Shown here piece by piece: positions 1-64,000 of a DNA stretch of 64,000 nucleotides. The stretch's first letter is position 1. Every line of letters starts with the position of its first letter. A program made the translations under genes and the position numbers. Origin of the DNA: Chloroflexota bacterium (lineage in GTDB: Bacteria; Chloroflexota; Anaerolineae; Aggregatilineales; Phototrophicaceae); NCBI GenBank assembly GCA_011523735.1, contig WTGB01000128.1, forward strand, positions 62,001 to 126,000, read 5' to 3'. The notes under the pieces are model-generated. The model did no database searches, was not told the DNA's origin, and saw nothing but the letters and a program-made list of their open reading frames with translations.

Positions 1-195
1 CTTGTCGATACCGACGAGACTTATGTGATTGAACGCGAGAATCTCATGACCAAATGCGGCTGGTCGCCCTTTGAAGGCATGCGCGTAAGGGGCAAGGTCC
101 GCGAAGTTTGGATTCGCGGCACCAAAGTCTACGATGGCGAAAATGTCTTGAGCCCAGCCGGCTTCGGGCGCAACCTCTTCGGGTACGTCGCATGA
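1..195 (+). CDS. pyrC: Dihydroorotase, C-terminal end (partial)
   Basis: Reading frame open from the first base to TGA at 193-195, 64 residues. It contains KCGWSPFEG and later RGKVREVWIRG, the usual tail of type I dihydroorotases, where the last beta strands close the amidohydrolase fold. The enzyme cyclises carbamoyl-aspartate to dihydroorotate, the third step of UMP synthesis. The catalytic metal site lies outside the window. The stop overlaps the next start as ATGA, and pyrD, pyrE and pyrF follow, which supports the call. Confidence 0.85.
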   Translation, partial: LVDTDETYVIERENLMTKCGWSPFEGMRVRGKVREVWIRGTKVYDGENVLSPAGFGRNLFGYVA

Positions 196-1373
196 AAACA
201 CAGCTTCGCGATGGGCTGCTGCGCAGTATCGCCGGCGTCTGCCACACCCTTAACAAGCAGCTTATCTTTCGCCAGCCCGCCCAAAGCGCGCACGACCGAG
301 CAATCGAGTTGCTGCGTTTGCTGGAGCGTTTGCCCCTCTCGACGCAGTGCTGCCAGCTCCTGCACCGGGTTGCCTTTGCCGAAGCGGCCGTTGACGCAGG
401 CAGCCTCCGCCTGTCCCAGCGGCTAATCCTGGCGGCCGGTCTCCTAAAAGGCGAGGGTTTTGCCAGCGAGGCGGAAGCGCTCCATGCCGTCATAGATGCG
501 CGCCGCAATATCATCCCCGGCTGGGCTGTCCTGCCGGCTCTGCTCGGTCCAGTCGAGTTCGGCTCCTTCACGCGCCATCCGCGCCTGGGCAATCCGGGAA
601 CGGTAATCTGGCGTGATGCCGGGGCGCAATCAACGCAGAATCGCGTCGGCTTGCGCAATCCGGGCGCGCGCGCGGCCGCCCGCTTCCTCGGCGATCGCCG
701 TCACCAACTGCCGCCGGAATTCGGCATCAATATCGCTGTCTCGCCCGGAGTCGATGATATCGACGAGCAGGAACGCGACGTGCTTGAATCGCTGACGTTC
801 TTCCTTGATGCCGTTGTCATCCCAAGCTGGTTCACCCTGAATCTAAGCTGCCCCAACACAGAAGACGATCCGCAGGGTCATCAATTGGAATCCGAGACAG
901 GACAGCTATGCGGCGCTTTCATCGAGCGCCTGCGAGATAGAGACCTCGACATCCCGCTCTGGGTCAAGATCAGTCCTGGGCTGACTGGCGACCAATACCG
1001 TGTTTTGATGCGCGTCTTTCACGAAGTGGGCGTTAGAGCCGTCATCGCCACCAACACGCTGGCAAAGCCCAGCCCGGATGACGACAGTGTGCAAGCGGGC
1101 GTCGGCGGCGGCGACCTCTTTCCCGGGGCTTTGGACGCTGTCCGCCAATTGCTCGCCGAGAAGAATAGAATGAATTACGCCGTTGATGTGATCGCCTGTG
1201 GCGGTATCTTGGACGGCGCGAGCTTCCGCCAATATCTAGACCTCGGCGTCAAAGCCGGGCAATATTGGTCCGCCTTGGTATATCGCGGTCCCTTCGCCGC
1301 CGCTATAATTGCGGCAGAGCTAGCGGAGAACGATTACGAGTATGAAAGAATCCATCGCGAAAGCCTTGCTTGA
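192..1373 (+). CDS. pyrD: Dihydroorotate dehydrogenase
   Basis: 393 residues. Oxidises dihydroorotate to orotate with FMN, the fourth step of pyrimidine synthesis. The ATG at 192 overlaps the pyrC stop as ATGA; an upstream in-frame ATG at 108 would lie inside pyrC and is rejected. Visible FMN-barrel motifs are NLSCPNTEDDPQGHQ (phosphate/substrate loop), PLWVKISPG (FMN lysine), VIATNT and IACGGI near the C terminus. The N-terminal segment with LIFRQPAQSAHDRA resembles the extension of class 2 quinone-linked, membrane-associated enzymes, but the class is not settled. The 3' end overlaps pyrE by 32 bases. A TATAAT box at 1304-1309 inside the gene could be an internal promoter for pyrE. Confidence 0.9.
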   Translation: MKTQLRDGLLRSIAGVCHTLNKQLIFRQPAQSAHDRAIELLRLLERLPLSTQCCQLLHRVAFAEAAVDAGSLRLSQRLILAAGLLKGEGFASEAEALHAVIDARRNIIPGWAVLPALLGPVEFGSFTRHPRLGNPGTVIWRDAGAQSTQNRVGLRNPGARAAARFLGDRRHQLPPEFGINIAVSPGVDDIDEQERDVLESLTFFLDAVVIPSWFTLNLSCPNTEDDPQGHQLESETGQLCGAFIERLRDRDLDIPLWVKISPGLTGDQYRVLMRVFHEVGVRAVIATNTLAKPSPDDDSVQAGVGGGDLFPGALDAVRQLLAEKNRMNYAVDVIACGGILDGASFRQYLDLGVKAGQYWSALVYRGPFAAAIIAAELAENDYEYERIHRESLA

Positions 1374-1974
1374 AATCGGCGCGGTTGGCTTTTCGCTCGA
1401 TATTCCAATCACCTTTACATCTGGCATAAAGTCTCCGGTCTACGTAGACAATAGAGTATTAGTTTTTCATCCAGTCGAATGGCGTCTTATAATCGAAGGA
1501 TTTCAAGAATATATTGACTCAAGTCATCTCACATACGATGTTATCGCTGGTGTAGCTGTAGGTGGAGTACCTCATAGTTCAGCGCTTGCTTACTCGTTGA
1601 AAAGACCCTCTGTATTCATTCGTCCAGAAACAAAAGCGCACGGAAAGCGAAAGCTAATCGAAGGTGGTGATGTAGCTGGTAAACGTGTTCTGTTGGTGGA
1701 AGATCACGTAACTACCGGCGGCAGCAGTTTGGACGCGGTAAAGGAACTTCGTCAAAAAGGTGCCCAGGTATCAGACGTGCTAGCAATCATCAGTTACCGC
1801 TTCCCTGATGCGGAGAGCGCGTTCCGTGAGGCTGGTCTGATGCTTCATACGCTGACTGAATTTGACATCTTGCTTGACGTTGCTTTGCGTTTCGGGGAAC
1901 TGGAGAAGAGTCAACTGCCTGCGATTGCGCGTTGGCTTGCCGATCCCCATGCGTGGGGAAAACAATTCGCTTGA
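1342..1974 (+). CDS. pyrE: Orotate phosphoribosyltransferase
   Basis: 210 residues. Transfers the phosphoribosyl group of PRPP to orotate, giving OMP. The PRPP-binding motif RVLLVEDHVTTGGSS sits near residues 115-129; the early segment FTSGIKSPVYVDNR is the usual orotate/phosphate region. The first ATG (1342) lies within the end of pyrD, and the stop is shared with the pyrF start. Base use is odd: by hand count 1441-1560 is 44 of 120 G+C (37%), rising to about 50% by 1621-1740, whereas 2041-2100 in pyrF is 60%. The protein looks intact, so the low-GC core may reflect recombination with a foreign allele. Confidence 0.95.
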   Translation: MKESIAKALLEIGAVGFSLDIPITFTSGIKSPVYVDNRVLVFHPVEWRLIIEGFQEYIDSSHLTYDVIAGVAVGGVPHSSALAYSLKRPSVFIRPETKAHGKRKLIEGGDVAGKRVLLVEDHVTTGGSSLDAVKELRQKGAQVSDVLAIISYRFPDAESAFREAGLMLHTLTEFDILLDVALRFGELEKSQLPAIARWLADPHAWGKQFA

Positions 1975-2771
1975 ACGCAATCGACAAATACAACGCGCGG
2001 GCGGACAACGTTGATTCGCTGCTCTGCATCGGCCTTGACAGCGACCTGGCTAGGCTGCCCAAAGCCTTCCTTAACCACGAAACGCCGCAGCTTGCCTTCA
2101 ACCGCCACATCATCGACGCGACAGCTGAATACGCCGCCGCCTTCAAATTCAACATCGCTTTCTACGAGGTGAATGGCGCGGCCGGCTGGCGGCAACTCGC
2201 GCAATCCCTCGAATACTTGCGGCAACATCATCCGGATGCGCTGACGATCTGCGATGCCAAACGCGGCGATATCGGCAATACCAGCGCCGCCTACGCCCGC
2301 TCAATCTTCATTGAACTCGGCTTCGACGCCGTCACGCTTAACCCCTTCCTGGGGCGAGACGCGCTGCAGCCTTTCCTGGATTATTCGGGCAAAGGCTGCA
2401 TCATCCTCTGCCGCACGTCCAATCCGGGCGCCGCCGAGATCCAGGACCTCAAAGTCGCTGGCCGCCCGCTCTGGCAACTGGTCGCCGAGAAAGTAGCGCG
2501 GGAATGGAACGACCAGCGGAACTGCATGCTCGTCGTCTCCGCCACCAATCCGGATGAGATGGCGCAGATCCGCGCGCTCACCGGCGACATGACTTTCCTC
2601 GTGCCCGGCATCGGCGCTCAAGGGGGAGACATAGAAGCTGTCTTGAAGACCGGTCTCAACAGCGCCGGTCGCGGACTTATCATCAACTCATCCCGCGGCA
2701 TCATTTTCGCCGACGATCCCGCTGGAGCGGCCGCCGCCCTCCGCGCCGCCATCAATGAACACCGCCCGTGA
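1971..2771 (+). CDS. pyrF: Orotidine 5'-phosphate decarboxylase
   Basis: 266 residues from TTG at 1971, which overlaps the pyrE stop as TTGA and has a GTGGGGA Shine-Dalgarno-like stretch at 1953-1959. An upstream ATG at 1932 would lie inside pyrE with no conserved sequence. Decarboxylates OMP to UMP. The catalytic Asp-Lys-Asp array is seen in ICDAKRGDIGNT, and the phosphate site in LVPGIGAQGGD and NSSRGI. Length and motifs fit the type 2 (longer) PyrF subfamily. Last gene of the pyr operon. Confidence 0.93.
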   Translation: MNAIDKYNARADNVDSLLCIGLDSDLARLPKAFLNHETPQLAFNRHIIDATAEYAAAFKFNIAFYEVNGAAGWRQLAQSLEYLRQHHPDALTICDAKRGDIGNTSAAYARSIFIELGFDAVTLNPFLGRDALQPFLDYSGKGCIILCRTSNPGAAEIQDLKVAGRPLWQLVAEKVAREWNDQRNCMLVVSATNPDEMAQIRALTGDMTFLVPGIGAQGGDIEAVLKTGLNSAGRGLIINSSRGIIFADDPAGAAAALRAAINEHRP

Positions 2772-2865
2772 ATTCGCACCCTGTCGACGCCAACTTAATC
2801 TTTTGCGCATCTATGTTTGATCTGATTTTTTTGCAACTGCTCCTGTATCCTCAGTGGTGAAAACG

Positions 2866-3339
2866 ATGATCGAAATACCCGCTAAGACACGTCTTTTCCT
2901 CAAGTCAAGCATTATTGACACCACGCTGGAAGCGATCACAGATTTCCATAAAGACCCACGCGCCCTCGCCCGTCTCACGCCGCCGCCTATCTTCATGCGA
3001 CTGCACCGCGATGACCGCCGCTCCCTGACCGAAGGCGAAATCGAATTCACCTTGTGGTTTGGACCGCTGCCCATCCGCTGGATCGCCCGCCACGAAACCG
3101 GACCGACGCCGAGCTCATTCGCCGACATGCAAGTTAAAGGACCGCTCGCTTATTGGCGCCATGAACATATCTTCGCCGAAGTGAGCGACGGCATTGAACT
3201 GACCGATCGCATCACACTTGCGCATCGACCTGGTCCTCTAGGTATCCTTACACGATCGGCATTTGACGGCCTCCCCTTGCGCATCCTCTTCGCATTTCGC
3301 CATTGGCGGACGCGCCGCGCCTTGACTACCAGGCGCTAG
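2866..3339 (+). CDS. SRPBCC (START-like) family protein
   Basis: 157 residues from ATG 2866; GTG at 2854 is an alternative. No signal peptide or membrane segment is seen. The central GPLAYWRHEHIF, followed by GIELTDRI and HRPGPLG, matches the SRPBCC subgroup often labelled cell-division-inhibitor-like or ligand-binding. These proteins form a helix-grip cavity for a hydrophobic ligand; the ligand here is unknown. It lies 51 bases upstream of a photolyase gene on the same strand, and this family recurs beside photolyase and carotenoid genes in light-regulated clusters. The role is therefore probably photoprotective, by context only. Confidence 0.75.
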   Translation: MIEIPAKTRLFLKSSIIDTTLEAITDFHKDPRALARLTPPPIFMRLHRDDRRSLTEGEIEFTLWFGPLPIRWIARHETGPTPSSFADMQVKGPLAYWRHEHIFAEVSDGIELTDRITLAHRPGPLGILTRSAFDGLPLRILFAFRHWRTRRALTTRR

Positions 3340-3390
3340 CCTGTCCGAGATGATGACCTATGACAAAGGCGATGCAAGGAACCTTGTCCC

Positions 3391-4836
3391 ATGAGTGAAT
3401 CGCCAGTCATTTTCTGGTTCCGCCGCGACCTGCGCCTGGACGACAATATCGGCTTGCACGAAGCCATTCGCGCGGGCTCGCGCGTTCTGCCAATCTTCAT
3501 CATCGACCCCCGGCTGCAGCGAGGCGAATGGTTCAGCCGCAATCGGACGGCTTTCCTGCTGAAAGCGCTCGAGGCGCTTGCTGCTCGCCTGCGGCATTTT
3601 GGCTCCAGTTTGCTTGTTCTGGAGGGGGATCCGCATGAGGCGCTCAAAGCCCTGATCGATTCAACAGGCGCATCTGCTCTGTTCTTCAATCGTGATTACA
3701 GTCCCTTCGCCAGCGAGCGGGATTCCGAAATCGCGCGTTCCTTGCCAATACCAGTACAGGCATTTGACGACAATCTGCTCATCCCGCCAGCGCAACTGTT
3801 GAAAGACGACGGCGGACCCTTCAAAGTCTACACAGCTTTTCGCCGTCGCTGGGAGGCATTGCCCAAGCCGCGGATCTCGAAACTCGCTTTCCGCCCCCAA
3901 TACTTCGCCTCTGCCACCCGCTGGCAAAGCCAGGATTTGCGTCGCCAGGCTCGTGATCGTATCAAACCGCATGCGCCCCTCCCGCCCGCCGATGAAAGCA
4001 GCGCCAAATCGCGGCTGTCCGACTTCATGGCGGGGCACATAGCCGGCTACCATAGCGCGCGGAACAATCTCCCTATCGACCCTTTCGCTGAGGCTGAGGC
4101 CGGTCCCTCATTCCTGTCGCCCTACCTGCGCCTGGGCATTCTTTCACCGCGTCAGGTCTATTGGGCGGCCCGCATGGCTTACGCCAAATCGATGGACGAA
4201 TCGGACCGTCAATCGATAGACGCCTTCTGCAATCAAATCGTCTGGCGCGAATTCTTCATGCACATCATGTTTCACTTTCCGCATGTGCGTCGCGGCAACT
4301 TCCGCCGCGAGTACGACAGCCTGGCTTGGCGGAACGCGCCAGGCGACCTGGCAGCATGGCAAGAGGGGCGCACCGGCTACCCCATCGTCGATGCCGCCAT
4401 GCGCCAGTTGAACGCCATCGGCTGGATGCCCAACCGCGCCCGCATGATCACCGCCAGCTTCCTCAGCAAGCACCTGCTCATCAATTGGCGAGCTGGCGAG
4501 GCGCACTTCATGCGGCATCTGCTCGATGGCGACCCGGCCGCCAATAACGGCGGCTGGCAATGGACTGCTGGCACGGGCACCGATGCCCAGCCCTTCTTCC
4601 GCATCTTCAACCCCGTCATTCAATCTCGCAAGTACGACAGCGATGGGCGCTATATACGACACTGGCTTCCCGAACTACAGGGGCTCCCCGACCGCTTCAT
4701 CCACGAGCCCTGGAAGTTGAAATCAGCAGAGCTGGACTATCCGCCTCCGCTGGTCGAGCATCGATATGCGCGGGAGCGCGCTTTGGCGGCATTCCAGCGC
4801 GTCCGTGCCAAGTCTCAGCCCGAAAACGGCGCCTGA
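3391..4836 (+). CDS. phr: Deoxyribodipyrimidine photolyase
   Basis: 481 residues, typical for a class I cyclobutane pyrimidine dimer photolyase. It uses FAD and blue light to split pyrimidine dimers. The N-terminal antenna domain begins with IFWFRRDLRLDDN. The FAD domain shows WREFF, GYPIVDAAMRQL, NRARMI, and the hallmark NNGGWQWTAGTGTDAQP with FRIFNP, which includes conserved tryptophans of the electron path. The antenna chromophore cannot be decided from sequence. Same strand as the SRPBCC gene before it and the CrtI-like gene after it. Confidence 0.96.
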   Translation: MSESPVIFWFRRDLRLDDNIGLHEAIRAGSRVLPIFIIDPRLQRGEWFSRNRTAFLLKALEALAARLRHFGSSLLVLEGDPHEALKALIDSTGASALFFNRDYSPFASERDSEIARSLPIPVQAFDDNLLIPPAQLLKDDGGPFKVYTAFRRRWEALPKPRISKLAFRPQYFASATRWQSQDLRRQARDRIKPHAPLPPADESSAKSRLSDFMAGHIAGYHSARNNLPIDPFAEAEAGPSFLSPYLRLGILSPRQVYWAARMAYAKSMDESDRQSIDAFCNQIVWREFFMHIMFHFPHVRRGNFRREYDSLAWRNAPGDLAAWQEGRTGYPIVDAAMRQLNAIGWMPNRARMITASFLSKHLLINWRAGEAHFMRHLLDGDPAANNGGWQWTAGTGTDAQPFFRIFNPVIQSRKYDSDGRYIRHWLPELQGLPDRFIHEPWKLKSAELDYPPPLVEHRYARERALAAFQRVRAKSQPENGA

Positions 4837-5012
4837 TTCACCTACTAAGCCTATGCGGATCATGACAAAAAAGCGCCTGGCGCATTTGCCATGCCGCGCT
4901 GCTTGCACTATCTTATCTTGACCAAAACCTTCCACACGCGGAGAAGCAAAGTTGAACGGGCTAGGAAACTGCCTTTCAAACTCATTGGATCCAATGCCAT
5001 TGAGGCTCAGCG

Positions 5013-6461
5013 ATGGCTAAGTCTGTCATCATCGTCGGCGCGGGTATCGGTGGGCTGACCATCGCAATTCGCCTTAGCCAGCTAGGCTACGATGTGACCA
5101 TTCTGGAAAAAAACGCGCAGGTCGGCGGCAAAGTCTGCGAATTCCGCGCCGCTGGTTTCCGTTGGGATATCGCGCCGACGCCTTTCCCGCCCAAGTTGGC
5201 GTTGGAAGTGCTCTTTGACGATCTTGAGCTAGATATGGATCATTATCTGCGCTTGCAGGCTATTGACCCGCAAACGCGCTACTTCTTTCCCGATGGCGCA
5301 TCTTTCAGCGCTCACAAAGACTGGGCGGCGCTTACGAAAGAGATCCGCCTACTCGCGCCAGAGGACTACGTCGGTTTTTTGAAGTTCCTCGCCTACGCCG
5401 CGCGCCTCGATAGCCCCTTCATTGCCTCCACAGGCGACGCTGCCGCTTTCAAGAGACTACGACTCGCTCCGCGCCGCACCATGCACGATGCCATCGCCCG
5501 CCACATCAAGTCGGACAAGTTACAGCGCATTCTGGGCAGCCATGCAGCCTTGGTTGGCGGCAGCCCCTACGCGCTCCCGGCGGCTTTCAACACGCTCGCG
5601 CACCAGGCTCTAAGTGGCGGAAGCTGGTATCCGCAGGATGGCATGACATCCCTGACAACCGCGCTTGAACGGCTTGCCCGCGAGGGTGGCGCGGCCATTC
5701 AACTTAACAGTCCCGTCCAGGAAATTCGCGTAAAAGGAAATGTGGCGACCGGTGTCATGCTGTCGGACGGACAAGTTCTGCGGTCCGATGCTGTCGTGTC
5801 CAATGTCGATATCATCTCCACCCTGCGCTTCCTCTTGCCGGAAGGTGTCTTGCCCGCGCCCGCTCAACGGAGGCTGAACCGCGCAAAACTGTCAAGTTCC
5901 GCCTTTGTCATCATGCTCGGCGTCCGCGGCCGCTTCCCCCAACTCGCTCATCACAACATCTTTTTCTCCGAGCATCGCTGGCGCGAGTATCAAGAAATCT
6001 TCGGGCGCGAAGTTATGCCGGCTGACCCGACCATTTCGCTGACTATTTCAAGCAAGACCGATCCTTTAACCGCGCCTGTCAATCAAGAAAACTGGCTGAT
6101 TAAGGTCGAGGCGCCATCCCTCTCCGAGAAGTTTGACTGGGGGACCGAGCGAGAAGCCTATCGCGATCGCATCCTGGCGATCCTGTATCAGCGCTACGGC
6201 TTGGACCTGCGCGATAGCATTCGGATCGAGCAGCATCTCACGCCCGCTGACTTTCAAGCCAGGACCGGCGCCTGGCGCGGGGCGCTCTTCGGTCCCTCAG
6301 CACAGGCTCGGCTGACCGCGTTGAAACCGGCAAATATACGAAGCTCAAGGATTGCGCGGCTCTACTTTGCCGGCGGCACGACTCATCCGGGCGGCGACCA
6401 TTCGCTGGGAATCCAGTCGGGCCGGCTCGCCGCTGCCGCAGTCGCCCAGGATCTCAAATGA
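5013..6461 (+). CDS. Phytoene desaturase-like FAD-dependent oxidoreductase
   Basis: 482 residues. The ATG is preceded by GAGG seven bases upstream. The N-terminal dinucleotide-binding motif is VGAGIGGLTIAIRLSQLGY, followed by VTILEKNAQVGGKV. The C-terminal FAD motif is YFAGGTTHPGGDHSLGIQSGR, close to the THPGG signature of CrtI-type desaturases and isomerases. The substrate is likely a carotenoid or other polyene, but no crtB or other carotenoid synthesis gene is in the window, so specificity is open. Position after phr suggests a light-protection function. It converges on the MaoC gene with a 13-base gap. Confidence 0.8.
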   Translation: MAKSVIIVGAGIGGLTIAIRLSQLGYDVTILEKNAQVGGKVCEFRAAGFRWDIAPTPFPPKLALEVLFDDLELDMDHYLRLQAIDPQTRYFFPDGASFSAHKDWAALTKEIRLLAPEDYVGFLKFLAYAARLDSPFIASTGDAAAFKRLRLAPRRTMHDAIARHIKSDKLQRILGSHAALVGGSPYALPAAFNTLAHQALSGGSWYPQDGMTSLTTALERLAREGGAAIQLNSPVQEIRVKGNVATGVMLSDGQVLRSDAVVSNVDIISTLRFLLPEGVLPAPAQRRLNRAKLSSSAFVIMLGVRGRFPQLAHHNIFFSEHRWREYQEIFGREVMPADPTISLTISSKTDPLTAPVNQENWLIKVEAPSLSEKFDWGTEREAYRDRILAILYQRYGLDLRDSIRIEQHLTPADFQARTGAWRGALFGPSAQARLTALKPANIRSSRIARLYFAGGTTHPGGDHSLGIQSGRLAAAAVAQDLK

Positions 6462-6474
6462 ACTGATGCCGCAA

Positions 6475-6939
6475 TCAGGGCTTGGACATCATCAGCAGTG
6501 ACAGGCGGCCCTTCTGCGCCGCCACGCCATCTTGCTTGACAATGCGGATATCCAGGGTGACAATTCCGCCACCCAAACGGCGCGCCGCTTTGGTTTTCAC
6601 AACTTTTAGTTCGGCGTGTATCGTATCGCCGATGTAGACGGGGCTGCTGAACTTTATATCCAAGCCTCGGAAGCCCAGCACTGTCCGCTCCAGGATGCCC
6701 AGCTGATAAGCTTGCCCGACGGCGTAACTGATGGTCAGCATGCCATGCGCCACCCGCTGACCCATGAAGGAGGCCTTGCTGTAATCGGCATCGGTGTGTA
6801 TGGGGTTGTAGTCGCCGGTCAAAGCCGCGAAGCCCACCAGGTCGGCTTCGGTGATGGTCCGCCCGCGCGTGCGCATGGTAGCGCCGACTTCAAACTCTTC
6901 GAAGTAGAGACCGCGTGGACCATCGCTTTCAAACTTCAT
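6475..6939 (-). CDS. MaoC-like (R)-specific enoyl-CoA hydratase
   Basis: 154 residues, one hotdog domain. The hydratase-2 motif FAALTGDYNPIHTD spans residues 37-50 and carries the catalytic Asp43 and His48. GQRVAHGML is the usual second block. It would add water to trans-2-enoyl-CoA, or dehydrate 3-hydroxyacyl-CoA, in fatty acid or polyhydroxyalkanoate metabolism; the exact substrate is not visible. It lies downstream of hppA on the same strand, with about 200 bases between them that show no clear promoter. The start has AGGAAC just upstream. Confidence 0.88.
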   Translation of the reverse strand: MKFESDGPRGLYFEEFEVGATMRTRGRTITEADLVGFAALTGDYNPIHTDADYSKASFMGQRVAHGMLTISYAVGQAYQLGILERTVLGFRGLDIKFSSPVYIGDTIHAELKVVKTKAARRLGGGIVTLDIRIVKQDGVAAQKGRLSLLMMSKP

Positions 6940-7141
6940 GGCTGTTCCTGCCGATTACTGCTTGGGCCTGAGGACGGGCAGAGCGCGGGAATTGTAATGT
7001 ACGGCGTCAATTGCTGAGAGATTCTTCGCAAAATACGCACGATTTTCTGTCCGTTTCATGTCCATTGCAGGTCCAATACCTTCGATAAACCATCAGTTTT
7101 TCGCGCGCTTTTGGCGAGGTCAGCCGGCGCGTGGCGGCAGC

Positions 7142-9271
<2,130 letters not shown>

Positions 9272-9395
9272 GGATTCAGACTCCCTTGTGTATCTTCAGG
9301 TGTAGATTGGGCATACGCAGAAAAATAAGAGCGCCAGGCGCTTCATTATGATTTTATCAGGTTGAGGGCTGTTCGCATGAAAATATCAGGGGAAG

Positions 9396-9423
9396 ATAGT
9401 AGCATAGAATTGCGAAATATCAA
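9396..9423 (-). promoter_or_regulatory. Promoter of hppA
   Basis: On the minus strand -35 TTGATA (9423-9418) and -10 TACTAT (9401-9396) are separated by 16 bases. TGC precedes the -10, an extended -10 element. The predicted transcript would have a leader of about 115 bases before the hppA start. Confidence 0.6.
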
Positions 9424-9478
9424 GCGGCGGGCGATTGCTAGCGACCTAGTAGGTCGGATTCCTTGTTACATGGATTTC

Positions 9479-9498
9479 GGGCGACACAAGTGTCGCCC
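9479..9498. repeat. Perfect 9-bp inverted repeat
   Basis: GGGCGACAC, then AA, then GTGTCGCCC. It lies between the divergent hppA and yraN promoter regions, so it is not placed as a terminator for either gene, and no T-run follows on either strand. It may be a small dispersed palindromic repeat. The rest of the 301-base gap (9272-9572) holds the hppA promoter and a TATAAT at 9541-9546 that probably serves yraN. Confidence 0.6.
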
Positions 9499-9572
9499 CT
9501 ACAGATCTTGATGTGAATGCAGTGCGGTTGCTTCGCAGGCTATAATGGCTGGGGCGCAGGAAGACGGAATTG

Positions 9573-9944
9573 ATGGCAATGACCAGTTCGAAGCAAACTG
9601 GCGCGCGAGGAGAAGAGCTTGCAGGGCGATACTTGCGTCGGAAGGGATACAGGATCCTGGCAAGGAATTGGTCAAGCCTGTATGGCGAGCTTGACATCAT
9701 CGCCGAGAAAGACAGCACACTGATATTCGTCGAGGTCAAGGCGCGCCGCGGCGCCGATACAGAATCGGCTCTGGCTGGCATCACGGCTGCCAAGCGAGAG
9801 CGAATGCTCAAGGCGGTTTATCAATACCTGGACCATCGCGGATTGGATTGGGAAGGACCCTGGCGGATTGATGTGATCGCTGTCGCGCTGGATGGCGGCG
9901 GAGGGGCGAAAATCGCGCATGTGGAGGATGCCTTTGACTGGTGA
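9573..9944 (+). CDS. YraN (UPF0102) family nuclease-like protein
   Basis: 123 residues from ATG 9573, with AGGAAG about 9 bases upstream; TTG 9570 and ATG 9579 are also possible. The core GELDIIAEKDSTLIFVEVK, followed by AR, is the family signature and corresponds to the D-(E)xK active site of the restriction-endonuclease fold. The N-terminal GARGEELAGRYL is also typical. Substrate and role are unknown in general. TATAAT at 9541-9546 is a likely -10 box without a clear -35. The 3' end overlaps miaA. Confidence 0.88.
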   Translation: MAMTSSKQTGARGEELAGRYLRRKGYRILARNWSSLYGELDIIAEKDSTLIFVEVKARRGADTESALAGITAAKRERMLKAVYQYLDHRGLDWEGPWRIDVIAVALDGGGGAKIAHVEDAFDW

Positions 9945-10872
9945 GGTGGAGCCGCTGGTCATCATTCTAGGTCCCACCGGCGTCGGCAAGACTCGCCTGG
10001 CTATGGACCTGGCGGGGCGGCTGGATGGCGAGATCGTCGGCGCGGACAGCCGGCAGATCTATCGGCACATGGATATCGGCACAGCCAAGCCGACGGCGGA
10101 GCAGCGGACTTTGATCCCGCATCATCTCATCGACATCGCGCTGCCCGATTACAATCTCAGCCTGGCTGAATATCAGGACGCCGCCTACAGCGCTATTGAC
10201 GGGCTGCACAAACGCGGCAAGCTACCCTTTCTGGTGGGCGGCAGCGGTCAGTACATCACGGCGGTGGAAGAGGGCTGGGGGATACCGCGCGTCCCGCCTA
10301 ATTTGGATTTGCGCGCTGAGTTAGAGGAATATGCCGCGCAGACATCGCCACAAGCCCTGCATGACAGGCTGCGACAGGTGGATGCCACCTCCGCCGAGAG
10401 AATCCACCCCAACAATACCCGCCGGGTGATTCGGGCGCTGGAAGTGCAGATGCTCACCGGCAGCGCCATCAGCGAGTTACAAGTGAAGCGTCCGCCAGCT
10501 TATCGCATCCTTCGGCTTGGCTTGATGCTCCCGCGCGCGATCTTGTATCCGCGGGTTGACGCGCGCGTGGATGAGATGATAAGGACGGGCTTTGTGGATG
10601 AGGTCAAAGGGCTGCTGAATATGGGCTATGATCGCAGTTTGCCCTCGATGACGGGTCTGGGCTATTTGGAAATCGCCGGGCATATTCTCGATGGGGCGCC
10701 GCTGGACGAAGCGGTCGAACGGAGTAAATTCAGCACGCATGAATTCATCCGGCGGCAGGATGTCTGGTTCCGCGGTCACGACAACGGCATTCTATGGCAT
10801 AATGTGAACGATTTGAATGTGGACGCGTTGGCGGATGAGTTGCAGGAGTGGCTGGCAAAGCCGACTGACTAG
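9928..10872 (+). CDS. miaA: tRNA dimethylallyltransferase
   Basis: 314 residues from ATG 9928. It transfers a dimethylallyl group to A37 of tRNAs that read UNN codons. The P-loop GPTGVGKT is at the N terminus, followed by ADSRQIYRHMDIGTAKP and HHLID, all hallmark blocks; GGSGQY and RIHPNNTRRVIRALE follow. The start is uncertain: in-frame ATG 9919, ATG 9928 and TTG 9934 all exist, and GGAGG at 9923-9927 is best spaced for TTG 9934. It overlaps yraN in a different frame. Confidence 0.95.
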   Translation: MPLTGEVEPLVIILGPTGVGKTRLAMDLAGRLDGEIVGADSRQIYRHMDIGTAKPTAEQRTLIPHHLIDIALPDYNLSLAEYQDAAYSAIDGLHKRGKLPFLVGGSGQYITAVEEGWGIPRVPPNLDLRAELEEYAAQTSPQALHDRLRQVDATSAERIHPNNTRRVIRALEVQMLTGSAISELQVKRPPAYRILRLGLMLPRAILYPRVDARVDEMIRTGFVDEVKGLLNMGYDRSLPSMTGLGYLEIAGHILDGAPLDEAVERSKFSTHEFIRRQDVWFRGHDNGILWHNVNDLNVDALADELQEWLAKPTD

Positions 10873-10899
10873 CAGGCAGGAGAGGCAGGTCCTGGCGCC

Positions 10900-11385
10900 A
10901 TGACGGACAAGCGACTGAGTCATCTCGATGAAGAGGGGAAAGCCGTCATGGTGGATGTCGGCGATAAGGCTGTGACGCAGCGTTCTGCGCGGGCGGCTGG
11001 CAAGGTCCAGATGAGAGCGGCGACGTTGCGGCTAATTCGCGAGGGCGACATCAAGAAGGGCGATGTCTTGGCGGTGGCGCGCATCGCTGGCATCATGGCG
11101 GCGAAGCGCACCGCTGAGCTTATCCCACTGTGTCATCCCTTGCCGCTGGACAGAATTGCGCTGGACCTCCAGATCAACGAAGCAGATTCGGCAGTCGACA
11201 TCATGGCGACTGTGGAGAGCCGGGGCAAGACGGGCGTGGAGATGGAGGCTCTGACGGCGGTATCGGCAGCGGCGCTGACCATATATGACATGGCGAAAGC
11301 TGCTGACCGCGGGATGCGCATCAGCGATATCAGGCTGTTGGAAAAGCGCGGCGGCGCCCGCGGCGATTATGTCGCAAAGGAATAA
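10900..11385 (+). CDS. moaC: Cyclic pyranopterin monophosphate synthase
   Basis: 161 residues, the normal length. Converts the MoaA product to cyclic pyranopterin monophosphate in molybdenum cofactor synthesis. Conserved blocks are [33 protein letters not shown], and [18 protein letters not shown], followed by KAADRGM. The gene is 27 bases after miaA and 8 bases before the fused moaD-moaE. moaA is not in the window; moeA occurs separately at 32012. Confidence 0.97.
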
Positions 11386-11393
11386 AAGCATCC

Positions 11394-12116
11394 ATGCAAG
11401 TCACTGTGCTCTTCTTCGCTACGCTGCGTGATGTCGTTGGCGCGCGGCAACTGAAGATAGAACTCGACGAAGCGGCCGGCACGATCGAGCATCTGCGCGC
11501 GGAACTGACCAGGCGCTACCCGGCCGCCGCCGACAATCTCAAGGTCGCGCTCGCGGCGATCAACGAAGAATTTGCCTTTGACCGTGACCGCCTCGGCGAG
11601 GGCGACGAAGTGGCGTTTTTCCCGCCGGTGAGCGGTGGCGAGCCTGAGCGTCCGGAGGTATTCCGTTTGCCGCGCGAGCCATTCGACCATGACGAGCTCA
11701 TCGCCGCCATCAGCACCGAGCGCAGTGGCGCGGTTTGCCTTTTCACTGGCACGGTCCGCGGACGGACGACAAAAGATGGGCATTTGCCGCGGACGGACCA
11801 TCTGGAATACGAAGCTTATGAACCGATGGCGCTAGCCAAGATGAAACAGGTCGCGGCGGAGATTCGCGAACGCTGGCCGAAGGTAGAAGGCATCGCTATT
11901 GTCCAGCGCATCGGCTTGCTCAAAGTGGGCGACAATACCGTACTTTGCGCCTGTTCGTCGCCGCACCGCGATGACGGCTGTTTTGAAGCGGCACGCTATG
12001 GCATTGACCGACTGAAGGAGGTTGTGCCTGTCTGGAAGAAAGAGGTTGGCGTAGCCGGGGAGACCTGGATCGAAGGCGATTATCGGCCCTCGACTGCCGA
12101 TAGAGATCGAGGCTGA
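11394..12116 (+). CDS. Molybdopterin synthase, MoaD-MoaE fusion
   Basis: 240 residues. Residues 1-82 are a ubiquitin-like MoaD domain (FFATLRDVVG, ending FFPPVSGG at 75-82). The rest is MoaE (AVCLFTGTVRGRT, LEYEAYEPMA, IVQRIGLLKVGD, ACSSPHR, PVWKKE). Molybdopterin synthase adds two sulphurs to cyclic pyranopterin monophosphate, using a thiocarboxylate on the free Gly-Gly end of MoaD. Here Gly81-Gly82 is internal, so either the chain is cleaved after Gly82, as described for actinobacterial MoaX, or sulphur transfer works differently. Operon partner of moaC. Confidence 0.92.
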   Translation: MQVTVLFFATLRDVVGARQLKIELDEAAGTIEHLRAELTRRYPAAADNLKVALAAINEEFAFDRDRLGEGDEVAFFPPVSGGEPERPEVFRLPREPFDHDELIAAISTERSGAVCLFTGTVRGRTTKDGHLPRTDHLEYEAYEPMALAKMKQVAAEIRERWPKVEGIAIVQRIGLLKVGDNTVLCACSSPHRDDGCFEAARYGIDRLKEVVPVWKKEVGVAGETWIEGDYRPSTADRDRG

Positions 12117-12132
12117 GTTCTCTCGAGCTGCA

Positions 12133-12876
12133 ATGAGCGAAGACAGTAAAAGCCCGGCCGACTTTGAAGCGCTAATCGGCCTGAGATTCAAAGATCGCGA
12201 TTTGCTGAGGCAGGCGCTCACCCATAGCTCCTTCGTCAACGAATATGCTGGCGAGGCGGCAATCCGCGACAACGAACGGCTCGAATTCCTGGGCGATGCT
12301 GTGCTTGACGTGATCGTTGCCGATATGCTCTACCGCCGCTTTCCTCGTATCAGCGAAGGCGAATTGACGCAACTGCGCGCGGCCTTGGTCAAGACGGAGT
12401 CGCTGGCGCATATCGGCGCGAAGTTTCGGCTTGGCGAATTTCTGCTGGTGGGCCACGGGGAAGAGATCAGCGGCGGACGTGAACGGCTCAGCACGCTTTG
12501 CCGCGGCTTTGAAGCGGTTATCGGGGCGATATACCTGGACCGGGGCATGCGGGCCGCAATCGACTTTGTTGTGCCGTCTTTACTTGAATTGCTCGAAGAG
12601 ATCATCGCGAAGAACCTGCACGTTGACGCCCGCAGCGAATTGCAAGAACGCATTCAGGGGCGCCTGAATATCATGCCGGATTACCATGTCGTTGGCGCGG
12701 AAGGACCGGAGCACGAAAAGCAATTTCGGGTCGAAGCCATGTTAGGCAATGTAATTATCGGCAGCGGGCGGGGACCGAGCAAACGAGCCGCGGCCCAGGC
12801 TGCAGCTGCCGATGCCTTGCGCCGGCTTGATGCGGATGGGCTGCCTGATTCAGCCGGAGGCAAGCTGGGGACCTAG
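12133..12876 (+). CDS. rnc: Ribonuclease III with altered metal-site residue
   Basis: 247 residues. Cleaves double-stranded RNA in rRNA and mRNA processing. The N-terminal RNase III domain has the signature NERLEFLGDAVLD with Glu51 and Asp55. The second metal block, usually A-D-x-x-E-A, reads LCRGFEAVIGAIYLD: Glu127 is kept but the Asp position is Arg124. The C-terminal double-stranded RNA-binding domain covers about 165-235 (SELQERIQGRLNIMPDYHV to AAAQAAAADAL). The 3' end overlaps the stop of the convergent Suv3-like helicase by 4 bases. The family call is secure; full catalytic activity is an open point. Confidence 0.93.
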   Translation: MSEDSKSPADFEALIGLRFKDRDLLRQALTHSSFVNEYAGEAAIRDNERLEFLGDAVLDVIVADMLYRRFPRISEGELTQLRAALVKTESLAHIGAKFRLGEFLLVGHGEEISGGRERLSTLCRGFEAVIGAIYLDRGMRAAIDFVVPSLLELLEEIIAKNLHVDARSELQERIQGRLNIMPDYHVVGAEGPEHEKQFRVEAMLGNVIIGSGRGPSKRAAAQAAAADALRRLDADGLPDSAGGKLGT

Positions 12877-15032
12877 TATCGCCTGCCAGCAAAACAGTTT
12901 TCGCAGATCCGGTAACGATGCCGCGAGGGCAGAAGCGCGCCACAGGCTCGGCAGCGCCGCGCGGTGTTGAGATTGCGCAGCAGCGCCTCGTCAATCGAAA
13001 GCGACCATTCGCGGCGTTCCTCGCGCACTTGGGCATGCGCCTCGCAGAAAGCCGTGAACTCGCGCCGTCGTGAGAGCCACAAGTAGATATCAGCGCAGGC
13101 GATTGAGAACTCGGTCGCTTCCAGGTCGCCGCCGTCGTGGATCGGCACAGGGGCGTCCCCCGGCAGGGGAATCTGATAACCCTCCAGGATCATGTGGGCG
13201 CAATCGAGCCAATAGGCGCGGGTGCCCTTACGCGTGGGCGCGTTAACAAGCTGCAGCGCGCTTGCCAGACCCAGCTTTTTGATATCATCCTCGGAGAGCA
13301 TCTTCGCCAGTTCGATGCGCTCATCCATGTCCGCCGTAGTGATTACCGAGCGCAGTTCTGCGGGGATGGACTTCAACTCAGCCCACTGCGTGAGTTGATC
13401 CGCCAGGCTGCCTGGAATCAGATTGAGGTCGTCTACGGTGGGGGCGACGCGGGCGAAGGTCAAGGTTTGTGGCTGCTGGGCGTAAAGTTCGCGGATGACA
13501 GCCAGGTCGCGTCGATTCGTGGCGGCGATCAACCCGGTTGTCGACATGCCGTAACGCCCCGCGCGTCCGCCGATTTGATGCACTTCGCTCGGATATAGTT
13601 GACGGTCGTCTTTGCCGTCAAATTTTTCCACTTCATAGAAACAGACGACATCGGCCGGCAGGTTCAAGCCCATGCCGACGGCGTCGGTGGCGACGCAGAT
13701 ATCGGTCTCGCCGGCAGCAAAACGGTCTGCTTGCCGCCGCCGCACTTCTGGCGGCAGGCTGCCGTAGACCACTGACACCGCCCGGCCAAGCCGCTCGAGT
13801 TTCATCTTCAAGTCGAGCACAGCCCGCCGTGAGAAGGCGACCAGGATGGTCGAGGGCGGCAGCGACTCCAGCGTGAAATGCCGTTCCGCCAAGGCAATGG
13901 GCGCCAATCGCTGATGTTCGACCAGCTCGCAGGGAATCTCGGCCGCGGCGGCCAGCACTTCAATGAGTTGGCGCGCGGTCGGAGGACCGATGATGTGCAT
14001 TTCAGGCGCGGCTGATTCCATGAAAGCGCGCGTCCAAGCCCAGCCACGATCGGAATCAGCCAGCATTTGCGCTTCGTCAATGATGACGCAGGCGCCGCTG
14101 TCGGTCGGGTTGAACATCTCGATGGTGGCTGCGGTGATGCGCGCACCCTCGACCGGGATATACTCTTCGCCGGTCAGGAGATTGCAGGCTATGCCTTCAT
14201 CGTTGAGGCGGTCATATATCTCATAAGCCAGCAACCGCAGAGGCGCCAGGTACCAGCCGGAGCCGGCGTCTTTGAGCGCTGTCAAGGCATCATGGGTCTT
14301 GCCGCTATTCGGCTCGCCGATGTGCAAATAAAGCTGCTGCTGGTCACGCCAGGCGTTGCGCCACTTGGGAAAGGCATCTATCAAGCGATTTCGCAGTCTG
14401 GTCTGGGCTTCTTGCTTGCGTCGCCGGGCACGTCCACCCCGCCGCTTTCGCTTGGCGCGACCGGTTCGGTCTGCCTGCTCTTCAAGCAACCGGCTGAATT
14501 CCGCGAAGGTTTCGGGCAAACCCCATAAACCGCGCAGATCGCGCCAGATCAAGCGCTTTGGCGACATGCCCGCTTCGCGCAGATGTCGATCCAGCCGGCG
14601 CTGATCGATCCCGAGCAGGGAGCGCAGGTCCTTCAGTGGCAGCCGCTCATAGCCGGCGATCATCTCCCGCAGATCGGGGTCGGATGCCGTGGGCTTGAAG
14701 GTGTAGACGGGAAAACGCAACTTGCCGCGCGGATCAAGAAAGCTATCCAAAGCCAATTCGGCCGCGGCTACCCGCAAGGTATCGGCGCTGACACCGGCTA
14801 GCTTCGCCGCTTGTTTGAGGGTGTAGCTGCGCGAGCACACGCGCTTTTCTATGGGGTCGTCTTGCTTCGCTGCCGGCGCTCCCTCACGCATTAGCTCGCC
14901 ACAAAGTTCCAAAACGCTCTGCCAGGCTTCGACATCATTTTCGGCGGGCAAAGCCTGGCTGTCTTTTTCGATTGTCGATTCCAAAACTAAGCTCCCATGA
15001 TTTCCGGGTCTTGCTGGCGCCTTTGCTTTCAC
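12873..15032 (-). CDS. Suv3-like RNA helicase with HTH N terminus and Zn ribbon
   Basis: 719 residues. Two helix-turn-helix-like segments (about 70-94, TLKQAAKLAGVSADTLRV; about 131-155, LPLKDLRSLLGIDQRRL) are followed by a very basic stretch (191-206). The SF2 helicase core has Walker A GEPNSGKT (239-246), motif II DEAQ (319-322) and motif VI HQIGGRAGRYG (485-495). The core, including LLTGEEY and VATDAVGMGLNLP, is like mitochondrial Suv3, the degradosome RNA helicase. A C-terminal zinc ribbon has Cys694, Cys697, Cys710 and Cys713. The ATG at 15032 overlaps the HNH gene stop as ATGA, so it is translationally coupled. It faces rnc tail to tail. An RNA unwinding or decay role is likely; the physiological task is unknown. 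Confidence 0.85.
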   Translation of the reverse strand: MKAKAPARPGNHGSLVLESTIEKDSQALPAENDVEAWQSVLELCGELMREGAPAAKQDDPIEKRVCSRSYTLKQAAKLAGVSADTLRVAAAELALDSFLDPRGKLRFPVYTFKPTASDPDLREMIAGYERLPLKDLRSLLGIDQRRLDRHLREAGMSPKRLIWRDLRGLWGLPETFAEFSRLLEEQADRTGRAKRKRRGGRARRRKQEAQTRLRNRLIDAFPKWRNAWRDQQQLYLHIGEPNSGKTHDALTALKDAGSGWYLAPLRLLAYEIYDRLNDEGIACNLLTGEEYIPVEGARITAATIEMFNPTDSGACVIIDEAQMLADSDRGWAWTRAFMESAAPEMHIIGPPTARQLIEVLAAAAEIPCELVEHQRLAPIALAERHFTLESLPPSTILVAFSRRAVLDLKMKLERLGRAVSVVYGSLPPEVRRRQADRFAAGETDICVATDAVGMGLNLPADVVCFYEVEKFDGKDDRQLYPSEVHQIGGRAGRYGMSTTGLIAATNRRDLAVIRELYAQQPQTLTFARVAPTVDDLNLIPGSLADQLTQWAELKSIPAELRSVITTADMDERIELAKMLSEDDIKKLGLASALQLVNAPTRKGTRAYWLDCAHMILEGYQIPLPGDAPVPIHDGGDLEATEFSIACADIYLWLSRRREFTAFCEAHAQVREERREWSLSIDEALLRNLNTARRCRACGALLPSRHRYRICENCFAGRRY

Positions 15033-15493
15033 CAGCGATAGCGGGGCTGATCTTCCAGATCCAAGGTATCTGACGTGTCTTTTGCTCGCTGATCCGCGGC
15101 AAACAAGAGCAACTGTTCGCGGGGCTCAACCGCAAAATGCCGGAGAATCTTGTCGATGAGACGGGTGCGGCGGCCTGTCGAATTGTAGATTTCCGCCGCA
15201 AAGCGCGCCGGGTGTTTTTGCCCCTTGCGCCGATTGCAATCCGGGCAAGCGACTACAAGATTGCCCGTCGTATTGCCGCCGCCTTGCTTCAGGCTTATGA
15301 CATGATCCAACTCGAAGGGACCATGCACAAGACTTTCGCCGCACCACTCACACCGTCCTCCTGATGCCAGGATGCGGTCGCGCAAGCCGGCAAGGTCTAG
15401 CTCGCCTTTCGCGCTGCATTTATGCGCCCTCGCGTTAAGATCCGCCGCATACCGTTCCAGCGCCCGCTCATCCAAAATGTCCTGATAGATCAT
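15029..15493 (-). CDS. HNH endonuclease
   Basis: 154 residues. The HNH motif is complete: zinc ligands Cys48, Cys51, Cys83 and Cys86, with the Asp63-His64 pair in FELDHVISLKQGGGN, Asn78 in TGNLVVACPDCN, and Asn87 and Lys90 after it. The N terminus (residues 1-45) and C terminus (100-154) are not recognised. It would cut or nick DNA; specificity is unknown. It sits between the FHA/winged-helix gene and the helicase, overlapping both by four bases (15490-15493 and 15029-15032), so the three are very likely made from one transcript. Confidence 0.88.
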   Translation of the reverse strand: MIYQDILDERALERYAADLNARAHKCSAKGELDLAGLRDRILASGGRCEWCGESLVHGPFELDHVISLKQGGGNTTGNLVVACPDCNRRKGQKHPARFAAEIYNSTGRRTRLIDKILRHFAVEPREQLLLFAADQRAKDTSDTLDLEDQPRYRW

Positions 15494-16185
15494 TCAGCGG
15501 ATTCTTCCCGAGGGTTATCAAGCCGGAAGCCATGGCCGCGCACGGTGACGATATATTGATGCCCGGGGTCGAGCTCGGCCAGCCGGTCGCGCAGGCGGCG
15601 CACCAAGGCATCGATAGCTTGTTCGCTGACGCCAATACCCATGGCATCGGGCCAGACGGCATCGACCACATCGCCCCGGCTGCAAACGCCGCCCTGGCTA
15701 GCGAAAAGTATCTCCAGGAGACGATACTGCGGCAGGCTCAACGGCGGGTCAAGCATCTCGTCGCGAATGAGAACCTGCCTTGATTCCGGATCGAGGCGCA
15801 GCCGCAAGCCGGTCATGGCGCCGGAGGGGATGACATCGGGCAGCACACGACTTGTCGATGGGGCGGTCGCGCCAGAACCGACAAAGCGCAGCCGGATATC
15901 CTTGGCGACGCGGATTTCATCGCCGTCTTCCAGTTGCCGCATGCCGGTCAAGCGATAGCCGTTGACCCAGGTGCCGTTTTTGCTGCGCAGATCTTCAATC
16001 ACGCAAGCGCCGCCATCCATCATGATGCGCAGATGCCGCCGCGAGATTTGCCGCACGGGTATGACTATTTCGCAGCCATCATCGCGCCCCAGCACCATCT
16101 CCGCCTGATCTACAACCCAATGCGGATTAGATAGTGAACCGTCTAGCCAAACGATAACCGGAAATTCATCGGATGATTGGGACAT
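15490..16185 (-). CDS. FHA domain and winged-helix transcriptional regulator
   Basis: 231 residues from ATG 16185, which has GAGGG upstream. A longer frame reaches 16284 but would start upstream of the predicted -10 box at 16248-16243. The FHA domain (about 25-100) has Gly33-Arg34, Ser48-Arg49-x-His51, Asn70-Gly71-Thr72 and Asn75-Gly76, all residues needed to bind phosphothreonine. Residues about 129-225 form an OmpR/PhoB-type winged helix (LSLPQYRLLEILFA, then EQAIDALVRRLRDRL, then VRGHGFRL). The protein should couple a Ser/Thr-kinase signal to DNA binding, possibly at its own divergent promoter region. First gene of the HNH-helicase operon; no kinase is nearby. Confidence 0.9.
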   Translation of the reverse strand: MSQSSDEFPVIVWLDGSLSNPHWVVDQAEMVLGRDDGCEIVIPVRQISRRHLRIMMDGGACVIEDLRSKNGTWVNGYRLTGMRQLEDGDEIRVAKDIRLRFVGSGATAPSTSRVLPDVIPSGAMTGLRLRLDPESRQVLIRDEMLDPPLSLPQYRLLEILFASQGGVCSRGDVVDAVWPDAMGIGVSEQAIDALVRRLRDRLAELDPGHQYIVTVRGHGFRLDNPREESAE

Positions 16186-16242
16186 TGAGCCGCACCCTCT
16201 TGCATCTCCTTGAAAATAGCTAATTGGCTTTAGTCCGCTACT

Positions 16243-16248
16243 ATTATA
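16243..16248 (-). promoter_or_regulatory. -10 box of the FHA-HNH-helicase operon
   Basis: TATAAT on the minus strand (16248-16243), preceded directly by TG. No convincing -35 hexamer is visible at 16-18 bases. Transcription would start near 16236 and give a leader of about 50 bases before the ATG at 16185. Confidence 0.5.
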
Positions 16249-16272
16249 CAGCATTATCGGTATCGGCACGAC

Positions 16273-16301
16273 TTGTCCACTCAAGCGCCTGCCTGTATAA
16301 T
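16273..16301 (+). promoter_or_regulatory. Promoter of ftsY
   Basis: -35 TTGTCC (16273-16278), a 17-base spacer and -10 TATAAT (16296-16301). The start would be near 16308. AGGAGCGG at 16327-16334 then serves the TTG start at 16341. The promoter is divergent from that of the FHA operon, with only 24 bases between the two -10/-35 elements, so one bound regulator could affect both. Confidence 0.7.
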
Positions 16302-16340
16302 CGCGCCTCGGGTTTCATCCAGAAGCAGGAGCGGATAACC

Positions 16341-17261
16341 TTGGCCATATTTCGCCGCGGACTTAGCAAGACGCGTCAGTCATTTTTCGGGCGCATCTCG
16401 CAGATGCTGGGCAACACCGAGATTGACGATGATACTTGGGACGACATGGAGACCCTGCTCATACAGGCGGATGTCGGCTTTGATACGACGGTCAGGGTAA
16501 TCGACAGTTTGCAGGATCGCGTCCGCGCTGAAGGCATGACGAAGTCGGCGCAACTGCAGGGCGCCTTGCAAGAAACCCTGTCAAGCCTGCTCGCCTTCCC
16601 GCCCGCGCTTGATATTTCGGGACGAGAACTTTCAATCATCCTGGTGGTCGGTGTCAACGGCTCGGGCAAGACGACATCTATCGCCAAGCTGGCGCACCGC
16701 CTGCAAAATCTGTCGCGGCGCAGAGTGATGATTGCCGCTGGCGACACTTTTCGCGCGGCTGCCATTGAGCAACTGCAGACTTGGGGCAGCCGCATTGATG
16801 TGCCGGTGGTCGCCAATCGCCCTGGCTCCGACCCCGGCGCGGTCGTCTATGACGCCACAGTAGCCGCGAAAGCGCGTGGTTATGAAATACTCCTCATCGA
16901 CACGGCCGGGCGCTTGCAGAACAATTACAATTTGATGCGAGAATTGACCAAGATCAGCGAGGTCTCGGGCAAGGTCGTGCCTGGCGCGCCGCACGAGGTC
17001 CTGCTCGTGCTGGATGGCACGACGGGCCAGAACGCTATCCAGCAAGCCAAGAAGTTCCAGGAAGCGTCCGGCGTCACCGGCGTCATCGTGACCAAACTGG
17101 ATAGCACGGCGAAAGGCGGCATGGTGTTTTCGATATTCAATGATTTGCAGTTGCCGGTGCATTATCTTGGATTGGGCGAAAGCATTGACGACCTCGTGCT
17201 CTTCACTCCTGAGTTCTTCGTCGAAAGCCTCTTTGAAGAAGAGGATGAGGACGAAGCTTGA
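16341..17261 (+). CDS. ftsY: Signal recognition particle receptor FtsY
   Basis: 306 residues from TTG 16341, chosen because AGGAGCGG lies 7 bases upstream and the promoter at 16273-16301 rules out earlier starts. GTPase that docks the SRP-ribosome complex at the membrane. It has a short N domain (about 1-100) without the long acidic A domain of E. coli. The G domain shows GVNGSGKTTSIAKLA (G1), DTFRAAAIEQL, DTAGRLQNN (G3) and TKLDSTAKGG (G4 and closing loop). The C terminus is acidic. The stop overlaps the next start as TTGA. Confidence 0.96.
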   Translation: MAIFRRGLSKTRQSFFGRISQMLGNTEIDDDTWDDMETLLIQADVGFDTTVRVIDSLQDRVRAEGMTKSAQLQGALQETLSSLLAFPPALDISGRELSIILVVGVNGSGKTTSIAKLAHRLQNLSRRRVMIAAGDTFRAAAIEQLQTWGSRIDVPVVANRPGSDPGAVVYDATVAAKARGYEILLIDTAGRLQNNYNLMRELTKISEVSGKVVPGAPHEVLLVLDGTTGQNAIQQAKKFQEASGVTGVIVTKLDSTAKGGMVFSIFNDLQLPVHYLGLGESIDDLVLFTPEFFVESLFEEEDEDEA

Positions 17262-18034
17262 TCCTCACCAGCGCCCAGAACAGCAAGATCAAGCTGGTCA
17301 ATCGCCTGCGGAGCAAGCGTGGTCGGGAGCAAGCCGCGCGCTTCCTGATCGATTACGACCGCGATTTGCAGCGCGCTCTAAGTTGCGGCTACGTCCTTGA
17401 CTTCGTCTTGCATTGCCCTGAGATGTCGGACTTGAGCTTTTCGGCTGACGCCGAGGCGCATCAAGTCAGTCCGCAACTCATGACGCGGATCAGCTATCGC
17501 GAAAACCCGAGCGGCGTCATCGCGGTAATGCACAGTCGACCAGTTCAGGGACTGGCAGAATTGCAGAGCGCGGCGATCGATCATGCGATTGCGCTGGTTG
17601 GTCTGCGCGTGCCCGGCAATATCGGCGCGCTGCTGCGGACGGCTGACGCGGTCGGCATGGATGCGGTCATACTGGTCGACAACGCTCTCGACCTTTATAA
17701 TCCAAACATCATTCGCAGCAGCACTGGCGCCTGCTTCCTCGGCAATATATTTCAAGTCGGCAGCGGCGAAGCTTTGGCAACCCTGAAGGGCAAGGGGCTC
17801 GGGATTATCTGCGCCGATGTCAATGGCGCGACCAGCTTATTTGACCTTGATTTTCGCGGGAAGAGCGCGATTGTGCTGGGCGCGGAAGACAGCGGCCTGA
17901 GTCAATTCTGGCTCGATGGAGCCGATAGTCGAGTACAAATCCCGATGGCTGGCAGTTTGAGTGATTCGCTCAATGTATCGGTCAGCGGCGCTGTATTGAT
18001 GTATGAACACTACCGCCAGCGTCAGGTCAGCTAG
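17258..18034 (+). CDS. TrmH/RlmB-type RNA 2'-O-ribose methyltransferase
   Basis: 258 residues from TTG 17258, which overlaps the ftsY stop. SPOUT methyltransferase: motif 1 VPGNIGALLRTADAVG, motif 2 IVLGAEDSGLS and motif 3 IPMAGSLSDSLNVSVSGAV form the trefoil-knot SAM site. The N terminus (about 1-95) is the substrate-binding domain with a typical opening ILTSAQNSKIKLVNRL. It methylates a ribose in rRNA or tRNA; the target nucleotide cannot be read from sequence. Confidence 0.92.
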   Translation: MILTSAQNSKIKLVNRLRSKRGREQAARFLIDYDRDLQRALSCGYVLDFVLHCPEMSDLSFSADAEAHQVSPQLMTRISYRENPSGVIAVMHSRPVQGLAELQSAAIDHAIALVGLRVPGNIGALLRTADAVGMDAVILVDNALDLYNPNIIRSSTGACFLGNIFQVGSGEALATLKGKGLGIICADVNGATSLFDLDFRGKSAIVLGAEDSGLSQFWLDGADSRVQIPMAGSLSDSLNVSVSGAVLMYEHYRQRQVS

Positions 18035-18076
18035 AGCAGGGCAGAAAGGTGCAAACGGGCGCGGCCCGCAACCAGC

Positions 18077-19162
18077 ATGGAAAACATCATCAGCCAGTTC
18101 AGGGGTTTCAAGCGGCAGATCGACGAATTGATGACGCGCATTGATATCGCCGGCAAGGTCACACTCATCGCCGACTTGGAAGCCGCCGCCAGCGCGAGCG
18201 ACTTCTGGGATCAGCCGGAGGCCGCGCAGAGGACGATGCAGCAGCTCGCCAGGCTGAAGTCGCTCGCGCACAAATGGCAGTCGCTCGCCGACCGCATAGC
18301 CGATGCGATAGAACTGGCCGAGATCGCCGATGCCGATATGCAAGCTGAACTGGAAGCGGAGGCTGAAGCGCTGCGCGGCATCGTTGAGGCGATGTCCTTG
18401 CAAGCGATGCTCTCGGGCGATTATGACGGCGAAGACGCCATCTTTGCGATTCATGCGGGTGCCGGCGGCGTCGATGCCCAGGATTGGGCGGAGATGCTGG
18501 AGCGAATGTACCTGCGCTGGATGGAGCAGAACGGCTACCAGGCGGAAATCCTCGAGCGCAGCAATGGCGACGAAGCCGGCATAAAGAGTGTGACCATCAG
18601 CGTCAAGGGTGATTATGCCTTCGGTTACATGCAGAGCGAGGAAGGCGTGCATCGGCTGGTGCGCCTAAGTCCCTTTGACAGCGCCAACCGCCGCCACACC
18701 TCATTCGCCAAGGTTGAGCTCTGGCCAGATATTCAAAGCGATATCGAAATCGAAGTGGATGACAAGGACATCCGCATCGATACTTATCGCGCCAGCGGCG
18801 CCGGGGGCCAGCATGTACAGAAAAACGACACGGCAGTGCGCATCACGCATCTGCCGACGGGTTTGGTGGTGCAATGTCAGAACCAGCGCAGCCAGGCGCA
18901 AAACCGCGACCGCGCCATGCAGATTCTCAAGGCGCGCCTCTTCGAGATGGAACGGGCAAAGCAAGAAGCGGAGATAGCGGAACTGAAAGGCGAAAATGTC
19001 GATGCCGGCTGGGGCAATCAGATTCGATCCTACGTCCTCCACCCGTATCAGATGGTGAAAGACCACCGCACAAGCGTCGAAGTTGGCAATACAACCGCCG
19101 TCCTGGATGGCCGCTTGGAAAACTTCATCGAGGCTTACCTGCGGCAGAAAGTTAGCGGCTAA
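18077..19162 (+). CDS. prfB: Peptide chain release factor 2
   Basis: 361 residues. Terminates translation at UGA and UAA. The stop-codon tripeptide SPF is seen in VRLSPFDSANRRHTSF, which marks RF2 rather than RF1. The catalytic GGQ is in ASGAGGQHVQKND. The gene is open from ATG 18077 with no in-frame TGA near codon 25, so the autoregulatory +1 frameshift found in many prfB genes is absent. It lies 42 bases after the methyltransferase gene. Confidence 0.97.
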   Translation: MENIISQFRGFKRQIDELMTRIDIAGKVTLIADLEAAASASDFWDQPEAAQRTMQQLARLKSLAHKWQSLADRIADAIELAEIADADMQAELEAEAEALRGIVEAMSLQAMLSGDYDGEDAIFAIHAGAGGVDAQDWAEMLERMYLRWMEQNGYQAEILERSNGDEAGIKSVTISVKGDYAFGYMQSEEGVHRLVRLSPFDSANRRHTSFAKVELWPDIQSDIEIEVDDKDIRIDTYRASGAGGQHVQKNDTAVRITHLPTGLVVQCQNQRSQAQNRDRAMQILKARLFEMERAKQEAEIAELKGENVDAGWGNQIRSYVLHPYQMVKDHRTSVEVGNTTAVLDGRLENFIEAYLRQKVSG

Positions 19163-19274
19163 GACAGAGGCTGTTGTCGCACACTTAGCTTGACGTGATT
19201 AAGCGCAATGGAATGTTCGAATTTCGCGTGACTTGGCGACAAGCGCGCCAGAATGTGCTAATCTAAGGTCAAGT

Positions 19275-21515
19275 ATGTCCCTTGCAGGTGACCGCTACAT
19301 GGTGACTCCGACCAATCTCTACTCGCGCGATCTCGAATCCCTGCTGAACGCACTGCCAGAAATCAAACCCAATGAAGTCGACTTGATCGCCTCTGCCTAT
19401 CAGCGAGCTGAGAGCGCCCATGCAGGTCAGCGGCGGAAATCAGGCGAGCCCTATTTCACGCATTGCGTCGCGGTGGCGAGCATCCTGGCGGAAATGAAGC
19501 TGGATGCCGAAACGATCGCGGCCGGCTTGCTGCACGATGTCGTGGAAGACAGCGATGTCAGCCTCGATGTATTGCGGGGCGAATTTGGCAGCACCATCGC
19601 CAAGCTGGTGGATGGCGTCACCAAGCTAAAATATCTGCCGATCAAGAATGTGTCGTCCGTCGCCGATACACGCCGGTCCAGCGCGATCAACCGCGAAATG
19701 GAATACATTCGCAAGATGCTGCTGACCATGGGCGATGATGTGCGCGTTGTTCTCGTCAAGCTGGCCGACCGCCTGCACAACATGCGCACTCTCGGCTATA
19801 TGCCGCGGGACAAACAGCGCGCGGTGGCGCAGGAGACAATGGATATCTTCGCGCCATTGGCGAATCGTCTGGGCATCTGGCAGATGAAGTGGGAACTGGA
19901 AGACCTCAGTTTCCGCTATCTGAATCCGGAGGCTTATCGCTCTATTGCCAAAGCGCTGGACGAACGGCGCGATGAACGTGAAAGCTACGTCGCGCGCATC
20001 AAGGAACGTCTCACGACGGAATTGCGCAAAACTCATATCACGAAGGTCACCATCAGCGCCAGACCGAAGCATATCTACAGCATTTACAGCAAGATGAGCA
20101 GGAAAGATCTGCCGCTAGAGCAAATCTACGATATCCGCGGCATGCGGGTCTTGGTCGAGTCGCTGGCGGAGTGTTATCTGGCGCTGGGCATCGTGCATAA
20201 TCTTTGGCGTCCCATACCAGGCGAATTCGATGATTACATCGCCAACCCCAAAGACAATTTCTACCGCAGCCTGCACACCGCCGTACACGATGATGAGGGC
20301 AAAACGGTCGAAGTGCAGATACGCACCTGGGAGATGCACGAAGATGCCGAATATGGCATCGCCGCGCACTGGCGCTATAAGGAAGGCAATAACGGGCACG
20401 ATCAGGCTTTTGAGCAGCGGCTGGCTTATTTGCGCCGCCTGATGGAATTCGGACCCGAAGTCAACGATGCCTCGCAGTTTGTCGATACGGTCAAATCGGA
20501 GGTCTTTCAAGATCGCGTTTACAGCGTGACGCCTAATGGCGACATCATCGATTTGCCGGTGGGTGCGACGCCCATCGATTTCGCTTATCATATCCACACC
20601 GATATCGGCAATCGCTGCCGCGGCGCCAAGGTCAACGGACGGCTGATGCCGCTGAATTACAAGCTGAAAATGGGCGACCAGGTCGAGATTTTGACGGCCA
20701 AGCGCGGCGGACCTAGCATGGATTGGCTGAACCCAGATCTTGATTACGCCGTCACCAGCCGCGCCCGCACCAAGATTCGCCATTGGCTGCGCAAGCAGAA
20801 TCGCGACAAACATATTGTCATGGGACGGGAAGTGCTCGAGCGCGAACTAAAACGCCTGGGCGTATTGGAAAAGGTCACCTTTGAATCGGTCGCGCGTCTG
20901 CTGAATTTCGAGAAGCTGGACGATTTTCTCGCAGCCATCGGCGCGGGGGATGTCACCGGTTCGCAGATCACCAACCGTGTGCTGGAAGACGAACGCCGCA
21001 AATCAGCTGAGAGCATCAGCGAAGAGGAACTGCTCAAACCACGCAGCAAACCGCTCGGGGCGAAAGTCTCCAAAGGCGTCAGCATCATGGGAGCCGGCGG
21101 TCTGCTGGTCAACCTGGCTCGCTGCTGCGCGCCCATGCCCGGTGATGACATCATCGGCTATATTACGCGGGGACGCGGTGTGACGGTGCATCAAACGGGT
21201 TGCCCAAATATCACAGCCATGCGCGAAACCGAGCGCCTGATTGATGTCTCCTGGGGACCGGAAGAAGAGGAACAGCGCTACCTGGTGCCGGTCGAAGTGG
21301 TCGCTTATGATCGGGAAGGTCTGCTGCGTGAGATCAGCACGATCATCGCCGATCAGCATGTGAACATCGCATCGGTCGACGTCAACACGCGCAATCACAT
21401 CGCCACGCTGAATCTGCAGTTGGAGATCGCCAACAATCAGCAGTTGACGCGCATCCTCTCCAAGATAGATCTCATACCCAGTGTCGTTGAGGCGCGCCGG
21501 CGCAATACAGGTTAG
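19275..21515 (+). CDS. (p)ppGpp synthetase/hydrolase (Rel/SpoT family)
   Basis: 746 residues from ATG 19275; ATG 19299 with GCAGGTG upstream is an equally good start. Makes and degrades the stringent-response alarmone. Domains in order: HD hydrolase (intact His87-Asp88 in HDVVEDSD and ADRLHNMRTLG), synthetase (RPKHIYSIYSKM, DIRGMRV, NFYRSLHTAV, QIRTWEMHEDAEYG), TGS (YSVTPNGDIIDLPVGATP), a Cys-rich zinc-finger domain (NLARCCAPMPGDDI) and a C-terminal ACT domain. The synthetase loop reads EFDD at 317-320; bifunctional enzymes usually have RxKD and monofunctional RelA has ExDD. The complete HD site still argues for a bifunctional enzyme. Confidence 0.95.
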   Translation: MSLAGDRYMVTPTNLYSRDLESLLNALPEIKPNEVDLIASAYQRAESAHAGQRRKSGEPYFTHCVAVASILAEMKLDAETIAAGLLHDVVEDSDVSLDVLRGEFGSTIAKLVDGVTKLKYLPIKNVSSVADTRRSSAINREMEYIRKMLLTMGDDVRVVLVKLADRLHNMRTLGYMPRDKQRAVAQETMDIFAPLANRLGIWQMKWELEDLSFRYLNPEAYRSIAKALDERRDERESYVARIKERLTTELRKTHITKVTISARPKHIYSIYSKMSRKDLPLEQIYDIRGMRVLVESLAECYLALGIVHNLWRPIPGEFDDYIANPKDNFYRSLHTAVHDDEGKTVEVQIRTWEMHEDAEYGIAAHWRYKEGNNGHDQAFEQRLAYLRRLMEFGPEVNDASQFVDTVKSEVFQDRVYSVTPNGDIIDLPVGATPIDFAYHIHTDIGNRCRGAKVNGRLMPLNYKLKMGDQVEILTAKRGGPSMDWLNPDLDYAVTSRARTKIRHWLRKQNRDKHIVMGREVLERELKRLGVLEKVTFESVARLLNFEKLDDFLAAIGAGDVTGSQITNRVLEDERRKSAESISEEELLKPRSKPLGAKVSKGVSIMGAGGLLVNLARCCAPMPGDDIIGYITRGRGVTVHQTGCPNITAMRETERLIDVSWGPEEEEQRYLVPVEVVAYDREGLLREISTIIADQHVNIASVDVNTRNHIATLNLQLEIANNQQLTRILSKIDLIPSVVEARRRNTG

Positions 21516-21529
21516 GTCTGCGGCCTCCA

Positions 21530-22618
21530 ATGCTCATCAGCCTGCTTGAATCGTATTACGGCGGCAGTCACCGGACCTGGGCGGATGGCTACAAGCGTTT
21601 TTCCCGCCACGATGTGCAATTGCTCACTTTGCCAGCGCAATACTGGAAATGGCGCATGCAGGGCGCGGCGATCAGTTTCGCGCGGCTGCTGGATGCCAAG
21701 CCAGATCTCATCCTCGCTTCCAGCATGATAGATCTGTCGATCTTCCGCGCCTTGACCTATCGGCAGCTCGGCGATGTGCCGCTCGCCTTGTACTTGCACG
21801 AGAATCAACTCTCCTACCCGCAGAACCAGCGGCAGGGGCATGGCTGGCGCTATGGCTTTATCAACTACGCCAGCGCTCTGACCGCCGATGGCGTTTACTT
21901 CAACAGCGAGTTTCACATGCAGGACTTCCTGGCGCAATTGCCGCGCATGCTCAAGAACTTTCGCGATTTCAACGAACTGGGCACCATCGACATTATCAGC
22001 GCCAAGTCAAAGGTACTAGCTGTTGGCATGGACTTACAACGCTTTGACGCCTATCGCGTCACTAAGAACAGAGACGAGCCGCCTGTTATTTTGTGGAACC
22101 ATCGTTGGGAAGAGGATAAAGATCCGACGAGCTTCGTACACAGCATGATAAAACTCGCGGACGAAGGCTACGAGTTCAAAGTGGCGATCACCGGCGAGCA
22201 GTTTGGCAAGATGCCGGAGGCCTTCAAGCGAGCAAAAACCGCACTGGCTGACAGACTTATACAACTGGGCTACATGGAATCCTTCGCCGACTACGCGCGG
22301 CTGCTCTGGCGGTCCGATTATGTGGTCAGCACCGCCTGGCAAGAGTTCTTTGGGATCGCGGTCTGTGAGGCGATTACTTGTGGCTGCCTGCCCATCCTGC
22401 CCGATCGCTTGAATTATCCCAACCTGCTGACCGACGAGCTAAAATCCGCCTGCCTCTATCAACCTGGCCGACTAAGCGCGCAGTTGCGCTTCCATCTTGA
22501 GAGCAACTTTAGACCGGATACCGCGGCGCTGCGAGAGAAGATTGCGGGCTTCGACTGGCGGCAAATGGCGCCGCAGTATGATGCCGAGCTGGAAGCGCTG
22601 GTCAATCGTCAGCGCTAA
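21530..22618 (+). CDS. tRNA-queuosine mannosyltransferase-like glycosyltransferase
   Basis: 362 residues. The N-terminal third (DUF3524 type) has [30 protein letters not shown] and LHENQLSYP, which match human GTDC1/QTMAN, the enzyme that mannosylates queuosine in tRNA-Asp. The C-terminal half is a GT-B glycosyltransferase ([12 protein letters not shown], then [18 protein letters not shown] with the nucleotide-sugar acidic residue). Known bacterial members are mostly unstudied. It lies 14 bases after rel and its 3' end overlaps the convergent gyrA end by 17 bases. No queuosine synthesis gene is in the window, so the RNA target is inferred. Confidence 0.8.
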
Positions 22619-25178
22619 GCCCTGGATCCGCGCCGTTTGACCGGGCGTCAGAATCGCTGTCTTCGGCGCTATCGGCTTCATCCAGGAGAAGTTTAATCTC
22701 TTCCAGAGTCGGTTCTTCTTCGAGCCGGGCTTCGTCTTTTGGCGCTTCGATGCGGTTACGGTACTCGACCACAGCCACGACAGATTCCCTCTCGCGCAGG
22801 GCGATGACTGGCTCGATCCCGCGAGGACCTAACTTGACAGTCTCCGCCAGGCTAAGGGTCATGTACTTTGCTTTGCCTCTATTCGTCAACGCCAGAAGCG
22901 TATCCGTCAACTTGCCTGTGGCAATCGCTGCCAAATGACTATCCATCTCTTGCAGCCCGCGTAAGCGCTTGCCGATCCCGCCGCGCCCTTGAGAGCGAAT
23001 CTTGGAGAGTGGCGTAACATTGGCGAAACCATGCCGATTGATGTGCCAGAAGTGGCTCGCTCTATCGGCGACGAGACAAGCTGCAACTACTTTATCGCCC
23101 TTTTCCTTCAGATCCATCCCGCGTACGCCGCCCGAGGTCGAGCCGGTTGGCCGCACATCGTCTTCACTGAAGCGGATGGCGTAGCCGCGTGCCGTGGTTA
23201 GAACGAGCTCATCCGTCCCGCTACTGTAGAAGACCGCCACGATGCGGTCGCCCCTCGCCAGCTTCATCAGGCTGAAATCATGCGACATGACACCGGGCAA
23301 GTCCACAAGCTGCAAACGCTTCACTTGACCTTGGGCGGTAACAAAGCAAAGATAGCCGTTTGTCAAGTCCATCGGCAAGCACAGGAAAGAGACGATCTTT
23401 CGCTTGTCTGATAGCGCGGTCAAGTCGCTAAAATGCATGCCATCGGCTGCCTGCTCTACCTGAGGCACCTGCTGCACCGGCAGCGTGGCGCAAGTACCGT
23501 CATCCGCGAATAAGCAAAGTATCTGCGCTGTGGTACTGTGCTGCAGCAAACGAGGCGGATCCTTGGTGGCGACTGTCACCTTGGGTGGTTCGTCCAGTCG
23601 CGTCCGTCCCAATCGCCCGCGCGAACTCAACATTACCACGGTCTTGGCTTCCGGCATGAGGAAATCAGACTGGGTGACGCCGATGGCTTCGGCTTCCGCG
23701 ATGATGCTTCGCCGTGGATCCCCGTACTCCGCCTTCACCTTCGCCAGTCCTTCGGCGATGTGCGCACGCTGCTTCTGCGGGTTGGCCAGGAGTTCTTCCA
23801 AGGACTTGATCAAACGCTGTTTCTCCTTGTATCCGTTGCGGATGCGGCGGATTTCCAGTGACGCCAGGCGCCGCAGCGGCATCTCAAGTATCGCGCCCGC
23901 CTGGATCTCGCTGACTTTGAAATTCTTAATCAGGTTATTACGCGCCGTGTCGCTATTGCGGGACTTGCGGATCGTTTTGATCACGGCATCGAGGTGGTCC
24001 AGGGCGATGAGCAAGCCTTCGAGGACATGCGCCCGTTCCCGCGCCCGCGCCAGGTCGAAACGACTTCGGCGCAGCACAACATCCAGCCGATGCTCCAGAT
24101 AAACTCGCAGCGCCTGTTTCAAGCCGAGCAGACGCGGTTGACCATCCACCAGCGCCAGCATGATAATGCCGAAGGTGGATTGCAAAGGCGTCAGCTTGAA
24201 GAGCTGCACGAGCACATCAGTGACATCGGCGCCGCGCTGCAATTCGATGACGAGCCGCACAGAATTCTGCCGATCCGACTCATCGCGCAGGTCGTCCAAT
24301 CCAGCCAGCTTGCCAGCCCGCGCCAGGCTGGCGATGCGCTCGATCAAGGTGGTCTTATTGGTCTGGTAGGGCAATTCGCTGACGATGATGCGCGATTTCC
24401 CCCGCCCCATATCTTCGATATGCACTTTCGCCCGCAGCGTGACCTTCCCGCGCCCGGTCGTCATCGCCTGTCGCAGCATGTCCTCTTCGCCGCGCAGCTT
24501 GTAGATCACGCCGCCGGTGGGAAAATCGGGACCCTTGACGAATTGCATCAGCTCATCGACATCAATCTCATCGAGCCGTTCCCATTGCTCCAGCATATAC
24601 ACCAGCGCGTCGCAGACTTCGCCCAGGTTGTGCGGCGGGATATTGGTCGACATGCCGACCGCGATGCCGGACGCGCCATTGATCAAGAGGTTCGGCACCA
24701 TCGAAGGCAGAACAGCCGGCTCGTTCAAGGTGCCATCGAAGTTTTCGACGAAGTCAACTGTGTCTTTGTTGATATCGACCAGCAACTCGCCGCCAATGCT
24801 CGCCATCCGCGCCTCGGTATAACGCATTGCGGCCGCGCCATCGCCATCAATGCTGCCGAAGTTGCCCTGCCCATCAATCAGCATGTAGCGCATGGAAAAG
24901 CCTTGCGCCATACGCACCATCGTTTCATAGACCGCGCCATCGCCGTGCGGATGATACTTGCCGAGCACCTCGCCGACGATGCGGGCGCTCTTCTTGTGCG
25001 CGCCGCCAGCGCCGATGCCCATATCGTGCATGGCATACAAAATACGGCGATGAACCGGCTTCAGCCCGTCACGCGCATCGGGCAAGGCTCGCGAAACGAT
25101 CACGCTCATGGCGTAGCTCAGGTAGGCTTCGCGCATTTCACTTTCGATGTTGATTTGATGAACCGATGGATCTTTCAT
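22602..25178 (-). CDS. gyrA: DNA gyrase subunit A
   Basis: 858 residues from ATG 25178; the open frame extends to 25262 but GAGG sits 7 bases before 25178 and homology starts there. DNA-cleaving subunit of the type II topoisomerase. The catalytic Tyr120 is in [10 protein letters not shown]. The quinolone region reads [12 protein letters not shown]: Gly81 is at the E. coli Ser83 place and Glu85 at Asp87. The C-terminal beta-pinwheel has [11 protein letters not shown], a degenerate GyrA box, so gyrase is more likely than topoisomerase IV, though not certain. gyrB is not in the window. Confidence 0.9.
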
Positions 25179-25549
25179 CACAGGACCTCGGCGGAACTCC
25201 AGATTATCGCGGGAAAAGCGCTCCCGCGCCCAAATTTCATTCTGTTGGCAGCGGCGCTTCACAACTCCCAGCGCTTAAAAGCACTCGGTTGCTTCATGCA
25301 GTTGTCTTGCAGGTTTGTTCCAGCCGACCTGCCCGGCGCGGTCAAGCCCGAGGAAATCGAATTGCTGAAGCGTATTGAAATCGTCAGGAGCGCAAAGCCC
25401 GATACCAAGGCAAACTTCAATTTCCCATTGTAGAATGCGATTTGAGAGCGTGTCAAATGGGAACGCGCTAACTATCTTTCCAGCCTAGACATCCGGTCCT
25501 GGGGGATGTTGTTTTTGCGCCATCGTTCAGGACCGGCGCGGTTTATTGA
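25179..25549. other. Intergenic region between gyrA and the GH-like lipoprotein
   Basis: 371 bases without a convincing gene. In the gyrA leader CGCGGGA (25208-25214) pairs with TCCCGCG (25222-25228) around a 7-base loop, a possible leader hairpin. No clear -35/-10 pair was found on either strand. A 65-codon frame on the minus strand (25259-25456) has no recognisable features. Confidence 0.4.
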
Positions 25550-26974
25550 ATGGACATGTTGCGACAGATTGCAAGACGGATCTTCATCACTTTGAGCATC
25601 GCCACCCTCGGCGCAGCGCTCATTGCCTGCTCAGCTGAGCCGAGCATAAGCGTAGCGCCCGAAGTTCAGCTCACAGCGGAGTTGCTGCCGACAATCAAGG
25701 CGCTGCCACCCGTTGCCGGGGACCGACTGCCAACCGCTGATCCAAACGCGCTGAGCCCGACAGCGACTGGCAACGTCGACCAAGCCTTCGGGCCGATTAT
25801 CGGACCCGAGTACACGCAGCCGCCGACCACGACGCCGCGTCCAACTTTCCCACCAACGGCGACGCCAGTCGTGACGCTTCCCGGCAGCGCTTATACCACA
25901 GCCGTGCCAGTCGACCAGACGCGACTGGATCCAGCCCAGATGGGCATCCAGCTTCACTACAATTATGATGTCGATACCTGGGAATACAGAATGCAGCAGA
26001 TCGTGCCCTTGCGGGTCGGCTGGGTCAAAGTACAGGCGTCTTGGGAATGGCTGCAACCGGAGCGAGCCGGTCAATTTGATCGGAATTTCCGCCTGTTTCA
26101 GTTGCACGTGCAAAAAGCGGACAAGTACGGTTTCCAGGTCATGCTCAGCATTGTAAAAGCGCCGGACTGGTCTCGGCATACGAACCGGGGCGAAGACGGT
26201 CCGCCGGATGACCTCAACCAATTCGCCAGCTTTTTGAGGCTGCTGTTGGAACAGGTCGGACCGTATGTCGATGCCATTGAAATCTGGAACGAGCCGAATT
26301 TGCGCCGGGAATGGACTGGCAGCCGGCCAATCAGCGGCGCGAGTTATATGGATTTATTCCGCGTCGCTTATGATACAATCCGCACCTATTCGCCCGCCAT
26401 CACTGTGATCACAGCCGGTCTGGCTCCCACCGGCAACCACAGCGGCGTTTCCGTGGATGACCGCGCCTTCCTGCGCCAGATGTATCAAGCCGGTTTGGCG
26501 CGCTATTCAGACGTCAAGATTGGCGTGCATCCATACAGCTGGGGCAACCCGCCAGATTTCCTCTGCTGCAACAATGTGGAGGGGCAAGGCTGGGATGATC
26601 AGCCGCAGTTCTTTTTCCGGCAGACACTCCGCGATTATGCCGGCATCATCGCCGCCTATGGCGACAACGCGCAAATGTGGGTGACTGAATTTGGCTGGGC
26701 GACCTGGGAGGATTACCCGTCGGCAGCGCCGGACCCGTGGATGGCATACAATTCGGCCCAAGATCAAATGAACTACACGCTGCGCGCCTTTCAAATGGGA
26801 CAGTCGCGCGCTGATGTCGGCGTCATGGTCCTTTGGAATCTGAGCTATGCTGTAGAACAAATGGTTTACGCGCGCAGCGAATTGGCCGCCTATAGCATAC
26901 TGTACCCGTACTTTGACGGCTCCGGCAATCAACGCCGACGCCCGCTTTACCGCGCTTTGGAGCGGCGCCCCTGA
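25550..26974 (+). CDS. Secreted lipoprotein with clan-A glycoside hydrolase-like domain
   Basis: 474 residues. Signal peptide with lipobox LIAC; Cys27 is the predicted lipidation site. A Pro/Thr-rich linker (about 86-112) is followed by a TIM-barrel domain. Strand-4 and strand-7 motifs of GH clan A are visible: EIWNEPN with acid/base Glu248, and WVTEFGW with nucleophile Glu380; VHPYSW between them is also typical. It resembles GH39 or GH5-like enzymes acting on xylosides or glucans, but the substrate is unknown. Two start ATGs (25550, 25556) are possible; no clear Shine-Dalgarno. It converges with rpoC. Confidence 0.75.
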   Translation: MDMLRQIARRIFITLSIATLGAALIACSAEPSISVAPEVQLTAELLPTIKALPPVAGDRLPTADPNALSPTATGNVDQAFGPIIGPEYTQPPTTTPRPTFPPTATPVVTLPGSAYTTAVPVDQTRLDPAQMGIQLHYNYDVDTWEYRMQQIVPLRVGWVKVQASWEWLQPERAGQFDRNFRLFQLHVQKADKYGFQVMLSIVKAPDWSRHTNRGEDGPPDDLNQFASFLRLLLEQVGPYVDAIEIWNEPNLRREWTGSRPISGASYMDLFRVAYDTIRTYSPAITVITAGLAPTGNHSGVSVDDRAFLRQMYQAGLARYSDVKIGVHPYSWGNPPDFLCCNNVEGQGWDDQPQFFFRQTLRDYAGIIAAYGDNAQMWVTEFGWATWEDYPSAAPDPWMAYNSAQDQMNYTLRAFQMGQSRADVGVMVLWNLSYAVEQMVYARSELAAYSILYPYFDGSGNQRRRPLYRALERRP

Positions 26975-27021
26975 ATCCGACAGCCGCTCGGCGCACAACC
27001 GGCGAATCGGTTAAAGAGAAC

Positions 27022-27053
27022 AAAAAACGCGGGCGCCGATTGGACTCCCGCGT
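27022..27053 (-). terminator. Terminator of rpoC
   Basis: Stem ACGCGGG (27027-27033) and CCCGCGT (27047-27053) with a 13-base loop. On the minus strand it ends in a run of six T (27027-27022), about 25 bases after the rpoC stop. Confidence 0.75.
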
Positions 27054-27077
27054 TCTGAATCGAATTCACTGGCTCGA

Positions 27078-30000
27078 TTACAATTCGCTCAGCATGTTCT
27101 CGAAGTCATCCTGGTCACCGAGTGCATCAAAGTCCAGCGCGCCTTGCGCTTCAAGTGTGACGGCCGGCGCGACCGCCTCACGGTCCTGATAGGCGTGGAA
27201 GCCAGTGCCGGCTGGAATCAGTTTGCCGATGATCACATTTTCTTTCAAGCCATGCAGCGGGTCGACCTGGCCTTCGATCGCGGCCCCAGCCAAGACCTTG
27301 ATAGTGTGCTGGAAGCTGGCGGCCGAAAGGTAACTCTCCGTGCTCAGCGCCGCCTTGGTGATGCCCAGCAAGACGGGCGATCCCTTGCAAATCTGCTTGT
27401 CTTCGGCGATGAGATTCTGGTTAAGCTGCCGCAGTTCCAACTGGTCAACCAGTTCGCCAGGCAGCAGATCGCTATCGCCGCTCTCGGTGATCTGCACTTT
27501 GCACATCATTTTGCGAATGACCGTTTCAAAGTGCTTGTCGGCGATGGGCACTCCCTGGCTGCGATAGACTTCTTGAATCTCACTGAGCAGGTAGAGTTGC
27601 GTCGCCTCCGCGCCCAATACGCGCAGGATTTGATGCGGATTCTTCGAGCCTTCGGTGAGCTGCTCACCCGGCAGGACCGTCATGCCGTCATAGATGTTCT
27701 TCCGCAGACGGGCATTCGCCGGGATTTCGTGTTCTTCCTCTTTGCTATCCTCGAAGCGGATATATATGTCGCGTTCCTCGATATGCACCTTGCCGGTAAG
27801 CGAAGCGACCATCTCGTCGTCGCCGTTTCGGGCGATGACCGCACCCTTCCTGACATCCTTGCCATCGGCGACCTCAATGTCCCAACCTTCGGGTACGACG
27901 AGTTTTTCGCTGTCCACTTTGCTATCGATGATAGTGGCGATGCGGGCGCCGTCTGCGCGTTCGGTCAAGCGCAGGACACCTCCGATTTCAGTCATTTCAG
28001 CTTGGCCCTTTGGCACGCGCCGCGCTTCAAAGAGTTCTTCAACCCGCGGCAGACCGCTAGTGATATCACGCACTTCCGCCGTGCCGCCGCTATGGAAGGT
28101 GCGCAGGGTCAACTGCGTACCCGGCTCGCCGATGGACTGCGCCGCGATGATGCCGACAGCCGCGCCGATGTTGACCATGTCGCCCGTGCCGAGGTCGCGC
28201 CCATAGCAGAGCGCGCAGACTCCGTAAATCAGATCGCAAGTCAGCGGGCTTCGCACTTCGACGGCTTCCAGAGCAGAGTTTTGAATGCTCGCGGCGATAT
28301 CTTCATCAATCATTTCGTTGCGCGCTACCAATAGCGCGCCACTCTCAGGATCGACAATATTTTCGGCCGAGCAGCGCCCGACGATCCGCTCTTCGATTGA
28401 CTGTCCCGCGATGTCATCAGACCGGCGAACCCTAAAACCCCGATGGGTGTTGCAGTCCCAGCGGTTGACGATCATATCCTGCGCGACATCGACCAGACGG
28501 CGCGTCAAATAACCGGCGTCCGCTGTGCGCAGGGCCGTATCAGCCAAGCCTTTGCGCGCGCCATGCGTAGAGATGAAGTATTCCAGCGCGTTCAAGCCGC
28601 CGCGGAAATGACTGCGGATAGGCAGATCGATGATACGCCCGGAGGGGTCGGCCATCAGTCCGCGCATGCCTGACAACTGCGTGATCGGGCCAAAGCCGCC
28701 CTTGGTCGAGCCGGAGAGCGCCATGATCGCGATGGGTCCGTAAGGATCAAGCGTGTCCTGGATATGCTCTTGCAAGTAATCCTTGGCACGGTTCCACTCG
28801 TCAATGGTTATCTGATAGCGTTCTTCTTCCGTCATCAAACCACGGCGGAAGTCCCGCTCGGCGCGCGTGACCACTTCTTCCGCTTGCCGCAATATCTCCG
28901 CTCGTTCATCCGGAATCTCCAAGTCGCTAACGGCGATGGTTGTCCCGGAAATTGTGGCATAGTGGAAACCGTAATTCTTGATCGCGTCGACGACTTCGGT
29001 AGTGCGTTCCCCGCCGATGACCTGATAGCAGCGCGCCACCAGATTCTGCAATCCGCGTTTGCCCAGGGTCTCCTGAACGAAGCGCATTTCGTCGGGCAGG
29101 ATGCGATTAAATATCGCACGTCCGACCGTACAGATCTCCGGTTCGTACTGCGGCTCGCGCTCGTCATACACATTGCCAAGCAGGATCGGACTATGCAGAT
29201 TTACCAAGCCGAGCCGATAGAGATATTCCACCTCGTCCATATCGACTACGACCCGCCGCTCGTGCAAGTTAGTGATCTCAAGCTGATCTTCCAAACCTTT
29301 GGCGCGCAGGTATTTTCGCATCTCATAGGCGTTGGCCAGCATGCAGTCAATTTCGCCTCCGAGCAGCGCCTCAACTGTGCGATCCACAGCAGATTGCAGT
29401 ATCTGGGGTCGGCCGTTCTCATCCACCGCTGTCTCATCCAGGTACAACTGGCTATTCGGCACGTTGCGGAACTGGGCGTAATAATAGCCGTTGGAGCGGA
29501 AGGCGATGCCCACTTTCTGCGAGCCCGAATACAAGACGCTCTCGGAGCGGAACTCGTCGGCGCGCGAGCGCAGCGCTACCATCTCCACTGTCGGATCCAT
29601 CGTCAGATAATAATTGCCCAGCACCATGTCCTTCGATGGTCCCACAATCGGCGCGCCATCCGAAGGCTTCAACAAGTTGCGCGTACTCAGCATGAGCTCA
29701 CGCGCTTCTTTGACAGCCTGCTCGCTCAAGGGCACATGCACCGCCATCTGGTCGCCATCAAAGTCGGCGTTAAAAGCCGAGCATACCAGCGGGTGAATCT
29801 GTATCGCCTTGCCTTCGACAAGCAGCGGCTCAAAAGCCTGTATGCCCAGGCGATGCAAGGTCGGCGCGCGGTTGAGCAGCACCGGGCGCTCGCGAATGAC
29901 TTCCTCGAGCACTTCCCAAACTTCGGGACGTTCCCGCTCGATGATGCGTTTGGCGCCTTTGACATTGCTGGCGTAGTTATATTCCACCAGCTTGCTGATT

Positions 30001-31694
30001 ACAAAAGGACGATACAATTCCAGTGCCATGGTCTTGGGCAGGCCGCATTGATGCAGCTTCAGTTTTGGACCGATGACGATCACCGAACGGCCCGAATAAT
30101 CGACGCGCTTGCCCAGCAAGTTGCGGCGGAAGCGCCCCTTCTTGCCCTTCAGCATATCGCTGAGCGATTTCAGTTCCCGCCGTCCACGCCGGCTCAGCGC
30201 TTTGCCCCGCTGGCTGTTGTCGATAAGGCTGTCGACCGCTTCTTGCAACATGCGCTTTTCGTTGCGCACGATGACATCCGGCGCGCCCAGGTCAAGCAGA
30301 TGCTTCAGCCGGTTGTTGCGATTGATCACACGGCGGTATAAGTCATTAAGATCGCTGGTAGCGAAGCGCCCTCCATCAAGCTGGACCATCGGACGCAGAT
30401 CCGGCGGAATCACCGGAAGCACTGTCAATATCATCCATTCGGGACGATTGCCGTCGGGTTCGTTTTCCTGTTTCGTCTCGTCCCGGTCAACGACTGTCGT
30501 GCGGCTGCTGCGCAAGCTCTCCACCACGCGCAGACGTTTGGTCGCCTTGCGCCGCCGCTGCTTGGATCTCGATGTCCGCACCTCGTGCCATAGCTCTTCA
30601 GAAAGTCGCGGCAGGTTAAGGTTGCTCAAGATTTCATAGAAGGCTTCGGCGCCCATATTTGCCTGGAAGACGTTGCCAAACTTGCCTTTCAACTCGCGAT
30701 AGCGACCTTCGCCCAGAAATTGCAGGACTTGCAGGCTCTCCAATTCCTTGATTTGCTTTTCGGCGCTGGCGCGCATGATATTCACGCGTTCTTCAAGCTC
30801 TTGCAATTGCTCATCCAGCGAGCTGTCAACATCGATATTGGCGGAGTCGATCTCGCCGCTGATCTTCTCGATTTCTTCCTTGGTCAGTACTTCAATCTCG
30901 CCCTGAAGCGCGCTCAGGTGTTCGTTGACCAGCGTCTGAATCCTGGAAATATGATCATTGTTGATTGTTTCGCTCTTGGCGACCACAACCGCGGAAGCCG
31001 ATTTCAGGCCGATATCCTCGCCCGCTGTTTGCCCGAGCAAGGACTCGACGCGGCTCTGCGCCGTCTGCGCCTCGCTCATGACCTCATCGCTCAGCCGCGC
31101 CAATTCACCTTCAAAGTGCTCTCGAATCGCCTTGACCTTTTCGTCAAATTGCCCGGCAAGCTGGTCGCGATGATCGCGCAATTCGGTCATCTGCGCATCG
31201 ATGGCGGCGGAAAGCTCTTCCTCCTTCAATTGGAGTTCTTTCTCTATTCGAGCAATCGCCTTGCCCCGCGCATCTTCATCAACGGTTGTGATGACGTATT
31301 GCGCGAAATAGAGCACACGATCCAGGTTGCGCCGGCTGACATCGAGCAGCAGCCCCAAGTAACTCGGCACCCGCCGCGTATACCAGACATGGGCGACCGG
31401 CGCCGCCAACTCGATATGTCCCATCCGTTCGCGCCGCACCGATGAACGCGTCACTTCGACGCCGCATTTGTCGCAGATGATGCCGCGATAGCGGATGTTC
31501 TTGTACTTCCCGCAGTAGCATTGCCAATCCCGGGTGGGGCCGAAAATACGCTCGCAAAACAGCCCGTCCATTTCCGGACGGAGCCGCCGATAATTGATTG
31601 TCTCTGGCTTGGTGACTTCCCCATAAGACCAAGAACGGATCTGTTCTGGCGAAGCCAGGCTAATACGCAATGCGCTAAAGTCTTTCGCCTCCAA
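27078..31694 (-). CDS. rpoC: DNA-directed RNA polymerase beta' subunit
   Basis: 1538 residues from TTG 31694, with a perfect AGGAGG (31707-31702) seven bases upstream. N-terminal zinc site: [19 protein letters not shown]. The catalytic Mg-binding NADFDGDQM lies near 29750-29771; [36 protein letters not shown] (bridge helix and trigger loop neighbourhood) and [18 protein letters not shown] are present. Residues about 130-330 form a long, highly charged coiled-coil insertion before the clamp region. rpoB is not upstream; the next gene is divergent moeA. The gene is thus a single transcription unit with a consensus promoter (31854-31883) and its own terminator. Confidence 0.98.
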
Positions 31695-31853
31695 GGCGTA
31701 ACCTCCTCTGCGCTATACTGCTGTACATGAAAGTGTTGAAGAACAATTGAAATGCACGCGTATGATCACCGTAGATGATTAAAAGGCGTCAGGTACCACA
31801 AGACCTGCGCCTGGACCAACTGTGATATCTCCGCGATTTTCATAGACCAAGGC

Positions 31854-31883
31854 ATTATACGACGCTCGCTTGGAATTTGTCAA
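31854..31883 (-). promoter_or_regulatory. Consensus promoter of rpoC
   Basis: Minus strand: -35 TTGACA (31883-31878) and -10 TATAAT (31859-31854), both perfect, with an 18-base spacer. Predicted start near 31847, leaving a leader of about 150 bases before the TTG start at 31694. The 317-base gap 31695-32011 holds this element, the rpoC leader and the moeA -10 box. Confidence 0.85.
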
Positions 31884-31969
31884 GGCAAATCGCCGCCGAC
31901 GCCAGCGTCGGATTCCTGCGGCTTCCATGCGCTCTTGCGGGAAACAGTATCTAGCAGGATCGGCGATTA

Positions 31970-31978
31970 TGTTATAAT
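31970..31978 (+). promoter_or_regulatory. Extended -10 promoter of moeA
   Basis: TGTTATAAT gives an extended -10 element (TATAAT at 31973-31978). No good -35 is seen, as is common for extended -10 promoters. It lies 34 bases before the TTG start and is divergent from the rpoC promoter. Confidence 0.6.
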
Positions 31979-32011
31979 TGTCGCGTTTTGCGATCTCGCA
32001 GGAGGAAAACC

Positions 32012-33259
32012 TTGACGCCTTTGCTCAATGTCGATAACGCTCTGACCAACATCCTCGCCGATTTGCAGACCTTGCCTGCCGAGACCATCTCGCTCCCTGA
32101 ATCCCTCGACCGCGTCATCGCCTGCGATATCGTCTCGCCCATTGACCTCCCGCCCTTCGACAATTCAGCCATGGACGGCTATGCCATCCACCATGAGGAT
32201 AGCGTGGACGCCAGCCCTCAGCAGCCCGCGCGGCTTAGCGTAAGCATGGATATCCTCGCTGGCGACGCCCCGCCCGGGCAACTGGAGCGTGGCAGCGCCG
32301 CCCGTATTATGACCGGCGCGCCAATCCCGCCCGGCTGTACGGCTGTCATCCCGGTCGAAGACACCGATGACGAATGGCAGAAAGGCGATGTCAGCCCGAC
32401 GCCGTCTGATGTGGGCCTGCGCAAATGCCTGAGCTTCGGGGAGAACATTCGCCGAGCGGGCGAGAACATCAGCGCTGGCGCAACCATCGCGCCCGCTGGG
32501 ACGCTCATAGGACCAGCAGTGATCGGCATGCTGGCTGGCATCGGCTGCGCCAAACTAAGCGTAATCCGCCAGCCGAAAGTAGTCATATTAAGCAGCGGCG
32601 ATGAGCTGGTAGATGTGCATCAGGCGCTTGAGCCCGGCAAGATACGCGATACCAACAGTTACGCGCTCGCTGCGTTGATTCGCAAATCCGGCGGCATTCC
32701 CATTCGCCTACCAATCGCCAAAGATAGCTTGGAGTCGATTCGCGCCCTGTATCGCCGCGCCCTGGAGATCAATCCTGACATGATCATCAGTACGGCCGGT
32801 GTCTCAGTTGGGGCGGCTGATCTCGTCAAAGTCGTGATGGACGAGCTCGGCGACATCGACTTCTGGCGCATCAATATGCGCCCGGGCAAGCCGCTTGCTT
32901 ACGGCACGCTGCAAGGTCTGCCATTCTTTGGCTTGCCGGGCAACCCGGTCTCGACGATGGTGACATATGAAGTCCTCGTCCGCCCGGCTCTGGCGAAGAT
33001 CGCCGGACGCGCGCGCAAGCCGCGCATCGTTACGGCGACCATCGCTGACGACATGAAGTCGGACGGGCGCCGCAGTTACAATCGCGTCACGCTAAGGCGT
33101 GAGCAGGATCGCATCATCGCGCGCTCCACCGGCATCCAAAGCTCGGGCGCGCTGATGTCGATGGTCTTGGCTGAGGGCTTGGCCATTATACCCGAAGGCA
33201 GGAACCATGTGTCCGCTGGGGAAGAACTGTCTGTACTGCTGCTGAAAGATTTAGATTGA
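32012..33259 (+). CDS. moeA: Molybdopterin molybdenumtransferase
   Basis: 415 residues from TTG 32012, with AGGAGG at 32000-32005; an in-frame ATG at 31988 lies before this Shine-Dalgarno. Inserts molybdate into adenylated molybdopterin. Conserved blocks are PPFDNSAMDGYAI, RIMTGAPIPPG, VILSSGDEL, GVSVGAADLVK, INMRPGKPLAYG and FGLPGNPVSTMVTYE, followed by the small C-terminal MoeA domain. It belongs functionally with moaC and the moaD-moaE fusion at 10900-12116 but sits apart. The VKOR gene follows after 16 bases. Confidence 0.96.
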   Translation: MTPLLNVDNALTNILADLQTLPAETISLPESLDRVIACDIVSPIDLPPFDNSAMDGYAIHHEDSVDASPQQPARLSVSMDILAGDAPPGQLERGSAARIMTGAPIPPGCTAVIPVEDTDDEWQKGDVSPTPSDVGLRKCLSFGENIRRAGENISAGATIAPAGTLIGPAVIGMLAGIGCAKLSVIRQPKVVILSSGDELVDVHQALEPGKIRDTNSYALAALIRKSGGIPIRLPIAKDSLESIRALYRRALEINPDMIISTAGVSVGAADLVKVVMDELGDIDFWRINMRPGKPLAYGTLQGLPFFGLPGNPVSTMVTYEVLVRPALAKIAGRARKPRIVTATIADDMKSDGRRSYNRVTLRREQDRIIARSTGIQSSGALMSMVLAEGLAIIPEGRNHVSAGEELSVLLLKDLD

Positions 33260-33275
33260 GTTCAGAGAGGAGCTG

Positions 33276-33773
33276 ATGAATCCAGACCTGAACCGTCCGA
33301 TGAGCCGGAGCGGAGCGCGCAATCCAGTATTGCGCCGTATTCAGTTGCTGCTGATTCTCGTGGGCGTATTCGTCTCAGGATATTTGAGTTATCTCAAGCT
33401 GGCTGACGCGCCGGCGGTCTGCGTCGAATCCGGTCCTTTCAACTGCGATGTTGTGCTCAACAGCCAGTATTCCGAGCTGGCCGGCATCCCGATCGCGTAT
33501 CTGGGATTCGCCGTCTATGTGATCATCGGGCTGATCCTGTCGCTGGAGAATCGGCATCGGGTTTTGCAACAGTACGGCAGCTTGATTGCCTTCGGCATTG
33601 GCTTATTCGCCTGGTTATTCTCCATGTGGCTGGTCTATGTGCAATTCGGCCTGCTGAAGGCCGTCTGCCCCTGGTGCCTGACGCACGAGACAAACTTCAC
33701 CCTGCTCTTTCTCACGATTGTGTATCGCGTCTATCGCGAAACGCTCGGCGAAGGGAGCGAACAAGCGAAATAA
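33276..33773 (+). CDS. Vitamin K epoxide reductase family protein
   Basis: 165 residues with four membrane segments. The loop cysteines Cys49 and Cys57 (AVCVESGPFNC) and the active pair Cys131-Pro-Trp-Cys134 are present, together with LNSQYS. Bacterial VKOR reoxidises a DsbA-like thiol oxidase and passes electrons to quinone, supporting disulphide formation outside the membrane. Unlike many bacterial homologues it has no fused thioredoxin domain and no partner gene nearby. The start has GAGAGGAG upstream; the gene probably shares the moeA transcript. Confidence 0.92.
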   Translation: MNPDLNRPMSRSGARNPVLRRIQLLLILVGVFVSGYLSYLKLADAPAVCVESGPFNCDVVLNSQYSELAGIPIAYLGFAVYVIIGLILSLENRHRVLQQYGSLIAFGIGLFAWLFSMWLVYVQFGLLKAVCPWCLTHETNFTLLFLTIVYRVYRETLGEGSEQAK

Positions 33774-33794
33774 AAAGGTGGCGCATTCGCCACC
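33772..33794 (-). terminator. Terminator in the VKOR/S1-protein convergent gap
   Basis: Stem GGTGGCG (33777-33783) and CGCCACC (33788-33794), 4-base loop. Read on the minus strand it is followed by five T (33776-33772), so it suits the S1-domain gene. The plus-strand side has no T-run. Confidence 0.7.
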
Positions 33795-33823
33795 CTAGTC
33801 TGCTCTAGAATCTGCCAGGCGTC

Positions 33824-34510
33824 TCAGGCTTGCGAATTTCGCAGCGTCCGAGCCAGAATCTCCTCTTGTTTTTGCCGATGATTGCTTTCCGCTATCTTCC
33901 GATGATTGGAACGGTCGCTGGAGTCATCGTCCTGCCGCATCGCGCGTTGGAAAGCTTGCGCCATTGCGGTTGGCACGTCGTCTTCTTCGTCCTCATCATC
34001 TATTGTTTCCGGCTCTTCCGCAGCGGATTTCATCGATAAATCAATCTGACGCGGACGGCCGTTCTTTTTGATCACCCGCACCTCAACTTCCTGTCCAACG
34101 GCGGCGACATCGCCCGGCGACTTCACATAACCGTCAGCCATTTCGGAGACATGAACCATGCCCGGGCGTTCCGCGCCGAAATCAACGAAGACGCCGAAAT
34201 CTTCCACGCGGATGACTTCGCCGGTATAGGTATTGCCGCGCTTGATCGTCTGCCAGGGCACAGCGGGCGGCTTATCCAGCGTCAATGCGACATGACCATC
34301 CCGGCGGGTCTTGTAGACCCAGGCCGTAATCTCGCTGTCCTGCTGTACAACGTCTGCGAAGGCGCGCTTTTCCTGCTCCCCAAGCTGGGAGATATGCAGC
34401 AAAGCATCCTGCCCGGTGCCGATATCCACCAGCGCGCCATACAAGCCAAGACGTCTGACCTTGCCCGTTACTTCTGCGCCGATCGCCAGCGCGAGTGCCT
34501 CTCCTGCCAT
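33824..34510 (-). CDS. Protein with two S1 RNA-binding domains
   Basis: 228 residues. S1 domain 1 is at about 9-80 (GAEVTGKVRRLGLYGALVDI, then ALLHISQL). S1 domain 2 is at about 90-162 (GNTYTGEVIRVEDFGVFVDF, then GMVHVSEM, then EVEVRVIKKN). The C-terminal 65 residues are charged and low in complexity, probably disordered. It is too short for ribosomal protein S1. RNA binding is likely, perhaps as a translation or RNA-turnover accessory factor; the role is unknown. It stands alone between a terminator and a lipoprotein gene. Confidence 0.8.
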   Translation of the reverse strand: MAGEALALAIGAEVTGKVRRLGLYGALVDIGTGQDALLHISQLGEQEKRAFADVVQQDSEITAWVYKTRRDGHVALTLDKPPAVPWQTIKRGNTYTGEVIRVEDFGVFVDFGAERPGMVHVSEMADGYVKSPGDVAAVGQEVEVRVIKKNGRPRQIDLSMKSAAEEPETIDDEDEEDDVPTAMAQAFQRAMRQDDDSSDRSNHRKIAESNHRQKQEEILARTLRNSQA

Positions 34511-34561
34511 CTTGCTATTGCTCCCCCCAAAATCAAAACTGGCAAATTGCCGCCGGCGCGA

Positions 34562-35251
34562 CTAACCTGTTGGGCAAAGGTCCGCATCGTCGGCGCTCTC
34601 GCCAACGAAGTCGAATTCACCTTCCATGTAAGTTGTAAATGCCGTGAAACCGCGCCATTCATACAACTTGACGCATTCCAGCGAGTTTTCCATTTCCTCC
34701 GCGTCCAGATACATCGCGCCGATGATCGGACTGGACACCGATACTTCGCCGGTCGCTGGATTGGCGACATAGACATAGAGTATCAACGGCCTGTCCAAAT
34801 AGATCAACGCCAAATACCCCTGTTCATCGCTGGCCTGCTCGCCAAGAACATAGTCAGGCTCGCCATAAATATCATAGACGGGACCAAAGGTCATAAGGGG
34901 CGCCGTCTGCAGCAGTAAAAGCGAAACCGTCTCTCCATCGCGGCTTAGAACTCGACAGCAGCTTGGGTTTTCGCCTTCGGCAAAGGTGAAGAGCCTGGCA
35001 ACGCTGCCCTCTTCCGGCGCTGGTTCCTCGCCGATTTTATAACGGGGATCGCTCTCGATGTGCGCCCTAGCATCGAGATAGCGAGTCTCGCCTGGCACAA
35101 TATCGTTCCAGCAAGGCGCCGCGCAGGGTTCGCCGCTAAGCAGACTAGTATCGCTGAGCATAGAATCATTGAGGAGATTAATTTCGGACGAGCATGCGGC
35201 CAGCGCAAATGCCGCAAAGAAAACTATAAGAAGGAGCCAGCCGCGTTTCAT
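34562..35251 (-). CDS. Putative lipoprotein of unknown function
   Basis: 229 residues. A signal peptide ends in LAAC, with Cys20 as the predicted lipidation site. The mature part has five further cysteines in pairs or near-pairs (PCAAPCW, PSCCR) and a single late one (SLECVK), plus CPTG at the very end, compatible with disulphides outside the cell. No domain is recognised. The start at 35251 has AAGGAG upstream. Short lipoproteins with PCAAPCW-like motifs seem typical of this lineage but I cannot name a family. Confidence 0.6.
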   Translation of the reverse strand: MKRGWLLLIVFFAAFALAACSSEINLLNDSMLSDTSLLSGEPCAAPCWNDIVPGETRYLDARAHIESDPRYKIGEEPAPEEGSVARLFTFAEGENPSCCRVLSRDGETVSLLLLQTAPLMTFGPVYDIYGEPDYVLGEQASDEQGYLALIYLDRPLILYVYVANPATGEVSVSSPIIGAMYLDAEEMENSLECVKLYEWRGFTAFTTYMEGEFDFVGESADDADLCPTG

Positions 35252-35352
35252 CCGAGTTCACTTTCCTTAAACATCATGACGACAACAACAGGCGAGCATC
35301 ATATCAAAAGCCTCAGATATTGTACAGGTCGGCCGAGAATGGGCGTATTATC

Positions 35353-37479
35353 CTATGCCTTGGTCAGCGTAAGTTCGTAGATGCCGATCGTCCCGCCGTA
35401 CTGGTTGCCATAACGCGTGGCGATGACAGTATAGGGACCATTCTCCGGCAAGACAAAGCCGCTAATCCGCGAATCAGTCGTTCTTCCTGTCAAACCCAGT
35501 TCAATCGGATCGCCGTCATCGTTGGACGCCAACTCCCGTCCGCTCGGTCCGATCAGATACAAATTCGTATCCAGGGCAAGCGTGACGCCCGACAGGCTCA
35601 GGTTGACCGTTTCTCCGACGGTCCCGTCGAATTGGTAGACATCAAAGGTGTTGCTAGGTGAGATCGTGCCCCGTACCGGGAGGCCGCTTTCGATTGAGGG
35701 CGCGCTCAGCGCTTCTTCTTGATAATCTAATGTGCCGCTGCCCGCGTCAATGAAACCGGCTTCGCCAGCCACCGCAAAGCCAGAAGGCTGCACCGTGAAA
35801 TTGGTGACGAAACGCTGCCCCGGCTGCGGGAATTGCCGCTGACGAGAAATCACCAAGCCATCGACCTCAATCTGAAGCGTAAAATTAACCGGCGCCGGGA
35901 AGTCGACACAGGGGTCTTGGTACCAAACTTCCACCTCGTATGTTCCCGCCCGCAAGAACCCTTCGGGCCAATAGACATAAGACACCGGCGCGCCGCTGGC
36001 CGGGACACAGTTTGCATTGCCAACTTCTTGCAGGATTCCGCCAGTTGTCCCAGCTGGATTGTCATCAAACACCGACTCGCCGAGCGGATCGCGGACAAGC
36101 AACTGCAAGTCGGCACTGGAACTCCAGAACAGGCTGACCTCAACATCACCCTGCGGCAAGTTCAGTTGGCTTGCTGCGGTCGCGGCATTGCCCGTTGGAC
36201 CCGTCAAGGTCAACTGGAATTGCCCTACTGTGCCGCCGGCTTCCTTAGCATAGCGTGTGGCAATGATCCGATAGGTGCCACTGCTCAGAAGCCGAGTATC
36301 CGCGACGAATGAATTTGTCGTTCCGCCGAGCGCCGCGTCATCGTTTACATCGATCACAGCGCCGTTGGGGTCCAGAATCTGCACGAGTGTGTCAAGGCTG
36401 TCGCTGAGGGCCTGCATATCAACAGAAACCAGCTCGTTCGCGACGCCTTCAAACGAATAGGTGAGGAAGGGTTGCGCATTGCTGATCTCGCCGAAGACGG
36501 GCACATCCCGCGCGATCGGCGTCGGAACGTCCGCGGCAAAATTATAACTGCTCGGCAACTGCGTCACGCTGGCTGGAGGATGGAGCCCGCCCGGAACAAC
36601 TTCGGCAACGGAATCACCGCCGAGCACGAAGCGCCCGACGTAAATATTCTGCTGCCCCAATGTTCCCGGGGACAATACGTCCTCAATTGCGCCGCTGGTC
36701 GCGCCATCAATGATGACATCAACCCGAAACGGCACAGAGGCCGTCAACGCATCACAAGCCTGCTCGTAATAAATGATGATTTCATAGCTGCCAGTGGGCA
36801 AGAAACCCGGCTGCCAGGTAGCGGTCTCCTCCGGACTAGCGCTGATGATCTCGCACAGCCCGTTGGCATCAAAGCCGAAGCCGCCGCCGTTCTCAGTCGA
36901 GCGTGAATTCCAGAACAATGTCTGCCCGATAGGATCGCGAACCTCGAGATCCAAATCAGCCGCGCCTGACCAGGTCAAGCGCACCTCTATGCCAGCGCCG
37001 AGCAAAATCTGATCGGGCACAGTCGCGACTTCCACGACTTCCGCTGTAGCGTCGCCCGCCGCCAAGTTGAAAACCAAGTCGAATGTCGTGGCTTGCAAAT
37101 CGGACCCGGGCGCCAAATAGATGAAGACAAAATAGCGACCGCCACTGTTTAGCAAAGCATCGACGGCTACCGATGCGCCCGGTCCCTGCGCCGCGCTGGA
37201 CTGCGCAACCATGTTGCCGTTTATGTCACTGATGTGGAGCGCCAATGCGCCGCCGCTGACATTCTCCAAGGAGATGCTCGCTGTGGTATTTGCGGCAGCG
37301 TCAAAGACATAGGTGACCGCGCTGGCATCTGGACCCAGGGACTCGGATAAGGTCGTACCGGCCACCAGGAGGCGGCTACTGTCCTGCGCCAGCCCAGGCG
37401 CAGCAGAGATCACCGCAAGCGCCAAACACAGGAGCAGCCAGGCGCATCGTCTCCGCCCATTCAGATTTCTTTCGGACAT
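35353..37479 (-). CDS. Secreted protein with duplicated PPC-like beta modules
   Basis: 708 residues from ATG 37479 (GGAGG seven bases upstream; a second ATG at 37497 lacks this). Signal peptide ends near ISAAPGLAQ. After an N-terminal PPC-like domain, two module types alternate. Type A is LTWSGAADLDLEVRDP and LFWSSSADLQLLVRDP with a later YEIIIYYEQACD or YEVEVWYQDPC. Type B is FGEISNAQPFLTYSFEG and RGTISPSNTFDVYQFDG, each ending TVIATRY-like then LTLT. Type B matches pre-peptidase C-terminal domains. No catalytic domain is seen, so it is probably an adhesion, binding or surface protein. Confidence 0.65.
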   Translation of the reverse strand: MSERNLNGRRRCAWLLLCLALAVISAAPGLAQDSSRLLVAGTTLSESLGPDASAVTYVFDAAANTTASISLENVSGGALALHISDINGNMVAQSSAAQGPGASVAVDALLNSGGRYFVFIYLAPGSDLQATTFDLVFNLAAGDATAEVVEVATVPDQILLGAGIEVRLTWSGAADLDLEVRDPIGQTLFWNSRSTENGGGFGFDANGLCEIISASPEETATWQPGFLPTGSYEIIIYYEQACDALTASVPFRVDVIIDGATSGAIEDVLSPGTLGQQNIYVGRFVLGGDSVAEVVPGGLHPPASVTQLPSSYNFAADVPTPIARDVPVFGEISNAQPFLTYSFEGVANELVSVDMQALSDSLDTLVQILDPNGAVIDVNDDAALGGTTNSFVADTRLLSSGTYRIIATRYAKEAGGTVGQFQLTLTGPTGNAATAASQLNLPQGDVEVSLFWSSSADLQLLVRDPLGESVFDDNPAGTTGGILQEVGNANCVPASGAPVSYVYWPEGFLRAGTYEVEVWYQDPCVDFPAPVNFTLQIEVDGLVISRQRQFPQPGQRFVTNFTVQPSGFAVAGEAGFIDAGSGTLDYQEEALSAPSIESGLPVRGTISPSNTFDVYQFDGTVGETVNLSLSGVTLALDTNLYLIGPSGRELASNDDGDPIELGLTGRTTDSRISGFVLPENGPYTVIATRYGNQYGGTIGIYELTLTKA

Positions 37480-37798
37480 GCTGATGCCTCCATCCAATCA
37501 CCGCCAGGTTCCGGCTTCGCTAGGAAGTTTATACGCTTCGCGAAACGCTCGCCACACGAAAAGCCCACGCTTTTAATACGCTAGCTGTAAACAGGGTACG
37601 ATGATATTGCGACCTGAGCTCTAAAGCCCGCCCTCGCAATCAACCGCGATTTCTGGGTTTCCGGCGCTTTCACGAGGGCAATGCGATGATTCTACAGTCA
37701 AAACCAGCCAGCTTCAATTAGCAATAGGGCGTTTCGCTACCTGTAAGATGATCGCTAATGTGTCTAGGCAAATGGACGGGAACATAGGCAGGACCATC
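37480..37798. other. Divergent intergenic region
   Basis: 319 bases between the secreted PPC-like gene and the LysM transpeptidase gene, both expressed outward. A TATAAA-like -10 is visible on the minus strand close to the PPC-like gene but without a good -35; it overlaps an imperfect palindrome around TTCGCGAA. No small gene or RNA was recognised. Confidence 0.35.
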
Positions 37799-39259
37799 AT
37801 GAGAAAAATTTCCGCGCTTTTCCTAACTGTATTTTTGTTTTCGCTGCTGCCGGTCCGCGCGCAGCCGATCGCGGAAGTGACCCATGTCGTCTTGCCAGGC
37901 GAGACGCTGGGTCTCATCGCCCAGCGCTATGGCGTCAACCTTTACAAGCTCGCTGCGCTAAACGGCATCAGCAACGCCCACGTTGTCTACTCCTGGCAGC
38001 AACTGACAATTCCATCTGAGGCGGCGGGGACCGTCCCGGTGGTGGAAGCCGTCGGCATCCATATCGTGCGGCGCGGCGAAACCCTGGACAGCATCGCCAA
38101 ATCTTATGGCATCGACTTGCTCGAACTGCAAGCGCTGAACGGAGCCTGGTCGTGGCTTATTTATCCCGGCGATGAATTGGCGCTTCCCGTTGAAGGGCGC
38201 GAAGCGGAAACCGTTGCAACAGTCAGCGCCGAACCGCCGGAGACAGCACCGCTCGCGGACCTCAGCAGTGAATATACTCACACGGTCCGGGGCGGCGAGA
38301 CGCTGGGCACGATCGCGACCAGCTACGGCGTCAGCCTCTACGACTTGCAGAAGCTCAACGGCATCTGGACTTATCTGATCTATCCAGGTCAGGAGTTGGC
38401 TATCCCGGCTGGCGGCAGACCACCGGCTGAAGCCCCCGTGAACGAGCCAGTCGATCAGCCGCCGGCGACAGTCGAGGCGGCGCCCGCGATAAAGCCGGAC
38501 ACTCACATCGTCCAGCGTGGCGAAACCTTGTTCAGCATCGCGCAACGATACGACGTGCCGGTCGACCTGCTGATGCAAGCCAATGGCATCGGCGATCCAC
38601 GCCGAATCCACTCCGGGCTGGTCCTGCGCATCAGCAATCTGGAAGCGGCGCCCCCGCCGCAATCGGCCGGCCTCAGCGCTTCGCCCAACGTGAATCGCGA
38701 ACAGTACACCGTGCTGCCAGGTGAGTTCCTTTCGACTATCGGCAACAAACTGGGCATGAGTTGGCTGGCACTCGCCGAGATCAACGGCATCACGAATCCT
38801 GACTCGGTTTATGCCGGTGCTGTGCTGCAGATTCCCACAGCAGAAGAGGCCGCTCGCTACGGTCCGGTAATCCCCGTACACCTGGATCCCGGCGCGCATA
38901 TCGGCATCGGACGCGAAATCGTCATCGTCCTCAGCACACAACGAGCCTACGCCTATGAAAACGGCGTCTTGCAGCGCAGCGCAATTATCTCAAGCGGCTT
39001 GCCCGCCACACCGACCATCCAGGGCAACTTCAAAATCACGCGCAAGCTGCCGTCACGACACATGGTCGGTCCAGGCTATGATTTGCCCAACGTGCCTTGG
39101 GTCAGTTACTTCTTCGCTGGCTACGCCATCCATGGCACCTATTGGCACAACAACTTCGGCAGGCCCATGAGCCACGGCTGCGTCAATATGACAACGCCCG
39201 ATGCCAAGTGGTTCTATGACTTCGCGCCTGTCGGCACGCCCGTGCATGTCCGCTACTAA
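37799..39259 (+). CDS. LysM repeat L,D-transpeptidase
   Basis: 486 residues from ATG 37799 with a signal peptide (MRKISALFLTVFLFSLLPV, cleavage near AQ). Five LysM domains follow, each opening with a PGETL or RGETL-like turn: VLPGETLGLIA, VRRGETLDSIA, VRGGETLGTIA, VQRGETLFSIA and VLPGEFLSTIG. The C-terminal YkuD domain has the catalytic SHGCVNM with HGTYWHNNFG before it. It should bind peptidoglycan and make 3-3 cross-links or anchor proteins. The longer frame from 37748 lacks a signal peptide at its end. Five LysM units is more than most relatives have. Confidence 0.93.
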   Translation: MRKISALFLTVFLFSLLPVRAQPIAEVTHVVLPGETLGLIAQRYGVNLYKLAALNGISNAHVVYSWQQLTIPSEAAGTVPVVEAVGIHIVRRGETLDSIAKSYGIDLLELQALNGAWSWLIYPGDELALPVEGREAETVATVSAEPPETAPLADLSSEYTHTVRGGETLGTIATSYGVSLYDLQKLNGIWTYLIYPGQELAIPAGGRPPAEAPVNEPVDQPPATVEAAPAIKPDTHIVQRGETLFSIAQRYDVPVDLLMQANGIGDPRRIHSGLVLRISNLEAAPPPQSAGLSASPNVNREQYTVLPGEFLSTIGNKLGMSWLALAEINGITNPDSVYAGAVLQIPTAEEAARYGPVIPVHLDPGAHIGIGREIVIVLSTQRAYAYENGVLQRSAIISSGLPATPTIQGNFKITRKLPSRHMVGPGYDLPNVPWVSYFFAGYAIHGTYWHNNFGRPMSHGCVNMTTPDAKWFYDFAPVGTPVHVRY

Positions 39260-39263
39260 CGCG

Positions 39264-39833
39264 CTAAGACTTCGCGCCGTCGAGCCCCAACTCGGCGGCG
39301 TGATCCTGCATCGCCTTCAGCACCAGCGGGATGTGAAACTCCCAGACATCCACGCCCAGCACTTCACAGCCATCAATGACATCCTGCCGATTTACGCCGG
39401 CCGCGAAAGCTTTATCTTTCCACTTCTTGCGGATGCTGCGCACCTTGACATCGCGGATGTCCTTGCTGGGTCTGACCAGCGCCACCGCCGTGATCAAGCC
39501 CGTCAGTTCATCGACGGCATAGAGCGCCTTGTCGCGCAGGGTAACACGATCATGCGCCGCCAGCGGACCGTGACTCAGAATCGTGCGGATGTCCTCTTCA
39601 CCCAAGCCCCGTTCCCGCAGAATCGGCGCCCCGTCCATCGGGTGCTGCTCTAGCGAGGGGTGGACCTCCCAGTCAAAGTCGTGCAGCAAACCAACCAAGC
39701 CCCAGGCGTCGGGATCTCCGCCGTAGTGCTCGGCGTAGGCGCGCATAGCAAATTCGACAGCGAGCATGTGCTTGCGCAGCGAGTCGGATTGCACAAATTC
39801 GCAGACGATGTCGTAGGCTGTTTCTCTATCCAA
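39264..39833 (-). CDS. HD domain phosphohydrolase
   Basis: 189 residues from TTG 39833, which has GGAGGGGAG upstream; the open frame runs to 40283 but that part lies in the neighbouring permease region. The HD motif is seen in RKHMLAVEFAMRAYA and LVGLLHDFDWE, with later HPMDGAPIL and SHG. The family (HDIG-type, about 185 residues) comprises metal-dependent phosphohydrolases of unknown substrate. It is downstream of the ABC permease genes on the same strand and convergent with the LysM gene. Confidence 0.82.
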   Translation of the reverse strand: MDRETAYDIVCEFVQSDSLRKHMLAVEFAMRAYAEHYGGDPDAWGLVGLLHDFDWEVHPSLEQHPMDGAPILRERGLGEEDIRTILSHGPLAAHDRVTLRDKALYAVDELTGLITAVALVRPSKDIRDVKVRSIRKKWKDKAFAAGVNRQDVIDGCEVLGVDVWEFHIPLVLKAMQDHAAELGLDGAKS

Positions 39834-39991
39834 AGTCTCTCCCCTCCATGGCAGAAAATTCGCTATGCGCTCTAGTTTTCTCAATGTCCGCCGCTTTGCA
39901 ATGCTGAATTCGCAAAAATGAGAATCAGATTGCTTTATCCGGTGCGTTGAGAAATTGAAAATGGGAAATCTGCCGTAATTGCAGCGCGCAA

Positions 39992-40840
39992 CTAGCCCTT
40001 TACTGCACCAAACGTGATCCCGCGGATCAGATACTTTTGCGCGAACAAGGCGAAGACGATCATCGGCACGATCATGACCACACTCATGGCTGCCATCGGT
40101 CCCCACTGTATGCCCTTGTCGCTGACGAAACTCGCTACGGCGATCGATAATACACTCGCCTTGCGCCGGGCGACGCTCGAAGCAATCAGAAATTCGTTCC
40201 AGGATAGAAAGGCGGTCAAGATTGCCGCCGCCGAGACGCTCGGCATAACAATCGGCAAGACCACGCGCGAGAACCGCTGCCACACACTCGCGCCATCCAC
40301 TACAGCCGCTTCTTCAATCTCGCTCGGCAAATCCTGAAAAACGACCAGCATCAGCCAAGTCACAAACGGGATAGTGATGCCTAGCTGCCCGATGACTATC
40401 GCCCATACCGTATCCAGCAAATCGAACTGCCGCATCACCAGGAAAAACGGTATCACCGTGGTCACGCGCGGATAAAAGCGGATGAAGAGAAAGATGAATG
40501 TAACCAGCGCCAATATCTTAACTGAGAGCCGCATGCGCGCCAGTCCGTAGGCGGCCAGGGTGCCCGTAAATATGGTGACGCCGGTCGTCCAAACCGCGAC
40601 GGTCAAACTATTCTGGAAATAGCGTACCGTTTTTTTGTCGTCAATGAGATCCTGATAATGCTCAAAAGTCACTTCCGTTGGCAGAATCGTCGGCGGAATG
40701 GTCAGAAATTCCCGCGGCAACTTGATGCTGTTGATGATCAGATAACCCAGCGGCACAATCACCACCAGGCAGGCAACTGCTAGCACAATACCATGTATGA
40801 CAGAATACAGCCGCTGTCTGAAGGGCTTGCGTCTTCTCAT
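39992..40840 (-). CDS. Carbohydrate ABC transporter permease (MalG type)
   Basis: 282 residues, six membrane segments. The EAA loop that contacts the ATPase reads EEAAVVDGASVWQRFSRVVL. The domain architecture and the C-terminal AQKYLIRGITFGAVKG match MalG/UgpE-type inner-membrane subunits. Last of the three transport genes; the MalF-type partner ends 30 bases upstream. The sugar is unknown. Confidence 0.92.
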   Translation of the reverse strand: MRRRKPFRQRLYSVIHGIVLAVACLVVIVPLGYLIINSIKLPREFLTIPPTILPTEVTFEHYQDLIDDKKTVRYFQNSLTVAVWTTGVTIFTGTLAAYGLARMRLSVKILALVTFIFLFIRFYPRVTTVIPFFLVMRQFDLLDTVWAIVIGQLGITIPFVTWLMLVVFQDLPSEIEEAAVVDGASVWQRFSRVVLPIVMPSVSAAAILTAFLSWNEFLIASSVARRKASVLSIAVASFVSDKGIQWGPMAAMSVVMIVPMIVFALFAQKYLIRGITFGAVKG

Positions 40841-40870
40841 ATCGAGCTTCCCGTGAAGACTCCAGCCACG

Positions 40871-41749
40871 CTACCAGTCCTTCCGCTGGAACCAGAAAAC
40901 CAGCGCGATCGATATGCTGGCGAAAGCCATGAAGATCCATGACGAAGCGGCCGCCGCGCCAAAATTGAAATTCCGCAGTCCCTGCGTGTAAATGTAAAAG
41001 GTCATCGTATAAGTGCTGAACCCGGGACCGCCAAATGTCAAGGAATAGATCGAATCCAGCGACAAGAGCGATTCCAGCATGCGGAAGACCAGCGTCAACA
41101 GCAGCAGCGGCGTCAATAGCGGCAATTCAATATACAAGAAAGTCTTCCAGCGCGAGGCGCCATCTATCGCCGCCACCTCCAGCAGATCGCCGGGAATGCT
41201 GGCGATCGCCGCGCCCGCAACCAATAACACGAAAGGCGTCCACTGCCAGGTATCGAGAAGGATTACCGACACGATCGCCCAATCAGGCGACGCCAGCCAC
41301 TGCGGTCCCTGAAGTCCGATCAGACTGAGCAGATGATTAACCAATCCGGCGCGATAATTCAGCAGGATGCGCCATAAGGTGCCAGCCGCGACCGGCGCAA
41401 TCACCATCGGCAAGATGAGCAAGGTGCGAACGGCGCGCATCCGCCAGCTTGAACCCATCGTCAAATACGCGAGGCAGACCCCCAAAAGCATTTCGAGGAT
41501 GACTGCCCCGCCCGTGATCAATACACTGTTGCGAACAGAACGCCTAAAAGTCTCGTCCTCCAATTCCTCAACGAAATTGGCCAAGCCGACAAAGCCTTCA
41601 GGCTGCTGCGACTTTGTCAGCGACCATTCCTGTACCGAGAGGACGGCCGAATACGCCAAAGGGTAAAACTGCACTGCCACGACGATGAAAAAAGCCGGCA
41701 ACACAAAGGCTATCAGCCAGGGCACATCGTGCCTGCGGTGCCAGGTCAT
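40871..41749 (-). CDS. Carbohydrate ABC transporter permease (MalF type)
   Basis: 292 residues, six membrane segments, start ATG 41749. The coupling EAA motif reads LEVAAIDGASRWKTFLYIEL. YNPLAYS-like N-terminal periplasmic entry (FYPLAYSAVLSVQEW) is typical of MalF/UgpA subunits. It forms a heterodimer with the next gene product. Upstream, a 131-base gap to the solute-binding gene holds a G/C-rich hairpin. Confidence 0.92.
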   Translation of the reverse strand: MTWHRRHDVPWLIAFVLPAFFIVVAVQFYPLAYSAVLSVQEWSLTKSQQPEGFVGLANFVEELEDETFRRSVRNSVLITGGAVILEMLLGVCLAYLTMGSSWRMRAVRTLLILPMVIAPVAAGTLWRILLNYRAGLVNHLLSLIGLQGPQWLASPDWAIVSVILLDTWQWTPFVLLVAGAAIASIPGDLLEVAAIDGASRWKTFLYIELPLLTPLLLLTLVFRMLESLLSLDSIYSLTFGGPGFSTYTMTFYIYTQGLRNFNFGAAAASSWIFMAFASISIALVFWFQRKDW

Positions 41750-41773
41750 GACGAGGTTACCCCCACCCTACGC

Positions 41774-41798
41774 TCCCTCCCCCATGAAGAGGGAGGGA
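41774..41798. repeat. Intra-operon G/C-rich inverted repeat
   Basis: TCCCTCC (41774-41780) and GGGAGGGA (41791-41798) can pair around CCCATGAAGA. On the minus strand it lies between the solute-binding protein stop and the permease start. No T-run follows, so it may reduce read-through or protect the upstream mRNA rather than terminate fully. It also has the look of a dispersed repeat. Confidence 0.5.
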
Positions 41799-41880
41799 CT
41801 TCGTTGCTAGTTGTGGCATTAGTATCAGCACTGAGGCAGTAGCGTTCGTCGACCGCTCCGAGCGCATGACATTGAGCCGC

Positions 41881-43164
41881 TTACATATCCTGCTGCTGCC
41901 CCTGGGCGGCGGCCGATTGCACCAGCGCCGGCGGCACCGTCACTTCAGACCAGCCCGCCAGCGTATTCGCCAACGCCTCTTCCGCGCTGATCGAACCGAT
42001 GACCAACTCGCTGGTATTCCGGAAGAAGATCTCGAAAGCTTCGAATACCCAAGGAACCGACTGCGCCCGACTCAAATTAGCGACCATGCCCGGGAAGTCA
42101 TGGCTGTACGCTTCCATCAACTCCGGATCTTCGTAGGTGCTGAGATAGGGCGAGCCCACACCCAGCTCGACGAAGCGCTGCGTCGACTGCTCCGGATTGA
42201 TGTAGTATTTGACCCACTCCCAAGCCGCTTCGGGATTCTCGCTGTATTCCGAGATGAACAGATTCCAGGCTGACAAGAAGGGGAAGCCGGGACCCGGGAA
42301 GGGCGCAACCGCCCAGTTGTCCACCACCAGCGACGCATCGGGATTTTGCGCCGAGGCGCGCATGAAACTGACCCAGCAGATCATCGTCGCCGCGTTGCCC
42401 GTCAAGAAGACCGCGTTGGATTCGTCGATGCTCAAGCCGGCCGCGCCCTCCGGATTGTAAGCCAGCAGGCTCGCCATCTGGTTCAGCGCCGCAAGCGCGC
42501 TCGCCTCATCCAGCGCATAATTGCCATCGGCATCGACCAAATAGCCATCGTACATGCCCAGGAAAATGGCCGGCGTCTGCTCGGACGCGCCCCAAGAGAA
42601 GACGCTCGGCGCGATATCGCTCCCTTCCAGGTGCATCGCCAGCGCGTCCAGCGTCGCGATGTAATCGTCCCAAGTCTCCCAATCAGCCGAGAGGCCCGCT
42701 TCCTCGAATATATCGGTGCGATAGACAATGCCATAAGCATCGGCGCTGTAGGGGATGCCGATCCGCTTGCCATCAAAATAGCCGGAAGGTCCAGGCTGCC
42801 AAATCGTCGGGATGTAATCGCCGCCGAAGCTGTCGCGCTCGACAAGATCATCCAGCGGCAGCATCTTGTCATAGACGCTGGCGATCCAGAATTCGCCCGA
42901 CATCACATCAAACTCGCCCGTGCCCGTGGTCAAATCCGTGATGTGGTTCTGATTCAGCACCGCCCAGGGCGACGCCACCAACTCCAACTCGATGCCGGTC
43001 GCTTCTTCGAAAGCCGCTTCGATATTCTCCGCGCCCACATCGTAAGTGCCCGACTGCATGTAGGTCGCCACAATCTCGGCGCCGGCATGGGGCATGTCTT
43101 GCGCCAGCGCGCTGCCCAGCGGCAGCAGCGACATGATGAACAGGAACAGCATTACTTTCTTCAT
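41881..43164 (-). CDS. ABC transporter extracellular solute-binding protein (family 1)
   Basis: 427 residues from ATG 43164; GAGGGA is 8 bases upstream, so ATG 43179 is less likely. Signal peptide KKVMLFLFIMSLLPLGSAL then AQ. The mature protein has the layout of family 1 sugar-binding proteins: FDVMSGEFWIASVYDKMLPL, GYFDGKRIGIPYSADAYG, YRTDIFEEAGL and a C-terminal SISAEEALANTLAGW. It has no lipobox, unlike many Gram-positive members. It delivers an unknown carbohydrate to the two permeases downstream. No ATPase gene is in the cluster. Confidence 0.92.
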   Translation of the reverse strand: MKKVMLFLFIMSLLPLGSALAQDMPHAGAEIVATYMQSGTYDVGAENIEAAFEEATGIELELVASPWAVLNQNHITDLTTGTGEFDVMSGEFWIASVYDKMLPLDDLVERDSFGGDYIPTIWQPGPSGYFDGKRIGIPYSADAYGIVYRTDIFEEAGLSADWETWDDYIATLDALAMHLEGSDIAPSVFSWGASEQTPAIFLGMYDGYLVDADGNYALDEASALAALNQMASLLAYNPEGAAGLSIDESNAVFLTGNAATMICWVSFMRASAQNPDASLVVDNWAVAPFPGPGFPFLSAWNLFISEYSENPEAAWEWVKYYINPEQSTQRFVELGVGSPYLSTYEDPELMEAYSHDFPGMVANLSRAQSVPWVFEAFEIFFRNTSELVIGSISAEEALANTLAGWSEVTVPPALVQSAAAQGQQQDM

Positions 43165-43516
43165 TTTCTTCCCTCGCATAGTGATAGTTTTGAACGAAAC
43201 CAGTTGAAATGCCCTGCTAGCTGAATGGCAATAGTCACCTCCCTAGGCTGAGCGGATGTGATGTGGCGGTAACGAGAGTGCCGCGCTGATGATTGGCGAG
43301 AGTATAGCGAGTTCAGTTGCGGATGGCGAATTTGAGACAGTATGAAAGTGAGCGAGAAACAAACCACATTCCATAAACACATACTTGATTAGGATCGCAA
43401 ATCCATATACCGAAATATGACACGGAAATCTGCTTTAGATAGACCACCACTATCTGACACGCTATCTATACGCGACCATATAGTCCAATACCACCCCAAC
43501 CCACGCAACCCTGACC
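43165..43516. other. Intergenic region upstream of the solute-binding protein
   Basis: 352 bases, AT-richer than its neighbours, no gene seen. On the minus strand TATACT (43306-43301) may be the -10 box of the transporter operon; its -35 is weak. CTATC/GATAG units recur at 43437-43473, a possible operator. There is no terminator-like hairpin after the isomerase gene. Confidence 0.4.
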
Positions 43517-44488
43517 TCACGCGCGCCCACCCCCACCCAAAATCCCGCGCGCATTCTCCAGCGCCTCGCCCAGATGATCCCGATACCGCTCCTTGATCTC
43601 CAGCACCACATCCCCCTCATAATCCCCCAAGCGCCCAAAAGCCTCCGCAAACGGTAGCGCGCCCCAGCCCACCGGCAGGTGCAGATCCGCCTCGCCATAA
43701 GGCAGACGATAGCCCTCGTAATCGACGCCGGCATCCAGCTTGCCGAAATTGTCGTTGATATGCACATGCCGCACCCAGGGCGCCGCCAGCGAGATCGCCT
43801 CCAGATAATCCTCGCCCAGAGCGTGGGTCGCCAGATGCAAATGCGCCAAGTCCAGCGTGATGGCGACATTCGGGTGGTCGACCGCCTCAACCTGCGCGAC
43901 GAGGGCCGCTGTCCGCATGCGCGCGTGGAACTTCACAAGCGCATCGGCGCCCAGCCCTTCCCGCTTCAGCACCGTGTATTCCCATAGATGCGGGTCGCCG
44001 TTTTCCATGCCGATAATCACATTCAGATCGGCCGCGACCTTTGCCAGTTTCTTCAGCGCGGCCGCTTCCCGCTCAGCCCCGCGCGCCAGTTCATCTTCGC
44101 TCGGCAAGGATCCCGCACCGGTTCGCGCGGCATCCAGCGCCTGCAATCCGCTGTGATAGACCAATACCCGCCCGCCAATAGCGCTCGTAAAGCGTACGCA
44201 TGACTCCAATACCTGGTATTCGATGTCACGATCGCTACCAAACGCCAGATTTGTGCGCCCCGGTGCATGAACCGAATACCGCAGGTCAAATGGCGCGATG
44301 GTCTGCCGTATATCGTCGACGCGTCGCGCGATGAGTTCGCCATTGAAGATGACATTCAAACTGGGAATCGACAATTCCGCCAACTGAAAGCCGAGGTCCT
44401 GCGCGCGCCTCAGCGACTCCACAAGCCGCTGGCGGCTGCCATCGACATAGGTATCCGGTATATCGACTCCGATGCTGCCTACTTTCAT
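43517..44488 (-). CDS. Sugar phosphate isomerase/epimerase (xylose isomerase-like TIM barrel)
   Basis: 323 residues from ATG 44488; the frame runs on to 44695 but that part is low in homology-like sequence. AP-endonuclease-2 type TIM barrel: YSVHAPGRTNLAFGS, LVYHSG, IIGMENGDP, ITLDLAHLHLA, HVHINDNFGK and VLEIKERY hold the usual metal-binding His, Glu and Asp. Members interconvert or epimerise sugars; the substrate is unknown. It is upstream of the sugar ABC importer on the same strand, which suggests it processes the imported sugar. Confidence 0.85.
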   Translation of the reverse strand: MKVGSIGVDIPDTYVDGSRQRLVESLRRAQDLGFQLAELSIPSLNVIFNGELIARRVDDIRQTIAPFDLRYSVHAPGRTNLAFGSDRDIEYQVLESCVRFTSAIGGRVLVYHSGLQALDAARTGAGSLPSEDELARGAEREAAALKKLAKVAADLNVIIGMENGDPHLWEYTVLKREGLGADALVKFHARMRTAALVAQVEAVDHPNVAITLDLAHLHLATHALGEDYLEAISLAAPWVRHVHINDNFGKLDAGVDYEGYRLPYGEADLHLPVGWGALPFAEAFGRLGDYEGDVVLEIKERYRDHLGEALENARGILGGGGRA

Positions 44489-45039
44489 TCCTGTCCCATC
44501 CTTCGCTTGCGGCCCCTTTTTCATTCCTGCAAAACTGAATGCTTCCTCTGTGCCCCTTTTTTGACAAACCCCCTTGCTCGTGCAAGGAGAGGGCTGGTCA
44601 TTTTGTGTGAGCGCGGTTGATTCTTTTCGCTGCCGCCGAGCGGCTGTGGTGGAAATTTCAAATTCGAGAACATTTGTTCTTGCGCTCCGCCTCAATCCAT
44701 GTTACCCTGATCTCATGTGCGCCTTACCAGCCCAATACGCCAATCGACCTTTATTGGAGAATCCCGGCTTTATTGGACAAAAAATAATTCCGTCTCCAAT
44801 TGGAATCTTCCAATAACGGATGAAGCGACCGTCTCAACAAGCCGCCAGATTGCCAGATTGCCAAAAAAACATTTTTCTCCGCGGCCATCTGCCACATCTC
44901 GCCGCGTACTCCAACGACGAGTCACCTCTCTCCCCTTGTGATGCCCGCCAGTAGCGCAGTGTCGGCGGTCAGTGTCTACGCGACCTACGCGCGCTAGAGA
45001 TGGCGAGAAATGAGGGGTCCGGGGGTGAGGGGTTGACCC
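44489..45039. other. Gene-free region with ATTGG/CCAAT repeats
   Basis: 551 bases without a supportable gene. The middle (44750-44816) holds a cluster of repeated half-sites described separately. The rest shows no promoter or RNA motif I can support. The end, near 45000, has G-rich strings on the plus strand. Confidence 0.45.
44750..44816. repeat. ATTGGA/TCCAAT half-site cluster
   Basis: TTTATTGGA occurs twice (44750-44758 and 44769-44777, 19 bases apart). The perfect palindrome TCCAATTGGA is at 44795-44804 and TTCCAATAA, the inverse of the first repeats, at 44808-44816. Such an arrangement fits multiple operator half-sites of a dimeric regulator. It may control the isomerase gene downstream on the minus strand. 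Confidence 0.5.
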
Positions 45040-46440
45040 CTACTCCGCGATCCCGCCCTCCGTCATCGCGTAAGCATCCAGCGCCCGATCCAGCTCATCC
45101 GCCTCCATCAAGCCCAGCTCCAGCACGACCTCACGCACGCTCTTGCCCTCCGCCAGCGCCTTCTTCGCTACCTGCGCCCCGCTGTTGTAACCGATGATCG
45201 GATTCAGCGCCGTCACCAAAATCGGATTGCGTGCCAGCCAGCTCTCCGTCCGCTCTCGATTGACCGCCAGGTCCCTCATCAGCTTGTCCGTGAACGCGCC
45301 GACCGCCCCGATCATCACCCCCATCATCTCGTTCAGGTTATGCGCGATAACTGGCATCATGACGTTCAGCTCGAATTGCCCGGCCGCCCCGCAGAGGTTC
45401 ACCGTCGTATCATTGCCCATGATGTGGTACATCGCCTGGTTCAGCATCTCCGCCAACACCGGATTCACCTTGCCCGGCATGATCGACGAACCCGGCTGCA
45501 CCGTCGGGCAAGTCAACTCGGCGATGCCGGTGGTCGGTCCCGCGCTGAGCAAACGCACATCATTCGCGATGCGCGTGAAATCCATCGCCAGGTTGCGCAG
45601 CGCCGCCGAGAAGAAGACCGCGTCCCCCATCGATTGCATGGACTCGAACAGGTCATCGCTTTCATAGAGCGCCATGCCGGTCAGCGCCGATAGCTTGGCC
45701 ACCATCCGCCCGTGATACTCCGGATGCGCGTTCAAGCCGGTGCCGGCCGCCGTCCCGCCTATGCCCAGCCGCCGCAGTCCCTCAGCCGCCAGCTTGACCT
45801 TGTCGCTGCCCCGCTCGATCGCAGTCGCCCAGGCGCCCACTTCCTGCCCCAGCCGAATCGGCACCGCGTCTTGTAGATGCGTGCGCCCGGTCTTGACCAC
45901 ATCGTCCCACTCCGCCGCTTTTTCCCGCGTAACTTCGACGAAGCGCCCAAGCGCCGCCAGCAACTCGTCCAAACGCCAGAGGACGCCCAGCCGTATCGCC
46001 GTCGGGATCGTGTCATTGGTCGATTGCGCCATGTTGACGTGATCGTTGGGATGGACCGGCTTGTCGCTCGCGTCAACGGCATAACCGAGGATCTGATTCG
46101 CCCGATTCGCCATCACCTCGTTGGCGTTCATGTTATGGCTGGTGCCCGCGCCGGCCTGGAAAGGATCGACCACGAAATGCTCGTGATGCTGCCCGGCCAG
46201 GATCTCATCGCCCGCCTGGATGATCGCCCGCGCCAGCTTCTCGTCCAGCAAGCCCAACTCCATGTTGACCTCGGCGGCCGCCCGCTTGACCAGCGTGATG
46301 CTCCAAATGAAGGCGGGCAAAGGTTTCATGCCCGTGATGGGAAAGTTCTCCAGCGCGCGCTGCGTCTGCGCCGCGTAGAGCGCCTCCTTCGGCACCCGCA
46401 CTTCACCCAGCGAATCCGCCTCAATACGATACTCTGTCAT
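45040..46440 (-). CDS. Aspartate ammonia-lyase / class II fumarase
   Basis: 466 residues from ATG 46440 with GGGAG upstream; ATG 46461 is not preferred. The superfamily signature GSSIMPGKVNPV, with the catalytic Ser loop, is present, plus HPNDHVNMAQSTND and KTGRTHLQDAVPIRLGQE. NPVLAEMLNQ, GNDTTVNLCGAAGQFELN and QAGAGTSHNMN resemble aspartases more than FumC (which has NPTQCE and GNDVAINMGGASGNFELN), while other blocks are shared. It either releases ammonia from aspartate or interconverts fumarate and malate. It stands alone after the terminator of the Tat superoxide dismutase gene. Confidence 0.85.
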   Translation of the reverse strand: MTEYRIEADSLGEVRVPKEALYAAQTQRALENFPITGMKPLPAFIWSITLVKRAAAEVNMELGLLDEKLARAIIQAGDEILAGQHHEHFVVDPFQAGAGTSHNMNANEVMANRANQILGYAVDASDKPVHPNDHVNMAQSTNDTIPTAIRLGVLWRLDELLAALGRFVEVTREKAAEWDDVVKTGRTHLQDAVPIRLGQEVGAWATAIERGSDKVKLAAEGLRRLGIGGTAAGTGLNAHPEYHGRMVAKLSALTGMALYESDDLFESMQSMGDAVFFSAALRNLAMDFTRIANDVRLLSAGPTTGIAELTCPTVQPGSSIMPGKVNPVLAEMLNQAMYHIMGNDTTVNLCGAAGQFELNVMMPVIAHNLNEMMGVMIGAVGAFTDKLMRDLAVNRERTESWLARNPILVTALNPIIGYNSGAQVAKKALAEGKSVREVVLELGLMEADELDRALDAYAMTEGGIAE

Positions 46441-46470
46441 CGGAAGTCTCCCGTCAGCCAATGCGCAAAC

Positions 46471-46500
46471 AAAAAGGGCGCTGTCATTGTAGCGCCCTTT
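46471..46500 (-). terminator. Terminator of the Tat superoxide dismutase gene
   Basis: Perfect 10-bp stem AAAGGGCGCT (46473-46482) and AGCGCCCTTT (46491-46500), 8-base loop. On the minus strand five T's (46475-46471) overlap and extend the stem foot. It lies about 27 bases after the stop at 46527. Confidence 0.8.
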
Positions 46501-46526
46501 GAAATCCTTGAGAACGATAAGCCGGT

Positions 46527-47273
46527 TTACGCGCTCGCGGCGTAAAGCTCAGCCACCTTGTCCCAGTTGATGACATTGAAGAAGGCGGCGATGTAATCCG
46601 CCCGCCGATTCTGATAGTGGAGGTAGTAAGCATGCTCCCAGACATCGATGCCGAGAATAGGCGTCTTGCCCCGCATCAAGGGCGTATCCTGATTCGCTGT
46701 CGTACTGATGCTGAGCGCGCCGCCGTCAACGACGAGCCAAGCCCAACCCGAGCCGAAGACGCCCCCCGCAGCAGCGGAGAACGCGCCTTTGAAATCAGCG
46801 AAATTGCCGAAAGCGCTGTTGATTGCACCAGCCAGCGCGCCGCTCGGCTCGCCGCCGCCATTGGGACCCATGATCTGCCAGAACAAGCTGTGATTGGCAT
46901 AGCCCCCGCCGTTATTGCGCAGGGCAGTGCGAATGTCGGCCGGCGTGGAATCCAGATCCCCGAGGATGTTTTCGATGGACCTCCCGACCAGATCGCTTCC
47001 CTCGATCGCCGCGTTCAACTTGTTGGTATACCCCGCGTGATGCTTGCCATGGTGGATGCCCATGGTGCGCGCGTCAATATAGGGCTCCAGCGCGTCTTCG
47101 GCATAGGGCAGCGGCGGCAACAGGAAGCGCCAGTCGTCGTTGTCGGTCTCGGCGGCCTTCTGTTCTTGCGCTGCGGCAACGAAGGGAGCGCCAGCCAGCG
47201 CAGCGCTCATGCCGCCGGCCGCAGCCATTTTCAAGATGTCACGGCGACTCAAACTGTCATTTTCTACTGTCAT
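46527..47273 (-). CDS. Tat-exported superoxide dismutase (Mn/Fe type)
   Basis: 248 residues from ATG 47273 (GAGGAG eight bases upstream). Residues 1-35 are a twin-arginine signal: [15 protein letters not shown] then a hydrophobic run and an AxA-like end. The mature domain is very close to the next gene product: [31 protein letters not shown] and the metal motif DVWEHAYYL. It should remove superoxide outside the membrane, folded with its metal before export. Gene order and similarity indicate a tandem duplication with later signal acquisition or loss. Confidence 0.9.
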
Positions 47274-47357
47274 CACAGCATCTCCTCAAATAACACGACC
47301 CTCAGAAGAAAACACAGCGAACCAGATGGCGCGCTGTGTTCATCTTTCTCAAGCGAT

Positions 47358-47963
<606 letters not shown>

Positions 47964-48219
47964 GATTCAACTTGCTCCTTAGAAACTTAGAGATACGTAC
48001 GGTGTCCGCTGACATTTTAACACGCGCATCGAAGAAGTGACCATTACAAGCGGCAAATGTCAGCGTTGCTCATGGATGATTGTACAAACTGTCAGGCGAT
48101 CTTCATAGGTCGTTTGGGCGGGCGAATCTGCCCTAGCCTTCGCGTGCGTTGACGATTGCGACTTGCATTTTAGAGGAATCGGATGATGATTAGCTCGCCT
48201 CGCTCTGGGAGAGTTGATA

Positions 48220-49185
48220 TTGAAACCGCAGCAAGAATCCGCCACTCGTACAACTCCCCTCAAAGCCTACCTCGTTATCTTGGTCGCCATTGTGGCGACA
48301 TCGTCCGCAGCAATTCTTATCCGGTACGCCTTGGACGAGACGATGCCGCCACTGCTGATTGCGGCTGCCCGCCTGGCTGTGGCGACCGTCGCACTGACGC
48401 CGCTGGCAATCCGGGGCTACCGAGATCAAATGGCGCGGCTGTCGAAAACAGAATGGCTGCTTATTCTAATGTCGGGGATTTGCCTCGCGCTTCATTTCAC
48501 CGCCTGGGTATCGTCCTTACAATACACAACTGTCCTGGTGAGCGTGGTCATCGTCTCGACTGGTCCGATCTGGGTAGCGATTCTTGAAGTCCTTTTTCTC
48601 AAGATTCGGCTATCGCGGTTAGTCGTTGCCGGTCTGCTGACGGCGTTGGCTGGCGGCGCGCTGATCGGCATACCGCTCGGCGGAGATGCGCTACAAGTTG
48701 CCCAAGGTGCTGAAGATCTCAGCGCAACCGTCACCGGCGGAATCCTAGCATGGATAGGCGCGCTTTCTGTTTCGGTCTATATGCTAATCGGGCGCAAACT
48801 GCGCGCGACCCTGCCAGTGATTCCCTATGTCTGGTTGGTATATGGCGCGGCGTCAATCTGTGCCCTGGCGATCATGATCGCCACAGCAACGCCGGTGACC
48901 GGCTTTCGCGCCCAAGGTTATTTGATACTGCTGGCGATGGGATTAGTGCCCCAGCTAGTCGGACATTCTTCATTGAATTACTTACTGGAGTACTTCCCCG
49001 CGGCCATCGTCAGCATGTTCTCACAGCTGGAGCCCATCGGCAGCGCGATTCTGGCGCTGGTGCTATTCCGCGAGTTGCCGCCGGATCAGCAGATCGTCGG
49101 GAGCCTTATCATCGTAATCGGCGTGATATTGGCGAGCCGAGGCGAGATACGTCAGTCGGAGCCTGGAAAACAGAATGCGACTTAA
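48220..49185 (+). CDS. EamA/DMT family transporter
   Basis: 321 residues from TTG 48220, placed because GGGAGAG at 48207-48213 is six bases upstream; TTG 48214 is too close. Ten membrane segments in two five-helix EamA repeats. Motifs such as GICLALHFTAWVSSLQYTT and YTVGRKL-like (YMLIGRKLRATLPVIPY) are typical. It probably exports a small metabolite such as an amino acid or purine; the substrate is unknown. The next gene is a homologue and overlaps by 11 bases. Confidence 0.88.
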   Translation: MKPQQESATRTTPLKAYLVILVAIVATSSAAILIRYALDETMPPLLIAAARLAVATVALTPLAIRGYRDQMARLSKTEWLLILMSGICLALHFTAWVSSLQYTTVLVSVVIVSTGPIWVAILEVLFLKIRLSRLVVAGLLTALAGGALIGIPLGGDALQVAQGAEDLSATVTGGILAWIGALSVSVYMLIGRKLRATLPVIPYVWLVYGAASICALAIMIATATPVTGFRAQGYLILLAMGLVPQLVGHSSLNYLLEYFPAAIVSMFSQLEPIGSAILALVLFRELPPDQQIVGSLIIVIGVILASRGEIRQSEPGKQNAT

Positions 49186-50095
49186 GCTGGCGGCGCCGTC
49201 CATCGCGCAGTTGTGGGTCCTGGTGGCGTTTTCCGCCCTGGCCTGGTCATTCGGTCCCATCTGCGTGCGTTACGCCTTTCAATATGATATCCCGCCGGCT
49301 CTGGTTTCTTTTGGCCGGATGATTACGGGGGTGGTCATGTTTGCGCCTTACATTCTATACAAAGGCGAGCAAGAGATTCGTAGGATGCCCCGTAGAACGC
49401 TGTGGCTGGCGATAGGCGCAGGCACCTTATCCGGTACCAATATCTTGCTAATGATTGCCTCCCTCGAGCATATCAGTGTAATGGTCAACCAAGCATTTAT
49501 CGCGACGATCCCGATTTGGGTTGCCTTTCTTGAGGTGACTCTGCTCAAACAGAATCTCGGCAAGGCAGTTTGGGTCGGCATTCTGGCCGCATTTGTCGGC
49601 GGGTTCATGATCGCCTTCGCCACTTCGGGGGAGCCTGCCATTACGGAAGGCGGCACCCCAACACTTGGCGTGCTGCTAGCGGTAACCAGCGCGTGCTCGG
49701 CTTCCCTATATATTATTGTCGGTCGAAGATTGCGAGGCAGCGTTTCCTTCGTTCCGTATATCTGGCTGGTATATTCTGGCGGCGCGCTTGTCACACTGCT
49801 CATCATTGCAATCAGCGGCGTATCGCTCGTCGGCTACGACCTGCGGGGATATCTCTGGGTGCTGCTGTTGGCAATTCTGGCTCAGATCATTGGTCACGGC
49901 GCGCTCAATTACGTGGTTAAGTTCATGTCGCCAACAACCTTGACGATGTCTGTTCAAACGGTGCCTGTCTTGAGCGCCGTTTGGGCATACTTTATCTTCA
50001 ACGAGATACCAACTGGTTGGCAGGCGGCCGGCGCTGTGATCCTGCTACTGGGCGTGATGATTGTACTCAGGGGGCAGCATCGGTCGAGTCGCTAG
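49175..50095 (+). CDS. EamA/DMT family transporter (second copy)
   Basis: 306 residues, about ten membrane segments. It starts at ATG 49175, within the last 11 bases of the previous gene. SASLYIIVGRRLRG and FVPYIWLVY in the middle align with the neighbour, so the pair is a tandem duplicate. They may form a heterodimer like some paired small DMT proteins, or serve different substrates. The 3' end overlaps the convergent double solute-binding gene by 29 bases. Confidence 0.88.
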   Translation: MRLKLAAPSIAQLWVLVAFSALAWSFGPICVRYAFQYDIPPALVSFGRMITGVVMFAPYILYKGEQEIRRMPRRTLWLAIGAGTLSGTNILLMIASLEHISVMVNQAFIATIPIWVAFLEVTLLKQNLGKAVWVGILAAFVGGFMIAFATSGEPAITEGGTPTLGVLLAVTSACSASLYIIVGRRLRGSVSFVPYIWLVYSGGALVTLLIIAISGVSLVGYDLRGYLWVLLLAILAQIIGHGALNYVVKFMSPTTLTMSVQTVPVLSAVWAYFIFNEIPTGWQAAGAVILLLGVMIVLRGQHRSSR

Positions 50096-51806
50096 AAAGT
50101 TCAATGCTGGCGAACTGGCTCGCGCCTGGAATGATATCGAAAGCGGGCAACTCGTCAGAAACGATTAGAGGAGCAGTCAAGCGATACAAGGTGCCATCGA
50201 CGATCAACTCTTGAAGGGTGTAATCCAGCAGCAGGCGGAAATCCGGGTCGTTGTAGGGCAAAGCGAAAGTGTAGAAGGAGCGGCTATACCAGCGGTCTGT
50301 CAAGCGCAGTGCATTGGGGTTGGCCTCCAGGTGGGCAAGCAGGGCGAGGCTGTCGGCATAGATGGCGTTTGCGTTGTTGTGGTCCAAGAGCGTCAACGCC
50401 GCGCCGCTTTCTGTCGTCCGAATGAAGCGCACAGTAGTGTTGATACTGTCAGCCCAGGCTTCAGCCCGCTCTCTGGCGGTGGCATCGCCTATGAGTATGC
50501 CGACGAAGCGTCCGCGCAGATTGTTGAAGCCGGCAATGCCGGAATTTGTCCGCACCATCAGCCGGTCCCCGTGCAACAGGTAGGGCGCGGAGAAGTCCAA
50601 GGCAGTGACTTCGCTCCAATCAGGCTTCACACCAAGAACAAGATCGACCGCGCCACTATTCACAAGCTCGGCGGCAGAATCCGGATTGCTCGGGATGAGT
50701 TCCAGACTCAGGTCCCAACGAGCGGCAATCTCAGTGATCAGAGCCCGGTTCAAGTCAGCGAGGCGAGCCTGCCCGGCAGTAGTAGCCAGAGCGGCATCAA
50801 TCAAGCCGCCGACGCGCAATACTCCAGCAGACCTTATACGTGGCAGCGCGGGAGACGACGGATAAGGGATCTCTCTGGCGAATTCATCCGGGGCGACGCC
50901 GTCGCCGATGCCGGTCCATAGCGTTAGAACATCGCCATTGTAGGTTGCGCCAGGGAAATACTCCCGGAAGAGCACATCGAGGTCGCCTTCACGGCTCAGG
51001 AATTGCAGCGTCCGGTTGAGCAGGTGACGCATGGGCGCGTCCTGACGCCGGACGGCAAAGGCGTGTGATTCGCTGACGACAGGTTCTTCGAGCATCTTCA
51101 CGCTATCGGCAGCGTCCGCAGAGACCCGCAGCAGCGCTTGTTCCTCGGCGACAATTCCCGCGATATCAGCGCGGGTCAAGGCGGCGACCGCCCGGTCCAA
51201 AGTGAGGAAGGAACGCAAATTCAATTCTCTGCCGAGTCGGTCACGCCAGATATCGAGCGCTTTTTCAGTCCGCGTGCCAAGGACGTATCCGATGCTTTGA
51301 TCGCTGAGTTCAGCCGGGATTGTGTAGGGGCTGTTTGCGGTCACCATAAGCGCTTGCTTGCCGCGGAGGTAGGTTTGGCTGAAATCCACTAAGGCATCCA
51401 GGTCACGATAGCGCACGAAGGCCGATGCAACCGCATGAACTTCGCCGCTGTTGAGTTTGTCGAGCGCGTTCAGTCGGGTTACTTGGACAAACTCGATTTC
51501 GCTATCCCAGACAGTCGCGATCTTGCGCAGCAGGTCCGCATCGAAACCGCTCAATTCGCCGCGCAGCGTCAGTTCGCTATACGGCGGATCGTTATAGAGG
51601 ACACCGACGCGAAAGAGGCCCGAGGCGATGATATCTGCGACCGCGGAGACAGCAAACAAAACCTCCACCGGCGCGGCGGTTTCTAGCATGGGAACCAGTG
51701 TCGGGACAGTTAAGGTTGGCGCTGGGGGACCGTCTTGCGCGTTGAGTAATGGCGCGCGAGATAGAACTAGCAGGCATATAAAGAAGAGAATGAGATAGCG
51801 AGACAT
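50067..51806 (-). CDS. Secreted double solute-binding protein (family 3, tandem)
   Basis: 579 residues from ATG 51806; TTG 51812 directly follows the nadD stop and is the alternative. Signal peptide ends near LLNAQ. Two family 3 binding domains follow in one chain. Domain 1 has FRVGVLYNDPPYSELTLRG and GFDADLLRKIA with DFSQTYLRGKQALMV. Domain 2 has GVLRVGGLIDAALATT, DLNRALITEIAARWD and LDFSAPYLLHGDRLMV. No membrane domain, permease or ATPase gene is nearby. It may bind amino acids or related polar compounds, perhaps as a sensory rather than a transport component. Confidence 0.8.
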   Translation of the reverse strand: MSRYLILFFICLLVLSRAPLLNAQDGPPAPTLTVPTLVPMLETAAPVEVLFAVSAVADIIASGLFRVGVLYNDPPYSELTLRGELSGFDADLLRKIATVWDSEIEFVQVTRLNALDKLNSGEVHAVASAFVRYRDLDALVDFSQTYLRGKQALMVTANSPYTIPAELSDQSIGYVLGTRTEKALDIWRDRLGRELNLRSFLTLDRAVAALTRADIAGIVAEEQALLRVSADAADSVKMLEEPVVSESHAFAVRRQDAPMRHLLNRTLQFLSREGDLDVLFREYFPGATYNGDVLTLWTGIGDGVAPDEFAREIPYPSSPALPRIRSAGVLRVGGLIDAALATTAGQARLADLNRALITEIAARWDLSLELIPSNPDSAAELVNSGAVDLVLGVKPDWSEVTALDFSAPYLLHGDRLMVRTNSGIAGFNNLRGRFVGILIGDATARERAEAWADSINTTVRFIRTTESGAALTLLDHNNANAIYADSLALLAHLEANPNALRLTDRWYSRSFYTFALPYNDPDFRLLLDYTLQELIVDGTLYRLTAPLIVSDELPAFDIIPGASQFASIELSSDSTDAAP

Positions 51807-51812
51807 GAGCAA

Positions 51813-52421
51813 TCAGCGATACAGGTTGTTGTCCTGGATGTAGCCCAGGACGTTATCCGGCACGAGATAACGTATGCTGCGGTCGGCGCGCAACCGGCTG
51901 ACTACGTAGGTAGAAGAGAGCCAGACGCTGAGCATAGGCACGTCGACGATATCGACCTGGCTTGACAAGCCTGGCAAAATATCGTCGTGCATATCGGTCC
52001 TGATATCTTCGTCAGCTCGTTTCATCACGGCGAGCCGGCAGCAGCAGTATAGCTCGGGCGGGCGCTCCCAGGTCGGCAAATCGCGGAGATTGTCGCCGCC
52101 CATTACAAAATACAATTCGGCATCCGGATATTGAGCGCGAAGCAGTTTGACCGTGTCAGCCGAATAGTGTGGTCCCGCGCGATCAATGTCGACGCGAGAG
52201 ACGCTGAACTTGGGATTGTCGCAGATGGCCAGTTGCAGCATGGCGAGCCGATGCGCAATGGGAAGACGAAGTTCATCACGCTTGACCGGGTGGTCGGCGA
52301 CCGGTACAAAGAGAATATGATCGATATCCAGCGCTTCGCAAGTATATTCCGCCAAGATGAGGTGGCCGATCTGCGGCGGATCAAAGGAACCGCCCAGAAT
52401 GCCAATGCGTTCGCGTTTCAC
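51813..52421 (-). CDS. nadD: Nicotinate-nucleotide adenylyltransferase
   Basis: 202 residues from GTG 52421, which overlaps the obg stop as GTGA and has GGAG eight bases upstream; the frame extends to 52430. Joins NaMN and ATP to deamido-NAD. The nucleotidyltransferase motif GGSFDPPQIGHL is at the N terminus; the C-terminal ISSTxIR-like block reads LSSTYVVSRLRADRSIRYLV. It is downstream of obg in the same operon, a common arrangement. Confidence 0.95.
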   Translation of the reverse strand: MKRERIGILGGSFDPPQIGHLILAEYTCEALDIDHILFVPVADHPVKRDELRLPIAHRLAMLQLAICDNPKFSVSRVDIDRAGPHYSADTVKLLRAQYPDAELYFVMGGDNLRDLPTWERPPELYCCCRLAVMKRADEDIRTDMHDDILPGLSSQVDIVDVPMLSVWLSSTYVVSRLRADRSIRYLVPDNVLGYIQDNNLYR

Positions 52422-53686
52422 TCCGACCACTCCAGTTCAAAGTCGCCGATGAAGACGGTATCGCCGTTCGTCACGCCGGCTTGCTGCAGGGCGGCCGCAA
52501 TGCCCATGGCTTCGAGCGTCTTGTGAAAGCGCAGAACCGCTTCCTCGTAGTCCCAATAAGTCATGGCCGCGGCACGCTCGATTCGGTCGCCGCTGACATA
52601 ATATACGCCGTCGTCCGCCACAAGCTCAAATGGCGGGTCGTCGTCTTCGTCCAGTTCATAGATCGGCGTCTCTTCCAATAACTGTTCGCGCTGTTTTGGC
52701 AAGGTCGAGGCAAGCCCAAACACACGTTGTATCAAGCGGTCGACATTTTCGCGCGTCAAGGCGGAGAGCGCCAGAGGGTTTTCGACGCCCCGCTCCAAGA
52801 GGCTATCTTCAAGCAAGGCGAGATATTCGCGAGCCTCGGGCAGATCCATCTTGTTCACAACGACGATTTCGGGTTTCTCCGCCAAATGCGGGTCGAAGAG
52901 CGCCAATTCCGCCCGGATTTGATTGTAGTCGGCCAAAGGGTCGGCAGCAGCGCCGTCCAACAGATGTACAATCAGTGAGGTCCGCTGCACATGACGGAGG
53001 AATGAATGTCCGAGGCCGATGCCGAGATGCGCGCCTTCGATGAGACCGGGAACATCGGCGAATACCAGGTCTTTGTTGTCGTACACAACCGTGCCGAGAT
53101 TAGGTTCAAGGGTGGTGAAAGGATAGTCGGCGATTTTCGGCTTGGCATTGCTGACGACCGAGAGCAGCGTGGATTTGCCGGCGTTTGGCAAGCCGACCAG
53201 GGCGACATCGGCGATCAACTTGAGTTCCAAAGTGATCCAGCGTTCGACGCCCGGTTCGCCTTTCTCCGCCAGGCGGGGCGCCTGGATAGCGGAGGTTTTG
53301 AAGCGCGCATTGCCCCGGCCGCCGCGTCCGCCCGGGGCCACCACTACTTCGGCATCTTGCCCGACGAGATCCGCGATCAAGCCGCCGGTTTTCGCATCGC
53401 GCACGACTGTGCCCATGGGTACGCGCACGATGAGCCTGTCGGCATCGGCGCCGGTCCGATTGCTTGAGCCACCCTTGCCGCCAGGCTTGGCTTTGAAATG
53501 CACGCGTTTGCGGAAGAAATAGAGGGTATTCAGATTGGCGTCGGTTTTGAGCAGGACATCGCCGCCGCGCCCGCCATCACCGCCTGAGGGTCCGCCACGC
53601 GGTACAAATTTTTCGCGGCGGAAGGATACCATCCCATCGCCGCCTTTGCCGCTCGCTACAAATATCTTGGCTTCATCAACCAGCAT
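52418..53686 (-). CDS. obg: Obg GTPase
   Basis: 422 residues from ATG 53686; the frame is open to 54094 but homology starts at LVDEAKIFVASGKGGDG. The glycine-rich Obg fold (GGPSGGDGGRGGDV) is followed by a G domain with GLPNAGKSTLLSVVSNAKP, then DYPFTTLEPNLG, then DVPGLIEGA and NKMDLPE. The C-terminal OCT domain (about 330-422) has FELVADDGVYYV and ends in FIGDFELEWSE. Involved in ribosome assembly and stress control. The next gene, nadD, is coupled by a 4-base overlap. Confidence 0.95.
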   Translation of the reverse strand: MLVDEAKIFVASGKGGDGMVSFRREKFVPRGGPSGGDGGRGGDVLLKTDANLNTLYFFRKRVHFKAKPGGKGGSSNRTGADADRLIVRVPMGTVVRDAKTGGLIADLVGQDAEVVVAPGGRGGRGNARFKTSAIQAPRLAEKGEPGVERWITLELKLIADVALVGLPNAGKSTLLSVVSNAKPKIADYPFTTLEPNLGTVVYDNKDLVFADVPGLIEGAHLGIGLGHSFLRHVQRTSLIVHLLDGAAADPLADYNQIRAELALFDPHLAEKPEIVVVNKMDLPEAREYLALLEDSLLERGVENPLALSALTRENVDRLIQRVFGLASTLPKQREQLLEETPIYELDEDDDPPFELVADDGVYYVSGDRIERAAAMTYWDYEEAVLRFHKTLEAMGIAAALQQAGVTNGDTVFIGDFELEWSE

Positions 53687-53893
53687 CGCCGCATGACCAT
53701 CGATTTGTGGCAGCCTCCGTGCGGGATGAGCATACCGCAGATTATGATAGGCGTGTAGATGGAATGGCTGCTGAGGAGACCGTCTAGGTCTCGGTCTGTT
53801 CTGGCAGGCGAGACAAGCGACAACTATAATCGCGACGCATCTCCGAGGGAGATGTAGGACAGTAAGTGATGGTAGGAATGGAAGGGCAATAGA

Positions 53894-54517
53894 TTGATCG
53901 CTCGAATCCGCTGGCAGGGACATGGCAGCTTCATCATTGAGGGGGACCCCGTAATTCAGATCGCGCCCTGGCGAATCGTAAAGCGGGAGAGCCCGCCCGA
54001 CATCATTCTGATAGGGCACGATCAATTCGATCATTGTTCGCCGGCGGATGTAGAGAAGATCCGCGGGGAAAACACACTTGTAATCGGCAGCCAAAGCGTC
54101 GCAGACATCATCCCGGGCACGAAAGTGCTGCGGGAGTGGCAGAGCATCAGCGTCGAGCGAACTAGCATCACCGCGATTCCAGCCGCAACAAGGCGGTCAG
54201 CGCGAGAAGGCAAAGCAAGCGGTAGATTGGGTTTTCTGATATCGCTGGATCTATACGATATCTACTATGTGGGCGAATCGGAAATCATCCCGGACGTAAA
54301 GCATTTCAAGCCGGACATCGTTCTGTTGCCGATTGATGGCTATGGTCGGCTGTCGGTGGAGACGGGGCTGGAGTTGGTGGACTTGATGAAACCAGCCTGG
54401 GCGATTCCTTACAATTGGGGCGGGGCCGGGGAAGAAGCGACGCAGTTGGACGCGCAGAGTTTCAAGAGCCGCGTCACTAGTAGGACCGAAGTCATACTGC
54501 TGCCTGTTAACCCATAG
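53894..54517 (+). CDS. Metallo-beta-lactamase fold protein, likely pseudoenzyme
   Basis: 207 residues from TTG 53894, preceded by GGAAGGG. The fold is of the UlaG-like MBL type: IRWQGHGSFII, ILIGHDQFDHCS, IYYVGESEIIPDVK and AIPYNWG follow the family order. Several metal ligands differ. In HxHxDH the second His is Gln44 (His42, Asp46 and His47 stay). The usual Asp of GDTD is Glu128, the usual HYG end is Asn174-Trp-Gly, and the Asp of LIDPW is Ala24. It is intact and in frame, so it is a real protein, but catalysis with two metals is doubtful. Convergent with clpX. Confidence 0.75.
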   Translation: MIARIRWQGHGSFIIEGDPVIQIAPWRIVKRESPPDIILIGHDQFDHCSPADVEKIRGENTLVIGSQSVADIIPGTKVLREWQSISVERTSITAIPAATRRSAREGKASGRLGFLISLDLYDIYYVGESEIIPDVKHFKPDIVLLPIDGYGRLSVETGLELVDLMKPAWAIPYNWGGAGEEATQLDAQSFKSRVTSRTEVILLPVNP

Positions 54518-54604
54518 TCGCCTGGCACGCAACCGGCGATAAAGGCTGCCGCACTCGCTCGACTACCGCAATCAGCGATTTGACAAAATAGGAAAACAGC
54601 AGCG

Positions 54605-55888
54605 TCAGGCGGCTGGATGAATCTTGCTTGACAGATTGATGACGCTGCCATCGCGGGTGAAGATACGCGGGGTCTCTTCGCCGCGGATGGCGGCATCGCC
54701 AATCAGTACGCGGGTGATATCGTCGCGGCTGGGCACTTCAAACATAACTTCAAGCAAGCAGGACTCAATGATCGAGCGTAGACCGCGCGCTCCGGTGTCG
54801 CGTTCAATCGCGAGTTCAGCTGCCGCATGAAGCGCCGCCTCGTCAAAGACCAGCTCGACGTTGTCCAGCGACAGCAGATGTTCGTACTGCCTGACGAGCG
54901 CATTCTTTGGCTCGATCATTATGCGCACCAAGTCCTCCAACTCTAGAGGCTGGAGCGCGACAATCACGGGAAGGCGTCCCACCATCTCCGGTATCATGCC
55001 ATGCTGGACCAAGTCCTCTGGCGAGGTGAGGCTCAGCAGGTCGGTGGTTTCTTGCTCGCCAGCGTCCTGCTGGGCGCCAAAGCCTATCTTGCTTTTCATG
55101 CCGACGCGGCGGCGGATTACCTCATCGAGGCCGGAGAATGTTCCGCCGACGATGAAGAGGATGTTGCGGGTGTCGATCTGCAAGAACTCTTGGTGCGGGT
55201 GCTTGCGCCCACCTTGCGGCGGCACATTTGCCACCGTGCCTTCGAGGATTTTGAGGAGAGCCTGCTGCACCCCTTCGCCGGAAACATCGCGTGTGATCGA
55301 AGGATTTGAATTGGACATGCGCGCGATTTTGTCGATCTCGTCGATGTAAATGATGCCGCGCTCGGCGCGCGCGATATTGCCCTCGGCGGCTTGAATCAGA
55401 CGCAACAGGATATTCTCCACGTCTTCGCCGACGTAGCCGGCTTCGGTGAGGGCAGTCGCATCGGTAATGCAAATGGGAACATCAAGGATGCGGGCGAGGG
55501 TCTGGGCGAGCAAAGTCTTGCCGCAACCGGTGGGACCGATGAGCAGGATATTGCTCTTGTCCAATTCGACATCCTGGGGCTCATCGGCCGCTTGAATGCG
55601 CTTGTAATGATTGTAGACCGCTACGCTCAGGACGCGTTTCGCATCAGCCTGTCCGATGACATATTCATCCAGCCGCTGCATGATCTGGCGGGGAGAAAAG
55701 GAGAACTCGAATTCAAAATCGCCTTCGGCACTCAGGTCCTTGGCTTCTTCTTTCAGCAGCAGGTTGTGGCAAAGCTCAACGCAGAAGTTGCAGATATGGA
55801 TATGCTCCGGACCGGCGATCAGACGGTCGACTTCGTCGTGAGTGCGAGCGCAGAAGTTGCAGCGATGTTTGATAGGGGAGAAGCTCAA
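54605..55888 (-). CDS. clpX: ATP-dependent protease ATP-binding subunit ClpX
   Basis: 427 residues from TTG 55888, with GGAAGGGG upstream, just past the clpP stop. Unfoldase that feeds proteins to ClpP. The N-terminal zinc domain has Cys10, Cys13, Cys33 and Cys36. The AAA+ core has Walker A GPTGCGKT, pore loop [10 protein letters not shown], Walker [12 protein letters not shown] and the substrate loop GRKHPHQ. The C-terminal sensor-2 region ends with [11 protein letters not shown]. Third gene of tig-clpP-clpX. Confidence 0.96.
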
Positions 55889-55889
55889 C

Positions 55890-56504
55890 TTAAACCCCTT
55901 CCAGTTCGCGCGCTTCACCGAGGAGCACGTTGTCAATCAAGCCGAAGTCGACCGCCTCCTGCGCAGTCATATAGACATCGCGGTCAGTAACGCGCTCGAC
56001 TTCTTCCGGCGTCTTGCCCGTGTGGTGGACGAATATATCAATGATGCGCTTCTTCAGCCGCACGATTTCTTCGGCCTGGATGACGATATCGGAGGCTTGG
56101 CCCTGCGCGCCACCCAAGGGCTGGTGCATGTGGATGGTGGCGTTCGGCAGAGCGAGGCGCATATCGGGCGACCCAGCGGTCAAGAGGACAGTCCCGAAAC
56201 TGGCGGTAATACCGACTGCAACCGTGCTGACCGGCGCCGCGATCTGCTGCATGGTGTCGTAGATGGCCAAGCCGGAATAAACGGCCCCGCCTGGCGAATT
56301 GATGTACATTTGAATTCGACGGTCGGGACCTTCCCGCTCAAGGAAGAGCAACTGAGCCACGATGAGATTAGCGATTTGGTCGTTGATGCCCGAGCCGACA
56401 AAGACAATGCGTTCTTTAAGGAGCAGAGAATATATGTCGTAGGCGCGTTCGCCGCGGCTGCCCTGCTCGATGACCATGGGGATCACATTGTGAAAGTCGT
56501 TCAT
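55890..56504 (-). CDS. clpP: ATP-dependent Clp protease proteolytic subunit
   Basis: 204 residues from ATG 56504; the frame extends to 56669 but that part overlaps tig. Conserved blocks are [16 protein letters not shown] and [19 protein letters not shown]. The catalytic Ser is in [15 protein letters not shown], His in [14 protein letters not shown] and Asp in [20 protein letters not shown]. The serine box reads ASFG where E. coli has ASMG, a mild change. It assembles as a tetradecamer with ClpX, encoded next. Confidence 0.95.
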
Positions 56505-56562
56505 TCGTTGTTGCAATCCTTTCTCTTGGCTAGGCGGATTGATATTTCCGGTAGGCGCAACT

Positions 56563-58188
56563 CTAGGCGCTCGTCGCATCGCCGCTGGATTGAAGGATTT
56601 CCGCTTCCGAAACAACTTCGATGTCAGAGTCACCCGACTCCTCATCGGATGGTGAGGCAGCGGCTTCATCTTCCGCTTGGTAACGCTGCAGTCGTTGGCT
56701 TCGCGCTTCCGCGCGTTGGACCTCTTCTTTCATTCGGCTGCGCATGGCTTCGATAGCCACAACGGGATCGTCCCCCCTGCCGATGGCAACGAGATGTTCA
56801 TTGATGTGGTTCATCACTAACTCGTTGCGAATATTGCCGCGCATCTGCGGCGTATCGAAGAGTTTGCGGATTTCGGGGCTGGATCCGTAGCCAGCTATAA
56901 CCGCGTCGAGCCGCAGCGCTATATCATCTTCACTCACCTCTATGTCCTGCGCGCGGACGATTTGCCGCAGGACGAGCGTTTGCCGCAGCGATTGGATTGC
57001 CCCGTCACGGTGCTGCTCTCGCAAGTCGTCTTTGGAGCTGTTGGTCAGCCGATAGTAATCTTCGAGTTTTATACGCTGTTGGGCAAGGTTGCGTTCAAAG
57101 TCGCCAATCATATCGTCGATATGCTCTTCGAGCATCATATCCGGATAATCAATGGCTGCGCCTTGGACGATTTGCTGAAGCACCTTGCCGCTGTATTGGG
57201 ATTTGGCTTCTGCCTCTGCCGAGCGCTCAAGCTCTTCTTGGGTCGCGGCGCGCAAGCCCAGGAGATCTAACTCTTCATCGCCGCGGTTTCGGCATACAAG
57301 CCGGGCGAAATCGTCGTCCAACTCAGGGATGGCTATCGCCTCAATGTTTTTCAGAGTCACGAGGAATTGTACGCAACGCCCGATAATCGTTTCGTCAGCG
57401 TCATCATCCGGAATCGTCAACTCAAATTCTACATCGCTACCTAGTTCGACGCCGATAAGACGCTCGACGAAACCGTGGGTGAAAGGGTCTTCGTTCGGGT
57501 CAAGGATAATGATTGCGTTTTCGTCATTGACAAAGGTATCGCCTTTTTTAGGGATGTAGGGAGCGGAACTGGCTTCAGCTTCGTCTTCGCCGTCATCATC
57601 GTCTGTTAGCGGGTCCCTGTCCTGCGGCGATGGGTCTACTTCAATTGCATCATCGGGAGATTCGCCATCAACGAACTCGCTTTCGACAGCGATGGTGACG
57701 CGATTGCCGGCGGCGGCGACTTCGACATTGTCATCAAGTATTTCAATCCCGCGCAATTGCATTTGCTTCAAGGCTTTTTCAATATCGTCGGCGGTGACTT
57801 CAGGCTCTTCGAAGTCGACGCGAATGTTCTGGTACTCCTTGAGATCCACTTCTGGCTGCAACGGCACGGAAAAAACGAAAGTAGGGGCCGGCTCCAACGT
57901 GAAATCGTCAAAGGCGCCTGGTCCGTAGGGCAGGACTTCGGATTCTTCCAATGCCTGCTTGTAGAGAATATCGCCGAGATCCTCAAGAGCTTCTTCCAAG
58001 ATCGCGCCTTCGCCGACGTGTTGCGCGACCAGCCTATAAGGTGCCTTGCCTTTGCGAAAGCCCTTGATGCGCACTTGCCGCGAGATTTTTCGCGCGGCTT
58101 TCCGCTTGGCGTCTTCCAACTGCTCCGCTTCAATTTCTATAGTGAATTGCGCCCGGTGGTTGTCGATACGCTCAGTTTGCAGTTTCAA
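56563..58188 (-). CDS. tig: Trigger factor with acidic insertion
   Basis: 541 residues, about 100 longer than usual. Ribosome-bound chaperone for nascent chains. The ribosome-docking loop GFRKGKAP is at 43-50. The PPIase domain (about 155-275) is split: FVDGES at 172-177 is followed by an acidic stretch (177-223, many Asp and Glu) before [19 protein letters not shown] continues the FKBP fold. The helical C-terminal domain covers about 285-490, and a charged tail follows. First gene of the tig-clpP-clpX set. Confidence 0.93.
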
Positions 58189-58302
58189 GATACTTCCTTC
58201 GATTCTTTTGTGGTGATTCTAGCACTAGCCAGTGGCACACTGTGTAGAACTTTCATTAGAAAGTCGAGAGGCGCGTTCTGCGCCCCGAATTAGATGTCAT
58301 GA

Positions 58303-58383
58303 TGAGGAAGGAGGGACTCGAACCCTCACCTCAAAGAGACATGATCCTAAGTCATGCGCGTCTGCCAATTCCGCCACTTCCTC
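58303..58383 (-). tRNA. tRNA-Leu (anticodon UAG)
   Basis: The minus-strand sequence starts GAGGAAGTGGCGGAATTGG and ends with GAGGGTTCGAGTCCCTC, then CTTCCTC and A. The acceptor stem GAGGAAG/CTTCCTC is perfect. The anticodon arm is CATGA-CTTAGGA-TCATG, giving anticodon UAG for CUN leucine codons. The long variable arm (CTC-TTT-GAG) is typical of tRNA-Leu. CCA is not encoded. It lies between tig and the GbsR-like regulator gene. Confidence 0.95.
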
Positions 58384-58403
58384 AGAGAAAGGAACCGGAT
58401 GAA

Positions 58404-58432
58404 ATTATAGACAGCTGACGAAAAGCCTACAA
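58404..58432 (-). promoter_or_regulatory. Promoter of tRNA-Leu
   Basis: Minus strand: -35 TTGTAG (58432-58427), 17-base spacer, -10 TATAAT (58409-58404). The start would be near 58397, 14 bases before the tRNA. The -35 is only a partial match. Confidence 0.6.
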
Positions 58433-58442
58433 GGGGCGAATA

Positions 58443-59069
58443 CTATTGAAGCTCGACGCTAGAGACATCGGAGACATCTCTGCCGCTGACCTGATTAAGT
58501 ACGCTGTTGATGATCAGTTGGGCGAAACGGAAAAGCGCTTGCATTTGCGCAATGCGATCGAGATATAGGCGCGCAAGAATCTGCTGGTCAGGCGGCAGGT
58601 CCGCAAGCGCGGCGGAGATGCGCCCGTGGTTTTCTTCCATCACAGCGAGCGCATGTTCCAGATCGCGCAGTTCCCGCCCGCTAAGGAAATTGGAGAAGAT
58701 CTGCCAGAAGTCGGTTTCCGCCTGGTAGTACTTCCGACGCCCGCTCCCGCCACGCACCCAAACTTGCCGCACCATGCCCATGTGTTCCAGGGCGCGGATG
58801 TTGGTACTCACGCTAGCCTTTGAGATGCTTAGGCGGGCCATCATATCGTCGAGGGATAGCGGCTCGGCGCTGAGCAGCAGGCTGCCGTAGAGTTGACCCA
58901 TGACCTTGCTGAATCCGAAATAGTCGGCGAGTTGGCTTAACCCATCCAACATGCTGTCATGGACAATTTGCAGATCCCCCGTAAGCAATCGATCATTGCC
59001 AATCTTGTCGTCATTATGCTGCAGCGTCGTGTTCCGAGGGATCTCACCGCGATTGAATGAGGAGTTCAT
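58443..59069 (-). CDS. GbsR/MarR-family transcriptional regulator
   Basis: 208 residues. A winged helix-turn-helix at about 55-120 is seen in LSLDDMMARLSISKASVST, then RALEHMGMVRQVWVRGG and GRRKYYQAE. The layout, with LGDYF-like helix FSKVMGQLYGSLLLS before it and helical C terminus, fits GbsR-type regulators, which control osmoprotectant or efflux genes in other bacteria. The target here is unknown. It is divergent from rex, with a 226-base gap. Confidence 0.8.
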   Translation of the reverse strand: MNSSFNRGEIPRNTTLQHNDDKIGNDRLLTGDLQIVHDSMLDGLSQLADYFGFSKVMGQLYGSLLLSAEPLSLDDMMARLSISKASVSTNIRALEHMGMVRQVWVRGGSGRRKYYQAETDFWQIFSNFLSGRELRDLEHALAVMEENHGRISAALADLPPDQQILARLYLDRIAQMQALFRFAQLIINSVLNQVSGRDVSDVSSVELQ

Positions 59070-59253
59070 AGCCGCGTGTATCTAGAATAGGCGTAATAGA
59101 TAAGCATCGCCGCCATTGTATCATTGCGGCAATCGGCTATCAAGCAAAAAGAAAGTGCTGAAATGCTCCGGGGATTCGCCAGGCGTCCGTCGCGAAAACG
59201 TCCAGGCGTATAACAATTCTATGGCGTGGATTTATGGAGGATGGTAAGATGTT

Positions 59254-59271
59254 TTGTAGAAAGTTTCACAA
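59254..59271. promoter_or_regulatory. Predicted Rex operator upstream of rex
   Basis: TTGTAGAAAGTTTCACAA matches the known Rex consensus TTGTGAAnnnnTTCACAA at 12 of the 14 fixed positions; the right half-site is perfect. It ends 25 bases before the rex ATG, as expected for autoregulation by NADH/NAD+. Confidence 0.65.
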
Positions 59272-59295
59272 ACTTCTCTTCACGGATCAATATTG

Positions 59296-59922
59296 ATGTC
59301 AAGTGTATCAATGTCGGCCATTCCAGATATTGTCATTGGTCGGCTGCCACTTTACTTGCGTGCGCTGAGGCGATTGCGACAAGAAGGCAAGCAGGTGACG
59401 TCATCGCATGAATTGGGCCGGCGGTTGGATATCAGTTCGGCCCAGATTCGCAAGGATTTGTCGCATTTTGGTGGTTTTGGCAAGCAGGGAACAGGTTATC
59501 AGATTGAGTTCCTCATCGAGCGCCTGCAGGATGTGCTCCAAGTCAATCAAGAATGGACGGTGGCAGTAGTCGGCGCCGGCAACCTTGGCAGCGCCATTTC
59601 GCATTATCGCGGCTTTCAGGATCGTGGATTTCGCATTGCCCATCTCTTCGACATCAGCCCGGAGAAAGTTGGGCTGCGCATTGGAGCCTTTGTCGTGTTG
59701 CCCGTTAGCAAAATGAGCGAGACAATCCGCAAAGACGGCATTAAGATTGCGATGCTGGCGGTGCCCGCGGAGCACGCGCAAACGGTGGCAGACCAACTAG
59801 TAGAAGCCGGCGTGCAAGCGATTTTGAATTACGCACCAATAAACATCAATGTGCCGGACAATGTTCAGATCCAGTATATCGACCCGGTTACACACTTGCA
59901 GCATATGACTTACTATCTGTAA
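59296..59922 (+). CDS. rex: Redox-sensing transcriptional repressor Rex
   Basis: 208 residues from ATG 59296; ATG 59311 is another option. The N-terminal winged helix (about 10-80: PLYLRALRRL, ISSAQIRKDLSHFGGFGKQG) binds DNA. The Rossmann domain has VVGAGNLGSAISHY for NADH, then FDISPEKVG and MLAVPAEHAQ. ILNYAPININVP is near the C terminus. Rex senses NADH/NAD+ and represses fermentation and respiration genes. The upstream operator suggests autoregulation. Confidence 0.95.
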   Translation: MSSVSMSAIPDIVIGRLPLYLRALRRLRQEGKQVTSSHELGRRLDISSAQIRKDLSHFGGFGKQGTGYQIEFLIERLQDVLQVNQEWTVAVVGAGNLGSAISHYRGFQDRGFRIAHLFDISPEKVGLRIGAFVVLPVSKMSETIRKDGIKIAMLAVPAEHAQTVADQLVEAGVQAILNYAPININVPDNVQIQYIDPVTHLQHMTYYL

Positions 59923-59954
59923 GGCATAGCCAGCGGCGTCATTGTATTTAAGCT

Positions 59955-60971
59955 TTAGTAATAATTGGTCTGCGCCACCCGGCGCAGTATGGCCGGGTCT
60001 TCCAAAGCTCTGCCGCAACCCACAACCACATTGATCAGCGGGTTATCGGCTTGATAGACGGGCACGCCAGTCTCGCGCGTCAAGTAGGCGTCAACACCGC
60101 GCAGCAAGGCGCCGCCGCCGGTCAGCACAATGCCGCGATCGATAATATCGGAAGAGAGTTCCGGCGGTGTTGTCGACAGCACGTTCTTAACCACGGTCGC
60201 AATTTGACTTAAGGGTTCAGCCAGCGCTTCAACGACTTCGCCGGTGGTAATGCGCACGGTGCGCGGCAAGCCGGATATATTGTCGCGGCCCTGGATTTCC
60301 ATCGCCAGGTCTTGCGGCTGATCGACCGCAGCACCGATTTGGATCTTTACTGACTCGGCAGTGGGTTGCCCCATGGTCAAGTTGTACTTGCGACGGACAT
60401 AACTGACGATGCCCTCGTCGAGACGTAAGCCACCGACCCGGCCACTTTCCGCCCGAACGATATTGTTCATCGTCAGCACAGCTGCTTCGGTAATGCCGCC
60501 GCCAATGTTAACCACCATGCCGCCGGCTGGTGTGTTGACTGGCAAACCAGCGCCGAGGGCTGAAGCCAAGGGTTCCCACATCAATTGCACCTCGCGAGCG
60601 CCCGCTGCCAAGATCGCCTCGCGAACAGCGCGTTTTTCGACGCTCGTCGCGCCAAATGGGACGGCGACCATGACGGATGGACGGAACAAACGCAATCGAC
60701 CCGCGATTCGGCTGAAGAAGTATTCGAGCATAGCTTCCGCCACTTCATAATCGGCAATGACGCCATTTTGCAGGGGACGCATCACTTGAATATCTTCATC
60801 GTCCACTCGGCCCAGCATTTCGCGAGCGGGGCTGCCGAAGTCAACAATGCGCTCTTCTTCCGCCAGCAAGGCAACCAATGAGGGCTCTTGCAGGACGATG
60901 CGGCCGCTGTCGTAAATGAGGACGTTGATCGTGCCGAGGTCGACGCCCAGCCGTTTTCCAAAGCGAGGCAT
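59955..60971 (-). CDS. Rod shape-determining protein MreB-like
   Basis: 338 residues from ATG 60971, with GGTGA upstream. Bacterial actin that organises cell-wall synthesis. Phosphate 1 loop LGVDLGTINVLIY, RPLQNGVIADYEVAEAML, phosphate 2 loop VVNIGGGITEAAVL and adenosine motif IVLTGGGALLRGVD are present. mreC, mreD and rodA are not next to it. The first loop has INVL where MreB usually has ANTL, and the protein may be an Mbl-like paralogue. Convergent with rex. Confidence 0.9.
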   Translation of the reverse strand: MPRFGKRLGVDLGTINVLIYDSGRIVLQEPSLVALLAEEERIVDFGSPAREMLGRVDDEDIQVMRPLQNGVIADYEVAEAMLEYFFSRIAGRLRLFRPSVMVAVPFGATSVEKRAVREAILAAGAREVQLMWEPLASALGAGLPVNTPAGGMVVNIGGGITEAAVLTMNNIVRAESGRVGGLRLDEGIVSYVRRKYNLTMGQPTAESVKIQIGAAVDQPQDLAMEIQGRDNISGLPRTVRITTGEVVEALAEPLSQIATVVKNVLSTTPPELSSDIIDRGIVLTGGGALLRGVDAYLTRETGVPVYQADNPLINVVVGCGRALEDPAILRRVAQTNYY

Positions 60972-61019
60972 GCGGTTCACCAGTGAAACTAGCAATGAAC
61001 GCTAAGACTATTCTACTGC

Positions 61020-61057
61020 AAAAAAAGCGCCCGGACTACATAAGCAGGGCCGGGCGC
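61020..61057 (-). terminator. Terminator of the atp operon
   Basis: Perfect 8-bp stem GCGCCCGG (61027-61034) and CCGGGCGC (61050-61057), 15-base loop. On the minus strand it is followed by seven T (61026-61020). It lies about 36 bases after the atpC stop. Confidence 0.85.
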
Positions 61058-61093
61058 GGGAAAGTTCAAGGATATCGCAGCAGAATTGAGGTC

Positions 61094-61546
61094 TCAAGCC
61101 TCGTCGCTATGCTCTTCGATTATCCGAATTGCGGAGCCGCGGCTGCGAATTTTCTGGCTGATGCGAACCGCTAGGTTGGCGCGCCGCAATGCTAATTCGG
61201 CTTCGCGATTGACCGCATCAAGCGGACCTTCTTCCAGCACTTGGCGGGCATGATCGCGCGCTTCTTGAGCCCTTTCCAGGTCCAGGGCATAGGACGATTC
61301 GGCAAGATCCGCAAGGACAACTACTTTGTCGGGACGCACATCAACAACCCCGCCATAGATGGCAAAGCGTTCTTCAGCCTCGCCTTTACGCACGACCAGT
61401 TCGCCAAAGGTCAATGTGGTCAAGACCGGTGCATGATTGGGAAGTACGCCCATCTCGCCTTCAATGGCGGGCACAATGATGATATCGGCTTCCGGCTCGT
61501 CGAAGATTTTCTGTTCCTGCGTGACCAGCTCGATGTGAATCGGCAT
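61094..61546 (-). CDS. atpC: ATP synthase epsilon subunit
   Basis: 150 residues. N-terminal beta sandwich with FDEPEADIIIVPAIEGEMG, LPNHAP and YGGVVDVRPDKVVVLAD; C-terminal helices from about 90 (AQEARDHARQVLEEGP, then AELALRRANLAVRI). It couples rotation and inhibits ATP hydrolysis in F1. Ten bases after atpD, followed by the operon terminator. Confidence 0.95.
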   Translation of the reverse strand: MPIHIELVTQEQKIFDEPEADIIIVPAIEGEMGVLPNHAPVLTTLTFGELVVRKGEAEERFAIYGGVVDVRPDKVVVLADLAESSYALDLERAQEARDHARQVLEEGPLDAVNREAELALRRANLAVRISQKIRSRGSAIRIIEEHSDEA

Positions 61547-61555
61547 GATCGCCTC

Positions 61556-62971
<1,416 letters not shown>

Positions 62972-63004
62972 TTAGGTTAGTCTCAGGGTCGCTGAGCGCG
63001 GGGC

Positions 63005-63973
63005 TCATGCGTCCTGCAATTGTCCTCTTAAACTGTCTGCCCTGAGAATGTCTTTGGTGGTATTGTCAATTGCCTGCTGCAAGGCGTTAGCTCCACCGAC
63101 GATGTCGAGGATCTCCGCCGTGATAGCGGCCTGGCGCGCCTTGTTGTATTGCAAGGTCAAGTCGGCCGTCAGTTGGGTCGCATTGTCAGTGGCATTTTTC
63201 ATCGCTGCCATACGCGCCGCATGTTCACTGGCTTGCGCTTCAAGCAGAGCCTGGTAGAGCTGCAGTTCGGTGAAGCGCGGCACGATTTCATCAACGACTG
63301 CTTCCGCGCTCGGTTCGTAATCGTAGTTTTGGATACCGCCGCTCACGGTTGCCACGTCCTTGACATATTCGGCAGCTACCTGCTCGGCAATTGAATGCGT
63401 AGTCAGCGGCAGCCAGCCGAGAACAGCGGGGCGCTGCGCCAGCATGTTGATGAAGTCTGTATAGGCGATCAACACTTCGTCGACTTCGCCGCCGAGATAA
63501 GCGTCGATGGCAATACGGGCAATGGGCGTGATATCGGCAATCTGCGGTTCCGCCGACATATCGGTGAAAGAGGCGACGATATTGGCATTGAGCCGAGCAA
63601 GCGAGTCGCGGCCCTTGCGGCCCACCGTTACGTAGTCGACGGGTTTGCCGAGCCGGGTGGCGAAGCGCTGAGCGACGCGCAAGATATTGGCGTTATAGGC
63701 GCCGGCCAAGCCGCGGTCGGATGTGATCACAACGACCATCACGCGATTGATTTCATCGCGCTCGGTCAACAGGGGATGGAGGGGGAGATTCTTGCTGGCG
63801 GCTTGAATGTTGACTAGGATTTCCCAGGCTTTTTCAGCGAAGGCGCGGCTGGCGAGCACCCGGGCTTGGGCGCGCCGTACGCGGGAAGCTGAGACCGCTT
63901 CCAAAGCGCGGGTAATCTGCGTAATATTGCGGACGCTGCGAATACGGTTCTTGACTTCTCTGAGAGTGGGCAT
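63005..63973 (-). CDS. atpG: ATP synthase gamma subunit
   Basis: 322 residues, somewhat longer than the usual 290 or so. Central rotor stalk: N-terminal coiled-coil helix LREVKNRIRSVRNITQITRA, VVVITSDRGLAGAYNANI, and C-terminal helix AARMAAMKNATDNATQLTAD. The insertion is mainly in the central Rossmann-like part. AGAGGAGA precedes the start. atpA should lie beyond the window end; 63974-64000 shows only this leader. Confidence 0.96.
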   Translation of the reverse strand: MPTLREVKNRIRSVRNITQITRALEAVSASRVRRAQARVLASRAFAEKAWEILVNIQAASKNLPLHPLLTERDEINRVMVVVITSDRGLAGAYNANILRVAQRFATRLGKPVDYVTVGRKGRDSLARLNANIVASFTDMSAEPQIADITPIARIAIDAYLGGEVDEVLIAYTDFINMLAQRPAVLGWLPLTTHSIAEQVAAEYVKDVATVSGGIQNYDYEPSAEAVVDEIVPRFTELQLYQALLEAQASEHAARMAAMKNATDNATQLTADLTLQYNKARQAAITAEILDIVGGANALQQAIDNTTKDILRADSLRGQLQDA

Positions 63974-64000
63974 CTAGTGTCTCCTCTCTTCAGTTGCTGG

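Follow-up and report, generated by a model that had tools for sequence, protein, structure and literature searches.

The window, that is, the whole 64,000-nucleotide stretch of DNA that was analysed, carries a gene for a metallo-beta-lactamase (MBL)-fold protein at 53894..54517 (+), stop codon included. By ORF reading it encodes 207 amino acids from a TTG start codon and contains no internal stop, which agrees with the intact frame that a previous, sequence-only reading of this DNA had placed at exactly this position. Of 33 sequences from the genus, 23 have TTG where the start aligns, and a ribosome-binding-site-like GGAAGGG can be read from the sequence at 53880..53886 (+), 7 nt 5' of it. Further upstream, a promoter-like pair (CTGGCA-18-TATAAT, 10/12) at 53801..53830 (+) constitutes weak evidence for a promoter, the upstream region holding two promoter-like sites against a shuffle mean of 0.8. 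No inverted repeats were found at the locus. Two relatives from the genus (L029 and L031) have an MBL frame of 439 codons from stop to stop, which extends far 5' of the conserved start.

The upstream neighbour is obg (52418..53686 (-)), which is divergent both here and in those genus loci where it is visible. The longest obg ORF (52418-54094 (-), 558 aa) overlaps the start of the MBL gene; the likely start is MLVDEAKIFV at 53686 and, if this start is taken, the overlap comes from taking the longest ORF. Downstream, clpX (54605..55936 (-)) is convergent and is followed by clpP (55890-56669) and by tig (56563-58188 (-)), whose trigger factor ORF contains acidic, low-complexity stretches. The tail to tail arrangement with clpX was found in 110 of 134 loci from the order, within Anaerolineae, to which the window belongs, and frame to frame distances were within 300 nt in 85 of them. 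clpX, clpP and tig were all seen in 73 order loci, 19 of the 134 had no clpX despite at least 1.5 kb of downstream sequence being shown and in five less was shown. Among class relatives outside the order, a convergent downstream clpX was present in 6 of 60 within the ~2 kb examined. An operon with clpXP-tig is ruled out because the MBL gene runs towards clpX on the opposite strand, and ClpXP is a neighbour only, not a demonstrated partner. A common upstream partner gene was also discarded, since the upstream neighbour is divergent in 7 of 10 order loci outside the genus, and no same-strand partner was seen in those seven. The other three (L093, L098 and L104) have a same-strand upstream neighbour, and their neighbouring genes depart from the common arrangement; judged by eye, L093 has a phosphoesterase-like frame immediately upstream, on the strand of the MBL gene, and L104 has one immediately downstream, on the opposite strand. 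Lastly, no PADLOC model matched the protein at E <= 0.1, on which basis an anti-phage defence gene was rejected.

Fold and metal site of the protein

The protein matches the Pfam family Lactamase_B_3 (PF13483; E 4.4e-18, 66.2 bits against a gathering cut-off of 24). Its NCBIfam match to PRK00685 is weak (43 bits against a cut-off of 144), which leaves it outside the UPF0173/PRK00685 equivalog, and P0002, a canonical relative from the order, is likewise under this cut-off (102.8 bits). The nearest solved structure by sequence is 3kl7 (E 3e-12), followed by TM1162. An AlphaFold2 model built with 62 sequences (mean pLDDT 88.5, pTM 0.89) also had 3kl7 as its best PDB match in Foldseek (TM 0.85 by query), and VIA aligned both with a Z of 25.8 and an rmsd of 2.2 over 198 residues. 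An MBL fold is thus predicted by the model and by the MBL structures that Foldseek and VIA matched to it, with residues 1-205 covered by the best match. UlaG-like proteins had been proposed for comparison in the sequence-only reading. UlaG is not the closest relative, as 3kl7, the UPF0173 proteins TM1162 and 7e3v/7e3w and, by VIA Z, Igni18 are all better matches; these better matches, together with the absence of the UlaG model (PRK11709) among the NCBIfam matches at E <= 1, rule out UlaG membership. Among the closest matches, the UPF0173 structure 7e3w has cAMP bound according to its description, which may be a clue to what the ancestral substrate was.

According to PMC7846560, the consensus among the MBL proteins set against Igni18 is five histidines and two aspartates that hold two Zn2+ ions. 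In the numbering of the window protein, and with columns assigned by our own alignment, these seven ligands are His42, His44, His47, His105, His174, Asp46 and Asp128. The window protein has His42, Gln44, Asp46, His47, Glu105, Glu128 and Asn174 at these positions and keeps three of the seven ligands of a two-metal MBL hydrolase (His42, Asp46 and His47): one of three histidines is left in the His42/His44/His105 site and two of four ligands in the Asp46/His47/Asp128/His174 site. The HxHxDH motif lacks its second histidine (His42-Asp-Gln44-Phe-Asp46-His47, 54017..54034 (+)), the Gln44 codon being CAA (54023-54025); according to the alignment, Glu128 (54275..54277 (+)) replaces the bridging Asp, and Asn174 (54413..54415 (+)) replaces the last His.

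These three substitutions had already been pointed out from the sequence, and all three are lost ligands. The list was incomplete, as a fourth loss affects the motif-3 His, which canonical relatives have as FH or YH in a P-A-Y...H loop and which is replaced by Glu105 in the corresponding loop of the window protein (residues 101-109, 54194..54220 (+)). The alignment is gapped in this region, where any His within columns 101-109 was scored as the motif-3 His, and the model is least certain in the same loop (pLDDT <50 at 105-108). The list also included Ala24 (53963..53965 (+)) in place of the Asp of the IDPW motif. The residue was read correctly, and Asp occupies column 24 in 100% of the outgroup, but Asp24 is outside the seven consensus ligands and its replacement is not the loss of a metal ligand.

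Ligand losses, selection and signature residues in the order

Of 60 relatives from the rest of the class, 59 were canonical at columns 24, 42, 44, 46, 47, 128 and 174, the exception having His at 46, and all 60 had a His in the motif-3 loop. These relatives were hand-picked from ~93 genomes of the same class with a best E <= 1e-36 (the class search gave matches at 1e-15 in 165 of 298 genomes, counting those of the order) and, as the query was a canonical sequence, they may lean towards canonical sites. Additionally, 36 of 36 relatives outside the order from several phyla were canonical, as found by a scan with a pattern favouring HxHxDH. Since 59 of the 60 class relatives are canonical, the ligand losses of the window protein are more than chance.

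Within the order, 138 of 154 genomes had a match at E <= 1e-10, and our sample comprised 134 sequences, one per genome. The matching genomes left out were G060 (fragments), G088 (split between contigs), G074 and G047, whose ortholog (L056, G047:C22:273527-274100) is split over two overlapping frames, suggestive of a frameshift or a misassembly. No ligand was lost in 22 sequences, one in 48, two in 19, three in 22 and four to six in 23, so that 112 of the 134 have lost between one and six. All seven ligands are present in every sequence of families f2 (6/6) and f7 (8/8) and in eight of nine of f8, and all 89 sequences of f1, the family of the window protein, have lost at least one. Retention among the 134 sequences was 109 for H42, 99 for H44, 100 for the motif-3 His, 106 for D46, 121 for H47, 103 for D128 and 42 for H174. 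On a tree of 170 sequences, from which the ligand columns were excluded, the fewest changes needed were 5, 11, 12, 13, 9, 7 and 3, respectively, counts in which loss and regain are indistinguishable. The tree was a quick one, with support under 80 at 55 of 167 inner branches, and it placed sequences of f3, f4 and f7 between those of f1; a false reversal may therefore be part of the 3 changes counted for His174. When ligand losses were tested against each other by independent pairs, the tests listed had 2-4 such pairs, too few for significance. As read from the alignment and the tree, the ligand losses are not a local oddity and are repeated within the order. In one member of the order (L125) the motif-3 loop is missing and HxHxDH is gone, with five ligands lost, and the fold is still predicted (pLDDT 91.0, pTM 0.89).

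At a threshold of E <= 0.001, 56 of 61 genomes (the window's own and 60 relatives) had a match. In the genus, 33 of 34 genomes did, and the other sequences were 59-83% identical to the window protein. Ala24 and Asn174 are fixed across the 33 genus sequences. Asp46 is present in all of them, His42 and His47 in 32 each and His44 in 27, the other residues at 44 being Q in two, R in two, N in one and D in one. Residue 128 is D in 24, E in eight and N in one, and the eight Glu are those of the window's subclade, in which His42, Asp46, His47, Glu128 and Asn174 are all invariant. The motif-3 His is present in 20 genus sequences and absent in 13, which the tree divides into a group of 5 and a group of 8. 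Support is 99 for the group of four that includes the window protein, whose three nearest relatives carry His, His and Asn at residue 44.

Matching order genomes have a single match each at E <= 1e-10, except for three in which the match is in two pieces. No second copy of the family was found in the window's genome, where the only other match at E <= 1 was a canonical UPF0173 protein, a paralog of another subfamily (26% identity, 270.7 bits to PRK00685). Regarding gene position, clpX faces the MBL gene in 82 of 89 f1 loci, 10 of 15 f3 loci and 5 of 5 f4 loci, and also in 5 of 6 f2 loci and 7 of 9 f8 loci, so this position is common to decayed (f1, f3, f4) and canonical (f2, f8) members. One match per genome and a shared position facing clpX point to decay without duplication. 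As clpX was found in one of eight loci of f7, a family of canonical members, the orthology of f7 is taken from the tree.

The window gene is under purifying selection. In Nei-Gojobori estimates from single pairs, with dS >1 in several of them, including both window pairs, dN/dS was 0.092 between the window and L003 (bootstrap 0.055-0.147) and 0.107 between the window and L004. Three pairs of the window lineage among L001, L003 and L004 gave 0.09-0.16, with a highest bootstrap limit of 0.27, and 16 genus pairs gave 0.06-0.20. Elsewhere, values were 0.053 for L045/L046, 0.064 for L212/L214 and 0.126 for the strongly decayed pair L216/L220, the last two pairs being from lineages whose sites are worse than that of the window protein, and a set of 15 pairs that includes decayed ones had a range of 0.01-0.23 (maximum 0.225).

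Furthermore, comparison of the order with 96 outgroup sequences revealed new, nearly fixed residues, including R80, W82, Q83, D122 and Y125. In the window protein they lie in two stretches, Arg80-Glu-Trp82-Gln83-Ser84 (54131..54145 (+)) and Asp122-Ile-Tyr124-Tyr125 (54257..54268 (+)), Tyr124 being common to the outgroup. W82, D122 and Y125 are at 0% in the outgroup, R80 at 22% and Q83 at 5%, positions 122 and 83 being mostly Arg and Asp there. Among the 23 sequences that have lost four to six ligands, the most decayed ones, R80, Q83, D122 and Y125 are at 100% and W82 at 91%. In the 22 order members with all seven ligands the frequencies are 91% (R80), 95% (W82, Q83 and D122) and 82% (Y125), and this presence in most members with an intact site suggests that the signature probably arose before the ligand losses. 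From these alignments the signature could also be purely structural, for example a rewired salt bridge.

A candidate pseudoenzyme and alternative readings

The window protein combines the sequence features of a pseudoenzyme: the fold is kept, as predicted, metal ligands are lost, and the gene is intact and under selection. Two-metal catalysis had been considered unlikely from the sequence alone, and our analysis supports this view, as both sites are incomplete, selection is purifying, and relatives with worse sites keep the gene and, in one of them, the predicted fold. To deduce a lack of catalysis from the lost ligands goes too far, because RNase J2 of S. epidermidis (PMC7864078) and UlaG (PMC7846560) are described as working with one metal. 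We consider it somewhat probable that this is a putative MBL-fold pseudoenzyme, that is, the ortholog of a two-metal hydrolase in which hydrolysis was lost in the lineage and which has been kept for a binding role. That it is an ortholog of an ordinary two-metal hydrolase, and not a spare copy, is part of this best explanation. We infer that hydrolytic activity has been lost in the window protein, for which a binding or regulatory role is predicted as the leading reading and is plausible. The protein would bind a protein or a small molecule without cleaving it. The signature residues are probably part of its present working surface or pocket; this binding face would include R80-x-W82-Q83, D122 and Y125, carried by the 79-84 hairpin and by the 122-128 strand into the old metal loop. 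A more specific proposal is that a single-copy MBL gene changed in place, with no duplication, from encoding a two-metal hydrolase to encoding a metal-free binding protein, after which the site decayed repeatedly and in parallel throughout the order and the signature became the conserved core. This proposal is tentative; it may well be right, and we stop short of calling it probable.

Several observations count against the pseudoenzyme reading. All 33 genus sequences retain Asp46, and 32 each retain His42 and His47. The five residues invariant in the subclade of eight resemble a remodelled one-metal site and, with the motif-3 His in 20 and His44 in 27 of the 33, many congeners may still bind metal. 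The protein could still be an enzyme, in which His42, Asp46, His47, Glu128 and Asn174 form one remodelled metal site that supports one-metal hydrolysis, an alternative that we find unlikely, if worth serious attention. The invariance of these five residues in the subclade and of Asp46 in the genus is consistent with it. In this regard, S. epidermidis RNase J2 is reported to be active with a single Mn2+, its ligands being four His and Glu166 (PMC7864078). PMC7846560 describes a single Mn2+ in UlaG, whose Asp184 stands where Igni18 has its fourth His; according to the same paper, this position is Glu377 in the beta-hydroxylase CmlA (4JO0), in which Ala482 replaces His194 of Igni18. However, unlike in UlaG or CmlA, the eight members of the subclade conserve no carboxylate at residue 105 (E, A, A, G, D, D, A and D), and a carboxylate ligand of that type was rejected on this ground. 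Moreover, other members of the order lose Asp46 or His47 and keep the gene, which argues that the shared role does not need these residues.

A second alternative, which we regard as improbable, is that the hydrolase is nearly dispensable in the order and drifts under relaxed selection, the gene surviving since its fold does little harm. The frequent ligand changes, scattered on the tree, would fit such a drift, as would the 16 of 154 order genomes that yielded nothing at E <= 1e-10 (a set that includes incomplete assemblies) and the G047 protein, which reads as if frameshifted. Relaxed selection is however difficult to reconcile with the low dN/dS in 15 of 15 pairs (0.01-0.23), decayed ones included, with a match in 33 of 34 genus genomes and with the strong order-specific conservation. 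Lastly, although the source assembly is in 169 contigs and Gln44 is not common to the three nearest relatives, a sequencing or assembly error or a recent pseudogene is very improbable, the latter being ruled out by the lack of a stop, a dN/dS of ~0.1 and changes common to relatives. Each of the changes apart from Gln44 recurs in separately assembled genomes of the genus, in 7 to 32 further sequences, and these also vary at residue 44 (N, R, R, D, Q).

If the more specific proposal of conversion in place is true, the order would hold a natural enzyme-to-pseudoenzyme series, from canonical members (f2 and f8, which mostly face clpX, and f7, which mostly does not) through to those with four to six ligands lost. 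The presence of canonical and decayed members in one order makes loss of the chemistry with the job kept directly testable. It is also a warning for annotation, as such proteins are easily named metal-dependent hydrolases.

Comparison with known MBL-fold proteins

The canonical PF13483 relatives from Anaerolineae and other phyla (e.g. L121, L109 and L108) belong to the same family by alignment and tree, and differ in having all seven ligands and in lacking W82, D122 and Y125 (0% of 96). With the UPF0173/PRK00685 proteins (TM1162, 3x2z; Igni18, 6hrg; 7e3v/7e3w) and with 3kl7 the window protein has its fold in common over the whole length, whereas its similarity to the PRK00685 profile is weak, far under the 144-bit cut-off. 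Igni18 is described with two Zn2+ in a consensus site (PMC7846560), in contrast to the three of seven ligands in the window protein. UlaG (2wyl, 2wym) has an MBL fold as well and, according to the same paper, an altered fourth-His position and one metal, but its fold match to the window protein is lower, first appearing at Foldseek rank 9.

RNase J2 of S. epidermidis resembles the window protein as a bacterial MBL protein with an altered site and a Glu among its ligands, as described in PMC7864078; it differs in being active with one metal and in being a paralog of RNase J1, which has two. In PqsE, a bacterial MBL-fold protein with a binding partner, binding of RhlR has been reported to be separable from catalysis (PMC12077149). 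PqsE differs in that it retains catalytic activity, and this uncoupling indicates that a binding role is possible for an MBL protein.

A precedent for lost chemistry is INTS9, an MBL protein unable to hold the catalytic ions that has been called a pseudoenzyme (PMC7980224). The window protein would share this loss on an MBL fold, as judged from its ligand residues. INTS9 differs in being eukaryotic, in having a beta-CASP domain and in being paired with the nuclease INTS11, whereas in the window's family the single ortholog has itself decayed. CPSF100, which has been compared with INTS9, is also inactive. No comparable bacterial family of MBL pseudoenzymes was found among open-licence PMC papers, as judged by titles and the starts of abstracts, and INTS9, the sole MBL pseudoenzyme so named in the open-licence PMC literature searched, is a eukaryotic subunit beside an active nuclease. 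If our reading is true, the order would instead offer a bacterial family in which the only ortholog loses its site by degrees, for the most part at a single genomic position.
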